Source of the DNA: Candidatus Electrothrix aestuarii
GTDB lineage: Bacteria; Desulfobacterota; Desulfobulbia; Desulfobulbales; Desulfobulbaceae
Assembly: GCA_032595685.2 (NCBI GenBank)
Contig: CP159373.1
Span: 4,937,821-5,001,820, forward strand
Length of the DNA: 64,000 bases
Reading direction: 5' to 3'
The notes under the pieces: model-generated
The model's database searches: none
What the model saw: only the letters and a program-made list of their open reading frames with translations
Told to the model about the DNA's origin: nothing
Translations under genes and position numbers: made by a program
Shown here: piece by piece, positions 1-64,000 of the stretch
How positions within the stretch are numbered: the stretch's first letter is position 1
Layout: each line of letters opens with the position of its first letter

Positions 1-2
1 AA

Positions 3-782
3 CCGAGAACGCAGGAGTATTACCACCAGGCCCTGCAACGGCGGAAGGAAAGCAAGGACGGGCTCCTGAAAAATCTCAATACACGAGATCTTATTCCCAA
101 GGGGCATAAATCCGCTATGGAGCTGTTGATGGACACGGCCCTGAGCGGAGAACGGGATAGCCCGCTGGCCGATAATCTGGATGCCAAGGCCGAGGCCCTG
201 CAAAAGATGGCCGACGAAAAGATTGAAGAGGCTATCCAGCAGGCGGAAAAGAATATGGAAGGTATTGACATTCCAGATGAGGCCTGGGAAAATCTCCCTG
301 ATGAAACCAAGGCGAAAATGCCAGGCAAACAGGGTGGTCTGAATATCCGGGAATTGATTAAAGCCAAAGATAATGCAGAGCCTGACCCTGACGTACAGCT
401 GCTCAATGAACGCATGGAGGCTATCCTGCCGGGGATTACCGCCGGGGATCCCAAGAAGCTGGAGATGAGAGATTTCTCTTTTGACAAGATTGATGAAATC
501 ATGGAGGCTGTGGAGGAATTTTCCGGGAAAAAGGAAAAGGAAGCCAAGGACATTGCAGCCAAGGAGATCGCCAAGGCACGGGAGCAGGTGGAAAAGCAGG
601 TCGGAGACCTTGATGAACAGATTGAGCAGGCCAAGGCAACTCTGAAATCGGAAAACTCAGAAGACTCAGAGGAAGTACGCTCTCTGGAAGAGGCCAGACA
701 AAAAGTCCAAGAGAGCCTCCAGGCTTTTGACGATATTGATTTAGATGGAACCGGGAAAAAGAAAGCCCCCCCCCCGTATTGA
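3..782 (+). CDS. C-terminal part of T6SS DUF2169/pentapeptide adaptor, 5'-truncated by the window edge
   Basis: The reading frame is open from the first bases, so the gene begins outside the window and the internal ATG at 117 is not its start. The visible 260 residues are helical, acidic and lysine-rich with several long coiled-coil-like stretches, and no catalytic motif is seen. The frame ends in A-P-P-P-Y-stop just after a run of ten C at 766-775; removing one C would join it in frame to the next ORF (pentapeptide repeats). In T6SS loci a DUF2169 protein, often fused to or followed by pentapeptide repeats, precedes DUF3540 and DUF4150 genes and is thought to help load effectors. The DUF2169 domain itself would lie upstream and is not visible, so the identity is inferred from context. 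Confidence 0.55.
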   Translation, partial: PRTQEYYHQALQRRKESKDGLLKNLNTRDLIPKGHKSAMELLMDTALSGERDSPLADNLDAKAEALQKMADEKIEEAIQQAEKNMEGIDIPDEAWENLPDETKAKMPGKQGGLNIRELIKAKDNAEPDPDVQLLNERMEAILPGITAGDPKKLEMRDFSFDKIDEIMEAVEEFSGKKEKEAKDIAAKEIAKAREQVEKQVGDLDEQIEQAKATLKSENSEDSEEVRSLEEARQKVQESLQAFDDIDLDGTGKKKAPPPY

Positions 783-2046
783 TGTTGAGGAAATCCGGGC
801 CCAGACGCAACAGATTAATCCTCAACTCATGCAGGCCATGCAGCATGTCCAGACCATGAAGGACATGGGAATAGAGGACGAGAAAACTCAGGATTTGGAA
901 AAACAGATTAAGGAGTCCTTAGCCACCACCGAGCAGCAGATTGAAGAGGCCTTGATTGAGGCAGAAAAAGGCTTCCGTGAAGGATATATTATGGGGGCCC
1001 ATTTTATGGAAGAGGGTCTTTCCCCACACAAAGACCCTGTTGACGAGGTGACCAAACGTTTTCTGGAGCGTGTTTCCACAGGTGAAAAGGTGTCTGGAGG
1101 TGACTGGGCCTGTCTTGATCTTGCTGACCAGAATTTAGCTGAAATCGACCTAAGCGATGCCCTGTTGGAACAGGTCAATTTTAAGGGTGCAGATCTGAAG
1201 GGAGTCAATTTTTCCGGGGCCATACTCGCTCGGGCTGACCTGGAGGGTGCAGATTGCAGTGGTGCAAATTTTACTGAGGCCAACATCGGTGCAGTGCATG
1301 CGCTGCAAACAGACTTTACAGGTGCCAACCTCAAATCAGCAAAGCTCTCCAAAGGAAATTTTACCGAGGCCAATTTTGCTAAAGCAAACCTTGAAGATAT
1401 CGAGGCCCTGGAGCTGATTATTGATCGAACAAACTTTTCTAACGCCAGCATGCCCAAGGTGACTTTTTTACAGCTCACTATTTCAGGCGCTAATTTCTCT
1501 CAGGCCAATATAAACACCTCTGCCTTTTTGCAGTGTAAACTTACCAACTGTACGTTCTCTGAAGCAGTTATGCATAACTGCGCTTTTGTCGATACCACAC
1601 TGGAAACTCTGTGTTTTGACAAGGCCGACCTTTCCTCTGCCTGTTTTGTTGCTACAGAGCCGGAAAAATCAAGTTCAACAGAACTCACCTTTCAGGGAAC
1701 CCTGCTTAATCAGGCTAATTTCCAGAATATGGATATGCATAGTATGGATTTCAATCATGCCTACATGGAGAATGCCTTTTTTGGTGCAACAGACCTTTCC
1801 GGGGCAAATCTCAGCTATGGGCAGGCAAAGAATGCCCAGTTTCGCAAGGCAAATCTTCGCCAGGCAGTACTGGACCATATCAATCTGGACCAGGGATCAC
1901 TAGCCAAGGCCGATTTGACGCAAGCGTCTTTTCGGGGTGCCAACCTCCACGGCGTGGATGTCTTACGGGCCAAATTTAAAGACACCAATCTGAAGGAGTC
2001 CAACCTTGATGCAACCCTTATTGAACATTGGAGTTTTGAGCAATGA
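745..2046 (+). CDS. Pentapeptide-repeat protein of T6SS cassette (probably the 3' half of the preceding gene)
   Basis: About 430 residues. After a short helical lead-in (to about residue 110) come many A(D/N)LxX-type pentapeptide repeats such as ADLKG-VNFSG-AILAR-ADLEG, which form right-handed quadrilateral beta-helices. The nominal ATG lies inside the upstream gene and has no clear ribosome-binding site, so this is most likely the continuation of that gene after a 1-base slip in the C10 tract. It overlaps the next pentapeptide gene by 4 bases (ATGA), showing translational coupling. Pentapeptide proteins in T6SS loci accompany DUF2169/DUF3540/DUF4150 proteins; a structural or chaperone role in effector loading is inferred, not shown. 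Confidence 0.75.
   Translation: MEPGKRKPPPRIDVEEIRAQTQQINPQLMQAMQHVQTMKDMGIEDEKTQDLEKQIKESLATTEQQIEEALIEAEKGFREGYIMGAHFMEEGLSPHKDPVDEVTKRFLERVSTGEKVSGGDWACLDLADQNLAEIDLSDALLEQVNFKGADLKGVNFSGAILARADLEGADCSGANFTEANIGAVHALQTDFTGANLKSAKLSKGNFTEANFAKANLEDIEALELIIDRTNFSNASMPKVTFLQLTISGANFSQANINTSAFLQCKLTNCTFSEAVMHNCAFVDTTLETLCFDKADLSSACFVATEPEKSSSTELTFQGTLLNQANFQNMDMHSMDFNHAYMENAFFGATDLSGANLSYGQAKNAQFRKANLRQAVLDHINLDQGSLAKADLTQASFRGANLHGVDVLRAKFKDTNLKESNLDATLIEHWSFEQ
766..775 (+). repeat. C10 homopolymer tract at a frameshift
   Basis: Ten consecutive C residues lie at the junction of two overlapping frames. With nine C the upstream frame reads through K-A-P-P-R-I-D-V-E into the downstream pentapeptide protein. 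It is either a slippage (phase-variation) site or an assembly error. Confidence 0.8.
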
Positions 2047-3095
2047 CAGGAGAAGATCTCTCAAGAGCGGTTAAAGGAGGAGACTTCTTTTATGATGAGG
2101 ACTTCTCTGGCATGGATTGCCGAGGGGTTGATTTTTCTGGAGCTATCTTTAACAAAATCTGTTTTGATAATTGTGATTTCACAGGCGCAAACCTTAAAGA
2201 GGCCCTGTTTACGGAATGCTCTCTTAAGAACAGTATACTCAAGGACAGTACGCTCAACGAAACATTATTTAATAATACAGACCTCAGTCAGGCCGACTTT
2301 CAGGGGATTGCCACGGAGTTTGTCAAATTTATCAAGTGCTCAATGAACGGGATAAATTTTTCCGGTGCCCGCCTCAGCGGGATGTGTGTCTTTATTGAAT
2401 CCTGCCTGGAAGAGGCTGTATTTAACAAAGCAGATTTAGATACGGCTGTTTTTACCACCTGCTCAATGAAGGGAAGTAATTTTTCGCAATCACATCATTT
2501 CAAAACCACATTTTATCAATGCGAATTTGAGCAAACAAGTTTTCAAGGAGCAACTATCAACCTTTCCCTTTTTCACGGGGCTTCACTGAATGGAACAGAT
2601 TTCAGCGAAATGGACCTCAACCAGGTTCAGTTCCGTGAAAGCTCGTTGAACAACTGTAATTTTTATAAAACGCAACTCAAACAGGGTGGCTTTGTCCAGG
2701 CCTCCTGTAAAGGGTCTCTCTTTGATGAAGCTTTGCTCGAACTGGCAAATTTTTACGAAGCTGAACTCACGGGTTCCAGGTTTATCAAGGCTGATATGCG
2801 AATGGTCAGTATGCAGAATGCCATCCTGAACATGAGCGACTTTTCATCAGCTCATCTGTATCAGGCCCAGCTGGAAGGCGTTCAGGCGAATGACTCGCTC
2901 TTCAAGGAAAGTGATCTCACCTATGCTGATCTCTCTCATGCTCAAATAAAAAATTCCAGTTTTTCCGGGGCAAACCTCTTTATGACCAACCTGCACATGG
3001 TGCGTGACGAACATACGATCTGGAGCGGTTCGAACAAAGCCTTAGCACGGGGTACCGATGAAAAAAGATTAAAATCTGAATCCTGGGGAATATAA
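2043..3095 (+). CDS. Pentapeptide-repeat protein, T6SS-associated
   Basis: 350 residues, almost wholly pentapeptide repeats (for example GVDFSG-AIFNK, GANLK-EALFT, ADLDT-AVFTT), predicted to fold as a long beta-helix without signal peptide or membrane segment. The start ATG overlaps the stop of the preceding pentapeptide gene (ATGA) and its own stop overlaps the next start (TAATG), so four genes are coupled. It is likely a paralogue or partner of the preceding protein. The family name is firm; the function in the secretion apparatus is inferred from position. Confidence 0.85.
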   Translation: MTGEDLSRAVKGGDFFYDEDFSGMDCRGVDFSGAIFNKICFDNCDFTGANLKEALFTECSLKNSILKDSTLNETLFNNTDLSQADFQGIATEFVKFIKCSMNGINFSGARLSGMCVFIESCLEEAVFNKADLDTAVFTTCSMKGSNFSQSHHFKTTFYQCEFEQTSFQGATINLSLFHGASLNGTDFSEMDLNQVQFRESSLNNCNFYKTQLKQGGFVQASCKGSLFDEALLELANFYEAELTGSRFIKADMRMVSMQNAILNMSDFSSAHLYQAQLEGVQANDSLFKESDLTYADLSHAQIKNSSFSGANLFMTNLHMVRDEHTIWSGSNKALARGTDEKRLKSESWGI

Positions 3096-3754
3096 TGCAA
3101 AATGTAGCTGAGAAAATCATTCCGATTCATGGTGATACGCTGCCCGGTATCCGGGAGTGTTCTGTACAGGACATTCAACCCGGTGGCATCCGAGTCAATA
3201 TCGATGGCAGATCAAGACGAGCGAAACAGGCATTTTCCTGTCTCGTCAGCCCGGAAATTGGAGATATTGTTCTTTGCTCGGAAAATGCTCAGGGCATGCT
3301 CTATATTCTTGCCATCATTGAACGTCCGACCGCACAAAAAATGCGCCTTGCTTTTCCTGCTGATACAGACATTCAACTCAAGCAGGGTGCGTTGAATATA
3401 CACGCTCCAGACCATATTAATGTTGCCTCTGATAATCTGCATTGCTTCTCCCAAAAAGCCGTCCATGTCAGCGAGGAGGCGGTTATCTCCTATGAAAATG
3501 TGACTGCCCAGGGAAAAGATTTACAGGCCAACTACTCAACTGTCCGCGTGCTCAGTAAATTGATTAACACCATAGCAGGCCAGATGATCAATCGATTCAA
3601 AGGCTACATGAGAAGCACAGAGGATCATGATATGGTCAAGGCTACGCAACTTACACGAACGGCGACCCATCTCCACTCTATTGACGGCGAACACACACTC
3701 ATCAACAGTAAGAAATGCACCAAGATAGACGGGGAAAAAATATTGATGGGGTGA
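3095..3754 (+). CDS. DUF3540 family protein, T6SS effector-loading cassette
   Basis: 219 residues. An N-terminal beta-rich region (CLVSPEIGD, ILAIIERP) resembles an OB/gp5-like fold, followed by a beta-helix-like stretch (DTDIQLKQG, NIHAPDHINVASDN) and a C-terminal THLHSIDGEHTLINS segment, the usual make-up of DUF3540. The family is found beside DUF2169, pentapeptide and DUF4150 genes in T6SS clusters, as here. It probably connects a spike or PAAR-like tip with cargo. Start and stop are tightly coupled to the upstream gene. Family assignment is from pattern recognition and gene order. Confidence 0.75.
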   Translation: MQNVAEKIIPIHGDTLPGIRECSVQDIQPGGIRVNIDGRSRRAKQAFSCLVSPEIGDIVLCSENAQGMLYILAIIERPTAQKMRLAFPADTDIQLKQGALNIHAPDHINVASDNLHCFSQKAVHVSEEAVISYENVTAQGKDLQANYSTVRVLSKLINTIAGQMINRFKGYMRSTEDHDMVKATQLTRTATHLHSIDGEHTLINSKKCTKIDGEKILMG

Positions 3755-3794
3755 TTCGCTCCCTATAAATTATTTAAAAAAAAAGAGGTCATCA

Positions 3795-4193
3795 ATGTTT
3801 GCAAATTGTTCAATGCCCGGCATGGATATAGCGTTTCCTGATGTCTGCAAGACACCGGTAGGGCCTGCCATCGTTCCAATTCCATATCCTAATATAGCGA
3901 TGAAAACTATGGCCGTTCCCCCTACGACATCAATGAAACATCTTATCATGTTCATGCCATCTCACCATGTAGGAACAACTGTCCCCACCACTATGGGAGA
4001 TAATGCAGGGGCATTGGGTGGTGTTGCTTCCCAAATTATGATGGGTCCTGCCCGTAACACGAAAAGCAGTATGAAGGTTATTACCGGTGGGATGCCTGCC
4101 ACACGAATGCTGGACACCACTATGCAGAATCTGACCAACGCATCCGGCATGACCTTGGTCCCTGGCCAATTTAAAGTCTTATATCTCTCATAG
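3795..4193 (+). CDS. PAAR-like DUF4150 protein (T6SS spike tip)
   Basis: 132 residues, rich in Pro, Met and Gly. It shows the DUF4150 pattern: FPDVCKTP near residue 17, the IPYPNIA block near 31, and DNAGA with GGVASQ in the middle, ending in P-G-Q-x-x-V-x-x-L-S. DUF4150 proteins are PAAR-like and are thought to sharpen the VgrG spike and carry effectors. There is no C-terminal toxin extension, so it would act with separately encoded cargo. A ribosome-binding site (aagagg) precedes the ATG by about 7 bases. The gap of 40 bases from the DUF3540 gene suggests one transcript. Confidence 0.8.
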   Translation: MFANCSMPGMDIAFPDVCKTPVGPAIVPIPYPNIAMKTMAVPPTTSMKHLIMFMPSHHVGTTVPTTMGDNAGALGGVASQIMMGPARNTKSSMKVITGGMPATRMLDTTMQNLTNASGMTLVPGQFKVLYLS

Positions 4194-4260
4194 AATGATT
4201 ATAGATCCTATAGTTACTATAAATCCATAACGCCACCTTGCTACAAATTTGGAGTAAAAA

Positions 4261-4542
4261 ATGGCAGACCAGGAAAAGGACAAGCAACAACAGCCTCATA
4301 TTCAATTTCACGTTCCACCCGATCTTGAATATGTGTATCGTGATATCTTTAACGTCTACGCAAGACCAAATGACGTCCTGATTGAATTCGGTAACCATCA
4401 CAGAGCAATGCCAGAGCATGCAAGTATCTCCAACCGGATAGTTATGTCGATCTCTGACGCCTACTTGTTAGTCCAGACAATGCAACAGGCCCTGCAGAAA
4501 GCACAGGCCCAAATGCAACACAAGCTTTCAAGTTCTGAATAA
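4261..4542 (+). CDS. DUF3467-like small protein
   Basis: 93 residues, soluble. The pattern Y-x-N/D-I-F-N-V-Y-A-x-P-x-D-V-L-I-E-F-G followed by NRIVMSISDAYLL and a helical glutamine-rich tail matches DUF3467 proteins, whose function is unknown. GGAG lies about 7 bases before the ATG. It sits between the PAAR-like gene and tssJ, and its presence within a T6SS locus is worth noting because DUF3467 is otherwise scattered. The frame is certain because the adjacent intergenic stretches leave no alternative; the family call is moderate. Confidence 0.65.
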   Translation: MADQEKDKQQQPHIQFHVPPDLEYVYRDIFNVYARPNDVLIEFGNHHRAMPEHASISNRIVMSISDAYLLVQTMQQALQKAQAQMQHKLSSSE

Positions 4543-4712
4543 GCAGGGCACCTCTCTGTTCCTCTGCACCACTTTTTCGTTTGAAAATATCGCAAATATG
4601 TTCTAAAAATTAGACTAAGCTAACTTTTTTATTTTACTTTTGTACATCTGCTCCAAATCCCAAAGGAAAGAACAAAACAAATCAAGCTGATGAGCTTTTC
4701 AGCAGCAAATAT

Positions 4713-5288
4713 ATGGTTCAACGATTTATAGCCCAGCACGCACAGAAAAAAATACCCCTTCTTTTTCTTCTTTGCCTTTTGCTTCTCACATCCTGCGCAG
4801 CCGATGCCCCGGAACCGGAATGGAAATACGGAGAAGATGCCATTGATATCGTCTACCGTGCAACACCGGATCTTAATACAAAGGACGGTGATCCCAATGC
4901 GCTGCTCCTGGTGATCTATCAGCTCAAAGAGGTTAACGAATTCAACCGCCTTGCAGGGTATACAGAGGGACTCAAACAACTGCTTGAAGCCAAAGTATTT
5001 GACGAGAGCGTGATGGCCCTGAAAAAAATCTATATTGAGCCGGGTGGTGCGCGTAGAATCACCCTTGATCGCGCAGAGCACACCCGTTTTGTTGGTATCG
5101 TTGCGGGCTATTACGACCTGGAACCCTACCGCTGTGTCACTGTACAAGACATTGAGTATGAAACAGAAAAACACGGATTATTCAAAATCTGGAAAAATAC
5201 AAAAATCAGCCTGCTTGGCATCAGCCTTACCTTGGGACGGGACGGACTGCGGGTTATACGCAAAACGGAGGTAAAGCGTGGTTCCTGA
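4713..5288 (+). CDS. tssJ: TssJ, T6SS outer-membrane lipoprotein
   Basis: 191 residues with a lysine-containing N-terminus, a hydrophobic stretch and a lipobox LLTSC, so the mature protein starts at Cys28 and is anchored in the outer membrane facing the periplasm. The rest is the beta-sandwich of the TssJ/VasD family (DAIDIVYRATPDLN, LLLVIYQLKEV, FVGIVAGYYDLE). TssJ binds the periplasmic end of TssM in the TssJLM membrane complex. It overlaps tssK by 11 bases. The ribosome-binding site before the ATG is weak. A 170-base gap separates it from the DUF3467 gene. Confidence 0.92.
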   Translation: MVQRFIAQHAQKKIPLLFLLCLLLLTSCAADAPEPEWKYGEDAIDIVYRATPDLNTKDGDPNALLLVIYQLKEVNEFNRLAGYTEGLKQLLEAKVFDESVMALKKIYIEPGGARRITLDRAEHTRFVGIVAGYYDLEPYRCVTVQDIEYETEKHGLFKIWKNTKISLLGISLTLGRDGLRVIRKTEVKRGS

Positions 5289-6663
5289 ACAGCCAATATT
5301 TTGGCACCAAGGGTTATTTCTTCAGCCCCAGCATTTCCAGCATCTGGATCGCTATCAGCAGTCATTGCTCTATCCGACCCAATTCTGCCTACAGCCCTAT
5401 TTCTGGGGAATTCAGAATATAGAAATTAACGAGGCTGCCCTGCTGAATAGGGTCGTCGAACTAACAGCCTTTGAAGCCATTTTTCAAGATGGTACCTGGG
5501 TTGTCCTGGGAAAGAATGCCGTCCTCCCTTCCCGGTCCTTTGCTGACCATGAAGCCGTCTTTATTGAAGATGAGACCTTTCCACTCTATATTGGCCTCAA
5601 ACACTGGGACAGATTCCGTCCCAATGTGGCTTCAGAAGGCGAACACGCACCAGAAGGAATCCGATACCAAAAAGATATTGATCCAGTGGAATGTGAGGAT
5701 CTCTATGAAGGCGGTCCGGCTGCTTCAATGTATCTCCTGAGCCATCGGTTGGAACTCTTCTGGAAAGACGAACTTCCAGACAAAGACGAGTATTTGCTTC
5801 TTCCTGTGGGCAGACTCCGAACAAAAGGTGAGGAGGTCCGCTTTTCAGGTCGCTTTATCCCGCCTATTTTTATGCTTCAGGGATCGCCACGTCTGCTGCA
5901 GATAGCCAAACAGATCCGTGAGCATATTCAGGCCCGATGCCGTATATTGGAGACCTATAAACCAGCAGGAAGTCATGCCTACAAAAACATGGCCCTTGAA
6001 AACCTGAATTATTTATCGGCTCTCAAATCGCTTAACCGCTACCTTACCCTGTTACAGCATTTTATCGAGACGCCCAGGGTGCATCCCTGGACATTATATG
6101 CTGTGCTCCGACAGTTTATAGGAGAACTGAGCACCTTCAGCGACAGGATGAATGCTCTGGGGCAGCTGCGTGACGGCACAACACTCCTTCCCGCCTATGA
6201 TCATCTGGATCTTGAAACCTGCTTCAATGAGAGCCTGCAGCTGATAGGCGAGCTACTGGAGGGTATTGTCATGGGGGCTGAAAACATTATCAGCCTGACC
6301 AGAAAAGACGACACGTTCTCCTGTGAAATCCCCCCAGAGACTCTGCAACAACGCAATATATACTGCCTCATGGTTCGCCTCTTTGCTGATGACGACCAGG
6401 TAAAAGATACAATGGTTCGCCATGTTAAAATAGGCCATTGTGATGCAATCCCTGTTATGATCGCTCGAGCGCTCAGCGGTATTCCCTTAGAATACAGGGA
6501 TATCCCTCCTCTGGGTATGGCTCGCCGAGAAGACAGTTGGTGTTTCCAACTTGACATTGATCATCCCCGCTGGAGAGAGGTCACAGCAGACGGTCGTCTC
6601 TGTCTCCACTGGGACAATGCTCCTGATGACTCGATAATAGAACTCGTCATCACTCGGATCTAA
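5278..6663 (+). CDS. tssK: TssK, T6SS baseplate adaptor
   Basis: 461 residues starting with GTG, preceded by GGAGGT at good spacing. The N-terminus (IFWHQGLFLQPQHFQHLD) is the hallmark of the TssK/ImpJ/VasE family. TssK forms trimers linking the baseplate wedges (TssEFG) to the cytoplasmic parts of TssL and TssM. Length and gene order (J-K-L-M) fit the family norm. The gene overlaps tssJ by 11 bases, so translation is coupled. Confidence 0.95.
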   Translation: MVPEQPIFWHQGLFLQPQHFQHLDRYQQSLLYPTQFCLQPYFWGIQNIEINEAALLNRVVELTAFEAIFQDGTWVVLGKNAVLPSRSFADHEAVFIEDETFPLYIGLKHWDRFRPNVASEGEHAPEGIRYQKDIDPVECEDLYEGGPAASMYLLSHRLELFWKDELPDKDEYLLLPVGRLRTKGEEVRFSGRFIPPIFMLQGSPRLLQIAKQIREHIQARCRILETYKPAGSHAYKNMALENLNYLSALKSLNRYLTLLQHFIETPRVHPWTLYAVLRQFIGELSTFSDRMNALGQLRDGTTLLPAYDHLDLETCFNESLQLIGELLEGIVMGAENIISLTRKDDTFSCEIPPETLQQRNIYCLMVRLFADDDQVKDTMVRHVKIGHCDAIPVMIARALSGIPLEYRDIPPLGMARREDSWCFQLDIDHPRWREVTADGRLCLHWDNAPDDSIIELVITRI

Positions 6664-6680
6664 AAAAGTGTACCAATAAC

Positions 6681-7325
6681 ATGCGCCTCGTTGACTGTTT
6701 CTGTGATCTTTTTGCTCTTGTCCTCAGCCTTCCTGAAAATCAAGAGCAAGATCTTGATGCTCAGCAAACCCAGGAAACCTTTCTCACGCTTGTCGAAGAA
6801 GCCCGCCAGTGTGCCAGGGAACGAGGGTATAACCAGCAGCAATTCGAAGAAGCTCTGTTCGCTGTTACCGTATGGGTTGATGAAACAATACTCTGTTCAG
6901 ACCTTCCATTCGTTACCACTTGGTCAACATATCAATTACAGCTCCATTTCTTTGGCATAAATAACGGCGGCGATCAGTTTTATGATCGCCTTGATGCTCT
7001 TGATCGTCAGAACACACAGCTTTTAGAGGTTTTCGCCTACTGCCTCGCTTTAGGTTTTCATGGTCGGCTCTATGGAGACACAGCTGCTCTGGAAGAACGA
7101 CGCGCTGAGCTCAACAACAGGCTATATGGCGACTCTGCTCCGTCGGACAAACTCTTTCCTGCCAGTTACCGTAGCGGCACGAGCAAACATGGCTATATCC
7201 CACCGAAAATATATGCTCTTCGTACACTCGTGTTGTTCTTGCTTCCCCTGTCAATTCTTATCGGTATCTATTTTATATTTTTTTATCGTCTTGATATCCA
7301 TATGCAATCCATTCTTCGAGGCTAG
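6681..7325 (+). CDS. tssL: TssL (DotU family), T6SS inner-membrane protein
   Basis: 214 residues. The cytoplasmic helical hook domain shows the DotU signatures FAVTVWVDETIL and LQLHFFGINNGGDQFYDRL, followed near residue 186 by a single hydrophobic segment (TLVLFLLPLSILIGIYF) and a very short periplasmic tail. It lacks the OmpA-like peptidoglycan-binding extension found in some TssL proteins. TssL dimerises and joins TssM and TssJ in the trans-envelope complex. It follows tssK by 17 bases. Confidence 0.93.
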   Translation: MRLVDCFCDLFALVLSLPENQEQDLDAQQTQETFLTLVEEARQCARERGYNQQQFEEALFAVTVWVDETILCSDLPFVTTWSTYQLQLHFFGINNGGDQFYDRLDALDRQNTQLLEVFAYCLALGFHGRLYGDTAALEERRAELNNRLYGDSAPSDKLFPASYRSGTSKHGYIPPKIYALRTLVLFLLPLSILIGIYFIFFYRLDIHMQSILRG

Positions 7326-7331
7326 AAGCGA

Positions 7332-10300
7332 GTGATCAAGATGTTGAAAAATTTTTCATGGCTCCTTCTTTTCCTCCTCGTTGTTTTAGTAGCTGGTGCG
7401 GTTGGTTTCTGGGGAATCAATTACCTGGGCTGGCCAACGTGGCTTGGTGTGGCTGTAGGAGCTGGCCTTGTTGGCTGCTTTCTTTTTATTCTCTTCCTGA
7501 AAAAATATCTGGTCCGGCGTAGAGGAAAAAAGCTGGTTGAACAGATTGTCAATCAAGGCCAAATACTAGAAGAGGATGCTACTCCAGACCTACTTCAGGT
7601 ACGAGAGCTTGAAAAAAGCTGGTATGCCAACCTCTCCTTACTCCGCAATTCTCATCTCAGAAGCCGTGGGAATCCTGTCTACGTCCTTCCCTGGTACCTC
7701 GCTCTGGGGGCAACCGGCACAGGAAAAACGACTGCGATAAGTAATTTTGCCTTAGCAACCTCAGTAACCGGAACCGGTCAAGGCTCCCAGACCTCTGCTA
7801 CGCGAAATTGCGATTGGTGGTTCTTGGACAAGGCCGTTGTGCTGGATACGGCTGGCCGTTATGCTCTTCCTGTAGAGGGGACCGGTGATCAAGAAGAATG
7901 GAAACGTTTTCTAAGCCTGCTCGCTAAGCACAGAAAAAGAGAGCCACTTAACGGTATCCTCCTTTTCATAGGCGCTGACAAGATTCGGGAGGCTGCGGAT
8001 GATCTCCTCAGAAAAAAGGGCCAGCTGTTGCGCAATCGCATAGATAACCTGATGCGGACACTTGGGTACAAGATTCCAGTTCGTGTAATTGTCTCCAAGA
8101 TGGATTTCGTCCCTGGTTTTCTCGGCTTTGCCGACAGTGTTACTTCATTTGATCACGATCAAGTGATGGGATACTGGAATCGCCGAGGCAACCCCTACTG
8201 GCAGGAAGTCCTCACTGAGGTCATGCATGAAACCGGAGAACGCCTACGGGAACTCAGACAGGAATATGTGCTCGGAAAAAGAAAGTACCACCCCGACCTT
8301 CTCATTTTTCCAGAAAAATTTGAACAACTTTATAGCGGATTAAGCAAATTTCTCGAACCGATCTTCTCAGAAAATCGATTTCAGGAAACACCCTATCTTG
8401 CTGGCATTTATTTTGGTAGTGGTCGAGCACCAGTTGCGGTCGAACCATCAAAGCAGAAAAAGAGCTTTTCTGAGGGAAAGCGTACCTTTTTCTTTTCCGG
8501 GCTTTTTTCCCGAATCTTGGCCGATGGACGAGAACGCCTTGAACCTGTTAAAGAATTTGTACTTTGGCGAAGAATGACCAGAAGTCTCGGGCTGTTGAGC
8601 TGGTGGCTTTTCTGCCTTTTCTGCGCAGGCCTGATTGGAATATCCTTTCTCAATAACCAGAACAGCCTGGACCGCGCTGAATATATAGCCGAGGAAATCT
8701 CTTTTTCAAAAACAAAGCCTTCTGATCCTGAGGACTTCAACGCCTCAGTCCTGGAACTGGAAAAATTACGCAGAGAAATAATAAAGCTGGAAGGATTGAA
8801 CCAATCCCACACCTTGTCGAATATTCACTACGGCCATGCCGTCAATACAGAGCAAGAGCTCAAAGCACGATTTTGCGACCTCTTTGAATCTGTGCTGCAA
8901 CAGCCTTTAGAGAGACGGCTCGCTCTCATAATCGGTAAAGTGAATACAGGGACTTCAAACGAACTTTTTGCAGATTATGCCTCTTTCAGCGTAGAATACG
9001 TTTACTTGTTAAAAAAATATCTTCAGAAAAAACTTACCGGAGAAGTGAGCCCAGAATTTAGTCCGGCAGCAGCGCGTCTTCTTCGTTTTTCAGATGGAAC
9101 AATCTCTTCCGAGGTAGCTAGTACTTTTGCTGAATTGAATACTTACTATCTCTTTTGGACGAAAGACCGCAACAGAGCTGTATCCCGGCTCAAAATTCTT
9201 CAATCTGACCTCCTGAAACTACTCGCTAACAGGACTATCGACGTTTCCTGGCTTTACCAGGCTTCTATTACAGGTACTGATCCCGTCACCTTGAGTGATT
9301 TCTGGTCTCATATCTTGCCAAAGAGATATAACCTGCTTTTCCTGGTGGAAGGTGCTTTTACAGAAAACGGACGCAAAAATATTTATGCCTTCTTTGATAT
9401 GGCTGCTGAGGCTATGAAGCCACCAGCGGATGCGGCTTCTTTCTCCTTACCAGACAACGTAGAGGAGGACGCAGGTCTATCTGGGGACAAGATACTCTCT
9501 ACGCTCTGGCTGCGTTTTCAACAGCTGTACCAAACGGACTTTTTTACCCGCTGGTATAATTTTGCAGAGAATTTTCCTATCGCACGCTTATCCCTTGATG
9601 AGAATAACTGGCGCGAAGCTGCCATCCGTATGACCAAGGCCTCCAATCCCTACTTCACCCTTCTCAGAACAATGGCAAAGGAGCTCAAGGACTTTGCCCA
9701 TGACCAAGATTTCCTACAACACCATAACTGGTTAAAAGAAAAAAATAAAATCGAGAAAGATGAATCGACACTGGGCAAAGTAAACAAGGTTGATATTCCT
9801 CCTTGGGCCGAAACCATTATCTCATTTGAAGTGGTGCGGAACCGTGCTGAAGAACTTCAGAAGGCTGAAGGGAAAGGCGCATCGGGCCTTGCAGCTAAAT
9901 TAAGCGGCGGGGTCAGTACACTCACAAATGCGGCAGCAAGTAAGCTCAGTAAAGTTGGGGCAGGGCTCGACAAAAAAAAGGCAGAAGCTGTTGTTTCCGA
10001 GACCGACCTGGCCCTTGCATGGGATGCATACCAGGAGGCATTAACAGGACTTGAGGCAGCAACACCTTTTAAAGAAAAAACTTTTCAGGTGTTTGGCAGT
10101 TGGTTCAAAGAAGCTGTTAATCCAGGTGATGAAGTATCATTATACGGCAAAACATATCAAGCTGTTGGCACACTTCATGGACTGGCTAAAGGAAAGTATG
10201 AAAATGCTATTGCCTGGCAACTAATTGAAGGACCATTTGACTTCCTCACGGAATTTGGTCTGCGAGAAAGTGCTGCTGTCCTTCAACAACAATGGGAGGA

Positions 10301-10991
10301 ACAGATTGTCGCGCCAGCAGAGACCATTGATCCCAATAAAATCCCCAGTTTCCTTTTTGAAAAAGAAAGCGGTGCAGTATGGAAATTTGTTAAAGGCTCT
10401 GGAGAGCCTTTTCTGCAAAACACGGTACATGGATACCAATCAAGGGAAGTTTTCGGACGTTCCTTGGTTTTTGAATCTTTCCTCTACACATTCCTTGACC
10501 AAGGAGCCTCCGTGGTTATCAATAAACAGTCTGATTACCGAATCGAAATCAGCAATCGCCCCATGAAGGTCAATAGGGATTCCACAGAGGAACCTTATGC
10601 CTCCGTCGTCACCGTACAATGTGCTGAGGACAAGATCATCCTAGAAAATGACAATTACCCGAGAACGCAAAACTTTACTTGGTCACCGGATAGATGCGGA
10701 GATGTCAATTTGACTATTGAATTCCCTAGTGCAACCCTGCACAAATCCTATAAAGGAAATATGGCTTTTGCTCACTTTCTCTCAAAATTTGTTGATGGTG
10801 CCCTTCATTTCACTCCAGAAGACTTTCCAGAAGAAGAAGGTCATCTCCGCAATTCAAATATCAGAGAGATTATATTAACATATGCTCTTAGCGGGCAGGA
10901 TCCTGTTCTTCGATTACTGGAATTAAAACCCGAGGTCCCACAATCCATTGCTCTGCCTGAAAAGCAGCATGGAGAGGTTGTTTTTAACTGA
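7332..10991 (+). CDS. tssM: TssM (IcmF family), T6SS inner-membrane scaffold
   Basis: 1,219 residues. Two N-terminal membrane helices (about residues 8-30 and 36-56) are followed by a cytoplasmic NTPase-like domain with Walker A GATGTGKTT at about 126-134 and VVLDTAGRY as the Walker B region. A third membrane helix lies near residue 425 (LLSWWLFCLFCAGLIG), and a long periplasmic region ends in the TssJ-binding part. The start may be GTG at 7332 or ATG at 7341; neither has a decisive ribosome-binding site. The Walker A motif is intact, unlike in some TssM proteins. It follows tssL by 6 bases. Confidence 0.95.
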   Translation: MIKMLKNFSWLLLFLLVVLVAGAVGFWGINYLGWPTWLGVAVGAGLVGCFLFILFLKKYLVRRRGKKLVEQIVNQGQILEEDATPDLLQVRELEKSWYANLSLLRNSHLRSRGNPVYVLPWYLALGATGTGKTTAISNFALATSVTGTGQGSQTSATRNCDWWFLDKAVVLDTAGRYALPVEGTGDQEEWKRFLSLLAKHRKREPLNGILLFIGADKIREAADDLLRKKGQLLRNRIDNLMRTLGYKIPVRVIVSKMDFVPGFLGFADSVTSFDHDQVMGYWNRRGNPYWQEVLTEVMHETGERLRELRQEYVLGKRKYHPDLLIFPEKFEQLYSGLSKFLEPIFSENRFQETPYLAGIYFGSGRAPVAVEPSKQKKSFSEGKRTFFFSGLFSRILADGRERLEPVKEFVLWRRMTRSLGLLSWWLFCLFCAGLIGISFLNNQNSLDRAEYIAEEISFSKTKPSDPEDFNASVLELEKLRREIIKLEGLNQSHTLSNIHYGHAVNTEQELKARFCDLFESVLQQPLERRLALIIGKVNTGTSNELFADYASFSVEYVYLLKKYLQKKLTGEVSPEFSPAAARLLRFSDGTISSEVASTFAELNTYYLFWTKDRNRAVSRLKILQSDLLKLLANRTIDVSWLYQASITGTDPVTLSDFWSHILPKRYNLLFLVEGAFTENGRKNIYAFFDMAAEAMKPPADAASFSLPDNVEEDAGLSGDKILSTLWLRFQQLYQTDFFTRWYNFAENFPIARLSLDENNWREAAIRMTKASNPYFTLLRTMAKELKDFAHDQDFLQHHNWLKEKNKIEKDESTLGKVNKVDIPPWAETIISFEVVRNRAEELQKAEGKGASGLAAKLSGGVSTLTNAAASKLSKVGAGLDKKKAEAVVSETDLALAWDAYQEALTGLEAATPFKEKTFQVFGSWFKEAVNPGDEVSLYGKTYQAVGTLHGLAKGKYENAIAWQLIEGPFDFLTEFGLRESAAVLQQQWEEQIVAPAETIDPNKIPSFLFEKESGAVWKFVKGSGEPFLQNTVHGYQSREVFGRSLVFESFLYTFLDQGASVVINKQSDYRIEISNRPMKVNRDSTEEPYASVVTVQCAEDKIILENDNYPRTQNFTWSPDRCGDVNLTIEFPSATLHKSYKGNMAFAHFLSKFVDGALHFTPEDFPEEEGHLRNSNIREIILTYALSGQDPVLRLLELKPEVPQSIALPEKQHGEVVFN

Positions 10992-11000
10992 CAGGATAAC

Positions 11001-12632
11001 GTGAATAGAGAACAGATAAAAAATCTCGGCAAAACTCCGATAGATGGTGATTCACCCGTTGGCAAGGATGTTAGCTACGAACCAAATTTCGAGGAACTAA
11101 CCAATGAATTAGAGAAACTCTCCTCGCCCACAGCTGAAGGGGGCGTGAATTGGGAGCGTGTTGCTGAACTTGGCATAACAATTCTTCGCGACGAATCAAA
11201 AAATCTCGTGGTTGCCTGTTATCTCAATGTAGCTCTCCTCTACACAGAAAATTTGCAGGGATTTGCAGTTGGAGTCCATATTCTTCGCAATATGCTGGAC
11301 ACTTGGTGGGACACAATGTATCCCCCAAAGAAGAGAAAAAAAGGGCGAATCAATACGCTCAATTGGTGGAATGAAAAACTGCTTCAACTCTTGCCTGAAC
11401 AGGAGATAGAGACATGGCCTAGCGACCAACGACAGCAACTCCTTGAGGACCTTGACTGCATTGATGCCCTGATCGCAGAAAAGCTGGAAGATGGCCCCAT
11501 GCTCAGGCAATTAAAGGATATGATCTCCCGGTTAGTCAACGAAGAGGCTCCTCCTGAACCTGCTCCTGAGCCGATACAGGAACCAGAGCTTGACCCGGAA
11601 CCTGAGCCAGAGAAACAAAAAGTACCTGCTACCCCACCCGAGCCGTCGGAACAGGAGAGCAAAAAATCTAAACCATCTTCTTCACCACAGGTAGCTCCTC
11701 CAGCTGAAGATGACAAAGAGGCCGCAGGGTATCTCCGTCAAGGACTGAATCTGCTTGGCCGTGCAGCGACACAGGTTTTTCAAACAGATATGGCAAAGCC
11801 CTTACCGTATCAGCTTAATCGCCTTGTTGCCTGGAGCGAACTTGATGGGCTACCACCGGCCACAAACAACGTCACCATGTTGCCTCCACCTGATGAACAG
11901 ATTGTTTCTCTCCTTGAAAAAATGTTTCAAAACGAAAACTGGGAGAATCTGCTGGAGGCCGCAGAGTCCAGAGTGAGAGAACACCTATTCTGGCTGGACC
12001 TGAGTTATTACGCCTTCAGGGCTTTGAAAGGCTGCGGACATTTACTAGCAGCTCAGGCTGTGGAGACAGAAACCCGGCTACACGTTCTTCGCTTACCTGG
12101 CATCGAATTGCTCTCTTTCAACGATGAACGTCCCTTTGTCTCGCAGCAGACCAGAGATTGGCTTGCCTCCCCGCCTCCTGCTGGGCAAGGAGGAGGAGCC
12201 ACACCCTCTCCTTCCTCTGAAGCAACAGGTGAAGAGCAGCAACAGGAGGTTGTTCAGCATGTGGAAGAGGCTATCCGTGTCAGTGCCAGTTCCGGTATCC
12301 AGGAAGCCCTCACCTGGTTGACGGAAAAGAAAAAAAGCGCAACATCGCCTCGCCAGGAGTTTATGTATGATGTGGGGTTCTGCCGCCTGCTTTTCCAGGC
12401 TGACCGAACCGACATGTCCCTTTCATTTGCTGAACATCTGCTTATGCTAATTGATCAACACAACTTAGAAAAATGGGAGCCTAAACTGGCTGTACAGGCC
12501 TTAGTTGCATCGTATCAATGTCTCTTAAAAAACAATGTTATTCTTAATGAAGACGAAGTGCTATTACAAAGAAAACAAGTTATGGATCGACTTGCTTTAC
12601 TTGCCCCTGACCAGCTATTCTTATTGATATAG
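11001..12632 (+). CDS. tssA: TssA (ImpA/VasJ type), T6SS sheath-assembly cap protein
   Basis: 543 residues from a GTG start with AGGA upstream. The N-terminal ImpA_N domain shows PIDGDSPVGKDVSYEP and the following NLVVACYLNVALLY helix; a Pro/Glu-rich linker (about residues 175-240) leads to a VasJ-like C-terminal domain. TssA coordinates baseplate docking and tail polymerisation. It starts 9 bases after tssM and ends the first T6SS transcription block, since a promoter-like region follows. The C-terminal type is assigned by general resemblance only. Confidence 0.9.
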   Translation: MNREQIKNLGKTPIDGDSPVGKDVSYEPNFEELTNELEKLSSPTAEGGVNWERVAELGITILRDESKNLVVACYLNVALLYTENLQGFAVGVHILRNMLDTWWDTMYPPKKRKKGRINTLNWWNEKLLQLLPEQEIETWPSDQRQQLLEDLDCIDALIAEKLEDGPMLRQLKDMISRLVNEEAPPEPAPEPIQEPELDPEPEPEKQKVPATPPEPSEQESKKSKPSSSPQVAPPAEDDKEAAGYLRQGLNLLGRAATQVFQTDMAKPLPYQLNRLVAWSELDGLPPATNNVTMLPPPDEQIVSLLEKMFQNENWENLLEAAESRVREHLFWLDLSYYAFRALKGCGHLLAAQAVETETRLHVLRLPGIELLSFNDERPFVSQQTRDWLASPPPAGQGGGATPSPSSEATGEEQQQEVVQHVEEAIRVSASSGIQEALTWLTEKKKSATSPRQEFMYDVGFCRLLFQADRTDMSLSFAEHLLMLIDQHNLEKWEPKLAVQALVASYQCLLKNNVILNEDEVLLQRKQVMDRLALLAPDQLFLLI

Positions 12633-12694
12633 TGCTGTTGGCACCACGAAGTACCGAAGTACCTGCTCATAGGAACTCAATAAAATTTTAGTTA

Positions 12695-12735
12695 TTGACA
12701 GTATTTATATTGGTGCTATTTTTTTGATAGCACCA
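12695..12735 (+). promoter_or_regulatory. Candidate promoter with overlapping inverted repeat upstream of tssB
   Basis: A perfect -35 TTGACA (12695-12700) is followed after 16 bases by TATTTT (12717-12722). Overlapping the -10 is an inverted repeat TGGTGCTAT / ATAGCACCA (12711-12719 and 12727-12735, loop of 7). It could be an operator or a 5'-UTR hairpin for the sheath genes. The start of tssB is 32 bases downstream. Confidence 0.45.
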
Positions 12736-12766
12736 TGATATTAATTATGAAATAAAGAGGAAGAAT

Positions 12767-13252
12767 ATGGCACAGCAAGGATCTGTCGCACCTAAGGAAC
12801 GGGTTAACGTTGTTTATCGGCCTGCAACCGGAGATGCAAAGGAAGAAGTTGAGCTCCCTCTCAAGGTGCTGGTGATGGGCGACTTCACTTTGCGGGAAGA
12901 TGATCGCGCTGTTGAAGACCGAAAACCCATCAATATCGACAAAGAGAATTTCAATGATGTCCTTGCCGGACAAAAGCTTAAATTGAATACTGTTGTTCCA
13001 GACACCCTGTCCAGTGAGCCAGATGCGGAAATGGCTCTTGAGCTTGATTTCAACTCAATCAAAGATTTTTCTCCAGACGAAATAGTAGAAAAAGTCCCAC
13101 AACTCAAACAATTACTTGAGCTACGGGAAGCACTGAAAGCAGTTAAAGGACCTCTGGGGAACGTCCCGGCGTTCAAAAAGAAACTTGCATCTCTTATGGA
13201 TGATGAAGAAGCCAGGGCAAAACTCCTGGCAGAGCTCAAGATTGAGGTATAA
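12767..13252 (+). CDS. tssB: TssB, T6SS small sheath subunit
   Basis: 161 residues with the TssB/VipA/ImpB pattern: the conserved ERVNVVYRPATGD start, the strand LPLKVLVMGDF near residue 27, and the C-terminal helical region KKLASLMDDEEARAKLLAEL. TssB pairs with TssC to form the contractile cytoplasmic sheath. A good ribosome-binding site (agaggaag) precedes the ATG. It probably starts a second transcription block from its own promoter, and tssC follows 17 bases later. Confidence 0.96.
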   Translation: MAQQGSVAPKERVNVVYRPATGDAKEEVELPLKVLVMGDFTLREDDRAVEDRKPINIDKENFNDVLAGQKLKLNTVVPDTLSSEPDAEMALELDFNSIKDFSPDEIVEKVPQLKQLLELREALKAVKGPLGNVPAFKKKLASLMDDEEARAKLLAELKIEV

Positions 13253-13269
13253 AGGAGCAGTGAAAGAAT

Positions 13270-14757
13270 ATGTCTGAAAAACAACAGGAAACAGCGCAGG
13301 AAGGGGCAGTTCAAGAGGGAGAATCAATTTCTCTGCTGGACGAGATCGTTCGTGAGACGAAACTCTCACCCGGCGATGACGGCTATGATGTTACAAGACT
13401 TGGGCTGCAGACATTTATAGATGCTTTGCTCCAGCCCGACCGGGCAGAACATCGAGTGAGTCAAGGCTTGGTTGATGAAATGATAGCTGATCTGGATGAT
13501 AAACTCTCCAGACAGATGAACTCAATCCTCCATAATAAAGAGTTCCAGCAGCTGGAGTCGGCCTGGCGTTCTCTCAAGTACCTTGTTGACCACACGGATT
13601 TTCGGGAAAATACCAAAATCGAAGTATTGAATGTCAGCAAACAGGATCTGATTGATGATTTTGAGGACTCCCCGGAGATCGTCAAATCTGGTCTCTATAA
13701 ACTTGCCTATACAGCCGAGTATGGTCAATTCGGTGGACAACCCTACGGGATGATGGTGGGCAATTTTGACTTTGGCCCAGGCAATCAGGATATGGCGTTA
13801 CTTCGTAATATAGCGAGCATTGCCTCTATGTCACATGCGCCATTTACAGCCGCAGCAGGTCCGTCCTTTTTCGGTCTTGACGATTTCTCTGGATTACCTA
13901 ACTTAAAGGATCTGAAATCCATCTTTGATGGTCCCCAGTATGCAAAATGGCGTTCGTTACGCCAGTCCGAAGATTCGCGCAATGTGGGCCTTGCCCTTCC
14001 TCGCTTTCTTCTTCGCCTCCCCTACGGTTCGGACAACATTCCTGTAAAGAGCTTTCATTACAACGAGGATGTTTCTGATGGGGATCACCATTTTCTCTGG
14101 GGCAATGCCGCGTTCGCCTTTACAGCCAGAGTGACAGACAGCTTTGCCAAATACCGCTGGTGTGCCAATATCATAGGGCCACAAGGAGGTGGTGCGGTTG
14201 AAGATTTGCCTCTGTATCAGTTTGAGGCAATGGGCGAATTGCAAAATAAAATTCCTACCCAGATTGAGATCTCTGATCGACGAGAGTTTGAGCTGGCCGA
14301 AGAAGGATTTATGTCTCTGACTATGAGGAAAGGTAGTGATAATGCAGCATTTTTCTCGGCAAATTCTATTCAGCAGCCCAAAATTTTCCCTAATACAGAA
14401 GAAGGAAAACAGGCTGAACTCAATTATAAACTTGGAACCCAGTTACCTTACACCTTTGTTGTCAGCCGTATTGCCCATTATCTGAAGGTACTCCAGCGGG
14501 AAAATATCGGTACCTGGAAGGAGCGCGGTGAACTGGAGGATGAGCTCAATAACTGGATCAAGCAGTATGTGTCAGATCAGGAAAATCCTGGGTCAGGTGT
14601 TCGTAGTCGACGACCACTGCGCAAAGCAAAAATCGAAGTTTCAGATGTTGCTGGTGAACCTGGATGGTATAGGGTAGGTATGCAACTACAGCCACACTTT
14701 AAGTACATGGGGGCATCGTTCACCCTGTCACTCGTAGGTAAACTGGATAAATCGTAA
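13270..14757 (+). CDS. tssC: TssC, T6SS large sheath subunit
   Basis: 495 residues, the usual length. TssC/VipB signatures are visible: LESAWRSLKYLVDHTDF, EYGQFGGQPYG, the WRSLRQSEDSRNVGLALPR block and the C-terminal HFKYMGASFTLSLVGKLDK. With TssB it builds the contractile sheath around the Hcp tube. AAGGAG lies upstream of the ATG with a somewhat long spacer. It is followed by hcp after 61 bases. Confidence 0.97.
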   Translation: MSEKQQETAQEGAVQEGESISLLDEIVRETKLSPGDDGYDVTRLGLQTFIDALLQPDRAEHRVSQGLVDEMIADLDDKLSRQMNSILHNKEFQQLESAWRSLKYLVDHTDFRENTKIEVLNVSKQDLIDDFEDSPEIVKSGLYKLAYTAEYGQFGGQPYGMMVGNFDFGPGNQDMALLRNIASIASMSHAPFTAAAGPSFFGLDDFSGLPNLKDLKSIFDGPQYAKWRSLRQSEDSRNVGLALPRFLLRLPYGSDNIPVKSFHYNEDVSDGDHHFLWGNAAFAFTARVTDSFAKYRWCANIIGPQGGGAVEDLPLYQFEAMGELQNKIPTQIEISDRREFELAEEGFMSLTMRKGSDNAAFFSANSIQQPKIFPNTEEGKQAELNYKLGTQLPYTFVVSRIAHYLKVLQRENIGTWKERGELEDELNNWIKQYVSDQENPGSGVRSRRPLRKAKIEVSDVAGEPGWYRVGMQLQPHFKYMGASFTLSLVGKLDKS

Positions 14758-14818
14758 AGTTGGACCGCATGAGCGGAATATATACCATAACATCCACCAA
14801 TGAGGAGGAAGTAATCAA

Positions 14819-15307
14819 ATGGCAAATACTATGTATCTGAAGCTCAAGGGAGCGAGCACCGGTGATATCAAAGGTGATTGCACTCAATCAGGTCGTGAAG
14901 ATATGATCCTGGTCTACCAATTCGACCATACTGTTGAAATTCCGACAGACACCCACACTGGGCTGGCAACTGGACAGCGCATCCATAAACCACTGAAGAT
15001 TACCAAGCATAAAGATCAGGCTACTCCACTTTTGTATCAGGTTTGCTGCACTGGCGAGCAAATTACAGAGTTTGAACTGTTGTTTTACCGCATCAACGAT
15101 AAAGGCCAGGAAGAACAATACTTCACCATTAAACTGGAAAATGCTATTGTCGTTCAAATGAAAGAATACACACCTATGACATTCCTGGAAGATAATAAAC
15201 CGTATCATGATATGGACGAGGTCTGGTTTTCCTATGAGAAGATTGTCTGGACCTATAATCCAGACGGCATAGAGGCTGAAGATGACTGGAAAAGCCCATC
15301 AACTTAA
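14819..15307 (+). CDS. hcp: Hcp (TssD), T6SS inner-tube protein
   Basis: 162 residues of the Hcp1 family: YLKLKGASTGDIKGDCTQ at the N-terminus, QRIHKPLKITKHKDQATPL in the middle, and the C-terminal VWFSYEKIVWTYN. Hexameric rings of Hcp stack into the secreted tube. The ATG has the strongest ribosome-binding site of the operon (GAGGAGG), as expected for a highly made subunit. A stable hairpin follows 32 bases after the stop. Confidence 0.97.
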   Translation: MANTMYLKLKGASTGDIKGDCTQSGREDMILVYQFDHTVEIPTDTHTGLATGQRIHKPLKITKHKDQATPLLYQVCCTGEQITEFELLFYRINDKGQEEQYFTIKLENAIVVQMKEYTPMTFLEDNKPYHDMDEVWFSYEKIVWTYNPDGIEAEDDWKSPST

Positions 15308-15339
15308 AATCTCGGCCAGTTAACAACCGACTCATTCGA

Positions 15340-15363
15340 GGAGAGACTTGAGCCGGTCTCTCC
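15340..15363 (+). promoter_or_regulatory. Hairpin after hcp (processing site or attenuator)
   Basis: A perfect 8-bp stem, GGAGAGAC / GTCTCTCC, with an 8-base loop lies between hcp and tssE. The nearest T-run (ATTTTT) is 10 bases downstream, so it is not a canonical terminator; it may protect the hcp mRNA end or reduce read-through into tssEFG. Confidence 0.5.
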
Positions 15364-15406
15364 CTGTACCTGCTATTTTTTACCTGTTACGTGAGTTGTC
15401 ACGCGA

Positions 15407-15820
15407 ATGCAAGAACGTCTGCTTGAACGCATATCCCGTCTGGAGATGGAAGAAAAAGGGGAACGAGAGGAGCCAGCGACAACATCAGATGCAACGCGAT
15501 CTGTGCTCCGGCATCTCTCCCGACTCCTTAATACCCGTCAGGGAAGTGTAGCAACCCTGCCTGACTATGGCGTCCCGGATCTCACCAATGTCCCAGGAGA
15601 TTCTGTTCAGGAGATCAGAGAGAATATTGAACAAATCCTCCAGAAGATCGTTCAGAAATATGAACCCCGTCTTTCCAGGATTCGCATGATCATGAATCAA
15701 AATGATAAGGATCCTTTTGCACTCCGTTTTCGTATTGAAGCTGTCCTCACAGAACAGGAAAATGTACCGGTCACCTTTGAAACAGTTATTTCAACAGATG
15801 GACATATCGGCATCAGCTGA
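15407..15820 (+). CDS. tssE: TssE (gp25-like), T6SS baseplate
   Basis: 137 residues. The MQERLLERI start, SVLRHLSRLLNTRQGSV, LPDYGVPDL and the C-terminal RFRIEAVL region are typical of TssE, a homologue of phage T4 gp25 that starts sheath polymerisation. The ATG is the only one in frame after an upstream stop and has no good ribosome-binding site; a strong GGAG site further upstream belongs to the hairpin and leads into another frame. Weak translation is consistent with the low copy number of baseplate parts. Confidence 0.93.
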   Translation: MQERLLERISRLEMEEKGEREEPATTSDATRSVLRHLSRLLNTRQGSVATLPDYGVPDLTNVPGDSVQEIRENIEQILQKIVQKYEPRLSRIRMIMNQNDKDPFALRFRIEAVLTEQENVPVTFETVISTDGHIGIS

Positions 15821-15907
15821 TCTCCTGTTGCAGTATTACGTCATGACAAGCTGACTTCCCTCATCTCAGTCTCTTCATGTTTTGTTATCCCAGCCCGGTG
15901 GGCCGGG

Positions 15908-17689
15908 ATGGAAGTTTATTATTTTCTCTGCCTGCCCCGGAAAAAAGTGTCCTATTTTAAAAAGCATTACCAACAAGAGCTACAAAACATTAGGAGCCTG
16001 GCTAAAGAATTTGCTGACCTTCATCCTGCTATTGCTTCTATGCTCAGTGGTCAGTCCACAGACCCGGATGTGGAAAGATTGCTTGAAGGAACAGCCTTTC
16101 TGACCGGACTTCTGAAACAAAAACTGGATGACTCCTTACCAGAGATTATCCATCTCCTCACTGAACTCGTTTATCCCCATTTCCTCCGCTCTGTTCCCGC
16201 GCTGACGCTTATTCAATTCACCCCTAAAAGCGGTTTACAGGAGACGATCAAGATTCCAGGCAATACATCCCTGCGCTCTGATAAAATTAAAGGAACCTCC
16301 TGTTCGTTCCGTACATGTTCCAGCTGTGATGTACATCCATTACGCATCGTTAAAGCTCAGGTTGATCAAGCGTCCCAACATGGGCACGCTATTACTCTCC
16401 ATGTTGATATCACCGGAGGTTCTCTTGCCACCTGGAACCCTACTTCGTTGTCTCTTTTCCTCGGCGGCTCCTATACGGTAGCGAGTAACCTGTTCATGGT
16501 ACTTTGCCTCTATCTTCGCCGTATTGTGCTCCGTTCAGCCGATGGAAAGCATGCCCACACACTTGATGCTTCGATGCTCAACCTGGGTTCCATGAAGCGC
16601 GAAAATAGCCTACTACCTTATCCTGGGAGATCTTTTGGCGGATATCGTTTACTTCAGGAATACTTCATTCTTCCCCATAAATTTCTCTATGCTGAACTCC
16701 TCGGACTCGACCGCTGGAAGCAAAGAGGTGATTCGCGTCATTTCACCATTACGTTTGAACTGGAAAACCTCCCCGAGTCGATTGCAACCACTGTCGGTAA
16801 GGATTCTTTTCTTCTTGCAACAATTCCGGCGATCAATCTTTTCCGGCATGAAGCCGAGCCCATTCTGCTTGATCATCAGCTCGATAAGATTCGGGTAACC
16901 CCGGCTATGGTAGATAACCGACGCCCTGAAATTTACAGTGTTGATAAAGTGATTGGCTTCAGCAGAGGTGCTGTCAAAAAAAAGGAGTATACGCCTGAAA
17001 TTGGCTTTGGTGACCAGAAAAGCGGTGAAAACAGCTACACCCTGCTGCACTCCATTTCTGCTGTCCACGACCGACCGGAGATGGCACTACGCTTTGCCTA
17101 CCCTGCTGACACGACATCCCTGATAGAGGAAACTTTGACTGTTCAGCTTACCTGCTCCGACGGAGACCTTTCTGCTGAACTTAAGCAGGGTGACATCAAT
17201 CGCCCCACTGCAGACACGCCAGAGCTTATCGATTTTAAGAACCTGATGCGTCCAACCCACCCCATTGACCCCCCGATTGCAGGCGACACACTTTGGCATT
17301 TCCTTTCCCATTTTTCGCTCAACCTTTTCAGTCTGAGCGATGTGAGCAGCCTGAGAAAACTCCTTCGTCTCTATATTTTCAGCCACGGACGGGACCGAGG
17401 CAGAGTTGAAGCCAATGAAAAACGCATCAACGGAATAAAAACATATGAAGTGCGGTCGGTGAACCGTCTGGTACGAGGGGTCATGATGCGGGGGCACAGC
17501 CTCCATCTCAAAATTCGGGCTGATCATTTTGCTGGATTCGGAGACTTTTACCTCTTCGGCCTAGTTCTAGACGAATTCTTCAGCGAATACGCGGGGATGA
17601 ACAGTTTTACCCAGCTTAATATCACCAACAGCAGCACAGGAGAAGACTTTGCATGGCCAGCAAGAATCGGCAACACCCCTCTGATATAA
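15908..17689 (+). CDS. tssF: TssF, T6SS baseplate wedge
   Basis: 593 residues. The TssF/VasA N-terminus is recognisable (YFKKHYQQELQNIRSLAKEF, DPDVERLLEGTAFL, KLDDSLPEI, LLTELVYPHFLR). TssF forms the wedge with TssG and TssE. Immediately before the ATG lies a small GC hairpin (CCCGG/CCGGG) and no obvious ribosome-binding site, so initiation may be weak or coupled. It overlaps tssG by 37 bases. Confidence 0.95.
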   Translation: MEVYYFLCLPRKKVSYFKKHYQQELQNIRSLAKEFADLHPAIASMLSGQSTDPDVERLLEGTAFLTGLLKQKLDDSLPEIIHLLTELVYPHFLRSVPALTLIQFTPKSGLQETIKIPGNTSLRSDKIKGTSCSFRTCSSCDVHPLRIVKAQVDQASQHGHAITLHVDITGGSLATWNPTSLSLFLGGSYTVASNLFMVLCLYLRRIVLRSADGKHAHTLDASMLNLGSMKRENSLLPYPGRSFGGYRLLQEYFILPHKFLYAELLGLDRWKQRGDSRHFTITFELENLPESIATTVGKDSFLLATIPAINLFRHEAEPILLDHQLDKIRVTPAMVDNRRPEIYSVDKVIGFSRGAVKKKEYTPEIGFGDQKSGENSYTLLHSISAVHDRPEMALRFAYPADTTSLIEETLTVQLTCSDGDLSAELKQGDINRPTADTPELIDFKNLMRPTHPIDPPIAGDTLWHFLSHFSLNLFSLSDVSSLRKLLRLYIFSHGRDRGRVEANEKRINGIKTYEVRSVNRLVRGVMMRGHSLHLKIRADHFAGFGDFYLFGLVLDEFFSEYAGMNSFTQLNITNSSTGEDFAWPARIGNTPLI

Positions 17690-18690
17690 CAGATATTAGA
17701 CAGCTTCTCCTTGAGCAGGGGCATCGACTTCCCTTTGTCCAGGTTATCCGCCTTCTTAAGCTCTACCTGAGCAGACAGCAAAACAAAAAACTGACTAACG
17801 AGGAGCTGTTCCGTCTCATTCGGGTGAGACCGCATCTCAGTCTGGACTTTCCAGGTACAGATATCGTCAAGGTTGAAGAGCTTGATGAGGAGCATGCACG
17901 TTTTCAAATCACTGTTACTTTCTTAGGACTCTATGGTTCTTCGAGTCCGCTCCCCACCTTTTATACTGAAGATCTGATTGATGAGGAACGGGAAGGAAGA
18001 AATGCAACCCGGGAATTTCTCGATATCCTCAACCATCAATTTTACAATACCTATTTCCAAACATGGGAAAAATACAATATTTCCCATCAACTCTGTGAAG
18101 GCGAAAAAGAAAGAGATAGAGACAAAAATTATCTGATCCTTTACAGTCTACTGGGGATTATCCAACCAGAAGTACGCCAGCTTATCGAACACGAGCGTCG
18201 CTTTCTCCCCTATATCGGACTTGCAATTCAAAGGCCGAGGTCAGCAGAAGGGCTCAGGGCATTGATCTCTGACATGCTGGGGGAACCGAACGTCCAAGTC
18301 CATCAATGCGTGGAGTACCAAGCTGTCATCAGCATGGATCAACGTTGTTTTCTTGGTATAAAAAATACTCGTCTCGGTGAGGATGCTCATCTGGGGTCTC
18401 TCGTTCGGGATAGAATGGGAAAATTTCTTCTCTCTCTCGGCCCAGTTGATGGCACCCGTTTTCAAGAGCTCTTACCTCACCATGCAGGCCACCAGCTTCT
18501 TCTTGAATGCGTACTTTTTTACTGTGACCAGTCATTATTATGGGATTTGCAGTTAGAAATTAAACGTGAAGATATGGAAACCTGCCAGCTTGGGAATTCC
18601 TCTTGGGGACATCTCGGGTGGAATACCTGGTTATATTCAACAGATACAAACCTAAAAAATGGGCAGGTCACATTACAGGGAAGAAAATGA
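17653..18690 (+). CDS. tssG: TssG, T6SS baseplate wedge
   Basis: 345 residues. It shows the TssG/VasB pattern: FVQVIRLLKLYL near the N-terminus, FLGLYGSSSPLPTFYTEDL in the middle and FLDILNHQFYNTYF afterwards. Its start lies 37 bases inside tssF, showing coupling. It is the last T6SS gene before a convergent kinase gene only 33 bases away, so neither clpV (tssH) nor vgrG (tssI) follows here; they must lie elsewhere. Confidence 0.95.
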   Translation: MASKNRQHPSDITDIRQLLLEQGHRLPFVQVIRLLKLYLSRQQNKKLTNEELFRLIRVRPHLSLDFPGTDIVKVEELDEEHARFQITVTFLGLYGSSSPLPTFYTEDLIDEEREGRNATREFLDILNHQFYNTYFQTWEKYNISHQLCEGEKERDRDKNYLILYSLLGIIQPEVRQLIEHERRFLPYIGLAIQRPRSAEGLRALISDMLGEPNVQVHQCVEYQAVISMDQRCFLGIKNTRLGEDAHLGSLVRDRMGKFLLSLGPVDGTRFQELLPHHAGHQLLLECVLFYCDQSLLWDLQLEIKREDMETCQLGNSSWGHLGWNTWLYSTDTNLKNGQVTLQGRK

Positions 18691-18723
18691 TACATCACAT
18701 GATGATATAGGTATATTTCTATT

Positions 18724-20994
18724 TTAACCAACTACCATCCATTTCTGCAGGGTCGCAAAAAGTTCCTCTTCATGAAGCGGCTTGCCGATGTGATCATTCA
18801 TGCCCGCTTCAATGCTTTTTTCTATATCACTTTTCATGACATTGGCAGTCATGGCAATAACCGGCAAGGTCTTTAACTGGAGCTGATGGCGAATCTCCCG
18901 GCAGGTTGTGTACCCGTCCATAACAGGCATCTGAATATCCAGCAAAACACAGTCCACAGATTTGCCTTGGAGAAAATCTAAGGCTTCTCTGCCATTACCT
19001 GCATGAAAAACAGTAAGTTTCTTCCGACGCAGTAAAAGCATTGCCAGTTCGGCGTTAAAGGCATTATCTTCCACCAGAAGAATCTTCTTTCCCTCCAACT
19101 GGGGGGGCGCCTCAAGGACAGCTGCTTGTTTTTCAGCCTTTTCTTCTTTGCCTCCAGCATTGCCAACCTCTAAATCCAAAAGAAAAGAAAAGCAGGAACC
19201 TTTGCCCGGCTCACTTTCCACCATGATATCGCCGCCCATCATATTGACCAGCTTTTTGCTGATCGCTAAGCCGAGGCCGCTGCCCTCATATTGGCGAGTA
19301 ACGGCGTTATCCAATTGACTGAATGACTGAAAGAGGCGGGTCTGCTCCTCCTTACTCATACCTATTCCGGTATCCTGGATAGAAAAATGAAGTTTTGCTC
19401 TTTCTTTCCCCTGACCAATACGTCGAACCCTGATCGTAACCGCTCCCTTGCTGGTAAATTTAACCGCATTATTCCCCAGGTTCACCAGGATTTGCCCGAG
19501 ACGTAAAGGGTCACCACGTAGGACCTGCGGCACGTCGTCGGAATGGCTTATTGTTAAAGTCAGTCCTTTTTCCTCTGCCTTGATTCGAATAATATCCGAG
19601 AGCTGATTCAATACCCCCTGTAAACGGAAATCTACCGTTTCCAGTTTCATCTTCCCGGCTTCTATCCGGGAAAAATCAAGAATATCATTAATAATACCAA
19701 GAAGTAATCTGGAAGATATATTTACCTTGGAAATAAGATTATATTGATCTGGAGTTAAATCTGTCTCAAGAGCAAGTTGTGACATCCCGATAATGGTGTT
19801 CATCGGAGTACGGATTTCATGGCTCATATTGGCAAGAAAAACTGACTTGGCCTGCGTTGCCGATTCGGCAACTTCTTTTGCTTTGAGGAGCTCAACAGAC
19901 TTCTGCTGTTCCTGCTCGACCTTTTTCCGATCCGTTACATCAAGCCTGAGTTCCAGCTTACCTAAGGATCCATCATGTAAGGTTATAGGGGTGGCAACAA
20001 CATCAAAAAACTGCTCATGAAAATGCAGTTCATAACGTACGGTCTCTTTCTGATCCGCTACCTGCTCAAGATAACATACTGAACAGGGGGTATCCCGATG
20101 ATGCACCGACTCATGGCAAATGGCATCTGTTTCACAGGCAAACCACTTCACCATCGTACTGTTTGCATAACGAATTTTATAACCCCGATCAATGATATAA
20201 AGACCAACCCCAACCTTATCCATCGTGTCCAGGATCGCTGTTTTCTGCTTCTCACTTTGCAGCAGAGAACCAATAGTCTCCCGGATCATATTGTACATGA
20301 CCAAAATAATCATCACTCCGGCAAGCCAGATGGCAAGAAAGGCCAACCACAGCTTATTGGCATTATCCCGAAAAAGGGCAAAATGCTCTTCAAGAGGGAC
20401 AATAATGCTCATCCCCCCCCTGATTCCACCAATCTTTTGCTGTTCTCCTGCATGACAACGCAAGCATGTCTTTTTCATTCGAACAGGGCGCATAAAACGG
20501 AGAAAGGGCTTACCTTCTTTTTCGATAAGCTCAATGTATTCTTCCTTACCTTTTTCAAAAGAACGGAGGGCCTTTTCTTCCCAGGAAGTTGGTTTATTAT
20601 TTAGGTGCTTGGGAGTAAGGCTTGTGAGGCGGCCCTGGATTGTTCCTCCCTCCTTCCCCTGCTCATAAATCTGCCGGAACATATAGGCCGGGTTAACCAG
20701 GGTATACTCCTGCCCATCGATCTTGACCTCGCGATTTTCAATGGCCAGATAGGGGTTTGGCTCTGTTCCGTCTGAAACCGGCACGTAGGCTCCACCATGA
20801 AAGGCGCTCCAGGCCCAGTAAAGCATATCTTTCCCCCAAAACATCCTCGCATTGTTTTCAGCTAAAAGGATGGTGGTTTTCCTCATATGCCATCTGTTCC
20901 AACAGAGCAATATAACCAGTAAGAGAGTCCACCCCAAAAGCAAGACCGTCAGCACTCTGACAAAAGGCCTTTTTTCAACACGAAATATCTGCAT
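18724..20994 (-). CDS. Hybrid histidine kinase with periplasmic haem-c (DUF3365/Tll0287-like) sensor
   Basis: 756 residues. Order: membrane helix (about 14-33), periplasmic sensor with CLRCH at residues 177-181, second membrane helix (about 215-238), a PAS domain with a PC-x-x-C motif, HisKA with [11 protein letters not shown], an HATPase domain, and a C-terminal receiver with LLVEDN and [13 protein letters not shown]3365/Tll0287-like domains bind c-type haem and may sense redox state or gases. It is a close paralogue of the next kinase on the same strand, with the CxxCH at the identical residue number. The receiver lacks an output domain, so it would phosphorylate another protein. A G8 tract codes for part of the sensor (GIRGG). 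Confidence 0.88.
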
Positions 20995-21466
20995 AGTATA
21001 TCCAGATCAATCCCTTATTTACGGCACAGGTAATTGAATAAATTCATAGCAATATGACTCCGCGCACCAAGAAAATCCTTTTTGGACAAAACTCAAAAAA
21101 CTGGTTGAGCGAGAAATATCAAAGAAGCACCGAGTAAGTCTAAATCTTTTTAATAGCAATTATTATGCCGGAGAAAAGATATACTGTAAAAATGCTCACA
21201 AAGTATAGTAAGTACGGTTTGTACCACATCAGGATGTCAAAAGGAATACCCTCTTACCATCAGCCTGATACCTTACTTAGGCCCCAATTGCAAGGTCCTA
21301 GCAAACTTAAAACGGGTATTTTTTACCCGGACCAACAAAAGCGAGGTAAAGTTTTTTGTTTCTTTCCAAGCCCTCTATACCGTCCGTTTCGCTATTCGGC
21401 AAACGTTTTCCAATAACCTGAAAAAAAATACAAAAATCATATCTTTTCAAAGGGATAGGAGCCAAA
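20995..21466. other. Gene-free stretch between the two sensor kinases
   Basis: About 470 AT-rich bases with no convincing gene; the one short + strand frame (21165-21416) has no ribosome-binding site or protein-like composition. It should hold the promoter of the kinase to its left and the 3' end of the kinase to its right. Confidence 0.5.
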
Positions 21467-23752
21467 TTAACATATCCATTTCATCAAGATATTAAAGACA
21501 TCATCCTCATTCAAGGGCTTGCCGATATGATCATTCATACCCGCCTCCAAACTTTTAGCCACGTCACCTTCCAGGACATTTGCTGTCATAGCGATAACCG
21601 GCAGCTTACTGAATTTCTCCTGTCTGCGTATCTCCTGACAAGCGGTATACCCATCCATCACCGGCATCTGAATATCCATCAAGACACAATCCACCTCTTC
21701 AGACTGGAGAAAATCTAAGGCCTCCTGACCGTTTTCCACTTGGGCAACCTTGATATTCTTTCGCTTGAGCAGAAGGGTTGCCAATTCCCGGTTAAAGTCA
21801 TTATCCTCCACAAGCAAAAGTTTCTTTCCTTCCAGACAGCTTATATCGTGCAAGCAGTCTGAACTCTCTTCATCACTGTTCGTTGATTTATTAGCCTCTT
21901 CTTGATCGCCTAGCTCAAATGGGACCATAAAATGGAAACAGGAGCCTTTTCCCGGCTTACTTTCCACCAAGATCTCTCCCCCCATTTTTTCCACCAGACG
22001 TTGGCTGATCACAAGCCCCAGGCCACTGCCACCATATTGCCGGGTAATACTGCTGTCCGCCTGGGTAAAGGACTGAAAGATTCTTCCCAGCTGTTCTTCA
22101 TCCATGCCTATGCCGGTATCAGTCACAGAAAAATGCAACGTCAGCAGACCGCTTTTCGCATTTTGCTGCTCAACAGGCCGTACTGTGATCTCAACCTGCC
22201 CCTTAGGAGTGAACTTCACAGCGTTATTCCCCAGGTTGATCAGCACTTGTCCCAAACGAAGGGGGTCACCGCGCAGAAGGTCTGGGATCTCAGCAGCACT
22301 TGAGATCGTGAGAAGTATTCCTTTTTCTTCCGCCCGAATTCGTATCAGGGTTTCAAGATGCTCCAGGACCTCGTGGAGACGAAAGTCAGTAATCTCCAAA
22401 CACATATCCCCAGCTTCTATCTTAGAAAAGTCAAGAATATCATTAATTATATCCAATAAAGACAATGAGGAAAGATGCACCTTAGAGATGAGATTTTGCT
22501 GCTCCTGATTTAGCCCGGTATCCAGGGCAAGTTTTGACATACCGATAATGGCATTCATAGGAGTCCGTATTTCGTGACTCATATTTGCCAGAAACATGGA
22601 TTTAGCAGCTGTTGCGGATTCAGCAGACTCCTTGGCCTTCAGGAATTCAGCAGCCTTCCGTTTCTCTTCCACCACCTTTTTTTGATCTGTCACGTCAAGA
22701 CAAAGTTCCAATACTGCCGAGCTTCCATCCTCCATAGTTAGAGGAGCTGATACAACATCAAAGGCCCTTTCTTTACAGATACATTCATGATGCACTGTAC
22801 ATTTCTGCCCCTTAAGCTGTTGCTTGTCGACACAACCGACACAAGGCATTTCCTTTGCACAGACAGCCTGATAACGCAAAAAACCTGCTGTGCTGCCAAA
22901 CCATTTTTCCATCGTTGTATTGGCATAGAGAATACGAGATTCTTTATCGACAATGTGTAGACCTATACCAACCTTATCAATATTATTCAGTATAGCGGCT
23001 TTTTGCTGTTCACTCCGTTTGAGCCTACGCATACTCTTCTGAATCACGCTATTCATGATACAGATGATAGCAACACCAGCCGACCAGATTGCCAAAAAGG
23101 CCAACCACAATTTTTGAATATTCTTCTTGTACTGTCCAAGATAATTCTCCAGAGGCACAACAATCCCCATTCCTCCAACAGCACGCCCCAAACTTGTGGC
23201 ACTTTCCTGGTGGCAGCCCAAACACGCTTTCTCAGCTTTTACAGGGCGCATGAAGTGAACATAAAAGCGTCCAGCAACCGAGGCTATGTCAAGATACTCT
23301 TCTGCTCCACGCTCAAAGGAATGCAAGGCCTTTTCTTCCCAAGGACTTGGTGCATTCTGGGGATTTTTGGGATGCAAGGCCGTAATACGCCCCTGAATAT
23401 CAGTCAACTTTTCCCCTATCTCAGCCACCTGCCGAAACATAGATGAAGGATCCATCAGGGTGTACTGCCGCCCTCCAATCACCACATCGCGATTGGGAAC
23501 ATCAAGATAGGTATTGGGTTGCGTTGTTTCTGAAACCGGGACATACACACCGCCGTGAGTGACACACCATGCGCGATACAACATATCTTTTTGCAAAAAC
23601 ATCCTCGCATTGCTTCCTGCTAAAGCCAACGTTGTCTGTTTCATATGGCGCATATCCCAGCAAAGCAGAAAAATCAAAAACAGGGTCCAGCCTGCAAACA
23701 ACACCAACAACATCTTGTCACTACATTTTTTCTTAATATATTCAAATGACAT
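21467..23752 (-). CDS. Hybrid histidine kinase with periplasmic haem-c (DUF3365/Tll0287-like) sensor, paralogue
   Basis: 761 residues with the same architecture as its neighbour: membrane helix (about 12-32), periplasmic sensor with CLGCH at residues 177-181, second helix (about 215-238), PAS domain with PC-x-x-C, HisKA ([11 protein letters not shown]), HATPase with GGSGLGL, and a receiver ([16 protein letters not shown]). The two proteins are clearly duplicates that have diverged in the sensor and PAS regions, while catalytic parts remain similar. They probably sense related but different redox or haem-ligand signals. No cognate response regulator is adjacent. Confidence 0.88.
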
Positions 23753-24027
23753 AATTCTTTCTTGCTGTAGGTTTTTTTGTTATATGCTTTCCAAAAATAT
23801 GACCTTCTGAAAGACAGCGGCATACATTTCATGTGACACCACATGAGGATTCCCTGATTCCCCTTGCTCTGTCAAGAGCTAAAGAGAAAAACATTGCGAT
23901 ATAAAAGAATAAAAAAAGAAATCAAAAAAACGGAAGGCAAGGATTGCCCCTAGCTTGCTGCGCTTGAAAATCACGCGAATGCGTCAAAAATGGCAAGCCA
24001 AGAAAAGGTTTGAATCTGATAATGGGA
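23753..24027. other. Gene-free stretch upstream of the second kinase
   Basis: About 275 bases, AT-rich near the kinase. It carries the likely kinase promoter on the minus strand. No ORF or RNA gene is recognised. Confidence 0.45.
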
Positions 24028-24063
24028 AATTATCCGGGAAGAACAACCTCCTCCCGGATAATT
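24028..24063 (-). terminator. Terminator hairpin after mnmG
   Basis: A perfect 12-bp stem (AATTATCCGGGA / TCCCGGATAATT) with a 12-base loop lies just past the mnmG stop. On the minus strand it is followed by only a short T-run, so termination may be partial. Confidence 0.65.
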
Positions 24064-24080
24064 GGGCATAAAAAGAGATA

Positions 24081-25970
24081 CTATAAGACGCCCATCTTTT
24101 TGAGATGGACCTGCAGCACGGAAACCGCTGCCGGAGTCACCCCGGAGATACGAGAGGCCTGCCCTAAGGAAAGCGGTCGGATACGATTGAGTTTTTCCAC
24201 CACCTCATTGGAAAGACCCGGCAGTCCTTTATACTCCATATCATCAGGCAGTTTGGTTTGCTCCAGCTTTTTAAAGCGATCAACCTGCTCCTGCTGCCGC
24301 TTAATATAACCAGCATACTTGACTTGCAATTCAATCTCCTCCTGCGCCTCTTGTTCTTCTTCGGTAAAAGAAAAATCCGGTTCCTGCTCTGCAACCAGAG
24401 GAAGTAAATCCTTCAGCCGGAGTTCCGGTCTCCGCAGAAGTTCTGTCAGAGTCATGGCCTGGTTGAGCGGCGTGCTTCCCAAGGCAGCCAGAGCCTCGTT
24501 AACCGCAGGCACGGATTTCAAACGGACTGTATCCAGGCGAGAGCATCCCTGCCCTATAGCCTCCTTCTTGGTGAGAAATCCCTGATAGGTTTCCTCATCC
24601 ACCAGCCCCAGCTGGTAGCCGATATCCCGCAAACGCAGGTCCGCATTATCCTCCCGCAAGAGAAGGCGATATTCCGCCCTGGAGGTGAAAAGACGATAGG
24701 GCTCCTTAGTCCCCAAGGTTACCAGATCATCAATCAGCACCCCGATATATGCCTGCGAACGATCCAGGATGACCGGCTCCTGTTCACGGACCAATTGCAC
24801 CGCATTGATGGCTGCCATCAGACCCTGGGCCGCTGCCTCCTCGTAGCCAGAGGTCCCATTAATTTGGCCAGCGTGAAACAGGCCGCTGATCCTCTTGGTT
24901 TCCAGAGAGGGTTTAAGCTCCAGAGGATCGATATAATCATACTCAATGGCATAACCGGGCCGAATGATGCGGGCATTTTCCAGACCGACAATGGAACGAA
25001 CCAGCTTCATCTGGGTCTGCAAGGGCAGACTGGTAGGAATGCCATTGGGATAGATTTCAACCGTGTCCAGACCTTCGGGTTCAAGAAAGATCTGATGCCG
25101 CCCCTTTTCCGGGAAACGCATGACCTTGTCTTCAATGGAGGGGCAATATCGGGCACCAATGCCTTCAATAATACCGGAGTACATGGGTGACTGGTCAATC
25201 CCGCCCCGGATAATTGCATGGGTTTGCTCATTGGTATAGGTGATATAACAGGGGAGCTGGGGCAGGTCTGGTTTTTCCTTATGGGCATTGGCAAAGGAAA
25301 ACAGGGCTGGTGGCTCATCACTGTACTGGGGTTCCAGGGAGGTATAATCAATGCTCTTACTATCCAAACGAGGCACAGTACCTGTCTTCATTCGTCCCAC
25401 GGTAAAGCCTATGTGCCGGTACCATTCTGCAAGGCTGGTGGAGGCAGCATCTCCCATCCGACCGGCAGGGAAATTCTTTAGCCCGATATGGATCAGACCG
25501 TTGAGAAAGGTTCCGGTTGCCACCACCACGGCCCGGACTGAAATAATCTCATCAAGGGAGGTACGGATGCCAACCACCTGATCATTCTCGGTCAGGATCT
25601 CATCCACTACAGCCTGACGAATGACGAGATTCTCCTGCTGCTCCAGCACCGTCTTCATCCGCTGCTGATACAAACGGCGATCAGCCTGGGCCCGGGACGA
25701 ACGAACCGCTGGCCCCTTACTGGTATTCAGGCGACGAAACTGAATACCGGTGGCATCGATATTTTTTGCCATCTCACCGCCTAAGGCATCAATCTCCTTG
25801 ACCAGATGTCCTTTGGCCAAGCCACCTATTGCCGGGTTACAGGACATAGCCCCGATGGTGTCGGCATTAATAATACAGACCAAGGTCTTGCAGCCCATCC
25901 GGGCCGCAGCCAATGCCGCTTCACAGCCCGCATGTCCGGCTCCTATCACGGCGATATCAAAATCAGTCAT
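24081..25970 (-). CDS. mnmG: MnmG (GidA), tRNA wobble-uridine modification enzyme
   Basis: 629 residues, the normal length. FAD-binding motif [11 protein letters not shown] at residues 9-19, [23 protein letters not shown] at about 44-66, QADRRLYQ, and the C-terminal [20 protein letters not shown] block are diagnostic. With MnmE it installs (carboxymethyl)aminomethyl groups at U34 of certain tRNAs. It stands alone here, divergent from the potassium transporter gene, with no mnmE, rsmG or parA beside it. A terminator hairpin follows. Confidence 0.98.
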
Positions 25971-26140
25971 GGTGTTTTTTACAGGTATTATGTATAAAAA
26001 AGAGGAAATAAGCCCGTCTCGTACGGCAGAGTGTCAGGCCCGAGTTGCAATGAAGCCCTCAGGGAACAGCAAGATAACAGGTTCTCAGAAAAACGAACAC
26101 AACCGAAATTCGATCCTACCGTATTTTGCGGTAAAATTTT

Positions 26141-27598
26141 ATGCATTATCTCTCCATCATTCACATTATCGGGCTGCTGCTCACAGCAACCGGCAGTTCC
26201 ATGCTTCTTCCCCTCTTTTGTGCATTCTATTACGGGGAATCAGATATCACAGCCTTCCTTCTTGCGATCCTGATTAACGTCGGTATCGGCCTGCCCAGCT
26301 GGTTTTTTACCAAGAAACATACGGAGCTGAATATCCGCGATGGCATCGTCATTGCGGTTGTGGGCTGGATTATCGTGTCTTCTGCCTCGGGCCTGCCCTT
26401 CATGATCCACGGAGCTATCCCCTCCTTCACAGACGCCTTTTTTGAGATGATGTCCGGTTACACCACCACCGGCGCAACCATTCTTAACGACATTGAAGCC
26501 TTACCCCACGGTTTGCTTCTCTGGCGGAGCGAGACCCATCTCCTGGGCGGTATGGGTTTTCTCACCCTGATCATCCTCTTTCTTCCCAAGGGCATGGGTG
26601 GCTTACGTCTTTTTCGGGCCGAGTCCAGTCCTGGTCAATCCTTTACCGGGGAGAAGTTCGCAGCCCGGACCAAGGACACTATGGTTCGTCTCTGGACCGT
26701 CTACCTGGGCCTCAATATCCTTCAGGTAATTCTCCTGGCAGGTGGCGGCATGGAGCTCTTTGATGCCCTCTGTACTGCCTTCGGCACCCTCTCCACCTCA
26801 GGCTACTCGCCCAAAAACACCAGCATCGGCTTTTATAAAAGCGCCTATTTCGACTGGGTCATCATCGTCTTTATGTTTCTCGGCGGAACCAGCTTTGTCC
26901 TGCTTTACCACATGGTCTATGGCGGCATAAAAGAGATCGCCCGCAATACCGAGTTTAAATGGTACTCAATCCTGGTGATCTTCTTTTGTGCTGTGGTATC
27001 TCTGATCCTCTGGCAGCAAGGCACCTATTCCGGCCTGATGGATTCCATACGCTATGGGACCTTCCAGGTTATGTCTCTGCTCACTACCACCGGTTTTGGC
27101 ACCGCAGATTATGAGCAATGGCCTCAATCGGCTCAGATGTTTCTCTATGTTTCTTGCCTGATCGGTGGCTGCGCAGGCTCAACAGCCAGTGGAATCAAAA
27201 TCGTCCACTATGTCATCGTGTGCAAGTTCATCTGGGGGACGGTCCGAAAATCCTTTTTCCATCCCATGTCCATCGTTTCAGTCAAATTAAATGGCAAACA
27301 GATTGACGTCTCCATGATCAATATGGCAATCTGCTATTTTATCGTTAATATCTTTATCATCTTTATCGGAGGTTGTTTCATGACCCTGGTGGACGATATG
27401 GATTATACCACAGCCATGAGTTCTGTCATCTCCGCCCTCATGACCATCGGCCCCGGCTTTGGCGAGATCGGACCAACAGAAAATTTTTATTATATTTCTA
27501 CCCTGGGAAAATGGTTCCTGGCCTGGAACATGATGGTGGGACGTCTGGAGCTTTTCTCCGCCCTGGTGATCTTTTATCCTTCGTTTTGGAAGCGATAA
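26141..27598 (+). CDS. trkH: TrkH-type potassium uptake protein
   Basis: 485 residues with about ten membrane helices. Selectivity-filter-like loops of the TrkH/KtrB family are visible: MMSGYTTTGATIL, FGTLSTSGYSPKNT, LLTTTGFGTADYEQWP and IGPGFGEIGPTENF, and the GGCAGSTASGIKI segment is a strong family marker. It moves K+ (with H+ or Na+) through the inner membrane and normally needs a TrkA NAD-binding subunit, which is not in the window. The gene is divergent from mnmG. Confidence 0.95.
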   Translation: MHYLSIIHIIGLLLTATGSSMLLPLFCAFYYGESDITAFLLAILINVGIGLPSWFFTKKHTELNIRDGIVIAVVGWIIVSSASGLPFMIHGAIPSFTDAFFEMMSGYTTTGATILNDIEALPHGLLLWRSETHLLGGMGFLTLIILFLPKGMGGLRLFRAESSPGQSFTGEKFAARTKDTMVRLWTVYLGLNILQVILLAGGGMELFDALCTAFGTLSTSGYSPKNTSIGFYKSAYFDWVIIVFMFLGGTSFVLLYHMVYGGIKEIARNTEFKWYSILVIFFCAVVSLILWQQGTYSGLMDSIRYGTFQVMSLLTTTGFGTADYEQWPQSAQMFLYVSCLIGGCAGSTASGIKIVHYVIVCKFIWGTVRKSFFHPMSIVSVKLNGKQIDVSMINMAICYFIVNIFIIFIGGCFMTLVDDMDYTTAMSSVISALMTIGPGFGEIGPTENFYYISTLGKWFLAWNMMVGRLELFSALVIFYPSFWKR

Positions 27599-27682
27599 AA
27601 GGAACAAGCGCACGGCATAGCTGCCGAAAAGGAGTAGCGACTTTGTCAATGGTAAAAGGAATAAGCGCACCTGCGTTCAAAA
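27599..27682 (+). repeat. Short direct repeat downstream of trkH
   Basis: The 17-base sequence AAAAGGAACAAGCGCAC at the end of trkH is repeated about 58 bases later with one change (AAAAGGAATAAGCGCAC). It leads into the 23-bp array that follows. Confidence 0.5.
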
Positions 27683-27842
27683 AATCTCGAGTACTGACTC
27701 GAACTGATCTCGAGTTAGTACTCCTACCAAACTGGAGTTAGTACTCGAGTTGAATCGGAGTTAGTACTCGAACTGAATCGGAGTTAGTACTCGAACTGAA
27801 TAGGAGTTAGTACTCGAACTGAATAGGAGTACTGCCTCGAGG
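27683..27842. repeat. 23-bp tandem repeat array, about seven units, each with a small palindrome
   Basis: Units follow each other at exactly 23 bases. The three central ones (27752-27774, 27775-27797, 27798-27820) differ by one base; outer ones are more diverged. Each holds CGAGT-TAGT-ACTCG or the like, able to form a 4-5 bp stem. There are no spacers, so it is not a CRISPR. It may bind a protein, act as a folded RNA downstream of trkH, or be a simple minisatellite. Confidence 0.85.
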
Positions 27843-28051
27843 TTGTTCGGGAGACGGGGGGAAAACCGGGCAGGCAACACATCGCAATTTTTCTGTATAT
27901 CTGCTTAACCTATGGAGTATACAGTTCTGTTTCTTTTTGGATACATGGAATAGAGGACACATGAGACTATCGAGATCGCTATGCGCGATTGTTAGGGGTG
28001 TCATTAGCACTCATGCAAATTCATCAATTTTCAGAAACATAGGGTTTCCCA
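27843..28051. other. Intergenic stretch before the PqiA-like gene
   Basis: About 210 bases after the repeat array without a convincing ORF. It should carry the promoter of the downstream PqiA-like gene, but no clear -35/-10 pair is seen. Confidence 0.4.
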
Positions 28052-29359
28052 ATGTCAGCTGCAACTGATCAATTCATCATCTGCCCAGGTTGCGATCTTC
28101 TCCTGGAATCGATCAAGTCCACAGCCACTCATACCGCAGTCTGTCCCCGTTGCCGGCGCCGTCTGCATCGAAAACGCCCGGACTCCATTCGGAGGACGCT
28201 GGTCCTCTCCCTCACCGGGTTGCTCCTCTACCTGCCAGCTAACTTCGCCCCTCTGCTCACCTTTAATATCCTGGGAACAACAACACAGAGCTCCTTATTT
28301 CAGAGCGCGTTGAGTTTGTTTGATCAGGGAGAGTATTTGGTTTGCGTCCTGGTCATGCTGACAGGTCTGATATTTCCGTTCGCAACGCTGGGGCTGCTCT
28401 TTGGAGTGTCAGCCGGACTTTTCCTCGGTTGGCAACAAAAATGGATGCGGGATTTCCTGGCCTGGTACCATCATCTGACTGAATGGGCGATGACGGATAT
28501 CTACCTGATCGCCATTTTCATCACCATTATCAAGATGAACCATACTGCGTCCATAGACTTTAATCAGGGATTTTTCTGTTTTATCGGCCTAGTGGCAACA
28601 ACCGTGGCTGCCCAGGCCTCGTTCGACCCAAGCCTGTTCTGGGGAAAGCTGGATAAAGAGGCAAGCAACGGGGACAAGGAGGAAATGAAGATTTCCTTTG
28701 ATAATAAAGCGCGAACCGGTAGAGAAGCAGGACTTATTCTCTGCCCCACCTGTCACAAAATCATTCATCAGGCCACACTAATTGAGGGGGAAAGAAACTC
28801 CTGCCCCCGCTGTGCAGAGGCCCTCCATCTTCGCAAAAAGAATAGTGTGGACCGCTCCTGGGCCCTGATAGTCACGGCTCTGCTCCTCACCCTGCCAGCC
28901 AACTTACTCCCTATTATGTCGGTCTCATCCTTAAGCAACGCAGGCGAGAGTACTATCATTGACGGGATTATCCTGTTTTTTAAGGAAGGCTCCTACGGTA
29001 TCGGACTTGTTATTCTAACGGCTTCCGTCCTGGTCCCCCTGTTCAAGATAACAGGCATGGCCCTGATCCTGGTCTCTATCCATAATCAGTGGGCAACCTG
29101 GCTTCGCCATAAGGCGCTGATGTTTCGTTTTATCCAGTTCATTGGCCGCTGGTCCATGCTGGATATTTTTGTCATCGCCCTGCTCTGCGCTCTGATGCGC
29201 TTCGGCAGCCTCTCTTCCGTGGACACCGCACCAGCAGCTCTCTATTTCAGCGCGGTGGTCCTCTGCACCATGTTTGCCGCTATCAGCTTTGATCCGCGTT
29301 TGCTCTGGGACAGCGCTGAGGAAGGCGCTACAAAGAAGGCCACCTCGCCAAATCAATAA
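28052..29359 (+). CDS. PqiA-like membrane protein with two zinc ribbons
   Basis: 435 residues built as two similar halves, each a zinc ribbon followed by four membrane helices. First ribbon: CPGCDLLLES and CPRCRRRLH (about residues 11-45); second: CPTCHKIIH and CPRCAEALH (about 231-262). The phrase LPANFAPLLTFN / LPANLLPIMSVS recurs in both halves and is typical of PqiA/YebS proteins, which with PqiB/YebT-type MCE proteins take part in lipid traffic between membranes. The usual MCE partner gene is not adjacent. Confidence 0.88.
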   Translation: MSAATDQFIICPGCDLLLESIKSTATHTAVCPRCRRRLHRKRPDSIRRTLVLSLTGLLLYLPANFAPLLTFNILGTTTQSSLFQSALSLFDQGEYLVCVLVMLTGLIFPFATLGLLFGVSAGLFLGWQQKWMRDFLAWYHHLTEWAMTDIYLIAIFITIIKMNHTASIDFNQGFFCFIGLVATTVAAQASFDPSLFWGKLDKEASNGDKEEMKISFDNKARTGREAGLILCPTCHKIIHQATLIEGERNSCPRCAEALHLRKKNSVDRSWALIVTALLLTLPANLLPIMSVSSLSNAGESTIIDGIILFFKEGSYGIGLVILTASVLVPLFKITGMALILVSIHNQWATWLRHKALMFRFIQFIGRWSMLDIFVIALLCALMRFGSLSSVDTAPAALYFSAVVLCTMFAAISFDPRLLWDSAEEGATKKATSPNQ

Positions 29360-29368
29360 CTGGAGATA

Positions 29369-29707
29369 TCAATTGGTGACTTCATCGGTGGTTCCCAGGA
29401 CCTTAGCGATAATTTCTTTCTTCATTTCCTCGGCAGGCTCAGGGTCATTCCACTTGATAAACTGTTCTGTGACCCGCATAAAATCACCATTATCCTTTTT
29501 GCATTGATCGCAGATAGACTCGGCCTGATCGCGGTACATAAGAATCTTACTCGCAGGCTCTCCAGTAATGCTTACTGCCGCCATCTTGCGGCACCCACAA
29601 TTCAGGCGGATAACAGCCACCCCCACAGCATCGGGGCTGCCCTCAAAAATACCTTCAATCATTGCTCGCTCGCCCTTTTCCGGGTCTCTCATCTTTTCTG
29701 CTACCAT
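29369..29707 (-). CDS. Conserved hypothetical protein with Cys pairs
   Basis: 112 residues, soluble, without signal peptide. It contains RLNCGCRKMA and ICDQCKKDNGD, two cysteine pairs about 40 residues apart that could bind a metal such as zinc. Acidic flanks and normal codon use suggest a real protein. It is convergent with the PqiA-like gene, 9 bases apart. I do not recognise a named family. Confidence 0.55.
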   Translation of the reverse strand: MVAEKMRDPEKGERAMIEGIFEGSPDAVGVAVIRLNCGCRKMAAVSITGEPASKILMYRDQAESICDQCKKDNGDFMRVTEQFIKWNDPEPAEEMKKEIIAKVLGTTDEVTN

Positions 29708-30033
29708 AACTCGCTCTGCTCGTTGTTATTATATGTATTATTTCGTCATGAGATGTCGCTATACATCGGCATCCGCTAGACGCCGCCCTCCAAGGTAGGA
29801 AGTTCCGCAACTTTATTCGCTTCCGCAGTATCGGTCAAGAGGCAAGAACTAAACAACCATCTTGATTAAAAAACACACTGTATTTAGTGAGAACAGAAAG
29901 GTTATGACGAAAAAACATTAAACCAATTTGTTTTTTTACCTAAAAAACGATAAGATGAGTAATACAGCGACCGTTTCAGTAATGATAACAGCAACAAGCT
30001 TGAAGCTTAATTCAATCAAGCTAAGGAGAGATT
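29708..30033 (+). other. Gene-free leader region upstream of the DUF1566 gene
   Basis: No gene is seen in these 326 bases. An inverted repeat AGCTTGA / TCAAGCT (29997-30003 and 30016-30022) ends directly before the ribosome-binding site AAGGAG of the next gene, so an mRNA hairpin could influence its translation. Confidence 0.4.
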
Positions 30034-31191
30034 ATGCGACAAACAAGAAGAGGCTGTATAATACTTGGATATGTTATATTTCTATTTAGTTATGGGGGGG
30101 GGCTTCTCGGCACGACGAGAGCGGCTACACCCTCTGTAGTCGAAGGATCGGAGTATCCAGCTAATGGAGCTGAAGTGTTCTCAGGAGAACAGAGCCAACT
30201 ATTACAAATAGCACTAACCAATGCCGATCGTTGTATATTTCACTTTGGCACAGATAGCAGTGCCGTTGCGTCATTGATTGGAACGATTAAAGGAGAATAC
30301 TGTGAGGTAAGAACTTTCTACGACGGTATCAATATGACCGATAACGGTACAAACTATTGGTACGTTGAAGCAGAGAATACTGCTGAGACCACACGCTACC
30401 CGACAAGTGGTACTCTTTCATTTACTGTAGTGACAAAGCCTGTACCTTGGACTCTCTTTCTTGTCCCTACTCTAGCTGCTAATAAAAAAATACCTGTAAC
30501 AACAAACAGCTCCGGCCTGAACGACACAGGGATTATCTGGGGTGGGGGAACAGTATCTGGAAACAATAGCACCTGTACTCCTGGGGTACAGGATTGCTCA
30601 TCAGGAAGGGACAACACTGATAATTATGATACAGACGGGCATGCCGGGTTCAGTTTTACCAAGCTGGACAGCAGCGGGGCTGCTTTGGCTGATCAGGCAC
30701 AGGATTATGCCACTAACCCCTGGAGTTGTGTAAAGGATGAAGTTACTGGTCTTATCTGGGCCGTAAAAACGACAACAGGCTTGCACGACAGTACATACAC
30801 CTACAGCTGGTACAATACTGATGCTGCAACAAATGGAGGAGCTGACGGGACCCAGAATCCTTTCTTTGGGTCCTGCGATGATAATCATGACTGTAACACA
30901 ACCTCCTATGTCGACTGGGTGAACAGTCAGGGCTTATGCGGGGCCACGGACTGGCGTGTTCCCAGCGTGAAAGAGTTACTCAGCATTGTTTCATATAATG
31001 CAGCAGGTACTACTGCCATAGACAGTACTTTTTTCCCGAACACTGCGACTGATAGAACTTTTTGGACGTCAACGCCAGTGAGTGAGGCATCAACCGAAGC
31101 GTGGTCCGTACATTTTCAATACGGCTATACAGCCAAGAGTGCTAAAAGTTCCACGTTATATGTACGGTTAGTTCGGACAGCGCCAAACTGA
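30034..31191 (+). CDS. Secreted DUF1566 (Lcl C-terminal-like) protein
   Basis: 385 residues with a signal peptide (RRGCIILGYVIFLFSYGGGLLGTTRA). An N-terminal beta-sandwich-like domain (about 35-140) is followed by a DUF1566 domain with EVTGLIWAVK, ATDWRVPSVKELLSIV and TFWTSTPV...YVRLVR. DUF1566 domains have a C-type-lectin-related look and occur in surface proteins of deltaproteobacteria. A strong AAGGAG precedes the ATG. A G9 tract in the signal-peptide codons could switch the gene by slippage. It is followed by a second DUF1566 gene. Confidence 0.8.
   Translation: MRQTRRGCIILGYVIFLFSYGGGLLGTTRAATPSVVEGSEYPANGAEVFSGEQSQLLQIALTNADRCIFHFGTDSSAVASLIGTIKGEYCEVRTFYDGINMTDNGTNYWYVEAENTAETTRYPTSGTLSFTVVTKPVPWTLFLVPTLAANKKIPVTTNSSGLNDTGIIWGGGTVSGNNSTCTPGVQDCSSGRDNTDNYDTDGHAGFSFTKLDSSGAALADQAQDYATNPWSCVKDEVTGLIWAVKTTTGLHDSTYTYSWYNTDAATNGGADGTQNPFFGSCDDNHDCNTTSYVDWVNSQGLCGATDWRVPSVKELLSIVSYNAAGTTAIDSTFFPNTATDRTFWTSTPVSEASTEAWSVHFQYGYTAKSAKSSTLYVRLVRTAPN
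30094..30102 (+). repeat. G9 homopolymer tract within signal-peptide codons
   Basis: Nine G residues code for Gly-Gly-Gly inside the signal peptide of the DUF1566 protein. Gain or loss of one G would truncate the protein early, the classic layout of a contingency locus. At present the frame is open. Confidence 0.7.
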
Positions 31192-31262
31192 TGTAATGGT
31201 GGTATGGAGGACTGCCACAGGTGTTCCCCTGAGTATGATTCAGCAACAAACAGGAGTTTATT

Positions 31263-31805
31263 ATGCGTAATCTTTTTTTCTTTCTTTTTTCTCTATTTTC
31301 AATAATTGTTACACTTAATTCAGCCCTTGCGCTCCAGTCAGAAAACTGTAACACTGCTATAGAACCATCAACACCGGATAGCAACTTTACAGATCATGGA
31401 GACGGGACAGTAACAGATAATACTACAGGGCTGATGTGGAAGAAATGCCTTGAAGGGCTTTCCGGTACAGATTGCTCTGGTACTGTGCTTACCTTTTCCT
31501 GGGCAACAGCATTACAGCAGCCTGCATTAGAAAGTGATACCACGTATACAGACTGGCGATTACCCAATATTAAAGAACTGCATTCTATCATTGAAGAAAG
31601 CTGCCATACTCCGGCAATCAACACAGACATCTTTCCTGGTATACCTTCAGAGTCTGTAGTATGGTCCAGTTCTCCCTATGCCGGTGTTGATACGCAATCG
31701 TGGAATATTGATTTTTCTAGCGGCGACATGGATATGAGTCCCACTACAAATGCCCGTACAATTAGCACCTACCATGTGCGACTTGTACGGGATGTCACTA
31801 ACTGA
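31263..31805 (+). CDS. Small secreted DUF1566 protein
   Basis: 180 residues with a signal peptide (NLFFFLFSLFSIIVTLNSALA) directly followed by a DUF1566 domain: DHGDGTVTDNTTGLMWKKC, TDWRLPNIKELHSIIE, VVWSSSPYAG and HVRLVRD. It carries three to four cysteines that may form disulfides outside the cell. It lies 71 bases after the larger DUF1566 gene with its own ribosome-binding site (aggag) and is closed by a strong terminator, so the two are probably one transcript. Confidence 0.82.
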   Translation: MRNLFFFLFSLFSIIVTLNSALALQSENCNTAIEPSTPDSNFTDHGDGTVTDNTTGLMWKKCLEGLSGTDCSGTVLTFSWATALQQPALESDTTYTDWRLPNIKELHSIIEESCHTPAINTDIFPGIPSESVVWSSSPYAGVDTQSWNIDFSSGDMDMSPTTNARTISTYHVRLVRDVTN

Positions 31806-31858
31806 CGCACAAAATCCTTAAGAAATAGTAACGACTGATCTCTTTGTATCTTTCACCG

Positions 31859-31890
31859 GGTGCATGCCCACCGCATGCACCGTTTTTTTT
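31859..31890 (+). terminator. Rho-independent terminator after the DUF1566 genes
   Basis: Stem GGTGCATGC / GCATGCACC with a 5-base loop followed by G and eight T. It belongs to a family of similar hairpins in this window. Confidence 0.9.
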
Positions 31891-31969
31891 ATCTCTCCAT
31901 CTATATGGGAGTCACACCTCTCACTACCCCATCCAAATATACTTTCCTTTTCATTTCGAAAAAAAATTG

Positions 31970-31978
31970 TGCTATACT
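31970..31978 (+). promoter_or_regulatory. Extended -10 promoter candidate for the PilT/PilU genes
   Basis: TGC-TATACT, an extended -10 box, lies 36 bases before the ATG of the first retraction-ATPase gene and beyond the preceding terminator. The -35 region is weak. Confidence 0.45.
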
Positions 31979-32014
31979 TCGTTTAAACTCTTGACTCTTT
32001 CACGGAGAATTCCT

Positions 32015-33070
32015 ATGGCGATATTGGATAAGGTCTTCAAAGCAGCAATGGATAAGAAGGCATCGGACATCCATGTGCTCCCTGGCGAACCATTTATGAT
32101 TCGCCGCCTCGGCACAATGATCCGGCTCAACTCCCCCCCCCTGACAGCGGATAATTGCAGAAAGGTTATTCTGGAAATCCTCACCCCGGAACAGCGTAAA
32201 ATCCTGGGTAAAGAAATGCAGCTGGACTTTGCCTATGAGGTGAAAGGACTGGGCAGATTCAGAGGAAGTGCCATGTTTCATAACAACGGCATGAGCTGTA
32301 TCTTTCGGGCAATCCCAGGAGAAATCCCTAGCTTTGAGCAATTGGGCATCCCGGATGTTATGTACAAAATCCTGGAAAATCACCAAGGCATCGTCTTGGT
32401 TACCGGGGCCACGGGGCACGGCAAGACCACCACCTTGGCTTCCATGATAGATTACATCAACACTCACCACGCGCATCATGTCCTGACAGTTGAAGATCCT
32501 ATCGAATTTATTCATCCTTTGAAAAAAGGGGCAATTAATCAGCGTCAACTGGGCAAAGATACCCTCTCCTATGCCAATGCCCTGAAAGGCGCCTTGCGTC
32601 AGGACCCGGATGTCATTGTTATTGGTGAGCTCCGAGACCTTGATACTATTTCCCTAGCCATCTCCGCCTCGGAAACCGGCCATCTGGTTATCGGCACCCT
32701 ATCCACTTCCAGTGCCCCGAAAACGGTGGATCGCATTATTGACTCCTACCCCCCAGGCGAGCAGAATCAGATCCGGGCCATGCTCAGCGAATCCCTCAAG
32801 GCTGTGTTTACCCAACGACTCCTCCCTGCTAAGGACGGCTCGAAAATGCACATGGCTGTAGAGGTTATGATCGGCAATCTCTCCATCGCCAACCTGATTA
32901 AGGATAGCAAAACCTTTCAGATCCGCTCGACCATGCAGATGGGAACCAAGCTGGGCATGAAACTGATGGACGATTCGGTGATTGAGCTCCTCAAAGAAGA
33001 CAAGATCAGTCTGGAAACAGCACAGGCTAATGTGGATAAAAAGGAACTACTCAAGCCCTTTATGGCATAA
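32015..33070 (+). CDS. PilT/PilU-family type IV pilus retraction ATPase
   Basis: 351 residues from the ATG preceded by cGGAGaattcct; an in-frame N-terminal extension upstream has no start signal and low-complexity content, so it is left out. Motifs: KKASDIHVLPGEP, Walker A GATGHGKTT, the Asp box, VEDPIEF, and the Walker B region DPDVIVIGELRD, then ETGHLVIGTLST. It is a hexameric cytoplasmic motor that depolymerises pili. Walker A is GATGHGKT instead of the usual GPTGSGKS. A C9 tract (32133-32141) lies in its early coding part. It pairs with a second such gene 33 bases downstream, a PilT-PilU-like arrangement. Confidence 0.88.
   Translation: MAILDKVFKAAMDKKASDIHVLPGEPFMIRRLGTMIRLNSPPLTADNCRKVILEILTPEQRKILGKEMQLDFAYEVKGLGRFRGSAMFHNNGMSCIFRAIPGEIPSFEQLGIPDVMYKILENHQGIVLVTGATGHGKTTTLASMIDYINTHHAHHVLTVEDPIEFIHPLKKGAINQRQLGKDTLSYANALKGALRQDPDVIVIGELRDLDTISLAISASETGHLVIGTLSTSSAPKTVDRIIDSYPPGEQNQIRAMLSESLKAVFTQRLLPAKDGSKMHMAVEVMIGNLSIANLIKDSKTFQIRSTMQMGTKLGMKLMDDSVIELLKEDKISLETAQANVDKKELLKPFMA
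32133..32141 (+). repeat. C9 homopolymer tract in the PilT/PilU-like gene
   Basis: Nine C residues within codons for Ser-Pro-Pro near residue 42. The frame is currently intact; slippage would inactivate the ATPase. Confidence 0.6.
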
Positions 33071-33103
33071 AGAGAGTGCAACCGTAACAAACGGGGAAAG
33101 GAT

Positions 33104-34171
33104 ATGGCAATAATTGATTCATACTTCACCCAGATGAAGGAGCGTGGGGCCAGTGACCTGCATATGGTCATTGGTTTTCCACCCATGTTGCGCCTTCGGG
33201 GTGAGCTGGTGCCTTTGGATGAACCGGTGCTGACACCGGAAAGCAATAAGAAAATATTGTTCGAGATCCTGGATGAAGACCAGCAGGCGGCTATAGAAAA
33301 AAACCGGGATTTTGACAAGGCCTATGCCCTGGAAGGCGTAGGGCGTTTTCGTTGTAACCTTTTCTATCAACAACGGGGTATTGGTGCGGTTTTCCGGATC
33401 ATTCCAGCAAAAATTCTGACAGTAGACCAACTCAACCTGCCTGATGTTGTCCGCAGCTTTGCTCATTATCAGCGCGGCATGGTTCTGGTGACCGGCCCCA
33501 CTGGTAGTGGTAAGTCAACCACGATGGCGGCAATCATTGATCTGATTAATGATACCCACGCCAAACATATCATCACTATTGAAGATCCGCTGGAGTTTGT
33601 TCATCCCAATAAAAAATGCATCTTTTCTCAGCGGGAAATCGGCAGCCATGCCCTCAGTTTCGGCAAGGCCCTATCCGTGGCCAACCGGGAAGACCCGGAC
33701 ATCATTCTGGTCGGCGAGATGCGCGATCTGGAAACCATTTCCCTGGCCCTGACCTGTGCCGAGCTGGGTATCCTGGTCTTCGGTACCCTGCACACCAACA
33801 GCGCGGCCAAGACCATTGACCGCATCATCAACGCCTTTCCGGCGGATGAACAGGCCCAGACCCGAACCATGCTGGCCGACTCCCTCAAAGGGGTTATTGC
33901 CCAGCAGCTGCTCAAAACCAAGGATGGTAAGGGTCGTTGTGCTGCCCTGGAAATCCTGATCGGTTCCAATGCTTTAGCGAGCATCATCCGGGAAGGCAAG
34001 ATCAATCAGATTGAGTCTATGATCCAGACCGGAACCGCACAAGGTATGCAAACCATGGATCAGCATCTTCAGAAGCTGATTGACGATGATAAGATTACGG
34101 TGGAAGCGGCTAGAGAAAAGGCCATTAATAAGAGCCTGTTTCCGCTGCCGGATGCGGAGACTGAGGATTAA
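33104..34171 (+). CDS. PilT/PilU-family type IV pilus retraction ATPase (second copy)
   Basis: 355 residues. KERGASDLHMVIGFPP, canonical Walker A GPTGSGKSTT, ITIEDPLEFVHPNKKC, DPDIILVGEMRDLETI and LGILVFGTLHTNSAAKTIDR are all typical. GGGGAAAGG precedes the ATG. The canonical motifs make this the more PilT-like of the two, while the upstream gene may be the accessory PilU-like partner or the reverse; the sequence alone does not settle this. No pilus structural genes are adjacent. Confidence 0.9.
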   Translation: MAIIDSYFTQMKERGASDLHMVIGFPPMLRLRGELVPLDEPVLTPESNKKILFEILDEDQQAAIEKNRDFDKAYALEGVGRFRCNLFYQQRGIGAVFRIIPAKILTVDQLNLPDVVRSFAHYQRGMVLVTGPTGSGKSTTMAAIIDLINDTHAKHIITIEDPLEFVHPNKKCIFSQREIGSHALSFGKALSVANREDPDIILVGEMRDLETISLALTCAELGILVFGTLHTNSAAKTIDRIINAFPADEQAQTRTMLADSLKGVIAQQLLKTKDGKGRCAALEILIGSNALASIIREGKINQIESMIQTGTAQGMQTMDQHLQKLIDDDKITVEAAREKAINKSLFPLPDAETED

Positions 34172-34230
34172 AGAGAAGAACAACGCCTGAACTACCAGTT
34201 CGGGCGTTGCAACCTCGCTACGCTCGCAAC

Positions 34231-34941
34231 TTACCGTGGAAACGCCCCATTATTGATATCTATACAGGTTCCGTTGATATACTCTGGACAATCCGTTGCC
34301 AGCCAGAACATGGCCTCTGCCACTTCCTCTGCATAGGCAAAACGTCCCGTATAAACGGCTTCCTTGATCGCCTTTTTTCTCGGTTCCGGGATAACAGCCA
34401 GCATATCCGTTTCAACAGGACCAGCAGCCACAGCATTCACGACAATCCCCTGCGGCCCCAGAATCTTGGCAAAGCTCTTGGTCATATTGATGAGTCCGGC
34501 CTTGGTCATGCCGTACCAGATATCAGGGTGGCCGATCTCTCCGGCGATGGAGGCATTATTGACGATCCGGCCACAGCCCTTAGTAATCATAGTCTTGGCC
34601 AGCTCTGTTATCAGAGCGACGGGCGCCTGAATATTAATCTTCAGGATCTGATCAATCTTCTCCTGTGGGTACTCCTGATAGGGCAAGGCATACATCACCC
34701 CGGCATTATTCAAGAGGATATCCATTGCTGGCAGCTGGCCAACCAAACCTGGGATGCCATCGATATTGCTCAGATCATATTCCACCATCTCAACCTGGGA
34801 ATGGTCCCGGAGCGGGAACTCCGCAAAATCCCGGGCCAGGACATAGACTGTATGACCGGCATCAATAAACTTCTCTGTTGCGGCCAGGCCAATCCCCTTA
34901 TTGCCGCCTGTTATCAGAACATTTCTGCCTGTATCCATCAT
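34231..34941 (-). CDS. Short-chain dehydrogenase/reductase (SDR)
   Basis: 236 residues from the ATG preceded by a purine-rich ribosome-binding site (GGAAGGGAAAGGG). Classical SDR features: LITGGNKGIGLA near residue 8, LLNNAGVMYALP, the catalytic Ser region NNASIAGE, and YGMTKAG with the catalytic Tyr and Lys; the C-terminus ends in a LATDCPEYINGTCIDINNG block. It is a cytosolic NAD(P)H oxidoreductase of unknown substrate. The frame stays open about 110 codons upstream, but that part codes for the remnant of a secreted protein, so fusion is considered accidental. Confidence 0.85.
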   Translation of the reverse strand: MMDTGRNVLITGGNKGIGLAATEKFIDAGHTVYVLARDFAEFPLRDHSQVEMVEYDLSNIDGIPGLVGQLPAMDILLNNAGVMYALPYQEYPQEKIDQILKINIQAPVALITELAKTMITKGCGRIVNNASIAGEIGHPDIWYGMTKAGLINMTKSFAKILGPQGIVVNAVAAGPVETDMLAVIPEPRKKAIKEAVYTGRFAYAEEVAEAMFWLATDCPEYINGTCIDINNGAFPR

Positions 34942-35421
34942 CTTTCCCTTTCCCTTCCTTTTATGCTCTTCCCTATAATCAGAGAGCTTCTCAATGGTTC
35001 GCATGACGATCAACTGCCCAGCCTTACCGCATCCACCGGCTTGCTGTAAGGTTTTAATAATTGCCCAGCCTTCTGGAATTTCAGATTCCGGACAGATGCG
35101 TAGCGTTGAACCGATTTCCATTTCCCTTGTATTTTCCACGATGAGCATGGTTGATAAGCGCCCGGGAGTACAACAGCCAGCACAGGTCCTCGTATTAACA
35201 AGAACCCAATCTTGATGGTTTCGTAAAAAGTCCGATTTTGCCGAATTTTGCTTTGTAACTCTTTGAGTTGTCATTAGCGATTTCCTGATTTTTGACTTTT
35301 TACGAGATCATCAATCTTGTGGGATAGGCCCCGGACAGATCTCTTTGGCCTCTGCTTTGGCGGTAACGCCACCGAACATAACAAAGCAACTCAGCATAAT
35401 AACAAACGCGAATTTTCTCAT
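34942..35421 (-). pseudogene. Secreted cysteine-rich protein gene interrupted by a MITE-like element
   Basis: The gene starts with a strong ribosome-binding site (GGGAGGAG) and encodes 36 residues with a signal peptide (MRKFAFVIMLSCFVMFGG) ending K-E-I-C-P-G-P-I-P-Q-D before a stop created by the inserted element (35212-35314). Deleting the element plus one copy of the 2-base flank removes 105 bases, exactly 35 codons, and joins PQD to WVLVNTRTCAGCCTPG in frame. The restored protein would be an exported Cys-rich domain of about 125 residues (with TRTCAGCC, LRICPESEIPEGW and GGCGKAG). I do not recognise the family. No stop separates it from the SDR, so its original end is unclear. Confidence 0.7.
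35212..35314. mobile_element. 103-bp MITE-like element with 21-bp inverted ends
   Basis: The ends are inverted copies that match at 19 of 21 positions and share TCGTAAAAAGTC-like cores (TTGATGGTTTCG... against TTGATGATCTCG...). The same two bases (TC on the + strand) flank both sides. No transposase is encoded, so it would need a helper. Removal restores a reading frame in the surrounding gene, which is good evidence for insertion. Confidence 0.75.
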
Positions 35422-35965
35422 GAGCTTTCTCCTCCCTTTCCCTTGAAGATAAGAGTAGGCAATGGTACATCAAAGGACAAAGTTGACCAGACCCATCACC
35501 ACCATAATTAATTATTATAGCAAGTGGATCATATACAGCAAAATACCCCTGGTCAGTTACTTTTGACTCTCACAGGAAAAGCATCTATCTTGAGCCCTTA
35601 CCATACCTCACCCCTAGAAAACAAAAAACTTTCCCCAAGCAGGATAAGTAAAAATTTTAATACAAAACAAACCCTCCCCTCCCCCTAAAATATTCTCAAC
35701 TTTTACATCATATTAGGAGATTTCGAGAGCAATTACCCGCCTACCTTAAGATTAGCCACAACGATCATGTATAAAAATCAACACTTTCCTCCTGCCCATT
35801 TTAACGCATCTCCTTTTCTCATTTCGAAGAAGATTTCTTTTCCTCCCTTGGAGCAGGAAAAACAGCCCATTATATTTCATCAGATTATTAACAAGATGGC
35901 ACAGTTCTTCCTTAATTAAAAATGTATCTTGAGATTAAAAAACTACAAACAAAAGGAGAGATGTA
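35422..35965. other. Gene-free stretch
   Basis: About 540 AT-rich bases between the broken secreted-protein gene and the two-CW gene. I see no ORF, RNA gene or strong hairpin. Promoters for both flanking divergent genes are expected here. Confidence 0.5.
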
Positions 35966-36247
35966 ATGTCTGATATATTCCCCAATTGCTGGGAAGCAAA
36001 AAACTGTGGGAGAGAACCTGGTGGAGAAAAGATTACTCTATACGGGGTTTGCCCCATAGCTACTGCTACGAGCTTAGACGGAACGCATGGTGGAAAAAAC
36101 GGTGGTCGCTGCTGCTGGGAAATTATTCCACTTGTTGCAGAGTTATATGACAAATCATTGGTTTGCTCAGGCGGCCTGCATGAATGCTACAAATGTGATT
36201 TCTATCATTCCGTTCGCAGAACAACGAAAGTAGCTGTTATAGCATAG
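35966..36247 (+). CDS. Two-CW domain-like small protein
   Basis: 93 residues, rich in Cys: NCWEAKNCGREPGG, YGVCPIATA, GGRCCWEI and LHECYKCDFYHSV. This spacing (CWE..CGREPGG..GVCPA..GRxCW..C..C.FY) is the pattern of so-called two-CW domain proteins, common in deltaproteobacteria and often fused to or found near redox or signalling proteins. It may bind zinc or an iron-sulfur cluster. A ribosome-binding site (aaggagag) lies upstream of the ATG. Confidence 0.75.
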   Translation: MSDIFPNCWEAKNCGREPGGEKITLYGVCPIATATSLDGTHGGKNGGRCCWEIIPLVAELYDKSLVCSGGLHECYKCDFYHSVRRTTKVAVIA

Positions 36248-36299
36248 CATCATCTTGCTTACGGACAGCTTTGCTGCAATATCAAACATCTGTTGTCTT

Positions 36300-36491
36300 A
36301 TGAGAATCGCAAGTAAGGAGGAAAGTAAAAGCATTCATGAGCTGAAAGAAAAGCTTTATTATGCAGAATCCGCAAGTAATGCCTACAAAGAAATAGATTT
36401 CGGTCTTTACGAGACAAATTTGTTTTATATTGAGGCATTGAAGCTTCAGCTCCATCATCTTGAAAAAGAGCTAGAGCAAGGGGAGCTGTAG
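36300..36491 (+). CDS. Small hypothetical protein, coiled-coil-like
   Basis: 63 residues from ATG at 36300 (a TTG at 36255 would add 15 residues but has no better signal). It is helical and charged (ELKEKLYYAESASNAYKEID, LQLHHLEKELEQGEL) without known motifs. It follows the two-CW gene by about 50 bases and precedes a terminator-like hairpin, so it may share its transcript. No function can be assigned. Confidence 0.4.
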   Translation: MRIASKEESKSIHELKEKLYYAESASNAYKEIDFGLYETNLFYIEALKLQLHHLEKELEQGEL

Positions 36492-36583
36492 GGTATCTGG
36501 CAAAAAAAGTCTTTCCACTGCCACTTACTTTTTCTTCACATAAGAACAGCTATTTACGAGTGATACACTGTTATACTCTTTTG

Positions 36584-36624
36584 CCGGGTGCGTGCTTTGC
36601 ACGTGACCCGGTTTATTGTTTTTG
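36584..36624 (+). terminator. Terminator after the two-CW/small-protein genes
   Basis: Hairpin CCGGGTGCGTGC-TTT-GCACGTGACCCGG followed by TTTATTGTTTTT. It shares its core with three other terminators in the window. Confidence 0.85.
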
Positions 36625-36863
36625 CCCACGGGCAAGTAACCAATTACAGGGCATGCGGAATGCAGGGCACCAGATTAACATATTAATTCCATAAAGACAT
36701 TTGCTTCAATAATTCCATTTCTTGACTCTTAGGTACCTGGAATTGTGCGCTGTTATTGATTACTTTTTATTCATCAACGCACATATGGTTACTTTCTAAT
36801 GGAGATTTAGAAACATAAAAAAACTACATGTGACACTATAATTTTTTTTATGAGGATTAAGTA
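36625..36863. other. Intergenic stretch upstream of the PLAT-like gene
   Basis: No gene recognised. TTGACT at 36722-36727 could be a -35 element, but no convincing -10 at standard spacing is seen. Confidence 0.35.
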
Positions 36864-37325
36864 ATGGCAAATGTACATGGAATGGTTGTAAATCTGAAAA
36901 CAAAGAATGATAACGGTGCTGGTACGAATGAGCATATCTACGTTGGAGTTTTCGGAAAAGGAGGTGGAAGTGAATTCCCTCTCGATGTTGCAAATTTTGA
37001 CGATTTTGAAAAAGGTTCTGACGTCAAATACAGGCTGGGAGATGTATGGGATGGTTCTGCATTAACCGGGGCCAAAAAAACACGTAGTTCAGACAGCTCG
37101 AACAATCCCAGGCATCGTCATATTGACCTGGATAAAGTCGACTATGTTTACCTTAGAAAGGCAGAGGACAAGCCTAATGAATCGGAGGATGACGGCTGGA
37201 AGATGGACAGTGTCGAGGTTACGCTTTATGGATCAAATGGTCCTGCTAAGCGCGTATTTTGCAAGAATGAAGATATTTGGCTTGCAAAAGAGAATGGTCT
37301 CCAAGTGTGGCTAAAAGAAAAATAG
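36864..37325 (+). CDS. PLAT/LH2-like domain protein
   Basis: 153 residues, no signal peptide. The pattern MVVNLKTKNDNGAGTNEHIYVGVFG, followed by a charged loop and W-K-M-D-S-V-E-V-T-L-Y, resembles single PLAT/LH2 beta-sandwich domains, which bind lipids or proteins, sometimes via calcium. A partly matching ribosome-binding site (gaggatt) precedes the ATG. It is monocistronic, closed by a hairpin. The family call is moderate and the role unknown. Confidence 0.6.
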   Translation: MANVHGMVVNLKTKNDNGAGTNEHIYVGVFGKGGGSEFPLDVANFDDFEKGSDVKYRLGDVWDGSALTGAKKTRSSDSSNNPRHRHIDLDKVDYVYLRKAEDKPNESEDDGWKMDSVEVTLYGSNGPAKRVFCKNEDIWLAKENGLQVWLKEK

Positions 37326-37377
37326 TCATTTTTTGTTAGCGGTACAGAAGAAAAACCTACTTTTTATGACCACCAAG

Positions 37378-37410
37378 CCGGGCAACGTCCTCAGCACGTA
37401 GCCCGGTTTC
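37378..37410 (+). terminator. Terminator-like hairpin after the PLAT-like gene
   Basis: Outer stem CCGGGC / GCCCGG (37378-37383 and 37401-37406) enclosing CGT...ACG, followed by TTTCC. It is a diverged member of the same hairpin family. Confidence 0.6.
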
Positions 37411-37494
37411 CATTCCCCTCTCCCACCATCTTTCTGTTGTTTTTCCAGCCGATCACGTTTATACAGATGAATTCGTAACTACTCAGCCCAATAA

Positions 37495-37529
37495 AAAGGC
37501 CGCTTTCAGAGACGATGAAAACGGCCTTT
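37495..37529 (-). terminator. Terminator of the IS66 transposase gene
   Basis: A 14-bp stem (AAAGGCCGCTTTCA / TGAAAACGGCCTTT, one mismatch) with a 7-base loop, giving GGCCTTTTTATT on the minus strand just after the transposase stop. Confidence 0.8.
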
Positions 37530-37537
37530 CCTGCTTT

Positions 37538-39052
37538 TTATGCTGCTGTGGGAATAAAAGGATTTCCGAGGAAAGCATCTCTGATCGCCTCAAAAATGTT
37601 TTTCGAATTTTTACGGGCTGTGGAGATATATCCCCGGATACTGGCGAACCGTTCAGCTCCTTCAAATGTTCGGAAGCAGCCCGAGACCTTCTGCTTGACC
37701 TTCATCATGCGCACATCCCGTTCCGCCGCGTTGTTGTCAAACGGTACCCGGAAATCGTACATGAAGGCGAGGGTTTCGGTTTTGTAATCCCGAAGCCTTG
37801 TCAGCAGGTTGAGCGGTGGGCTTTTCTTCATCGGTCCTCTTGTTTTCTTCTTCGGTGGAGTGAAGGGATTGTCCGCAAAGCCCCGGCTGATGATTTCATC
37901 GTACCTTCGCTCGAAGTTTTTCATTGCTTCAGGCCCGAAACCGTCCCGGTCCGGCTTGAGTTTTTCCACCTCCGCCTTTATCTCAAGCAGCAGGTCGGCC
38001 ATGTCCCCGGCCCATGCCTGTTCATACTGTTTCCCTATGAATTCAAGCTCGCGAAGGTGATGCGAGTTGCACAAGCCATGACGGCAATTTGTATAGCCGA
38101 AGTACGATTTCCAGTGATCATGCAGCATCGTTCCTTTGAATTCGCTGAGGATTCCGGCTGCATCCATTGCGTCTTTCCCTCGCTTTTCATGCACATTATA
38201 ATGTGTGAGGAGGCCGGATGAAGCCACATGCAGCCAATGAAGTTTTCCTCTGACACGCAGTCCGGTTTCGTCCGCATTCAACACTTCGGCATGACGAAGA
38301 AGCTCCGCAGTCGCCTCGGTCGAGGGACGAACGCACTCGGAAAGCTCTTCAGATGCCTTGAGCAACGAACCCTCTGAAATTTTGTGCCCGGCCAGATCCT
38401 CAATAACCTGTACCGTGCGCTCAAGAGGAATATGGTGCTGATTCCCAAAATACGTGGCCCATGTCTTGATGCCTGTGCCGTATCGAACGCCCCGCTTGAC
38501 GTTCGCCGGAAATTCACCCCGGTTTTCCCTGCCGCAGCCGAGACAAATCTTTATTTCCGCCCTGTGCGCGGTTACTTCGATCCGAATTGCCGGAATATCA
38601 TAAACCTGCCGTTCTTCCTCTCCGACAGCGACGATATCCTCAAGCGACGTCCCGCACTCTGTACACTCCTCGGGTTTATACGTTTCCGTATGATCCGGGG
38701 TTTCCGAGCGCTCAAGAGTATGTCCTTTATGACCGGGCTGGCCGCCGTTCGGATTCTGACCGGATCTCCTCAGGCTATTCGTTTTCTTCGGTTTGTTCGG
38801 TTTATTGTATCCGTCGCTGGAAGGCGGTTTCCCACTGTTCCGGCTGTTTTTCGACAACCGGGCCTGCAAATCCTTCAACGTAACGGACTGCTTTTCCAGC
38901 TGCACAGCAAGTTTTTCAACGTGCATGGTTACTTTGCCAAATAATGCAACGACAGCTTCTTCACCTTCCGCGAAGGCCTTACGGATTTCTTTCTCATCGG
39001 GAATGCTGAAATTCATACCGGCAGCATAATATCCAGCTGTTGATTCTGTCAA
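37538..39052 (-). CDS. tnpC: IS66-family transposase (TnpC type)
   Basis: 504 residues. N-terminal leucine-zipper-like helix (VEKLAVQLEKQSVTLKDLQ) and the SRNSGKPPSSDGYNKP motif, then a zinc-binding part (PEECTECGTSLEDI, IKICLGCGREN), and a DDE domain with LNADETGLRV, LHDHWKSYFG and DNNAAERDVRMMK, followed by the short C-terminal helical domain typical of IS66. All motifs are intact, so it should be active. Confidence 0.95.
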   Translation of the reverse strand: MTESTAGYYAAGMNFSIPDEKEIRKAFAEGEEAVVALFGKVTMHVEKLAVQLEKQSVTLKDLQARLSKNSRNSGKPPSSDGYNKPNKPKKTNSLRRSGQNPNGGQPGHKGHTLERSETPDHTETYKPEECTECGTSLEDIVAVGEEERQVYDIPAIRIEVTAHRAEIKICLGCGRENRGEFPANVKRGVRYGTGIKTWATYFGNQHHIPLERTVQVIEDLAGHKISEGSLLKASEELSECVRPSTEATAELLRHAEVLNADETGLRVRGKLHWLHVASSGLLTHYNVHEKRGKDAMDAAGILSEFKGTMLHDHWKSYFGYTNCRHGLCNSHHLRELEFIGKQYEQAWAGDMADLLLEIKAEVEKLKPDRDGFGPEAMKNFERRYDEIISRGFADNPFTPPKKKTRGPMKKSPPLNLLTRLRDYKTETLAFMYDFRVPFDNNAAERDVRMMKVKQKVSGCFRTFEGAERFASIRGYISTARKNSKNIFEAIRDAFLGNPFIPTAA

Positions 39053-39190
39053 TAAACTTGGAGGTTGGCTGAGTAGTTACATGAATTCAAAGGTTTTTAA
39101 GGAACCTGCCGGTACTTTCGGGGTGTACCCTGTGGTTTCTCAGCAGGCTAATTTCACCGAAGAAATTTCATATGTAGCCTTGTGCCTGGA

Positions 39191-39417
39191 AACATGGCTG
39201 CAAAGGGCTTGAGTTTTCGCGAGTCATCATTATGGGAATCGGCGCGTTGAAAGATGATGAAGAGCACAGGCAGAATTCCGCTCGCCTGCTGTATGTGGGC
39301 ATAACAAGGGCGCAGGAGTATTTGCTTATTACCACATCCGGTAATAACGAATACAGTCAGGATTTAATGAATATATATTCTGCTCTGGGGAATGATCACG
39401 CTTTTGAGGGTGATTAG
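39191..39417 (+). pseudogene. Remnant of a UvrD/Rep-type helicase C-terminus
   Basis: Across two frames the DNA reads M-A-A-K-G-L then E-F-S-R-V-I-I-M-G-I-G (helicase motif V) and then RLLYVGITRAQEYLLIT (motif VI), ending GNDHAFEGD-stop. A 1-base loss in the GGCTTGAG region near 39210 breaks the frame, and no N-terminal part exists. It lies right beside the IS66 insertion, so it is debris of an older gene. Confidence 0.75.
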
Positions 39418-39512
39418 TGAGTAAACAAGCTTATCTTGTGATGTTCTCTGTTTAAAAGTTTACAGTTCCTATTTTTCTGAGTTTTAAAATTTATTATTTT
39501 TACAACTAAAAC

Positions 39513-39542
39513 TTGACAACGTCTTGGTTGTAATAATAAAAT
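39513..39542 (+). promoter_or_regulatory. Promoter upstream of the subtilisin-like gene
   Basis: Perfect -35 TTGACA (39513-39518), 18-base spacer, -10 TAAAAT (39537-39542). An ACAAC / GTTGT dyad (39516-39520, 39527-39531) overlaps the -35 and could bind a repressor. Confidence 0.5.
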
Positions 39543-39608
39543 TAATTAATAACGAAAACTAAAAGATAAAAATCATCGCATTACCACTCTACATCAAAGG
39601 GGGAAAAT

Positions 39609-41336
39609 ATGAATATTATCAATATGTTGCTCCGTAGCAAAAAAAGGTCAGTTATCCATCTTGTCAATGCTTTTTTTATAGCTATCTGTTTCCCTAGTAT
39701 AATTTTAGGTGAAAGCCAAGTGGTTACACCAGTAGATACTCAAGAAAACAATTCGGAATTGACTCAGACCTCCCACAAGTTGTTACCAGAAGTTGGAGTG
39801 CGCGTTATCATCCCTGAAAAGAAAAAAGTTTCTGATAGATTAGAAAAGGCCCTTCTAAGAAGGGCTTTCTCGTTTGATTCTAATACAAATTTTTCTAGAG
39901 CCTTCTCTTTAGATACATTTAATCCTAGCTCGTTTAGCGTTGCAGAAGCAGCAGATGAGGTGGAGCTTATTGAAATTATAAGACCACAAGGGATACACTT
40001 AGTTAATCAAACGCCATTTAACCGTGATGCACGGCTTACTCATAAAGTTCCGCAGTTTGAAGCGACGTTTCATAACGGGCAAGGAGCTTCTATCTTAGCT
40101 GCAATTTTCGATGGAGGGGCAGTACGCAATACTCATCAAGAATTCCGAGTAGATATGTTGAGTCCTGATGGAAATTCAGCATCTCCAATTTATCGGGTGG
40201 ATAAAAGAACTTCATCTCCTTACAGTAACCACGCGACTCATGTCGCAGGCACAATGGCCGCCCAAGGCGTTCGAGACGCAGCACGTGGTATGGCACGAAA
40301 ATTGCGTCTTTTGAGTTTTGACTGGAAAGATGATCTAGTGAATCTAGAGGCCGTGGCCGATCATATTACAGTCTCAAATCATTCGTATGGCCCATTTACA
40401 GGATGGTCTCACAACGAAGAGCTTGGGGGATGGATCTGGTGGGGCAATATTTCTCACAGTGACAAAGAGGACTCTACTTTCGGCAAATATACATCAGACA
40501 ATGCAATGCTGGATAACATTCTTTACACTCATCCAGAGCTGCTAACTGTTGTTGCAGCCGGTAATGACAGAATTGATGCTCCGATAAGCCAGCCGGAACG
40601 TCATTACTTCATAGATGGCATCAACCCTTTAACAGGCCAAGCTAATTGGAAAATTTCTTCAGATATACGAAATGCGGACGGGTTCGATCAAGGCGGACTC
40701 GATACTATTTCAGGTTTAGGGGTGTCAAAAAACGTACTCTGTGTTGGTGCAATTAATGATCAATTTCGAAATGGTGTACAGATTAGTGAAACAATAAAAT
40801 CAACAAGTTTTAGCAATTGGGGGCCAACTGATGACGGGCGCATTAAACCGGATGTTGTAGCAAATGGTGACACGTTATTATCCTTATCGTCGGAAGATGA
40901 CGATGTTTACACGGAAATATCAGGAACTTCAATGGCAAGTCCTACGGCTGCCGGAATTGCTGCATTACTCGCAGAATTTTTTATTACCAAACAGGGGCGT
41001 GCTCCAACATCAGCAGAACTCAAGGGTATTATTATTCATGGAGCAGTAGATGGAGGAATACCAGGACCGGATCCTATCTTTGGATGGGGAGCTATTAATG
41101 CTTTGGCTTCAGGCCGTATCATTGCGGGAAACCAAGGTGAAATAATCCTATCTGATACCGTTGAAGTTGGAGCTGTAAAAGAATATTCCTTCGCTGGAAC
41201 TCCAAAGGACGTACGTGTTACGTTAACCTGGACTGATCTGCCGGGGTGTCAAGTCCTGAAATATGTTGACACCAAAATAGTAACTACTTCACATCAATTT
41301 TCTCAAAATAAATCTCTGCAGGCTTTCCATAGTTGA
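39609..41336 (+). pseudogene. Secreted subtilisin-like (S8) serine protease, 5' part, interrupted by IS3-family element
   Basis: Genuine coding runs to 41246 (546 residues); the last 30 codons of the open frame are IS sequence. Signal-anchor-like N-terminus (VIHLVNAFFIAICFPSIILG). The S8 triad is visible: AAIFDGGAVRNTHQEF (Asp), NHATHVAGTMAAQG (His), and SGTSMASPTAAGIAALLAEF (Ser), with VVAAGNDR as the oxyanion Asn region. The chain stops at TLTWTDLPG where a C-terminal P-domain-like part begins; that part continues after the element at 42545. Mature enzyme would be an exported protease. GGGGG precedes the ATG. Confidence 0.9.
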
Positions 41337-42054
41337 GTGCCAGGTGAGGCCGTTCATAATTGTATAGCCATACAGCTTCCCGGACAGCTTTCTGAGCATG
41401 TTCCTTATCAATGAAAAGGTCGTCAAGGCCATATTCGCCTTTTAAGATTCCATTCACTCGTTCAGCTAAGGCGTTTTCGTAACAGTTGCCCACTTCTCCC
41501 ATGCTGGAACGTATCTCCATCTTTTGCAATCGCTCCCGGTACAGCCAGGCGGTGTATTGCACCCCATGATCCGAATGATGGATCAGGCCACGCAAATCAG
41601 CACCGTCAGCCTGTGCTATCGCCTGTTTCAGCGCCCGGTCACACCCTTCGACCGCAAGCGACGACGAGAGATCGAAGCCGACAATAAAGCGAGAAAAAAC
41701 ATCGGTCAGTAAAGCCAGATAAACAAATCCCGTCTCGGTCGTGATATAGGTGATGTCACCAACCCAGGCCTGATGGACGTGGGTAATGGTTAAATCAATC
41801 AACAGATTGGGGCATCGCCACAGGCCAGCATGTGTGGTTTTGCGATGGCTGAGTCTGGTTGGGACCAGCAGGTTATGTGCTGATAACAGCTTGAAAAATG
41901 CGTCTCTGCCCCTGGAAATTCCCAAGGCGGCCATCGAATCCTGTAGTTCGTAATGCAGTTTTCGTCCGCCCATACGTGGGTGACGCTGGCGGATGGCCCT
42001 GACCAGTTCCACGATGAGTTGGTTTTCGGCTGCCTGGAGCATCTGTCGCTGCAA
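41284..42054 (-). CDS. IS3-family transposase OrfB
   Basis: 256 residues from TTG; the frame continues upstream as R-Q-I-S-R-Q-A-A-C-N-W-Y-G-I-S-R-Q-A-Y-Y and may begin at an ATT (42144) that follows a GGGAGG sequence, or be fused to OrfA by frameshifting. rve-type integrase core with DITYI(T), FSRFIVGFDLS, HHSDHGVQYTAW and the DDE Glu region YENALAERVNGILKGEY. The motifs are intact. Confidence 0.92.
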   Translation of the reverse strand: MQRQMLQAAENQLIVELVRAIRQRHPRMGGRKLHYELQDSMAALGISRGRDAFFKLLSAHNLLVPTRLSHRKTTHAGLWRCPNLLIDLTITHVHQAWVGDITYITTETGFVYLALLTDVFSRFIVGFDLSSSLAVEGCDRALKQAIAQADGADLRGLIHHSDHGVQYTAWLYRERLQKMEIRSSMGEVGNCYENALAERVNGILKGEYGLDDLFIDKEHAQKAVREAVWLYNYERPHLALNYGKPAEIYFEKIDVK

Positions 42055-42091
42055 TGCCTGGTAATATGCCTGCCGACTGATACCGTACCAG

Positions 42092-42490
42092 TTACAGGCC
42101 GCCTGCCTGCTGATCTGCCTTACAGCTGCTGCCCTGGTTATAATTTCCTCCCGAAATTTTTTTAATATCAGTGCCCAATGATTGATCGGCTACTTCTATC
42201 GTGGTTTCCAGCATCCGGTTTTCAAGGACGCTTTGTGCCAATGCCGATTCCAGCTCCTTGATCCGGCTTTTCATTGCTTTAAATTCAAGCTGATCTTCAA
42301 CCGTTTGGATATGCACAACCTCGGCGCGGTAACCGGAACGGCCAAACTTCTTAATCCATCGCTCTACGGTGCCGTGAGCGCCAATGCCATATTTCTGACG
42401 CAAGCTGTATATGCTGACGCCCTCTTCGTACTCTCTGACAACCTGTTGTTTAAGTGCCTGGCTGTAACGTTTGACAGGTTCTTTTTTCAT
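42092..42490 (-). CDS. IS3-family transposase OrfA
   Basis: 132 residues from the ATG with GGAGGGG upstream. Helix-turn-helix (YSQALKQQVVREYEEG, YGIGAHGTVERWIKKFG) followed by a leucine-zipper-like helix (LEFKAMKSRIKELESALAQ). It overlaps the upstream extension of OrfB. An A7 run near its end lies where the OrfA-OrfB shift could take place, but the offset is +1, not the usual -1. Confidence 0.88.
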   Translation of the reverse strand: MKKEPVKRYSQALKQQVVREYEEGVSIYSLRQKYGIGAHGTVERWIKKFGRSGYRAEVVHIQTVEDQLEFKAMKSRIKELESALAQSVLENRMLETTIEVADQSLGTDIKKISGGNYNQGSSCKADQQAGGL

Positions 42491-42544
42491 ATTATTCCCC
42501 TCCTGAATGGTCATTAATGTGTCAACTATATTCAGGACGGGTCA

Positions 42545-42801
42545 CAACGTCTACATTGCAAAACGATCTTGACTTAGTCTTAGTTGCTCCAAATGGTGTA
42601 CACCTTTTTCCGTACCGTTTGAACCCTCAACAACCGTTAGAAGAAGCTCTTACAGATGCTCCAAATCGAGTAGATAATGTAGAAGTAATCGATAGTAAAG
42701 CATCTAATGGTGAATGGGTCGTCAGGGTAACCGCGAGCAGATTAAAAAACAATGCTCATCAAAAATTTAGCTTAGTTGTAACAGGGCTTAAATTGCAGTA
42801 G
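42545..42801 (+). pseudogene. S8 protease, 3' part after the IS3-family element
   Basis: The frame resumes with S-T-L-Q-N-D-L-D-L-V-L-V-A-P-N-G and ends in FSLVVTGLKLQ, the C-terminal beta-sandwich found after many secreted subtilases (TW-x-D-P-x-G...LVNDLDL). It has no start of its own. Joined to the 5' part it would give about 630 residues. Confidence 0.88.
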
Positions 42802-42824
42802 TCGAAGACTTGGTCTGGCCTTTT

Positions 42825-42858
42825 ACCGGGTACGTGCCCAGCACGTAACCCGGTTTTT
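42825..42858 (+). terminator. Terminator of the S8 protease gene
   Basis: Thirteen-base-pair stem with one bulge (ACCGGGTACGTGC / GCACGTAACCCGGT), loop CCA, followed by TTTTT. Best-preserved member of the terminator family in this window. Confidence 0.92.
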
Positions 42859-43256
42859 ATTTGACCGACATTCAGCACCCTCTAACTGGTTGATTATTAA
42901 TCAAATAAAAAATATCAAAATTGAGAAATTTCGATGGTCGCCCTGCTGAGTGTTGTTACAGGTAAAGTTAAGCGATAACAGTGAATTGCAAAAGCAGGCT
43001 TCCGTGTCAAAAAAAGAGCAGTTTCAACCCTCTACGATTGACTGTTAGCTTGAACAACACTCCAAAGGGACACCACCTGAAATCTTATTGCACGAGAACG
43101 TTTTTTATATATTATATCAATATAACATTTTAATTTTACTGAATTGTTACGCTTGATCTTTTCGCCTTATTTCCGTATCATATTACTATATGATATTCTT
43201 TACTGTGCAAGTGTTAACTTCTATCCAGACAAACATTTTCTAAAAGAGGTAGCATT
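42859..43256. other. Gene-free stretch upstream of the S41 protease gene
   Basis: About 400 bases without an ORF of note. It contains the dyad at 43176-43195 described separately and should hold the promoter. Confidence 0.45.
43176..43195 (+). promoter_or_regulatory. Palindrome upstream of the S41 protease gene
   Basis: Perfect 8-bp inverted repeat TATCATAT-TACT-ATATGATA about 60 bases before the ATG; an operator is plausible. Confidence 0.4.
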
Positions 43257-43347
43257 ATGACTACACTTGGAATTACAGAAACGGCCACCGTAGCAGGGCT
43301 TGATCCTAAGCCGCTCCCTGAATTTCTAGCTGAGATTTCCCCCCTCA
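43257..43347 (+). pseudogene. S41-type protease, 5' part, interrupted by IS5-family element
   Basis: Begins at ATG with agaggt upstream and codes MTTLGITETATVAGLDPKPL and ten more residues up to I-S-P-L before the element. With one TCA copy removed, codon 31 becomes AGT and the frame flows into S-E-E-E-K-R-Q-I-I-K-Q downstream. The restored gene has exactly 568 codons (567 residues). Confidence 0.9.
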
Positions 43348-44235
43348 GAACCTGTTGAAAAACTATTTATACCTATTTAGCATCTTCCTGATTGATGCTA
43401 TGTAAACCATAGTTTCGGCTGATTGCGCCTGTCGCTCGTAGTCGATCATCAGTCTTCGATCCCATTGGAACCAGCCGAAGGTCCTTTCAATAATCCAGCG
43501 TTTCGGCACCACTTGAAACCCTTTAGTCTTCAAGGTGGGAGCGATTTCCAACCGGCACTGAAAGGCGCACCATAAATAGTCGGCCAAATCGCCTCGATAA
43601 GCGGCATCGGCCCAAACCATTTTAATGGAAGCAAACCACAAAAAAAGAGTTTGAAAGATAGAGATAGACTGCTTTCCATCTGACAGGTTGGCATCATGAA
43701 CTTTGACAATTAGCGGAAAACCAAGGGTATCCGAAATTACATGGCGTTTTCGTCCTTTTACTTTCTTATTGCCGTCAAAGCCTCGGGTCTCAGCCATCTG
43801 TGCAGTTTTGACGGATTGACTATCAATCATAACCGCAGAAGGCTCAGCGTTTTTCCCTTGTTCCTCTCGCAGGTCCGTGTGAATTGCCTGCTTGACGAGA
43901 AACCAGGTTCCATCCCGCTTCCATTTACGAAAGTAATAGTAAACGCTGGTCCACTTTGGGAAATCATGCGGAATTTCTCGCCATTGACACCCAGTGTGAA
44001 CCAAGTAAAAAATTGCGTTGAGAATCTCTCTGAGAGCATAAGATCTTGGCCTGCCGGTTTTTGAAGGAGAGGGGAGAAATTTATTAATAATTTCAAATTG
44101 TATATCAGTGAGATCTGTACTGTAGCTAGCTCGTTCCATGTTGTTTTTCCTTTCGCTGTTTGATATGGCTGAAAAGAAAATTATGCTATGAAACTGCTTC
44201 AGCAGTAAAGTCTCAAAAAGTTTTTAAACAGGCTC
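43348..44235 (-). mobile_element. IS5-family element (IS1031-like) in the S41 protease gene
   Basis: 888 bp bounded by 17-bp inverted ends GA(A/G)CCTGTT(G/T)AAAAACT and flanked by the 3-base duplication TCA (43345-43347, 44236-44238), which fits the TNA rule of the IS1031 subgroup. One intact transposase gene. Confidence 0.92.
43363..44139 (-). CDS. IS5-family transposase
   Basis: 258 residues. DUF4096-like N-terminus (LTDIQFEIINKFLPSP, GCQWREIPHDFPKW) and DDE domain with MIDSQSVKTAQ, WADAAYRGD and RWIIERTFGWFQWDRRL. It is complete and probably functional. It occupies nearly the whole element. Confidence 0.95.
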   Translation of the reverse strand: MERASYSTDLTDIQFEIINKFLPSPSKTGRPRSYALREILNAIFYLVHTGCQWREIPHDFPKWTSVYYYFRKWKRDGTWFLVKQAIHTDLREEQGKNAEPSAVMIDSQSVKTAQMAETRGFDGNKKVKGRKRHVISDTLGFPLIVKVHDANLSDGKQSISIFQTLFLWFASIKMVWADAAYRGDLADYLWCAFQCRLEIAPTLKTKGFQVVPKRWIIERTFGWFQWDRRLMIDYERQAQSAETMVYIASIRKMLNRYK

Positions 44236-44238
44236 TCA

Positions 44239-45851
44239 GTGAAGAGGAAAAAAGGCAAATCATCAAACAAGCACTTGTTCTTATGGAGGAATTTTATGTC
44301 CATCTTCCTCTCAAGCGCTCAATGTATGCTGTAGAGCCTGTGCAGCGCCTTAAATTGCTCGACCATAGGTTACCTCCAGATGATCGTCGCTTTCATGAAG
44401 AAATGATCTCAATTTTTATGGGGGTTCGTGATTTGCACACAAATTATATTTTACCTGCCCCTTATAGCCAATTTACGGCGATGCTTCCGTTTAGAATAGG
44501 TGAATATTTTGATGACGGTGAGCGCAAATATATTGTATTCGCAACAGTAGGGGAAGATCCAAGTTTTCGTCCAGGAATGCCTATAACTCACTGGAATGGT
44601 ATTCCAATAGGTCGGGCTGTGGAAATCAATGCTCGTCTTCATGCTGGCGGCAATGAGGCTGCCAGCCACTCCCGTGGCCTGCAACGTATGACGGTGCGTC
44701 CATTAATAATGTCTTTACCTCCTGATGAAGAATGGATTGATATTCGCTATCTTGATGAGGATGGCAAGGCTCAGGAACGTCGTTTCGAATGGACCGTGGT
44801 TAGCTCTAGTGATGTCAGGCTATCGGAGACTAGCATGAGAGATTTGGACGATGCTACTCTTGGTCATTTGGCAACCATCGGATTGGATGCCGAAAACGAG
44901 GTGGCCAATCATGCCATTGAGTCTGTATTCGAACAAAAACGATTGCAGCTTGATACAGCTATTTTGAGATTTCTTGAGACAGGTGCAGTTTCAGAGAGTC
45001 TAACAGGAGGCGCTGGGCCAGATTTCAGCACATTAAGTAAAATACCTAGAATTTTTCAATTCAATAGGGTCAATACTCCAAAAGGTGAAATTGGGCGTAT
45101 TCAAATTCTTACGTTTAACTTAGAAAACCCAGACGGCTCTTTCATTGAGGTGGATGACTTTCTTGCCGAGTTTGTGCGTATTACTTCTTTGTTACCACAA
45201 GACCGCCTCATCATTGATGTCCGTAATAATGGCGGAGGCCATGTTCCTGCTGGTGAAAAGCTTCTGCAGACTATAACTGACTCAACAATTGAGCCAGAAC
45301 GGTTACATTTCATAACTAGTAGACTTGTATTGAACATGGTAAAAAGGCACCCTTATTTTAGCAAATGGCTTCGATCTCTTGAACGGGCCATAAAGACAAG
45401 TGCTCAATACTCACAAGGTTTCCCCTTTGAGGAGCAGGAAAACTACAATCAAATTGGTCGTAAATATCCAGGCAAGGTACTGTTGATCACCAACGCTTTC
45501 TGCTACAGCACGACAGATATATTTGCAGCAGGTTTCAGGGATCATAATATAGGCCCTATTCTTGGTACCGATAGTAACACAGGAGCAGGCGGAGCCAATG
45601 TTTTTCCTTGGTGGCTAGTAAACAGTTTATGTGAGGATCTAGACAACAGTCCGGTTCAACTTCCTTCATCGGGAGCTTCTTTCAGGGTGGCAATACGCCG
45701 TACAACGCGTGTTGGTGCAAACGCTGGTGAACCACTTGAAGATTTTGGTGTCGAACCAGATGAGGTGCATCAAACCACCCTAACTGACCTCACTGAAGGA
45801 GACATTGATCTTTATGCTCATGCGGCTGACTTGCTTGACAAATGGCAATGA
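44239..45851 (+). pseudogene. S41-type protease, 3' part after the IS5-family element
   Basis: 537 codons. It resembles S41 (tail-specific/C-terminal processing) proteases: a helical N-terminal region, a PDZ-like stretch (PITHWNGIPIGRAVEINARL), then LIIDVRNNGGGHVPAGE and VLLITNAFCYSTTDIFAAGFRD with the likely catalytic Ser in C-Y-S-T-T. No signal peptide is present even in the restored protein, so it may be cytosolic. The neighbouring secreted S8 protease gene is broken too; whether the two act together is unknown. The frame has no other lesions. Confidence 0.85.
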
Positions 45852-45977
45852 ACGAACAGTCTGATTTATTTGGGATTGATCTTGCACTGTGCAATTTTAA
45901 AACATAATCTTTCCGTGAGCCGCTCTGGTTATATACAACGATTTTAATGGTCTATATAACGGATGTTATTTGAAACG

Positions 45978-46014
45978 AAAAGGCCGTCAGCTTAAATGCT
46001 AACGGCCTTTTTTT
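45978..46014 (+). terminator. Terminator after the S41 protease gene
   Basis: Stem AAAAGGCCGT-C-AGC / GCT-A-ACGGCCTTTT with loop TTAAAT and a T7 tail. The A-run on the left arm makes it able to work on both strands. Confidence 0.9.
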
Positions 46015-46088
46015 ATTTAAAATCACAGTGTATTATATTTCCCGCTTTGTATAAAAAAGCTTCTTTTTTTGTTTCGCCTAAATCGATT

Positions 46089-46394
46089 TCAGGCAATCTT
46101 TCTTTCCTGCTCTAGCCCTTCGGCCTCTTCAAACCTTCTTGCGGTTATCCACTCCTTGTACTCCGGGATTTTGTCTTCAAGGGTGCATTCAAGCCAATTG
46201 ATTATTTTCGGGTGTTCTTTCTTTGTTCCGGGTCGTTTTCCGGGAGCAGAAATTTCAGCATAAAGGTCTGTGCCTGTGGTATGCGGTATGGTCACCAATA
46301 GTTCACGTATAGAAAAAGCGATTTTGTATACATGAACAGGTTGTCGTGCAGAGGAAAACAGCTTTTTGTATACATGAATGAACCCCGTTTTCAT
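46089..46394 (-). CDS. Hypothetical protein next to the toxin-antitoxin pair
   Basis: Up to 101 residues; the true start may be further in, because the first 25 codons overlap two operator-like repeats and read as F-I-H-V-Y-K / P-V-H-V-Y-K. The rest (TTGTDLYAEISAPGKRPG, KIINWLECTLEDKIPEYKEW) looks like a soluble protein. No family recognised. It is divergent from the XRE-ImmA gene and could be a lost partner. Confidence 0.4.
   Translation of the reverse strand: MKTGFIHVYKKLFSSARQPVHVYKIAFSIRELLVTIPHTTGTDLYAEISAPGKRPGTKKEHPKIINWLECTLEDKIPEYKEWITARRFEEAEGLEQERKIA
46322..46378. promoter_or_regulatory. Two direct operator-like repeats before the XRE-ImmA gene
   Basis: TTTTGTATACATGAA occurs at 46322-46336 and 46364-46378, 42 bases apart (four helical turns), each with a GTATAC palindrome. 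Such phasing suggests binding of the XRE-type antitoxin for autoregulation. Confidence 0.5.
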
Positions 46395-46468
46395 CTCCTG
46401 AAAAATCGGGTAGTATATTTGTGTAACACAACAGAATCCGCAAAATATACCGAACAGGTTGATACACC

Positions 46469-47644
46469 ATGCCTGAAGCCTTTATTACTCCGCATGTGCT
46501 CAGTTGGGCAAGAAAACGGGCGCAGTTCAGCACTGATGATGCTGCGCAAAGGGTAAAGGTGCGTCCTGAGCAGTTCCTTGCCTGGGAGGAGGGCAAAAAG
46601 CGGCCTACCTTCCGGCAGGCGAAACTCCTTGCCAAGGCGTTTCATGTGCCGTTCGGGTACTTCTTTCTACCTGCCCCGCCGAAACAGGAACCGGATATAC
46701 CCGACCTGCGAACTGTGGGCAGCAGAACCATGCCCGGTTTCAGCCTTGAATTTCTTGACCTGTACAACGATATTCTACGCAAGCAGGACTGGTTCCGGGA
46801 ATACCGTATGCAGGAGGGGGCACAGCCGCTGCCCTTTATCGGCAAATACTCCGCAACAGATGATTACCGGGTGGTGGCAGCGAATATACGGCAGGTGCTG
46901 TCTGTGGATGAGGCCCGCAGTTCCGCCCGCAATTGGGAGCAGTTCATTGCCTGCCTGATTGAACAGGCCGAAGATGCCGGTATCCTTGTCATGCGGAATT
47001 CCATTGTCGGCAACGACACCCACCGCCCGTTGTCCGTTGATGAGTTCCGGGGCTTTGCCCTTAGCGACCCGGTGGCACCGCTCATCTTTATCAATTCCCG
47101 CGATGCCAAATCCGCGCAAATCTTCACCCTTGCCCATGAGCTGGTTCATCTCTGGATCGGACAGAGCGGCGTTTCTAATCCGCTGCTGAACAGGGAGAAA
47201 AAAGGTAAACGCGGAAAAAAGGTGGAAACCTTCTGTAACAGGACGGCTGCGGAGGTACTGGTACCTGAAACTCAGTTTCTGGTTGATTGGGACAACGAGA
47301 TTCCTGCACAGGAAAACATTGCCCTGCTTGCTCAACAGTACCGGGTCAGTCAGTTGGTTATTGCCCGGCGCGGATACGATCTGAACGTGTTGCCCTATGA
47401 TGTGTTGCAGGATTTTTACCGGCAGGCTGTTCAATATGACCGAAAGAAAAAAGAGAAATTATCTGAAAGCGCGGGCGGCCCCAAGTCCGACACCATGCGC
47501 AAGTTCAGGAACGGCAAACTGTTTTCCCAAGCGGTGGCGGCTGCGGCCCTTGAAGGCAGACTATTGCTGCGGGATGCCGGTTCTCTGCTGGGGATCAAAC
47601 CGGCCAGTCTGAAACAATATGCGGACTTTCTGACAGGAAAATAA
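46469..47644 (+). CDS. XRE-family regulator with ImmA/IrrE (COG2856) metallopeptidase domain, antitoxin-like
   Basis: 391 residues. N-terminal helix-turn-helix (SWARKRAQFSTDDAAQRVKV, WEEGKKRPTFRQAKLLAKAF), then a ImmA/IrrE domain with HELVH at about residue 225 (IFTLAHELVHLWIG) and a downstream Glu (CNRTAAEVLVP), giving a gluzincin-like zinc site. Proteins of this type often pair with DUF4411 PIN-like toxins, and one follows directly. It probably represses its own promoter through the repeats upstream. The C-terminal 60 residues form a further helical unit (GKLFSQAVAAAALEGRLLLRD). Confidence 0.85.
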   Translation: MPEAFITPHVLSWARKRAQFSTDDAAQRVKVRPEQFLAWEEGKKRPTFRQAKLLAKAFHVPFGYFFLPAPPKQEPDIPDLRTVGSRTMPGFSLEFLDLYNDILRKQDWFREYRMQEGAQPLPFIGKYSATDDYRVVAANIRQVLSVDEARSSARNWEQFIACLIEQAEDAGILVMRNSIVGNDTHRPLSVDEFRGFALSDPVAPLIFINSRDAKSAQIFTLAHELVHLWIGQSGVSNPLLNREKKGKRGKKVETFCNRTAAEVLVPETQFLVDWDNEIPAQENIALLAQQYRVSQLVIARRGYDLNVLPYDVLQDFYRQAVQYDRKKKEKLSESAGGPKSDTMRKFRNGKLFSQAVAAAALEGRLLLRDAGSLLGIKPASLKQYADFLTGK

Positions 47645-47649
47645 TATGG

Positions 47650-48147
47650 ATTAGCCTGGACAGCAACGTATTTATTCAGGCCAAAAACGCTCACTACCAT
47701 TTTTCTATCTGCCCCGGTTTCTGGGACTGGCTTGTTCTTCGGGCCGGGACAGTGGGTTCTATTTCTCCTGTTCTGGAAGAGCTTCAGAACGGCAACGATG
47801 AATTGAAAGACTGGGCTAAAGAGATAAAACACTCTCATTTCTTTGCCGATGTGACGGAACCTGCTGTTCAGGAAATCTTCAGATCAATTGCCAGCTATGC
47901 GGTGGAGAATCACAGTCAGCGCGTAGCTGAACATTTCCTTTCAGGGGCCGACCCGTGGCTGATAGCCTTTGCCAAAGTCCACGGCTGTACAGCCGTAACC
48001 CATGAGGCATACAACCCACAGACCAAGAGAAAGATTCTTATCCCCAATGTCTGCCATGAATTTGAGGTCGATTATACCGACTGTTTCACCATGCTGAAAA
48101 ACCTGAACGTTCGTTTTGTTCTGGAAGAAAGCCGGAACGGACAATAA
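47650..48147 (+). CDS. DUF4411 family PIN-like toxin with displaced start codon
   Basis: The frame reads I-S-L-D-S-N-V-F-I-Q-A-K-N, then FSICPGFWDWLV, SISPVLEEL, SGADPWLIAFAK and ends VLEESRNGQ, which is the DUF4411 PIN-like RNase layout with the acidic residue in L-D-S-N. Near its natural start the sequence is ATGGATTAG, so the only ATG, with AGGAAAA upstream, gives Met-Asp-stop; one extra G after ATG explains it. Codons upstream in frame offer only ATT or ATA, and the next GTG (47752) would delete the active-site Asp. The gene may thus be silent. It follows the XRE-ImmA gene directly. Confidence 0.7.
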   Translation: MSLDSNVFIQAKNAHYHFSICPGFWDWLVLRAGTVGSISPVLEELQNGNDELKDWAKEIKHSHFFADVTEPAVQEIFRSIASYAVENHSQRVAEHFLSGADPWLIAFAKVHGCTAVTHEAYNPQTKRKILIPNVCHEFEVDYTDCFTMLKNLNVRFVLEESRNGQ

Positions 48148-48199
48148 TTTTTCCGTGTATCCCCTCCCCTCCTGAAGGTTATTCCCTCACGTAATGACA

Positions 48200-48222
48200 A
48201 GCAGCCTTTTTTCACGGCTGCT
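48200..48222 (+). terminator. Weak hairpin after the toxin-like gene
   Basis: Stem AGCAGCC / GGCTGCT with a 9-base loop but without a proper T-tail. Possible partial terminator. Confidence 0.35.
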
Positions 48223-48391
48223 GTTCTTCTCGAAAAAAGAAAACTGAGAAGTACCCCGGAAAGAATTTTGAGTGGTTTGTGCTTGGATTTTTGACGGTGC
48301 TTTGTTCCCCACACGCTCCCCACAAGAAAAACGAAAACGAGGCAAAGTGTGGGGAATATGGTGGGGAAGAACAAAACGCCCTACGGGCGGA

Positions 48392-49641
48392 TTAAAACGG
48401 AAGCAATTGCGGTATCCACTTAACCTGCCGACCCGAAGAGTTTCTCTTGTTGCATTCTTGTTTACTCTTGCTTTCCACAAAAGGTCCGTCTCTGCTCAGA
48501 TCAAAGATATCTCCATAGTCAGGATGCCAAATCCGCCATAAAAACATTTTTTCTTTACAGTTTGGACATGTTAACGGATCTTTCCCGAAACTCTGTACTA
48601 GACGCTCTCTCCAGCTCAATGACCTTGAATCACTTTTCATGAATTCAAAAGTCTTCTGGATAAAACGTTTACAGTCCATCAAAATCTCTATCGCGATTGT
48701 TTTTGTACGTCGAGAATATAACCCATAATGGCGGACCATCTTGAATCCCTTTAGCGGGATATGGTCAATTAATCGTTGTATGAACTCTTTGGCTGGAATC
48801 GCTTCGGTAACTTTAACTTCTGTTTTATGATCAATATACCAAAATGTTACTTCCTCACCATCGTAATTCGTTATCTTGTGCTCTGCCAATGCTGGACGAG
48901 CCATATAGCGACCAATATATCGAGCTGCATGTCTTGCTGATGTCATCTTGCTTTTACCATTTACATAAAAACCATTACGTTGGCTTTTAAACAGGTAATC
49001 TATGAATCTTACATTTTCTTTTGTTTGCGGCAAGCTAGCCTTTATTTCAGTCAGCAAATAATATTGCCATTTTTTTCTAAGCAGACCATATGGCAAAAAT
49101 GGAATATCAACCCACTGATTGGAAGATGTTAATCCTCCTTCTGTCATTAACATATGGACATGCGGATTAAACTTAAGATCTCTTCCAAACGTATGGACAA
49201 CTAATAGAATTCCCGGAACAGCATCAACTCCTTTACTTTGAAGTACTTCCACAGCCGCTTTTGAAGCACAATCCATCATAATCTTGATCAGCATACGATC
49301 ACTAAAAATTATCTTTCGGAGTTCTTGTGGAATGGTAAACACTAAATGTCGATGAACTACGTCGAATATACTTTTCACTGTCTTTTCAACCCATTCATCG
49401 ACGTATCGCTTACCGCAAGACGTACAGAATCGACACTTACAGGTGAACCCTACTCTCTTTTTTCAAAACAATTCGGACAAATATACTCGACATAGCCATT
49501 GGTAGACTCTCCACAGTTGATCATTTTTTCTACATTTTCAACGATTGACTCCCAGTGAAGGCTTGAGTACCTGCTTGCCAATTCAACGCAGACTACATAC
49601 CAAAAATCACGAAAGATTAATTTTATCAGCTTATTTTTCAT
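48392..49641 (-). pseudogene. IS91-family (Y2-type) transposase broken by a 2-base frameshift
   Basis: Two frames make one protein. The first (49450-49641) holds YICPNCFEKR; after a 2-base duplication (AGAG to AGAGAG, 49453-49458) the second continues VGFTCKCRFCTSCGKRYVDEW and then HRHLVFTIPQELR, FNPHVHMLMTEGG, RYIGRYMARPALAE and the C-terminal zinc-like CPNCKEKM, the layout of IS91/ISPsy14-like rolling-circle transposases. The catalytic Tyr region lies in the ARHAARYIGRY segment. Without repair the protein is inactive. No element ends were identified. Confidence 0.85.
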
Positions 49642-49703
49642 TAAGCTAATACTCTATTCGCAATTACAACATGTTGAAAGGAAAATTTTATAATTTCCTA
49701 TAC

Positions 49704-49743
49704 AATAAAAAAAGGGAGTTAGCTGAGAAACAGCTAACCCCCT
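49704..49743 (-). terminator. Terminator downstream of tRNA-Arg
   Basis: On the minus strand: GGGGGTTAGCTG / CAGCTAACTCCC with loop TTTCT and a T7 tail, starting about 10 bases after the tRNA 3' end. Strong rho-independent signal. Confidence 0.92.
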
Positions 49744-49751
49744 GATATATC

Positions 49752-49828
49752 TGGTACGCCAAGCAGGATTCGAACCTGCGACCTACGGCTTAGAAGGCCG
49801 TTGCTCTATCCAGCTGAGCTATTGGCGC
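49752..49828 (-). tRNA. tRNA-Arg (anticodon TCT)
   Basis: A 77-base cloverleaf on the minus strand with encoded CCA: acceptor GCGCCAA / TTGGCGT, D-arm GCTC...GAGC, anticodon arm ACGGC-CTTCTAA-GCCGT with TCT at 49792-49794, and T-arm GCAGG-TTCGAAT-CCTGC. It reads AGA codons. It borders the insertion-rich region but no duplicate 3' end was found there. Confidence 0.97.
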
Positions 49829-49898
49829 ATATGCGTTATGAGATGGACTCAATCTCCTTTAAAAGGTCGAGCCATTATACAACGGAACGAAAGATAAA

Positions 49899-52253
49899 TC
49901 AACGTTCATTTCCAGTAGCGTTCTCACAAACTTTACATGCCTCATCCTGCTCCCAAACCGGGCCATTTGCCGTATCATGGACAATAACCCCTTTTTGCAG
50001 GAGTTCCGTCCTGGCCTTATCTGCTGTTACCCAATCCCGGCGGCAGCGGGCTTCTTCCCGCTGTTCAATCAAGCGATTGATTTCTGGAGCAAGAACACAT
50101 CGCTCCAAACGGAGAAAACCCAGCACTCGGTTCATTTTTCGGAGAAGGGCAAATATCTCATTTTTCTGATCCTGATCCAAGCTGCCAGCATAAAGAATAG
50201 GATTCACCTTTTTTATAAAATCAAATAATGCTCCTATGGCACCAGAGATATTTAGATCATCATCCAATGCGGTCACGAACTGATCCTCCAACTCCGTGAG
50301 CAAGGAACGGATAATCGGGTGAGGTAACCCTGGGTGCAGACAACCCAACTTCCGGGTGAACTCATCGATTCTCTTTAAGGCCTTTCGGATAGCATCCAGT
50401 TTCTTATAGGTAAAATTCATGGACTTCCGATAATGCACGCCAAGCAGCATAAAACGGAGTTCACGCCCGCTATACCCTTTCTCCAGCACCTCCTGAAGAC
50501 TCACTACATTCCCTGCTTCTGCTGACATCTTCTTGCTGTCTTTCAGCAGCATCCCGGAATGCAGCCAATAATTGGCCAGAGGCTTGCCAGTCAGAGCCTC
50601 GGCAATGGCAATCTCATTTTCATGATGAGGAAAAAGTAATTCCTGCCCACCAGTATGGATATCAAGGGTCTTGCCCAGATAGCGGGTGGACATGGCAGTA
50701 CATTCGATATGCCAGCCTGGACGGATATTCCCCCAATCGGTCTCGTAGAAAATTCCTTTTTTCAGCTCCCCCAGAGTGGAACGCTTCAGCAGGGTAAAAT
50801 CCCTGGGATTTCCCTTCTCATAATTATCCAGATCCACGGTACGCCCGACCTGAATCTTGCTCAGATCAACCCCGGAGAGCTTGCCATATTGAGCAAATTT
50901 CGAGATATCAAAATAAATGGAGCCGTGTTTTTCATAGGCATAACCCTTATGGATCAACTCATGGGCGATTTCAATCATATCGCCAACATGCTCGGAGGCC
51001 CTGGGATAACCGGAAAAATCATTCATGCCAAGACAGCTAATCGCCTCGCGGAACTGAGAGATATGTTTTTCCGTAAATTCTGCCAGCGGCTCTCCAGCCT
51101 TTTCTGCCCCAAGGATGGTATTATCATCCAGGTCAGTGAAATTCATAAATGATTCCACTTCCAAACCCTTGAATTGCAGATACCGGATCATCAGATCAGC
51201 AACCACCAAACGACGGCAATGGGAGAGATTCGGCGACTCATAGGCTGTGGGGCCGCAGGCGTAAAAGGTAACCTTTCCTTCCTGAAGAGACTTGAAGGGC
51301 TCTTTTTTGCGAGTAATAGTGTTGTACAGACAGAGTTGCTGCGTTGCGCTTCCTGGCTTTTCCTTGCGGATAAAAAGCGGCGTGCTCAGATAGCGCTCAC
51401 CACCATCTGGAAAGATAGCCAGAACATAAGCGTCTTTCTCTTTCTTGGCCTGCTCCATTGCAGCAAACATGGCAGCCCCGGAACTCATCCCGACAAAAAC
51501 ACCCTCTTCTCTGGCCAATCTGCGGACCGTGCAAAAGGCATCCTCATCCTGGACATTGACTATTTCATGCGGGACATGCTTGTCAAATATCTCAGGACGA
51601 TACGACTCCTTCATATTTTTGAGCCCCTGAATCTTATGGCCGAAATAGGGCTCCACCGCAATAACCCGAACTGAAGGATGGCGCTCCCGGAACCAAATGG
51701 AGAGTCCCATAGCTGTACCTGAGGTCCCCAACGTGGTAATAATATGGGTGACCTTGCCCTCGGTCTGTTGCCAGATTTCCGGGCCAGTGCTCTGGTAATG
51801 GGCCTGCCAGTTGGCTGGATTATTAAACTGGTCAGTCAAGAAATAACGATCCGGGTATTCACGGGCCAGGGCATAGGCCTTTTCAATCGCCCCATCGGTG
51901 GAACGGGCTGCCGGAGTCAGAATGATCTCCGCACCATAGGCCCGCATAATCTGACGGCGCTCTATACTGGCGGATTCCGGCATGATGAGCTGGCACCGGT
52001 ACCCCTTGGCAGCGCAAACCATCGCAAGCCCGATACCTGTATTACCACTGGTGGCCTCAAGAACAATTTTCTCAGGGGTGAGATCCCCACTTTTCTCACC
52101 GACCTCAATCATGTTTAAGGCCGGTCTATCCTTGACCGAACCTCCCGGATTCATGCATTCCAGTTTCGCATGGATTTCTCCGGCGCCTGAAGGACGCATT
52201 CTCTGCAAGGAGACAAGAGGAGTATTACCAATAAGATTAAGAAGGTTCATCAA
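49899..52253 (-). CDS. Fusion of a cysteine synthase (CysK/CysM-like) to a cysteinyl-tRNA synthetase-like protein
   Basis: 784 residues. Residues 1 to about 305 are a PLP-dependent cysteine synthase: NTPLVSLQRM, PGGSVKDRPA (Lys-PLP), ATSGNTGIGLAM, TLGTSGTAMG and GMSSGAA. Residues from about 308 resemble CysRS: FYACGPTAYE, GWHIECTAMS, HTGGQELLFPHHENEIA, DDDLNISGAI and the C-terminal WVTADKARTELLQKGV, retaining the zinc ligands. However the HIGH-type motif (normally HIGN) reads N-L-S-H at about 341-344, and KMSKS reads K-M-S-A-E at about 574-578. The second domain may therefore have changed activity. A standard cysS elsewhere would support that. The minus strand reads away from the tRNA-Arg gene. 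Confidence 0.9.
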   Translation of the reverse strand: MMNLLNLIGNTPLVSLQRMRPSGAGEIHAKLECMNPGGSVKDRPALNMIEVGEKSGDLTPEKIVLEATSGNTGIGLAMVCAAKGYRCQLIMPESASIERRQIMRAYGAEIILTPAARSTDGAIEKAYALAREYPDRYFLTDQFNNPANWQAHYQSTGPEIWQQTEGKVTHIITTLGTSGTAMGLSIWFRERHPSVRVIAVEPYFGHKIQGLKNMKESYRPEIFDKHVPHEIVNVQDEDAFCTVRRLAREEGVFVGMSSGAAMFAAMEQAKKEKDAYVLAIFPDGGERYLSTPLFIRKEKPGSATQQLCLYNTITRKKEPFKSLQEGKVTFYACGPTAYESPNLSHCRRLVVADLMIRYLQFKGLEVESFMNFTDLDDNTILGAEKAGEPLAEFTEKHISQFREAISCLGMNDFSGYPRASEHVGDMIEIAHELIHKGYAYEKHGSIYFDISKFAQYGKLSGVDLSKIQVGRTVDLDNYEKGNPRDFTLLKRSTLGELKKGIFYETDWGNIRPGWHIECTAMSTRYLGKTLDIHTGGQELLFPHHENEIAIAEALTGKPLANYWLHSGMLLKDSKKMSAEAGNVVSLQEVLEKGYSGRELRFMLLGVHYRKSMNFTYKKLDAIRKALKRIDEFTRKLGCLHPGLPHPIIRSLLTELEDQFVTALDDDLNISGAIGALFDFIKKVNPILYAGSLDQDQKNEIFALLRKMNRVLGFLRLERCVLAPEINRLIEQREEARCRRDWVTADKARTELLQKGVIVHDTANGPVWEQDEACKVCENATGNER

Positions 52254-52334
52254 GCAGGTTCTCGAATAAAAAAATTACAAGGTTCAAAGAGGGCACGTCG
52301 CGCCATGCCCGTACATTTTTTTCACTACGCCGAA

Positions 52335-53723
52335 TTACAGCTCATCAACAAAGGAAAAGGGCTCCAGGTTCCTGCCCACAGCAGCCAGCAGCTGATGTCG
52401 AGCCTGTTGGTAGGAGACCAAGGCCTGAATCAGCCCGGCATAGGTGGCTGTCAAATCTCGCTGGGCCTCATTGAGGCGCACCAGAGAAGCAGAGCCAGCC
52501 TCATATTCACTTTTGGCCAATTTCCGGTTTTCCTCGACCAGCTCTACAGTTTCCCGCTGAAGACGGACCTGTTCACGAGCCGCACTTAAATGGACTATAG
52601 CCTGCTGCACCTCGCGGGCAATGCTATTGCGCAATTCGGTATAAGAATACTTTGCCTCTCTCTTAGCTTCACGGGCCTCAAGAACAGCCGCATCCACAGC
52701 CCCGCCGGAGTAGAGATTCCAGCTCAGGCTGACGCCGAGGTATGCGCCAAAGTCTTCGCCCACAGGGGCCAAACCATCTGTAGTGCTTCCTTCAAGCTGA
52801 CTGATCAACTGGACCGTGGGCCAGTCCCCGGCCTTGGCCTGTTCAACACTGGAGTCTGCCCCTTTGATCTGCATATCCAAGGACAGAAGATCAGGGCGTG
52901 CCTGCAATGCCTCTGTAACGAGTTTATCCTTATCAGCCAAGGACTCTCCCACAGAGATATCACAGTCCTTATCCAGCTCTGCCAGCTTTACCGTTTCCGG
53001 TAGAACAGAATCACTCAACCCCAAAAGAGCCGCCAAGGCATAGCGAGCAGCCTTATAATCTCTTTCACTGGTCAGTAAACTATTTTTCGCTGAATTGAGC
53101 TGCACCTTAATATTCAGAACATCGCTCAATGAGCCACTGCCCACCTCAAGACGACTTTCCGTGTCCTCTAATTGCTGCTCATAAAAGGCCTTATTGGCAG
53201 TGCCAATCTCAATGGCAGCCAAGGCCTGTTGCGCTGCAAAAAAGGCATCCGCAACAGCAGACACCAAAAGACGCTGGGTATTTCTTTTACTCGCCCCTGA
53301 GGTCTGCACACCGTACTGCGCCTGTTCCTGCTGAAACTTCCGGGCGTATCCATCAAAAACAGTCCATGATGCCTGCAAAGTCAAAGAACCAACTTCGTAG
53401 TTCTGGTCAGCTGAGGCATCCGAGAGAACGACCGAGTCATAGGTACTATCAGGATACCACCCAAGTCCAGTTGCAGCGCTGACATCGACACTGGGTTTAT
53501 CGGCAGCCACAGCCTGTTGCAAAGCAGCCTTCGCCTGTTGCAAGCGGGCCTGGGCCGCTCCTATTCCGGGATTATCATGCAAGGCTATCCGCTGTGCTGT
53601 TTCTAAATCCAACAACTCAACTTCTGTCAGATCGTAGCCCTCGGCTTTTTTCTTCTCTTTTCCCTCTACGGCAGTGACCATCAGCAGGAAAAGAACAATA
53701 AAGACAAATATGCTCTGTTTCAC
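52335..53723 (-). CDS. TolC-family outer-membrane efflux protein
   Basis: 462 residues with a signal peptide (IFVFIVLFLLMVTAVEG) and two long helical repeats typical of TolC proteins: ALHDNPGIGAAQARLQQAKAAL, RLEVGSGSLSDVLNIKVQLN in the first half, ARPDLLSLDMQIKGA and LSWNLYSGGAVDAAVLEAR, SEYEAGSASLVRLNEAQRDL in the second. It forms trimeric channels for efflux or type I secretion. Inner-membrane partners (MFP, ABC or RND) are not adjacent. Confidence 0.93.
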   Translation of the reverse strand: MKQSIFVFIVLFLLMVTAVEGKEKKKAEGYDLTEVELLDLETAQRIALHDNPGIGAAQARLQQAKAALQQAVAADKPSVDVSAATGLGWYPDSTYDSVVLSDASADQNYEVGSLTLQASWTVFDGYARKFQQEQAQYGVQTSGASKRNTQRLLVSAVADAFFAAQQALAAIEIGTANKAFYEQQLEDTESRLEVGSGSLSDVLNIKVQLNSAKNSLLTSERDYKAARYALAALLGLSDSVLPETVKLAELDKDCDISVGESLADKDKLVTEALQARPDLLSLDMQIKGADSSVEQAKAGDWPTVQLISQLEGSTTDGLAPVGEDFGAYLGVSLSWNLYSGGAVDAAVLEAREAKREAKYSYTELRNSIAREVQQAIVHLSAAREQVRLQRETVELVEENRKLAKSEYEAGSASLVRLNEAQRDLTATYAGLIQALVSYQQARHQLLAAVGRNLEPFSFVDEL

Positions 53724-54134
53724 AAGGTATCCTTATATACTATGAAAAGGAAGAACTTCAACACGCTCCTATTTGAAGGGATCACAATGTGTCCCTCCTC
53801 ACATTTTTCACCTATTGAAACACTGTCATAAATATTTTGCAAAATGTTTATTCCGCTCTACTTCCACTTCAGAAGAACTATGACTTTTATCTGTCTCTAT
53901 AGCATCTCTCAATAATCGGAAGAATCCCCCCTGACGCAAGCCTCTCATTCAAATAAAAAAACATACTATTTTTCAACAATAAGATTCTTCAAAGAACAGT
54001 CTTGCAAGCAGCCATAAAAAAATTACACCTTGCTAAAGAAAAAAGGCAATGCTATGTTTACCATGTTATTTCATAGAGATATTAGCCACTGATTCAGATT
54101 TCACACTCTTACACGCCCACCTCTCATAATACGC
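53724..54134. other. Divergent intergenic stretch between tolC-like and tamA-like genes
   Basis: About 410 AT-rich bases, no gene. It should carry divergent promoters for the two outer-membrane proteins; no convincing motif pair or operator is seen. Confidence 0.45.
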
Positions 54135-55943
54135 ATGTTTTTCAGAGTATTTTTTTCAATCCTGGAGAAAAAATATTTTCCCGTGAGATACCACTCCAGA
54201 GTATCCCGGCAGATTTTCTGCATCATTTTTTTCATCATTTTTCCTGTGAGCGTGCATGCACTTTCGCTGACTGTTGATGTACGCGGAGTCAGTGGAAAGG
54301 AACATGAAAATATCATGGCGAGTATGAAGATAGCCCTTCAGCAAGAAAATCCAGACCTGACCCTCCGCCACCTTCGCAGACTGCACAAATCCGCCCCTAA
54401 AGATATTGCCAAGGCATTGGCACCCCTGGGCTATTATTCCGTCGAGGTGCAAGACGGAGGTTCTTTAAGTAAGGATGAAACGGGCTGGCATGCGGTCTAC
54501 GAGGTTAATCCAGGTCCTCCTGTACATATTGACCAAATACATATCGAAGTAACAGGACCTGGAGCTGAAGAAGAATTTTTCCAGCATCTCAAACAAAAAT
54601 TTCCCCTGAAAGAAGGAGAACACCTCAAAGATGCCAAATACGAACAAGGGAAGAAACACATCCTGGCAACGGCCCTGAGCAACGGCTATATCAAGGCTGG
54701 TTTCACCACCAGCAAGATCCTTGTTCATAAAAAAGAACAGCGCGCCGAAATAGAGCTCCACCTTGCCACAGGCCCCCTCTTCTTTTTTGGCAACACGACC
54801 AGTGTGCAGGATATTATTATGCCGGACATGCTGCGTCGCTATCTCCCCTACAAACAAGGCGATGTTTACTCACTCAAGGCGCTGAATCAACTTCAGTCAG
54901 ACCTTTATGCCACAGGATATTTCAGCCAGGTTTTTGTGGAACCCCAGTACCCGGGGGGAGAAGATGAAAATCAGGAAATCCCTATTGAAGTCGAGCTAAG
55001 ACCGGGCAAAACAAACCGCTACAGCCTCGGCATCGGCTATGGTACAGATACCGGAGCCAGAGGAAATATCGGTTGGAAGAACCGAATGATTAATCGGCAC
55101 GGCCACAAACCTGAATTCAATATCCAGTTAGCTGAAAACGGCAGCCGAGCTAATGCAGGGTATGAAATCCCGGTCTTTGACCTCCGCTACGATTCGGTGA
55201 ATTTCGACACAGTCTTTTTTGATGAAACTTGGGATGACACCTGGACGAAGCAGCTTTCCATCAGCAGCTCATTTAACCATAACGCGCCCAAGCATCAATA
55301 CGGTGTTGGCTTGGAGTACCTGCATGAAAATTACACGGTTGGTGCCACCAGCGGATCGGCGAACCTACTTATCCCCAGTGGTTATTTCACCTTCATCTGG
55401 GCCGAGGATCGAGTCAAAACGGAACATGGTCTTCGCCTGAGCGCCAGCCTGAAGGGAGGAAACACCAATCTCCTGTCAAGCACCAGTTTTCTTCAGGCCC
55501 GGGCCAGCGGTAAGGTTATCCTCACAACACCGTGGAAAGACTGGCGCCTGCTCGGCAGATTATCAGTGGGTGCAATCATGATGGAATCCATTAACGAACT
55601 GCCTCCTTCCCTCCGCTTTTATGCAGGTGGAGATCATTCCGTACGTGGCTACGGGTATAAAGAGCTGGGACCGATGGATTCCTCGGGAAAAATTGTTGGT
55701 GGGCAATATCTGACAGAATCCAGCATTGAAATTGAAAGAAAGCTGACTCAAACCTGGAGCGCAGCAGCCTTCTATGATTTAGGAAATGCCTACGATGACA
55801 TTGACGCGGACCTTCAGGCCGGGACAGGTATCGGGGTACGAATGAATCTCCCCTTTGGTCAGGTGCGGCTGGATGTCGCCTGCGCTCTCTCAGATGCGGA
55901 CTACCCTCTGCGCATTCATCTGACCATCGGAGCTGACCTCTAA
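54135..55943 (+). CDS. TamA/BamA-family (Omp85) outer-membrane protein
   Basis: 602 residues. A hydrophobic N-terminus (IFCIIFFIIFPVSVHA) precedes three POTRA-like segments (about 45-270), then a 16-strand beta-barrel of the bacterial surface antigen type, with the Omp85 barrel motif GGDHSVRGYGYKELGP at about 497-512 and a C-terminal strand ending in H-L-T-I-G-A-D-L. The length matches TamA rather than BamA. TamA with TamB helps insert outer-membrane proteins or move lipids, but tamB does not follow here. An inner start would shorten the unusual N-terminal extension. Confidence 0.88.
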   Translation: MFFRVFFSILEKKYFPVRYHSRVSRQIFCIIFFIIFPVSVHALSLTVDVRGVSGKEHENIMASMKIALQQENPDLTLRHLRRLHKSAPKDIAKALAPLGYYSVEVQDGGSLSKDETGWHAVYEVNPGPPVHIDQIHIEVTGPGAEEEFFQHLKQKFPLKEGEHLKDAKYEQGKKHILATALSNGYIKAGFTTSKILVHKKEQRAEIELHLATGPLFFFGNTTSVQDIIMPDMLRRYLPYKQGDVYSLKALNQLQSDLYATGYFSQVFVEPQYPGGEDENQEIPIEVELRPGKTNRYSLGIGYGTDTGARGNIGWKNRMINRHGHKPEFNIQLAENGSRANAGYEIPVFDLRYDSVNFDTVFFDETWDDTWTKQLSISSSFNHNAPKHQYGVGLEYLHENYTVGATSGSANLLIPSGYFTFIWAEDRVKTEHGLRLSASLKGGNTNLLSSTSFLQARASGKVILTTPWKDWRLLGRLSVGAIMMESINELPPSLRFYAGGDHSVRGYGYKELGPMDSSGKIVGGQYLTESSIEIERKLTQTWSAAAFYDLGNAYDDIDADLQAGTGIGVRMNLPFGQVRLDVACALSDADYPLRIHLTIGADL

Positions 55944-55986
55944 GAGAGGTATCGCCCTCTCTTCACAGGAGGCTGTTTTCAAAATC

Positions 55987-56604
55987 CTATAGAAAAGGGC
56001 TAATATCCCCTTTACCTTCACGGAGAATTTCCGGCTGCTCTGTAAGCAGAGAAATAACAGTTGAAGGATTAGGAAACACCTCTCCTCCATCAATAATCAA
56101 GTCCACATCATTCCCAAAGAGCTCTTCAACGTCAAAGGCATCGATAACGGGTTCAACGTGCTCTTCCAGTATGGCACTGCTATTCAAAAGAGGATTACCA
56201 AATTCTTCAATCACTGCTAAACAAATAGGTGAATCCGGCACCCTGATACCAACGGTTTTCTGTTTGGTCAGCATAATTTTCGGTACCAGCTTAGAACCAG
56301 GCAAGACCAGAGTATAAGGTCCTGGGAGATGTTTCCGCATCAGGCGATAGGAGGTATTCCCTACATGAGCATACTCGCTGATATTTTTCAAAGATGAACA
56401 CATAAAGGAGAAAGGCTTCTGCTTAGGACGTTTTTTGACCTGATGGACCCGCTTGACCGCCTTTTGATTAAAAATATCACAGCCAATACCGTACATGGTA
56501 TCAGTGGGATAACAGACAACACCTCCTTTACGCAACGTATCAACCACCATACTAATAAGACGGGGTTGGGGGTTATATGGATTGATCTCAATACGTTTTG
56601 CCAT
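55987..56604 (-). CDS. YrdC/Sua5/YciO-family protein (threonylcarbamoyl-AMP synthase-like)
   Basis: 205 residues. VDTLRKGGVVCYPTDTMYGIGCD, KKRPKQKPFSFMC, LPGPYTLVLPGS, TVGIRVPDSP and the C-terminal GEVFPNPSTVISL are the usual YrdC-domain motifs. Family members make threonylcarbamoyl-AMP for tRNA t6A, although YciO-type paralogues are less well defined; overall length and the PKQKPFSFMC stretch are YciO-like. It is convergent with the TamA-like gene. Confidence 0.88.
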   Translation of the reverse strand: MAKRIEINPYNPQPRLISMVVDTLRKGGVVCYPTDTMYGIGCDIFNQKAVKRVHQVKKRPKQKPFSFMCSSLKNISEYAHVGNTSYRLMRKHLPGPYTLVLPGSKLVPKIMLTKQKTVGIRVPDSPICLAVIEEFGNPLLNSSAILEEHVEPVIDAFDVEELFGNDVDLIIDGGEVFPNPSTVISLLTEQPEILREGKGDISPFL

Positions 56605-57154
56605 GTCTTTTCAGAAACTCCCACGAAATGAAGTAGTCTTTCGTTCTTTAGAACTTGTACAACCTGCGTGCTCGCCATGCTGATTTAAAAAGAGCCGATT
56701 GTACACAGAAATGTGGCATCAGACAAGTATCCTGCCTCTCTTTTCTTTTTTTCTTTCCCTCTCGAACGCTCCTGACATTTTACGACACCCAGTGCCCTAT
56801 TTTGTTTTTCCGATCATGAACAACCTCTTTCCTTAGATTTTCTCCCCCACATTCTTTATCCTCCTCAGAAACCTACGAGACCAGCAAACTCTCCTTAAAA
56901 ATTAGGGAGAATAATTCGACTTGTTGTACTATAAAAAATACGGTATGATTTTTTATACTCCTCTATCTTTCCATCAAAAGAAGCTGGCGCATATTTTGCA
57001 TATATCATAAAATAGACTCGCCCCCTCTATAATCAATATTTAAGAGAGATCAGGCCGACGTCATATTTCGTTGATCCTCCCCAAAAGGGAGGGATGGGGA
57101 TCCATACTGTTTCTCGTGCAAGACACGTCGAACCTTCAACCTTATTTCAACAAC
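56605..57154. other. Long leader region upstream of the E2-like gene with inverted repeats
   Basis: About 550 bases without a gene. A 10-bp AT-rich inverted repeat TATAAAAAAT / ATTTTTTATA with an 8-base loop lies at 56930-56957, and a GC hairpin CCTCCC / GGGAGG at 57077-57093. They could regulate the large gene that follows; the frame could also start at TTG 57071, which has no better signal. Confidence 0.5.
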
Positions 57155-59647
57155 ATGGCCTCAGAAAAAGACCAACTTGCCCGCGATTTCGAAGAAATCA
57201 ACAAGCTCCTGGCCCAATATCCGCAAATCCATATCGAAAAGACGGAAGGAAGCCCTCCTGCGACCTACGAAATAAGCTATCAGCTTAAAGGGTTGACACG
57301 TCAGAAAGACGGTCGTATCGACCAGGCAGATCGACACCTCTTACGCATCAACCTTCCATTCGGCTATCCTCACTTTCCGCCCACCGTCAAACCGCTAACA
57401 CCGCTTTTTCACCCTGACATTGATCCTGATGCTGTACGCATAGCCTCCCATTGGCAACAACATCCCTCTTTGGCGCAACTTGTTCTCCATATTGGAGAAA
57501 TGATTTGTGCCCATCAGTACACTCTGGAAGAGCCCTTTAATCAAGAGGCAGCGGATTGGTATAGTGAACACACAAAGGACTTCCCTTTAGATGAAATTCA
57601 GCAGGGTGATGCTGATTTTCAGGTAGGTGAGCTTTCTATGGAGGGAGGAGAGGATGAGCTTAGCTTCGGTCTGGAACTCGATATCCCGGAGCAGAAGCAA
57701 GAAGAGCAACAAGATGATTTTGACCTAAATCTGGAGATAAAAGATACCCCAGAAGAAGATGTTAACGCGCAATTAGAAGAGATCCAATATCATATCGACA
57801 GAAACGAGGTCGTCACTGCGAGCAAACTTCTTGCAGACCTCTCCTCATCTTCGCCAGAAGCGCAAAACCTGAAAAAAACCGTTTCTACAGCGCTTGCCAA
57901 TAGAGATAAACTTCTCAGAAAGATAGAAGAACTGGAGAATGAAGATAGATTTGCTGATGCTTATAAGATTTTTAAAAAAGTACAGGCAATCGCTGTCGAC
58001 ACTCCGGCCTTGTCTGATATCGGGCAACGGCTGCAACAATCCCAGGCCATGCTGGATGCCTTTGCTCAGCCAAAGCAAAAGCAAAAGCAAAAAACGGATG
58101 AGCAGAAATCTCTCACAACCGATCTTCCACCAAATCAAAACGGTGGAAAAAAGAAAAAAAAGACTCCCCCCCCGCCTCCAAACAGCACGCAACAGGGAGC
58201 TCCTCCAAAAGCACCAAAACCCAGCAGACCGCCCATTGAAATTCCGATCAAGCCTATCCTGATCGGCCTTACTCTTCTCGCTCTCGGAGGAGGTGCCACC
58301 TTCCTCTACACCAGCGAGATGGACAAGATGATAGAGATAGAACGCAAGTGGATTGAAATCAAATATCAACGTCCCCATACTCCTGATCAATTCAAACAAA
58401 AGCACATTCAAGCCGAGCAACTTCTCATCACCCTCAAATCGGTCCACCTTCCTGGTCTTGGCAAGGAAAAGCTGGAGACAGAAATCCTTGATCTGATTAA
58501 CTCGCCTGAATTGAAAAAAGGAGAATCAGGAGATAAGGAATACAAAGGTGTTCCTCTCCCAGCTCCACTCATCAAGAAATTGATACCCATTGACGAGAAC
58601 ATAGTTAAAGCTGCCAAGGCTGCCGAAAAAAAAAGATTTTCTACGGCTTTATCCCTGTATCAAGATGCACTTACGCTCGCAGAAAATGCCAAACCAAGCC
58701 CTTTGGACCCTCAATTTGAGATAATGAGCAAGGAGCTGGATAAACGAACCCAAGATATCAAGGCAAGGCTCGCCAAGGTTCGTGAACAAAAACAGAAGGA
58801 AAAACGGCTTGAAAAACGTCAACAGGCCGAAAAAAAACTCATCCAAAGTCTTCTTTTTTTTGAAGAGCTTAAAAAAAAGAATAATTCTTCAGAAGAAGGA
58901 TTGAATATATACGAGCTATGGAAGGAATGCACCAAGCGATTGATGCAGGCGGAACAGCTCCTCAACGATAATCCAGAAATCAACTCCCAGAAACGACAAG
59001 AAAAAATAAAAACTTTCCTTGCCTATTCACGCCTTTACCAATATCTTGAAGCAGCCCGAGCTGCTTACGAGCAAGGTGATTTTGCTAAGGCAATTGAAAA
59101 ATATCAAAGCGCCTTGGGTCTGCTTGATGAAGAACGTGTACTCTTTGATACATTTTACGAAGAAAACATCAAGATAAAAAGAACTATTCTCAAGCTTACT
59201 ATTACCCTGGAGCTCAGAAATGCCGTTGATGAGGAAACAAAGGCCAATGAAGCCCAAATCGATGAAGAAAAACAAAAACACATAAAGAATGCCCTGATGC
59301 ATTATAGACAAGCCGTAGAGACCATCGACACCTCCAAAATCGACAAAGATAAAAGCATCAAAGATTTGGAACGATATATTAATTCAAAAATAAACGAGTT
59401 GAGCCTTAAAAATGCTAAAAGCAGCAACCAAGAATGGTGGCAAAAAAATTACGAACGTATCTTTACAAAAGAGTTCCCCTCTATTCGCCCCTCTCTCTTA
59501 AGCAAGCCGAGAATTGAGTTCGTCAAAATAGAACATGGGCGATTACTGTACATCATCCGCTGCTCAGAGAGAGGAATAGGTTTTGAACTCACCTACCAGT
59601 ATAATCTGGCAACTGGCAAATGGAGCCCTTACCGAGAGAAACTATGA
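57155..59647 (+). CDS. Large membrane protein with N-terminal E2/UBC-like domain and helical repeats
   Basis: 830 residues from ATG (an in-frame TTG at 57071 would add 28). Residues about 1-150 resemble a ubiquitin-conjugating (E2/UBC) fold: FEEINKLLAQYPQI, the LPFGYPHFPPTVKPLTPLF segment, HPDIDPDAVRIAS and the closing EEPFNQEAADWYSEH. The position of the catalytic Cys reads A-S, so it is probably inactive, like UEV proteins. An acidic linker (about 190-220), helical repeats, a Pro-rich stretch with C8 tract, one membrane helix (about 365-384, KPILIGLTLLALGGGATFLY) and a long TPR-like helical domain follow, ending in a small globular domain (SRERGIGFEL-like). No conjugation partners (E1, JAB) are adjacent. 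Function unknown. Confidence 0.7.
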   Translation: MASEKDQLARDFEEINKLLAQYPQIHIEKTEGSPPATYEISYQLKGLTRQKDGRIDQADRHLLRINLPFGYPHFPPTVKPLTPLFHPDIDPDAVRIASHWQQHPSLAQLVLHIGEMICAHQYTLEEPFNQEAADWYSEHTKDFPLDEIQQGDADFQVGELSMEGGEDELSFGLELDIPEQKQEEQQDDFDLNLEIKDTPEEDVNAQLEEIQYHIDRNEVVTASKLLADLSSSSPEAQNLKKTVSTALANRDKLLRKIEELENEDRFADAYKIFKKVQAIAVDTPALSDIGQRLQQSQAMLDAFAQPKQKQKQKTDEQKSLTTDLPPNQNGGKKKKKTPPPPPNSTQQGAPPKAPKPSRPPIEIPIKPILIGLTLLALGGGATFLYTSEMDKMIEIERKWIEIKYQRPHTPDQFKQKHIQAEQLLITLKSVHLPGLGKEKLETEILDLINSPELKKGESGDKEYKGVPLPAPLIKKLIPIDENIVKAAKAAEKKRFSTALSLYQDALTLAENAKPSPLDPQFEIMSKELDKRTQDIKARLAKVREQKQKEKRLEKRQQAEKKLIQSLLFFEELKKKNNSSEEGLNIYELWKECTKRLMQAEQLLNDNPEINSQKRQEKIKTFLAYSRLYQYLEAARAAYEQGDFAKAIEKYQSALGLLDEERVLFDTFYEENIKIKRTILKLTITLELRNAVDEETKANEAQIDEEKQKHIKNALMHYRQAVETIDTSKIDKDKSIKDLERYINSKINELSLKNAKSSNQEWWQKNYERIFTKEFPSIRPSLLSKPRIEFVKIEHGRLLYIIRCSERGIGFELTYQYNLATGKWSPYREKL
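58166..58173 (+). repeat. C8 tract in the proline-rich linker of the E2-like protein
   Basis: Eight C residues code for part of K-T-P-P-P-P-P-N. The frame is intact, but loss or gain of one base would cut the protein before its membrane helix. Confidence 0.5.
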
Positions 59648-59953
59648 GTGGTGATGGTTATGCCCGTCACCATGACTATGTCCATGACAGTGATCATGCT
59701 TACGCGAACAGTGATGATGGTGCCCACCACCTGGCGCATCCAGAGATCCACCTGCCTTTTCCAGGGCCTCTTCAAGGCTGTTTTGCGCCTTCTGCAAAGA
59801 CTGGACAGCCTCAGCAAGCAGTTGGGCGACTTCAGGCGAATCGCTGCTCAATTTATCGACCCATTGAGCAAATTCCTTCCCATGTCCTTGATTATGATCA
59901 ATCCAATGCGGCAGCATAACACGTAATTTATCAAGATCATTCATTGTGGACAT
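59642..59953 (-). CDS. Histidine-rich small protein, probably metal-binding
   Basis: 103 residues. N-terminal helical part (LDKLRVMLPHWIDHNQGHGKEFAQW, EVAQLLAEAVQSLQKAQ) and a C-terminal tail of about 30 residues packed with His (GGGHHHHCSRKHDHCHGHSHGDGHNHHHS-like, with two Cys). Similar proteins occur beside nickel or zinc handling genes and are assumed to store or chaperone the metal. It ends 6 bases inside the 3' end of the E2-like gene (convergent), and its neighbour is a CooT-like nickel protein, supporting nickel. Confidence 0.75.
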   Translation of the reverse strand: MSTMNDLDKLRVMLPHWIDHNQGHGKEFAQWVDKLSSDSPEVAQLLAEAVQSLQKAQNSLEEALEKAGGSLDAPGGGHHHHCSRKHDHCHGHSHGDGHNHHHS

Positions 59954-60082
59954 CTCAAACTCCTTTATGTAGACATTTCTCGTTTTATTCTTGTTTCACC
60001 TTCTTCATAATGCACCCCTTCTGCGAGACGGGAGCACCCACCGCGCTACGCTCTCTATCCAGCACAGCACAGCTCTTTGGCA

Positions 60083-60289
60083 TCAGGCTTCATCGGGAAG
60101 ATCTGGCGCCAGCACCACAGAGCCCCCCAGAAAATCAATCCGCTTGATTGAGGCATGAGCAACGGTCATCGGTTCCTCAAAATAGGTCCGAAGAATTATT
60201 CCCTGCTGAGTCACCTCAAGGCCAGTCACTCCCTCCATCAAGGTTTCCTGCGTTCCCTCTCGCTCCATCACTGCATTTAGCTGACACAT
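60083..60289 (-). CDS. CooT-family nickel-binding protein
   Basis: 68 residues from ATG; a longer in-frame reading upstream is unsupported. The M-C-Q-L-N start with Cys2, the METLMEGV-like early strand (TLMEGVTGLEV) and the end IKRIDFLGGSVVL match CooT proteins, small dimers that bind one Ni through Cys2 and are linked to maturation of carbon monoxide dehydrogenase. No CODH gene is in the window. Next to it lies the His-rich protein. Confidence 0.75.
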   Translation of the reverse strand: MCQLNAVMEREGTQETLMEGVTGLEVTQQGIILRTYFEEPMTVAHASIKRIDFLGGSVVLAPDLPDEA

Positions 60290-60415
60290 TATTTCACTCG
60301 CTATGCTTGGTTGCTCTCGATTAATCGTATTTATTGCATCGTGTTCTTCCCCACCAACGCCCCTTTCACCCCTCTCTTCCTGTTGGACCAAGAACACGCT
60401 ATCTTACTTACAAGA

Positions 60416-61405
60416 TTAAATAAGAAAGCGAAATTCGCCCTTTCCTAAAAGATCGTGCAGATGAAGAATCCCTTCTACCTCATGCTCCCTTCCTACCACA
60501 GCCAGCACAGTAATATCCTTACTCTGCATGAGGCTGAGGGCATCAGCAGCCATAAGCTCCCCGGAAATAGTAATAGGCTGTTTCGTCATAACCTCTGCGA
60601 TCTTTTTCCTGCCCTTTCCGGCTTCCCCTTCCAGCCATTTTTCTTCAAGGAGATAACGTCTCAGGTCACCATCGGTAATAATGCCGCATAATGTCCTGTT
60701 TCCCTCAATAACCAAAACAGCCCCGATATTTTTCGTGTTCAATTCGGCTATGGCTTGCTCCAGGCTGTCTTCTTTTTTGATCATCGGTATCTTATCACCA
60801 GAGAGCATAACCTCACGGACAGCCACCTTCAAGCGCTCTCCCAAGCTGCCCCCAGGATGATTACGACGAAAATCTTCTGCTCTAAATTGCTTCCGCTGGA
60901 GAAGGGCAACAGCCAGGGCATCGCCCAAGGCAAGGGTAGCCGTGGTGGAGGTAGTCGGAGCCAGTCCCAGGGGACAGGCCTCCCGAGGCACCGCAACATT
61001 GAGGGTAACAGCTGCTGCTTTGGCCAAAGTCGAATTGCTGTTCCCGGTCATGGCGATGATCTGCACGGAACGATTTTTCAGGCTTTCCAGTAAGAGATTC
61101 AGCTCCGCAGTCTCACCAGAATAGGAAATAGCCAAAACAACATCTGTGGAACTGAGCATCCCCAGGTCCCCGTGCATGGCTTCCACCGGGTGGAGAAAAA
61201 ATGAAGGGGTACCGGTCGAATTCAGGGTGGCAGAAATTTTCTGCCCTACCAAACCGGACTTGCCAATTCCACTGATTACCAGCCGAGTCGGGCAACCCAT
61301 AATCAGGTCTACGGCCCGGACAAATTCCTCGCCCAATGCATCACGGACAGCGGTAATACCTTCTGCCTCTACTGTCAGCACCTCCCTGGCCTGCTCGACT
61401 GTCAT
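60416..61405 (-). CDS. kdsD: D-arabinose-5-phosphate isomerase (KdsD/KpsF/GutQ family)
   Basis: 329 residues. SIS domain with GIGKSGLVGQKISATLNSTG, the HPVEAMHGDLGML motif and ISYSGETAELN; then LAPTTSTTATLALGDALAVAL, KHPGG-like RRNHPGGSLGERL, and two CBS motifs (MIKKEDSLEQAI, ITDGDLRR, TKQPITISGEL, DITVLAVVG). It interconverts ribulose-5-P and arabinose-5-P for Kdo in lipopolysaccharide. Its ATG overlaps the stop of the upstream reductase gene by 4 bases. Confidence 0.96.
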   Translation of the reverse strand: MTVEQAREVLTVEAEGITAVRDALGEEFVRAVDLIMGCPTRLVISGIGKSGLVGQKISATLNSTGTPSFFLHPVEAMHGDLGMLSSTDVVLAISYSGETAELNLLLESLKNRSVQIIAMTGNSNSTLAKAAAVTLNVAVPREACPLGLAPTTSTTATLALGDALAVALLQRKQFRAEDFRRNHPGGSLGERLKVAVREVMLSGDKIPMIKKEDSLEQAIAELNTKNIGAVLVIEGNRTLCGIITDGDLRRYLLEEKWLEGEAGKGRKKIAEVMTKQPITISGELMAADALSLMQSKDITVLAVVGREHEVEGILHLHDLLGKGEFRFLI

Positions 61406-62409
61406 TCCGTCCCTCCTAGATCAACCACAATGCGCCCTGTCGTCTTGCCCGCAAGCATATCTTCCACAAAATGGGTCAGCTGATCAAGTGTAATACGGGT
61501 GGTCAGACCATCAAGAATATTGAGACGCCAACCATCAGCAAGGTCCTGCCAGATCTCCTCCCGGCGAATCATGGGACAGCTGGCTGAATCAATACCGATG
61601 AGACAAACAGAGCGCAGAATAAAGGGATACACGGTCAGAGAAAGATCACCTGAGGCCGCATTACCACAAGAGGTCACGATACCGCCATACCGGGTAGCCT
61701 TAATAGCACCGGCGAGAACATCTCCACCAACCGTATCAACCACACCTGCCCAGCGTTCACGTAACAACGCTGCATTGGCGCGCCCAATCGCCTGTTTTCG
61801 TGTCAGAACATCTTGCGCTCCCAGCTTCTGCAAAAAAGCATGCTCGCTTTCCTTGCCTGTCACCGCAGCGACCTGGAACCCAAGTTTACTGAGCAGGGCC
61901 ACAGCTGTTGAGCCCACACCACCAGTGGCACCGGTCACCAACACAGGTCCTTGGTCCGGGCGCACCCCAAGGGAGATCAAACGTTCAACACACTGGGCTG
62001 CGGTAAAACCGGCTGTCCCGATTTGCATTGCCTCGTACAGAGACAAACCGGTCGGTTTAGCAAGGACCCAATCATTGGGAACAGAAACATATTCAGCAAA
62101 ACCGCCTGGGGTGTTCATACCGAGATCATATCCCATACAGATAACCTCGTCTCCCAAGCTGAACTGACCTGTTGTCGAGGCTGCCACTACCCCTGCGGCA
62201 TCAATTCCCGGAGTATGGGGATAATTCTTAGTCACCCCCCGGTTGCCATTGGCAGACAAAGCATCCTTATAATTCAGAGAGGAAAAGTGAACCCTAATCA
62301 AAACCTCACCAGGAGGAAGTTCGCTCATAACACATTCCTCCACTGCCCTGTGGATTTTTTTCTCTGCATCCTCCCGGACAACCAAGGCTTTAAATCTTTT
62401 TTCTTCCAT
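61402..62409 (-). CDS. AcuI/YhdH-type acrylyl-CoA reductase-like quinone oxidoreductase
   Basis: 335 residues of the MDR superfamily without structural or catalytic zinc ligands. SSLNYKDALSANGNRG, PGIDAAGVV, MNTPGGFAEYV, LVTGATGGVGSTAVALLSKLG (NADPH site) and VDTVGGDVLAGAI match YhdH/AcuI, which reduces acryloyl-CoA and similar enoyl compounds. It is coupled to kdsD by a 4-base overlap, probably for transcription only. Confidence 0.93.
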   Translation of the reverse strand: MEEKRFKALVVREDAEKKIHRAVEECVMSELPPGEVLIRVHFSSLNYKDALSANGNRGVTKNYPHTPGIDAAGVVAASTTGQFSLGDEVICMGYDLGMNTPGGFAEYVSVPNDWVLAKPTGLSLYEAMQIGTAGFTAAQCVERLISLGVRPDQGPVLVTGATGGVGSTAVALLSKLGFQVAAVTGKESEHAFLQKLGAQDVLTRKQAIGRANAALLRERWAGVVDTVGGDVLAGAIKATRYGGIVTSCGNAASGDLSLTVYPFILRSVCLIGIDSASCPMIRREEIWQDLADGWRLNILDGLTTRITLDQLTHFVEDMLAGKTTGRIVVDLGGTE

Positions 62410-62448
62410 AAATATACGTCCTTCTCTTTTCTGCCTCTTCTCTCTTTT

Positions 62449-63198
62449 TCAAGACACTGGTTTCACCGGATTCAAGTCACCGGCAAGCACTTGATGCTCA
62501 ACCCCTTGAGTATCAACTATAATATATTGTCCGTCCGGGGCAAGCCCTATCCCTGTTGCAGGGATTTCTTCCTCATGTCGGAGATAGCGCAACGCCCTGC
62601 CCTTGAGATAATCAAATGTACGCCAGTCTGCAAGCAGCTTTTCCTTTGCTTCAGCCAGTCGTTGAGCCGCCTGCTGCATAGCGTTAACAAACAGAGGAAG
62701 AAGCACCTCAATACTCGGGCAGTGCTCCGCAACATGGACTAAAGAAATACTCTTCTGGCGAAGCTCCTGAGGAAAGAGCTCAGGAGTCGTACTCACGTTG
62801 ACCCCTACCCCTATGACAACAAATTCTGCCTGCCCCCCACGAATCGGGCCTGATTCCGTGAGGATTCCCGCCATTTTTCGCTCATACACATAGAGATCAT
62901 TGGGCCATTTCATCATGACAGGGACTGAAAGCGCCTCACGAAGACTTAGGCACAGGCCCGTACCAGCAGCCAAGGTAAGAAGCGGTAGATCAACAAGATC
63001 AAGTTCTGGCCGAAGAATTAAAGAAAAATACAACCCCCCGACAGGTGATGCAAATTTTCTTTTTCCTCGTCCTCGCCCTCCGCTCTGCCTATCCGCGTGA
63101 ATCACCGTGCCATGTTCAGCTCCCTGCTCTGCCATCGCGAGAGCAAGGATATTGGTGGAATCAAGGGTGGAAAAATGATGATACAAATGTTCCTGCAC
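62449..63198 (-). CDS. birA: Biotin-[acetyl-CoA carboxylase] ligase (BirA, catalytic part only)
   Basis: 249 residues. Biotin-ligase motifs: LDSTNILALAMA, DRQSGGRGRGKRKFASPVGGLYFSL (adenylate loop), MMKWPNDLYVYERKMAGIL, VVIGVGVNVS. The short C-terminal SH3-like cap (APDGQYIIVDTQGVEHQVLAGDL) is present. It lacks the N-terminal DNA-binding HTH of bifunctional BirA, so it only attaches biotin. It likely heads an operon with the reductase and kdsD. Confidence 0.95.
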   Translation of the reverse strand: MQEHLYHHFSTLDSTNILALAMAEQGAEHGTVIHADRQSGGRGRGKRKFASPVGGLYFSLILRPELDLVDLPLLTLAAGTGLCLSLREALSVPVMMKWPNDLYVYERKMAGILTESGPIRGGQAEFVVIGVGVNVSTTPELFPQELRQKSISLVHVAEHCPSIEVLLPLFVNAMQQAAQRLAEAKEKLLADWRTFDYLKGRALRYLRHEEEIPATGIGLAPDGQYIIVDTQGVEHQVLAGDLNPVKPVS

Positions 63199-63501
63199 GC
63201 CAGGTTTCCTCAGTCTTTCTTAGCTACTAATGCAAAATCACAGGTCGTTTTTTTCATTCTCTCATAATACTTTATTTCAATAAATTCTGTAACCCTAAAA
63301 AACACCCTGGAGACAACCCGCTCTCAGCACCTTCAGCAGCCCCTTTTCCTCTTGACTTTTTATCGTAGAAAGATAAAAACAAGGCTATTCTGCGCGACAT
63401 CAAATATGCCTTTGCCGTTGTGTATTCATACAAAAAGACAATTAAAAAAGCGGTCGCATTCTAACGGCCCGCCTCCTAACATACAGAGGAACAGGTGAAA
63501 C
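63199..63501 (+). other. Intergenic leader upstream of ssb
   Basis: About 300 bases with divergent promoters for birA and ssb. TTGACT (63352-63357) and an inverted repeat TTTTTATC / GATAAAAA (63357-63364, 63372-63379) are the only notable marks. No gene. Confidence 0.4.
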
Positions 63502-63978
63502 ATGATCAATAAAGTAATTCTAATCGGTAATCTTGGAGCTGACCCAGAACTCCGTTACACCCAAAGTGGTGTGGCGGTGGCAAATTTCAGAGTTGCGACC
63601 ACTGAACGCTGGAAAGGCCAAGATGGACAGATGCAGGAACAAACAGAATGGCATACCATAGTTGCTTGGCAACGCCTCGGAGAAATCTGTAACGAATACC
63701 TGCATAAAGGCTCCAAGGTCTATATAGAAGGCAAATTACAAACTAGAAAATGGCAGGACCAGAACGGCAATGATCGCTACACAACGGAAATAATAGCTCG
63801 CGAAATGAAGATGTTGACCCCACGTGGCGAAGGAGGGGGTAGTTATGGTAGCGGTGGCAGTGGTGGTGGATATGATCCTGGCCCTGCGGGAGGAGCCCCC
63901 CCTTCGGGAGGAGGATATGACGATTTTGCAGGTGGTAGTACTCCAGGAGGAGGAACAGGAAGCGACGTTCCGTTCTAA
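63502..63978 (+). CDS. ssb: Single-stranded DNA-binding protein
   Basis: 158 residues. OB-fold core: [68 protein letters not shown] and YTTEIIARE, followed by a Gly-rich linker. The C-terminal tip is S-D-V-P-F, a variant of the common D-D-D-I-P-F that binds repair and replication partners. It has a good ribosome-binding site (agaggaacagg). Confidence 0.97.
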
Positions 63979-64000
63979 AAAAAATAGCGCACGGTTAAGC

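Follow-up and report, generated by a model that had tools for sequence, protein, structure and literature searches.

A membrane-anchored E2-fold protein of a cable bacterium with arginine in place of the catalytic cysteine

A chromosomal gene of Candidatus Electrothrix aestuarii encodes a protein in which a genuine E2 (UBC) fold is joined to one transmembrane (TM) helix and a large helical domain that is predicted to be periplasmic. At the position of the catalytic cysteine the protein carries arginine, Arg95, while many of its relatives in neighboring lineages keep the cysteine. This has the appearance of an enzyme fold that was put to new use for docking at the membrane. The best reading, and one that we hold to be rather probable, is that of a UEV-like, noncatalytic docking module on a membrane scaffold. 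A noncatalytic binding module had already been proposed in a sequence-only reading of the same DNA, and we kept this proposal in view of Arg95 and the lack of cysteine at this site throughout the clade of the protein. The window, by which we mean the whole stretch of 64,000 nucleotides that was analyzed, contains no E1 or JAB match. What is new is that part of the family has the canonical cysteine, which would make the window protein a clade-specific pseudo-E2.

The E2-TM gene lies in an assembly of 5.1 Mb in one contig. It opens with an ATG at 57155 and its stop codon ends at 59647, giving an open reading frame of 830 codons with exactly the coordinates of the sequence-only reading, and Met1 is near-invariant in the family alignment. 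A TTG at 57071 is a possible alternative start. The gene, the parts of its product, and its neighbors are the following, in positions of the window:

55987..56604, minus strand: divergent neighbor, putative threonylcarbamoyl-AMP synthase (Sua5/YciO)-like gene
56605..57154, no strand: divergent intergenic region, 550 bases
57155..59647, plus strand: E2-TM protein gene, 830 amino acids; homologues in relatives align over most or all of its length
57155..57610, plus strand: E2/UBC (UEV-like) domain, residues 1-152, predicted cytoplasmic (Pfam, PDB profile, AF2, Foldseek, VIA)
57407..57418, plus strand: FHPD, residues 85-88, counterpart of the HPN motif of E2s and aligned with that of UBE2C
57437..57439, plus strand: codon of Arg95, at the catalytic-cysteine position
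57452..57454, plus strand: Trp100, aligned with the E2 tryptophan that follows the active-site loop
57611..58069, plus strand: acidic linker and predicted cytoplasmic helical segment, residues 153-305, weakly conserved
58070..58255, plus strand: Lys/Pro-rich juxtamembrane segment with positive flank, residues 306-367
58256..58312, plus strand: single TM helix, residues 368-386
58313..59644, plus strand: predicted periplasmic domain, a helical array (AF2), residues 387-830
59510..59629, plus strand: C-terminal four-stranded sheet of the ectodomain, residues 786-825 (AF2 secondary structure, conservation)
59642..59953, minus strand: convergent gene for a small His-rich protein, overlapping the end of the E2-TM gene by 6 bases

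Three routes, namely Pfam, a profile search of the PDB, and predicted structure, identify the N-terminal domain as a genuine E2/UBC fold. The Pfam model UQ_con matched residues 1-182 with an E value of 5.1e-9 (36.3 bits versus a cut-off of 27) and the whole protein with 5.5e-8, and it fits better than the RWD model PF05773, which reached E = 0.14 and 12.8 bits versus a cut-off of 22.8 on the same residues. A profile built from 24 family members matched UBE2C in the PDB (E = 4.7e-11). The AF2 model of the domain was made from a 55-row alignment, A3, that consists of the window protein and 54 of the 80 named loci; it has a pLDDT of 94 and a pTM of 0.89 and contains the N-terminal helix, the four-stranded meander, and the helices after the active-site loop that characterize the UBC fold. 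UBE2S was the best structural match by VIA (Z 13.8, rmsd 3.1 over 132 residues), and Foldseek matched E2s and one chain from the Fts-Hook complex with E values of 2.5e-6 and above, the TM-scores to the E2s being moderate (0.55-0.68). Structure prediction and fold search, suggested as a check by the sequence-only reading, gave an E2 fold. The E2 core that had been recognized from YPHFPP, an F-HPDID block, and a closing NQEAADWY is borne out by these results and by the blocks kept across the family (YPHFPP, FHPD, W100, and PFNQEAADWY). A chance motif match was also considered and is ruled out by the UQ_con match, the UBE2C profile match, and the AF2 model. Conservation is highest in the E2 domain, where the mean column identity is 60% versus 33% in the ectodomain alignment, A4 (the window protein and 54 of the 73 named loci longer than 600 residues). 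Two fragments (L034 8685-9059 and L058) and L061, which lies outside the phmmer limit of 1e-3, were removed ahead of the 38-row family alignment; L057 and L059 were additionally left out of the conservation line and the search profile. No NCBIfam family matched the window protein above cut-off.

The hydropathy data agree with the earlier proposal of a single-pass membrane protein. A single 19-residue segment above 1.6 on the Kyte-Doolittle scale, with no second one, is present in 78 of the 79 family proteins of at least 300 residues, the window protein included; the one protein that departs from this, L088, is truncated where its contig stops. In the window protein this segment scores 1.75, the maximum of the protein, and the next best scores 0.90. 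The N-terminal flank of the segment is net positive in 75 of these 79 proteins, which suggests an N-in/C-out topology as predicted from the sequences. The sequence-only reading had called the ectodomain TPR-like, a label that fits only loosely: AF2 folded residues 385-830 into a confident helical array (pLDDT 93, pTM 0.68), but all Pfam TPR models stayed below cut-off on the protein and the array is accompanied by a small C-terminal sheet. Foldseek gave no match to the ectodomain at E ≤ 0.001, and the best VIA match had Z 10.4 at an rmsd of 27. Since both programs found only generic helical repeats, we do not call the ectodomain TPR, nor did we accept another specific fold for it. The four-stranded sheet, which the earlier reading had not mentioned, carries conserved C.E and Lel.Y.Y motifs.

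At the catalytic site, Arg95 is placed by the family alignments and by the alignment with UBE2C, in which the variable R/C column of the family faces the UBE2C active-site segment and the active-site loop shows a three-residue gap. The missing cysteine reported by the sequence-only reading is thus true of the window protein, but it is not a property of the family. The same reading had proposed to look for a cysteine elsewhere in the domain of homologues; it was instead found at the canonical site itself, in 34 of the 80 named loci (the top 80 among 109 relatives confirmed in genome contigs). Arginine occupies the column in 41 of these loci and lysine in 5, so that cysteine is missing from 46, and it is this split that makes the window protein a putative clade-specific pseudo-E2. 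Among 136 aligned domains, with duplicates and outgroups counted in (a short row, L207, had been removed from 137), the column holds 74 Arg, 46 Cys, 7 Lys, 2 Ala, and 2 Trp, with Pro, Ser, Gly, Asp, and Thr once each; the rows with Trp, Thr, or Asp come from outgroups or from a divergent member. A cysteine paralogue coexists with a noncysteine paralogue in two genomes (G071 and G176), and a serine with an arginine paralogue in a third (G190). That a single family column takes R, K, S, A, G, and P would fit relaxed or lost catalysis. The surroundings of the site are far more constant: FHPD and Trp100 are invariant in all 55 rows of A3, and FHPD, Trp100, and Asn129 are all kept in its 31 arginine rows. 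Cys118, in the helix after the site, is not invariant (30 of 55 rows). The Asn of the HPN motif serves ligation in classical E2s; Asp stands in its place in every one of the 55 rows of A3, cysteine rows included, and this argues against ordinary ligation even in members that have the cysteine.

The E2-TM protein is a conserved chromosomal family of the order. The window protein found matches in 38 of 57 sampled relatives, its own genome included, one of them (G043) by a weak ectodomain match alone. With the E2-domain profile, 128 of the 192 class genomes in our sample were positive, 122 of them with a single match, and a sample of the phylum yielded 12 of 395 genomes, 2 of which (G525 and G221) lie outside the order. 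When relatives of these two were searched, the matches (3 of 59 for G221 and 2 of 60 for G525) were the query genome itself and members of Desulfobulbales. Named records come from Desulfobulbaceae, Desulfocapsa, Desulfurivibrio, unclassified Deltaproteobacteria or Proteobacteria assemblies, and the cable bacteria Ca. Electrothrix gigas and Ca. Electrothrix aarhusensis. Our literature searches on ubiquitin-type proteins of Electrothrix and Desulfobulbaceae, mainly of open-access work and at the level of titles and the starts of abstracts, returned no description of the family. Phage or plasmid cargo was considered separately and ruled out: tblastn of viral contigs gave 22 stretches that matched a pattern, none of which was confirmed as a relative, and plasmids searched with window residues 1-182 gave no match.

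In a tree of 83 of the 136 rows (the window protein, hand-picked unnamed loci, and named loci minus rows more than 88% identical, with most of L031-L069 omitted), the window clade has a support of 100/96 and comprises 41 rows (37 R, 2 A, 1 G, and 1 P), without a cysteine. The lysine rows form one clade (100/99), a second pair of arginine rows, from Desulfobia, groups with cysteine rows (94/79), and by parsimony the family needs three changes between Cys and non-Cys; the outgroup rows are long branches, for which the program warns of possible false joining. Because the outgroup E2 L191 and classical E2s carry cysteine at this position, we read this as a probably ancestral cysteine that was lost several times, and the cysteine at the canonical site of 34 named homologues suggests a possibly active E2 as the ancestor. 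A non-Cys ancestor would account for the three changes as well as repeated loss does.

The sequence-only reading described the gene as standing alone behind a 550-base leader. The 550-base gap exists, but it is the intergenic region to a divergent gene, which looks Sua5/YciO-like by its sequence. A known RNA leader is ruled out here, as Rfam at gathering threshold matched no RNA family in 56000-60500. A Sua5-like gene occurs at the corresponding place in 5 of the 80 named loci (best 80 of 109), all of them from Electrothrix or its sister group. The small His-rich protein on the other side matched no Pfam family above cut-off; in 51 of the 80 named loci (best 80 of 109) the convergent downstream gene is one for such a protein or for KpsF, some of the remaining loci having little sequence on that side. 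Wherever both flanks were recognized, the E2-TM gene stands alone between opposite-strand genes, and the short paralogues L194 and L195 have a small same-direction gene directly downstream instead.

"Alone" is accurate for the Electrothrix lineage, which has no DUF4388 neighbor, but not for most of the family, since a divergent upstream gene for a protein with DUF4388, a domain also called PATAN, accompanies 69 of the 80 named loci (best 80 of 109). It is present whatever the catalytic residue (34 of 41 R, 31 of 34 C, and 4 of 5 K). The 11 loci that do not have it comprise 3 with little upstream sequence (364-602 bases), 5 of Electrothrix or the sister group, and 3 others. This candidate partner protein consists of a conserved, Cys-containing N-terminal region and DUF4388 (alignment of 13 proteins; Pfam match in L045), and NCBIfam gave no family above cut-off for the two partner proteins searched. 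Longer forms of about 350-360 residues are found beside the Cys-type members L051, L053, and L055; in the one long form that was scanned, that of L055, the inserted part matched CRP with E = 2e-10, below the cut-off of the model. The short form gave matches better than 1e-22, counted by hand among the matches listed (down to about 1e-19), in 98 of 128 E2-bearing versus 0 of 64 E2-lacking genomes, counts that are not corrected for ancestry, and many of the 98 span the DUF4388 half only. Weaker DUF4388 matches are commoner, with 131 of 192 genomes at 1e-12, a few of them E2-lacking; the E2-lacking genomes G037, G045, and G085 have such matches, from 1e-12 to 1e-19. No partner match was better than 2.4e-19 in the seven sampled E2-bearing genomes of the window genus or better than 1e-18 in the four of genus g10, so the partner cannot be essential in these genera.

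The best match to the family profile outside the order (E = 4.6e-37) is the E2 of locus L191 in G525, which has cysteine at the catalytic column followed by a weak zinc-ribbon match. It is encoded on one strand with a subtilase, an AAA ATPase, DnaJ, Prok-RING_1, FHA, JAB, E1 (ThiF), and a YukD-like Ubl. The other locus outside the order, L192 in G221, encodes 1,054 residues with an E2 domain that lacks the cysteine, helical repeats, and, by eye, a TM-like segment. The observation that the gene sits apart from E1 and JAB genes held in the window, where neither gave a match, those of the window genome (G000) being elsewhere on the chromosome. The cousin outside the order, L191, does lie with E1, JAB, RING, and Ubl genes. 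The YukD-type model, the one Ubl model searched, found nothing in 115 genomes of the class, with a positive control in Bacillus subtilis. Prok-JAB was above cut-off in 35 of the 115, and this shows no positive link to the E2 family, being found in 18 of 81 genomes with the family versus 17 of 34 without it (a count made by hand among the matches listed). As partners, the Ubl-type loci L180 and L189, which lie elsewhere in the genus, were considered and are not supported; among the 57 relatives, an E1-bearing frame of more than 500 residues occurs only in G006 and G000.

How the protein might work can be proposed from these data. It would be an inner-membrane scaffold or sensor whose cytoplasmic E2 fold, with Arg95, offers a protein-docking surface as UEV domains do, and whose periplasmic helical array and small C-terminal sheet form a second interaction surface. 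The E2 fold most likely derives from an E2 of bacterial Ubl conjugation, with an L191-like ancestor; fusion to the TM anchor and ectodomain would have occurred early in the order and been followed by retention as a chromosomal gene. In most lineages the divergent DUF4388 gene probably encodes the cytoplasmic partner. A more speculative and, in our view, doubtful extension is an order-wide transmembrane signaling unit that would have moved the E2 fold away from Ubl chemistry. In it the E2 domain would read a cytoplasmic signal through the DUF4388/PATAN protein, at least one long form of which has a CRP-like part, and relay it through the inner membrane to the periplasmic scaffold; some lineages would have exchanged the nucleophile for Arg or Lys, and others would still use the Cys for some reaction. 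The literature on PATAN domains touches type IV pili, motility, cell polarity, and heterocyst pattern, which we treat as a lead and not as evidence.

The cysteine at the canonical column of 34 of the 80 named loci (best 80 of 109) raises an alternative, that the cysteine lineages have a working, membrane-anchored E2. It would be charged by a cofactor-type (MoeB/ThiF-like) E1 with a carrier like MoaD or ThiS, and members with Arg or Lys would be decayed or regulatory. ThiF-family proteins are indeed present in 112 of 115 class genomes, but most frames among the matches listed are of about 200-400 residues and are probably cofactor enzymes. The paired cysteine and noncysteine paralogues of G071 and G176 recall the Ubc13-UEV pairing; against a working E2 stand the FHPD of all 55 rows of A3, with the HPN Asn absent even from cysteine rows, an active-site loop three residues shorter than that of UBE2C, and recurrent neighbor clusters in which no E1, JAB, or Ubl gene was recognized by eye. 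We regard a working E2, the main rival reading, as unlikely.

Two further alternatives leave catalysis aside. TSG101 binds short proline-rich peptides, and the E2 domain might do likewise, possibly with its own Lys/Pro-rich segment as a self-binding gate, in a logic like that of ESCRT-I without membership in it. A Pro-rich segment does separate the E2 domain from the TM helix, and the top Foldseek match is the chain of the Fts-Hook-FHIP complex that we take to be the UEV protein FTS/AKTIP. The linker is poorly conserved, however, and is missing from the paralogues L194-L196 (532-537 residues), in which the TM helix follows after only a short stretch; the ectodomain matches MIT only weakly, with E = 0.0045 and a score below cut-off. 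These points make peptide binding highly improbable in our estimate. That the E2 domain is an architectural relic, kept for folding or anchoring while the ectodomain does the work, would suit the various residues at the catalytic column across lineages, yet no other part of the protein is conserved as strongly as this domain, and we think such a relic very unlikely. A noncatalytic docking module on a membrane scaffold stays our preferred reading. The family, spread across an order of sulfur bacteria, then offers a natural series of Cys, Arg, Lys, and Ser at one site for how an E2 may become a binding module, with the divergent DUF4388 gene as a named candidate partner and with cable bacteria as a lineage that keeps the E2-TM protein but shows no strong partner match.

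In eukaryotes, E2 folds that have lost catalysis are well documented, and UEV domains there have the fold without the catalytic cysteine and bind noncovalently. The window protein resembles the eukaryotic UEV proteins (UBE2V, TSG101, and AKTIP/FTS) in its fold, in the missing cysteine, and in the noncovalent role proposed for it, and differs in its other domain partners and in a system for which no ubiquitin is known. With classical E2s (UBE2C, UBE2S, and UBE2D) it shares the fold, the PP and HP-x motifs, the Trp, and the closing helices; in contrast to them it has Arg for Cys, Asp for Asn, a shorter active-site loop, and a fusion of the E2 domain to a TM helix and an ectodomain. The E2 domain of the L191-type Ubl operon can be aligned over its length with the window family and has its cysteine at the column where Cys-type family members carry theirs, whereas the window protein is membrane-anchored, with Arg at that column and no Ubl, E1, JAB, or RING neighbors. 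Inactive bacterial E2 folds are also described in row 6e of Iyer et al. 2006 (PMC1779556), as RWD-like E2 domains of prokaryotic E1/E2/JAB operons that are proposed there to bind Ub moieties. As that row presents them, these dead E2s belong to Ubl operons and are encoded with poly-Ubl and E1/JAB genes, whereas the E2-TM family, which lacks such company, keeps the fold in a chromosomal protein with a TM anchor.

Two genes of the window have similar genes near the E2 gene at other family loci.
49899-52253 (-): 784-aa ORF, read by eye as a cysteine synthase fused to a cysteinyl-tRNA synthetase
59642-59953 (-): gene for a small His-rich protein; it shares 6 bases with the end of the E2 gene
The small His-rich protein gene is a frequent convergent neighbour of the E2 gene across the family. 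ORFs resembling the 784-aa ORF lie close to the E2 gene in three family loci (L031, L032 and L068), and in L034 its counterpart is split into two ORFs of 571 and 174 aa.

The divergent candidate partner gene, which encodes a DUF4388 protein, also occurs in a long form, the product of which has an N-terminus containing Cys, an additional middle part and a DUF4388-like end.
L051 7636-8691: long-form partner gene
L053 11925-12998: long-form partner gene
L055 7854-8945: long-form partner gene
Among these long forms L055 alone was scanned, and its middle part gave a CRP match below that model's cut-off.

Immediately downstream of the short Arg-type paralogue, loci from two genomes carry genes for proteins of about 130 aa, which by eye are alike.
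L194 6524-6907 (-): ~130-aa protein gene
L195 9696-10097 (+): ~130-aa protein gene
The genome of L195 (G190) also encodes, on a different contig (C51), a family member whose catalytic position is occupied by Ser (L205).

Genes of ubiquitin-like (Ubl) conjugation type were found in the window's own genome, in a genome outside the order (G525) and in a genome of the window's genus (G006).
L189 7260-9605 (G000 C1:4363259-4365604): protein of 781 aa that matches JAB in its N-terminal part and E1 in its C-terminal part
L191 3907-14479 (G525): complete run of genes for Ubl conjugation, which also includes RING, FHA, DnaJ, AAA and subtilase genes
L180 5820-13482 (G006): operon-like Ubl-type run of E1, E2-like and JAB genes
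The 781-aa JAB-E1 gene is preceded by a 347-aa ORF whose JAB match falls below the cut-off. The E2 of L191 had no counterpart found in the other sampled genomes of G525's family. The L180 run comprises a 767-aa E1 (ThiF), a 177-aa E2-like protein whose UQ_con match is slightly below the cut-off, and a JAB protein, together with a second JAB protein whose N-terminus is weakly E2-like and a third that, judged by eye, probably contains a TM segment. In the 177-aa protein HPN is present, and a Cys lies one residue downstream of the aligned catalytic column. The L180 run is a system of Ubl type, carried by a cable-bacterium relative.
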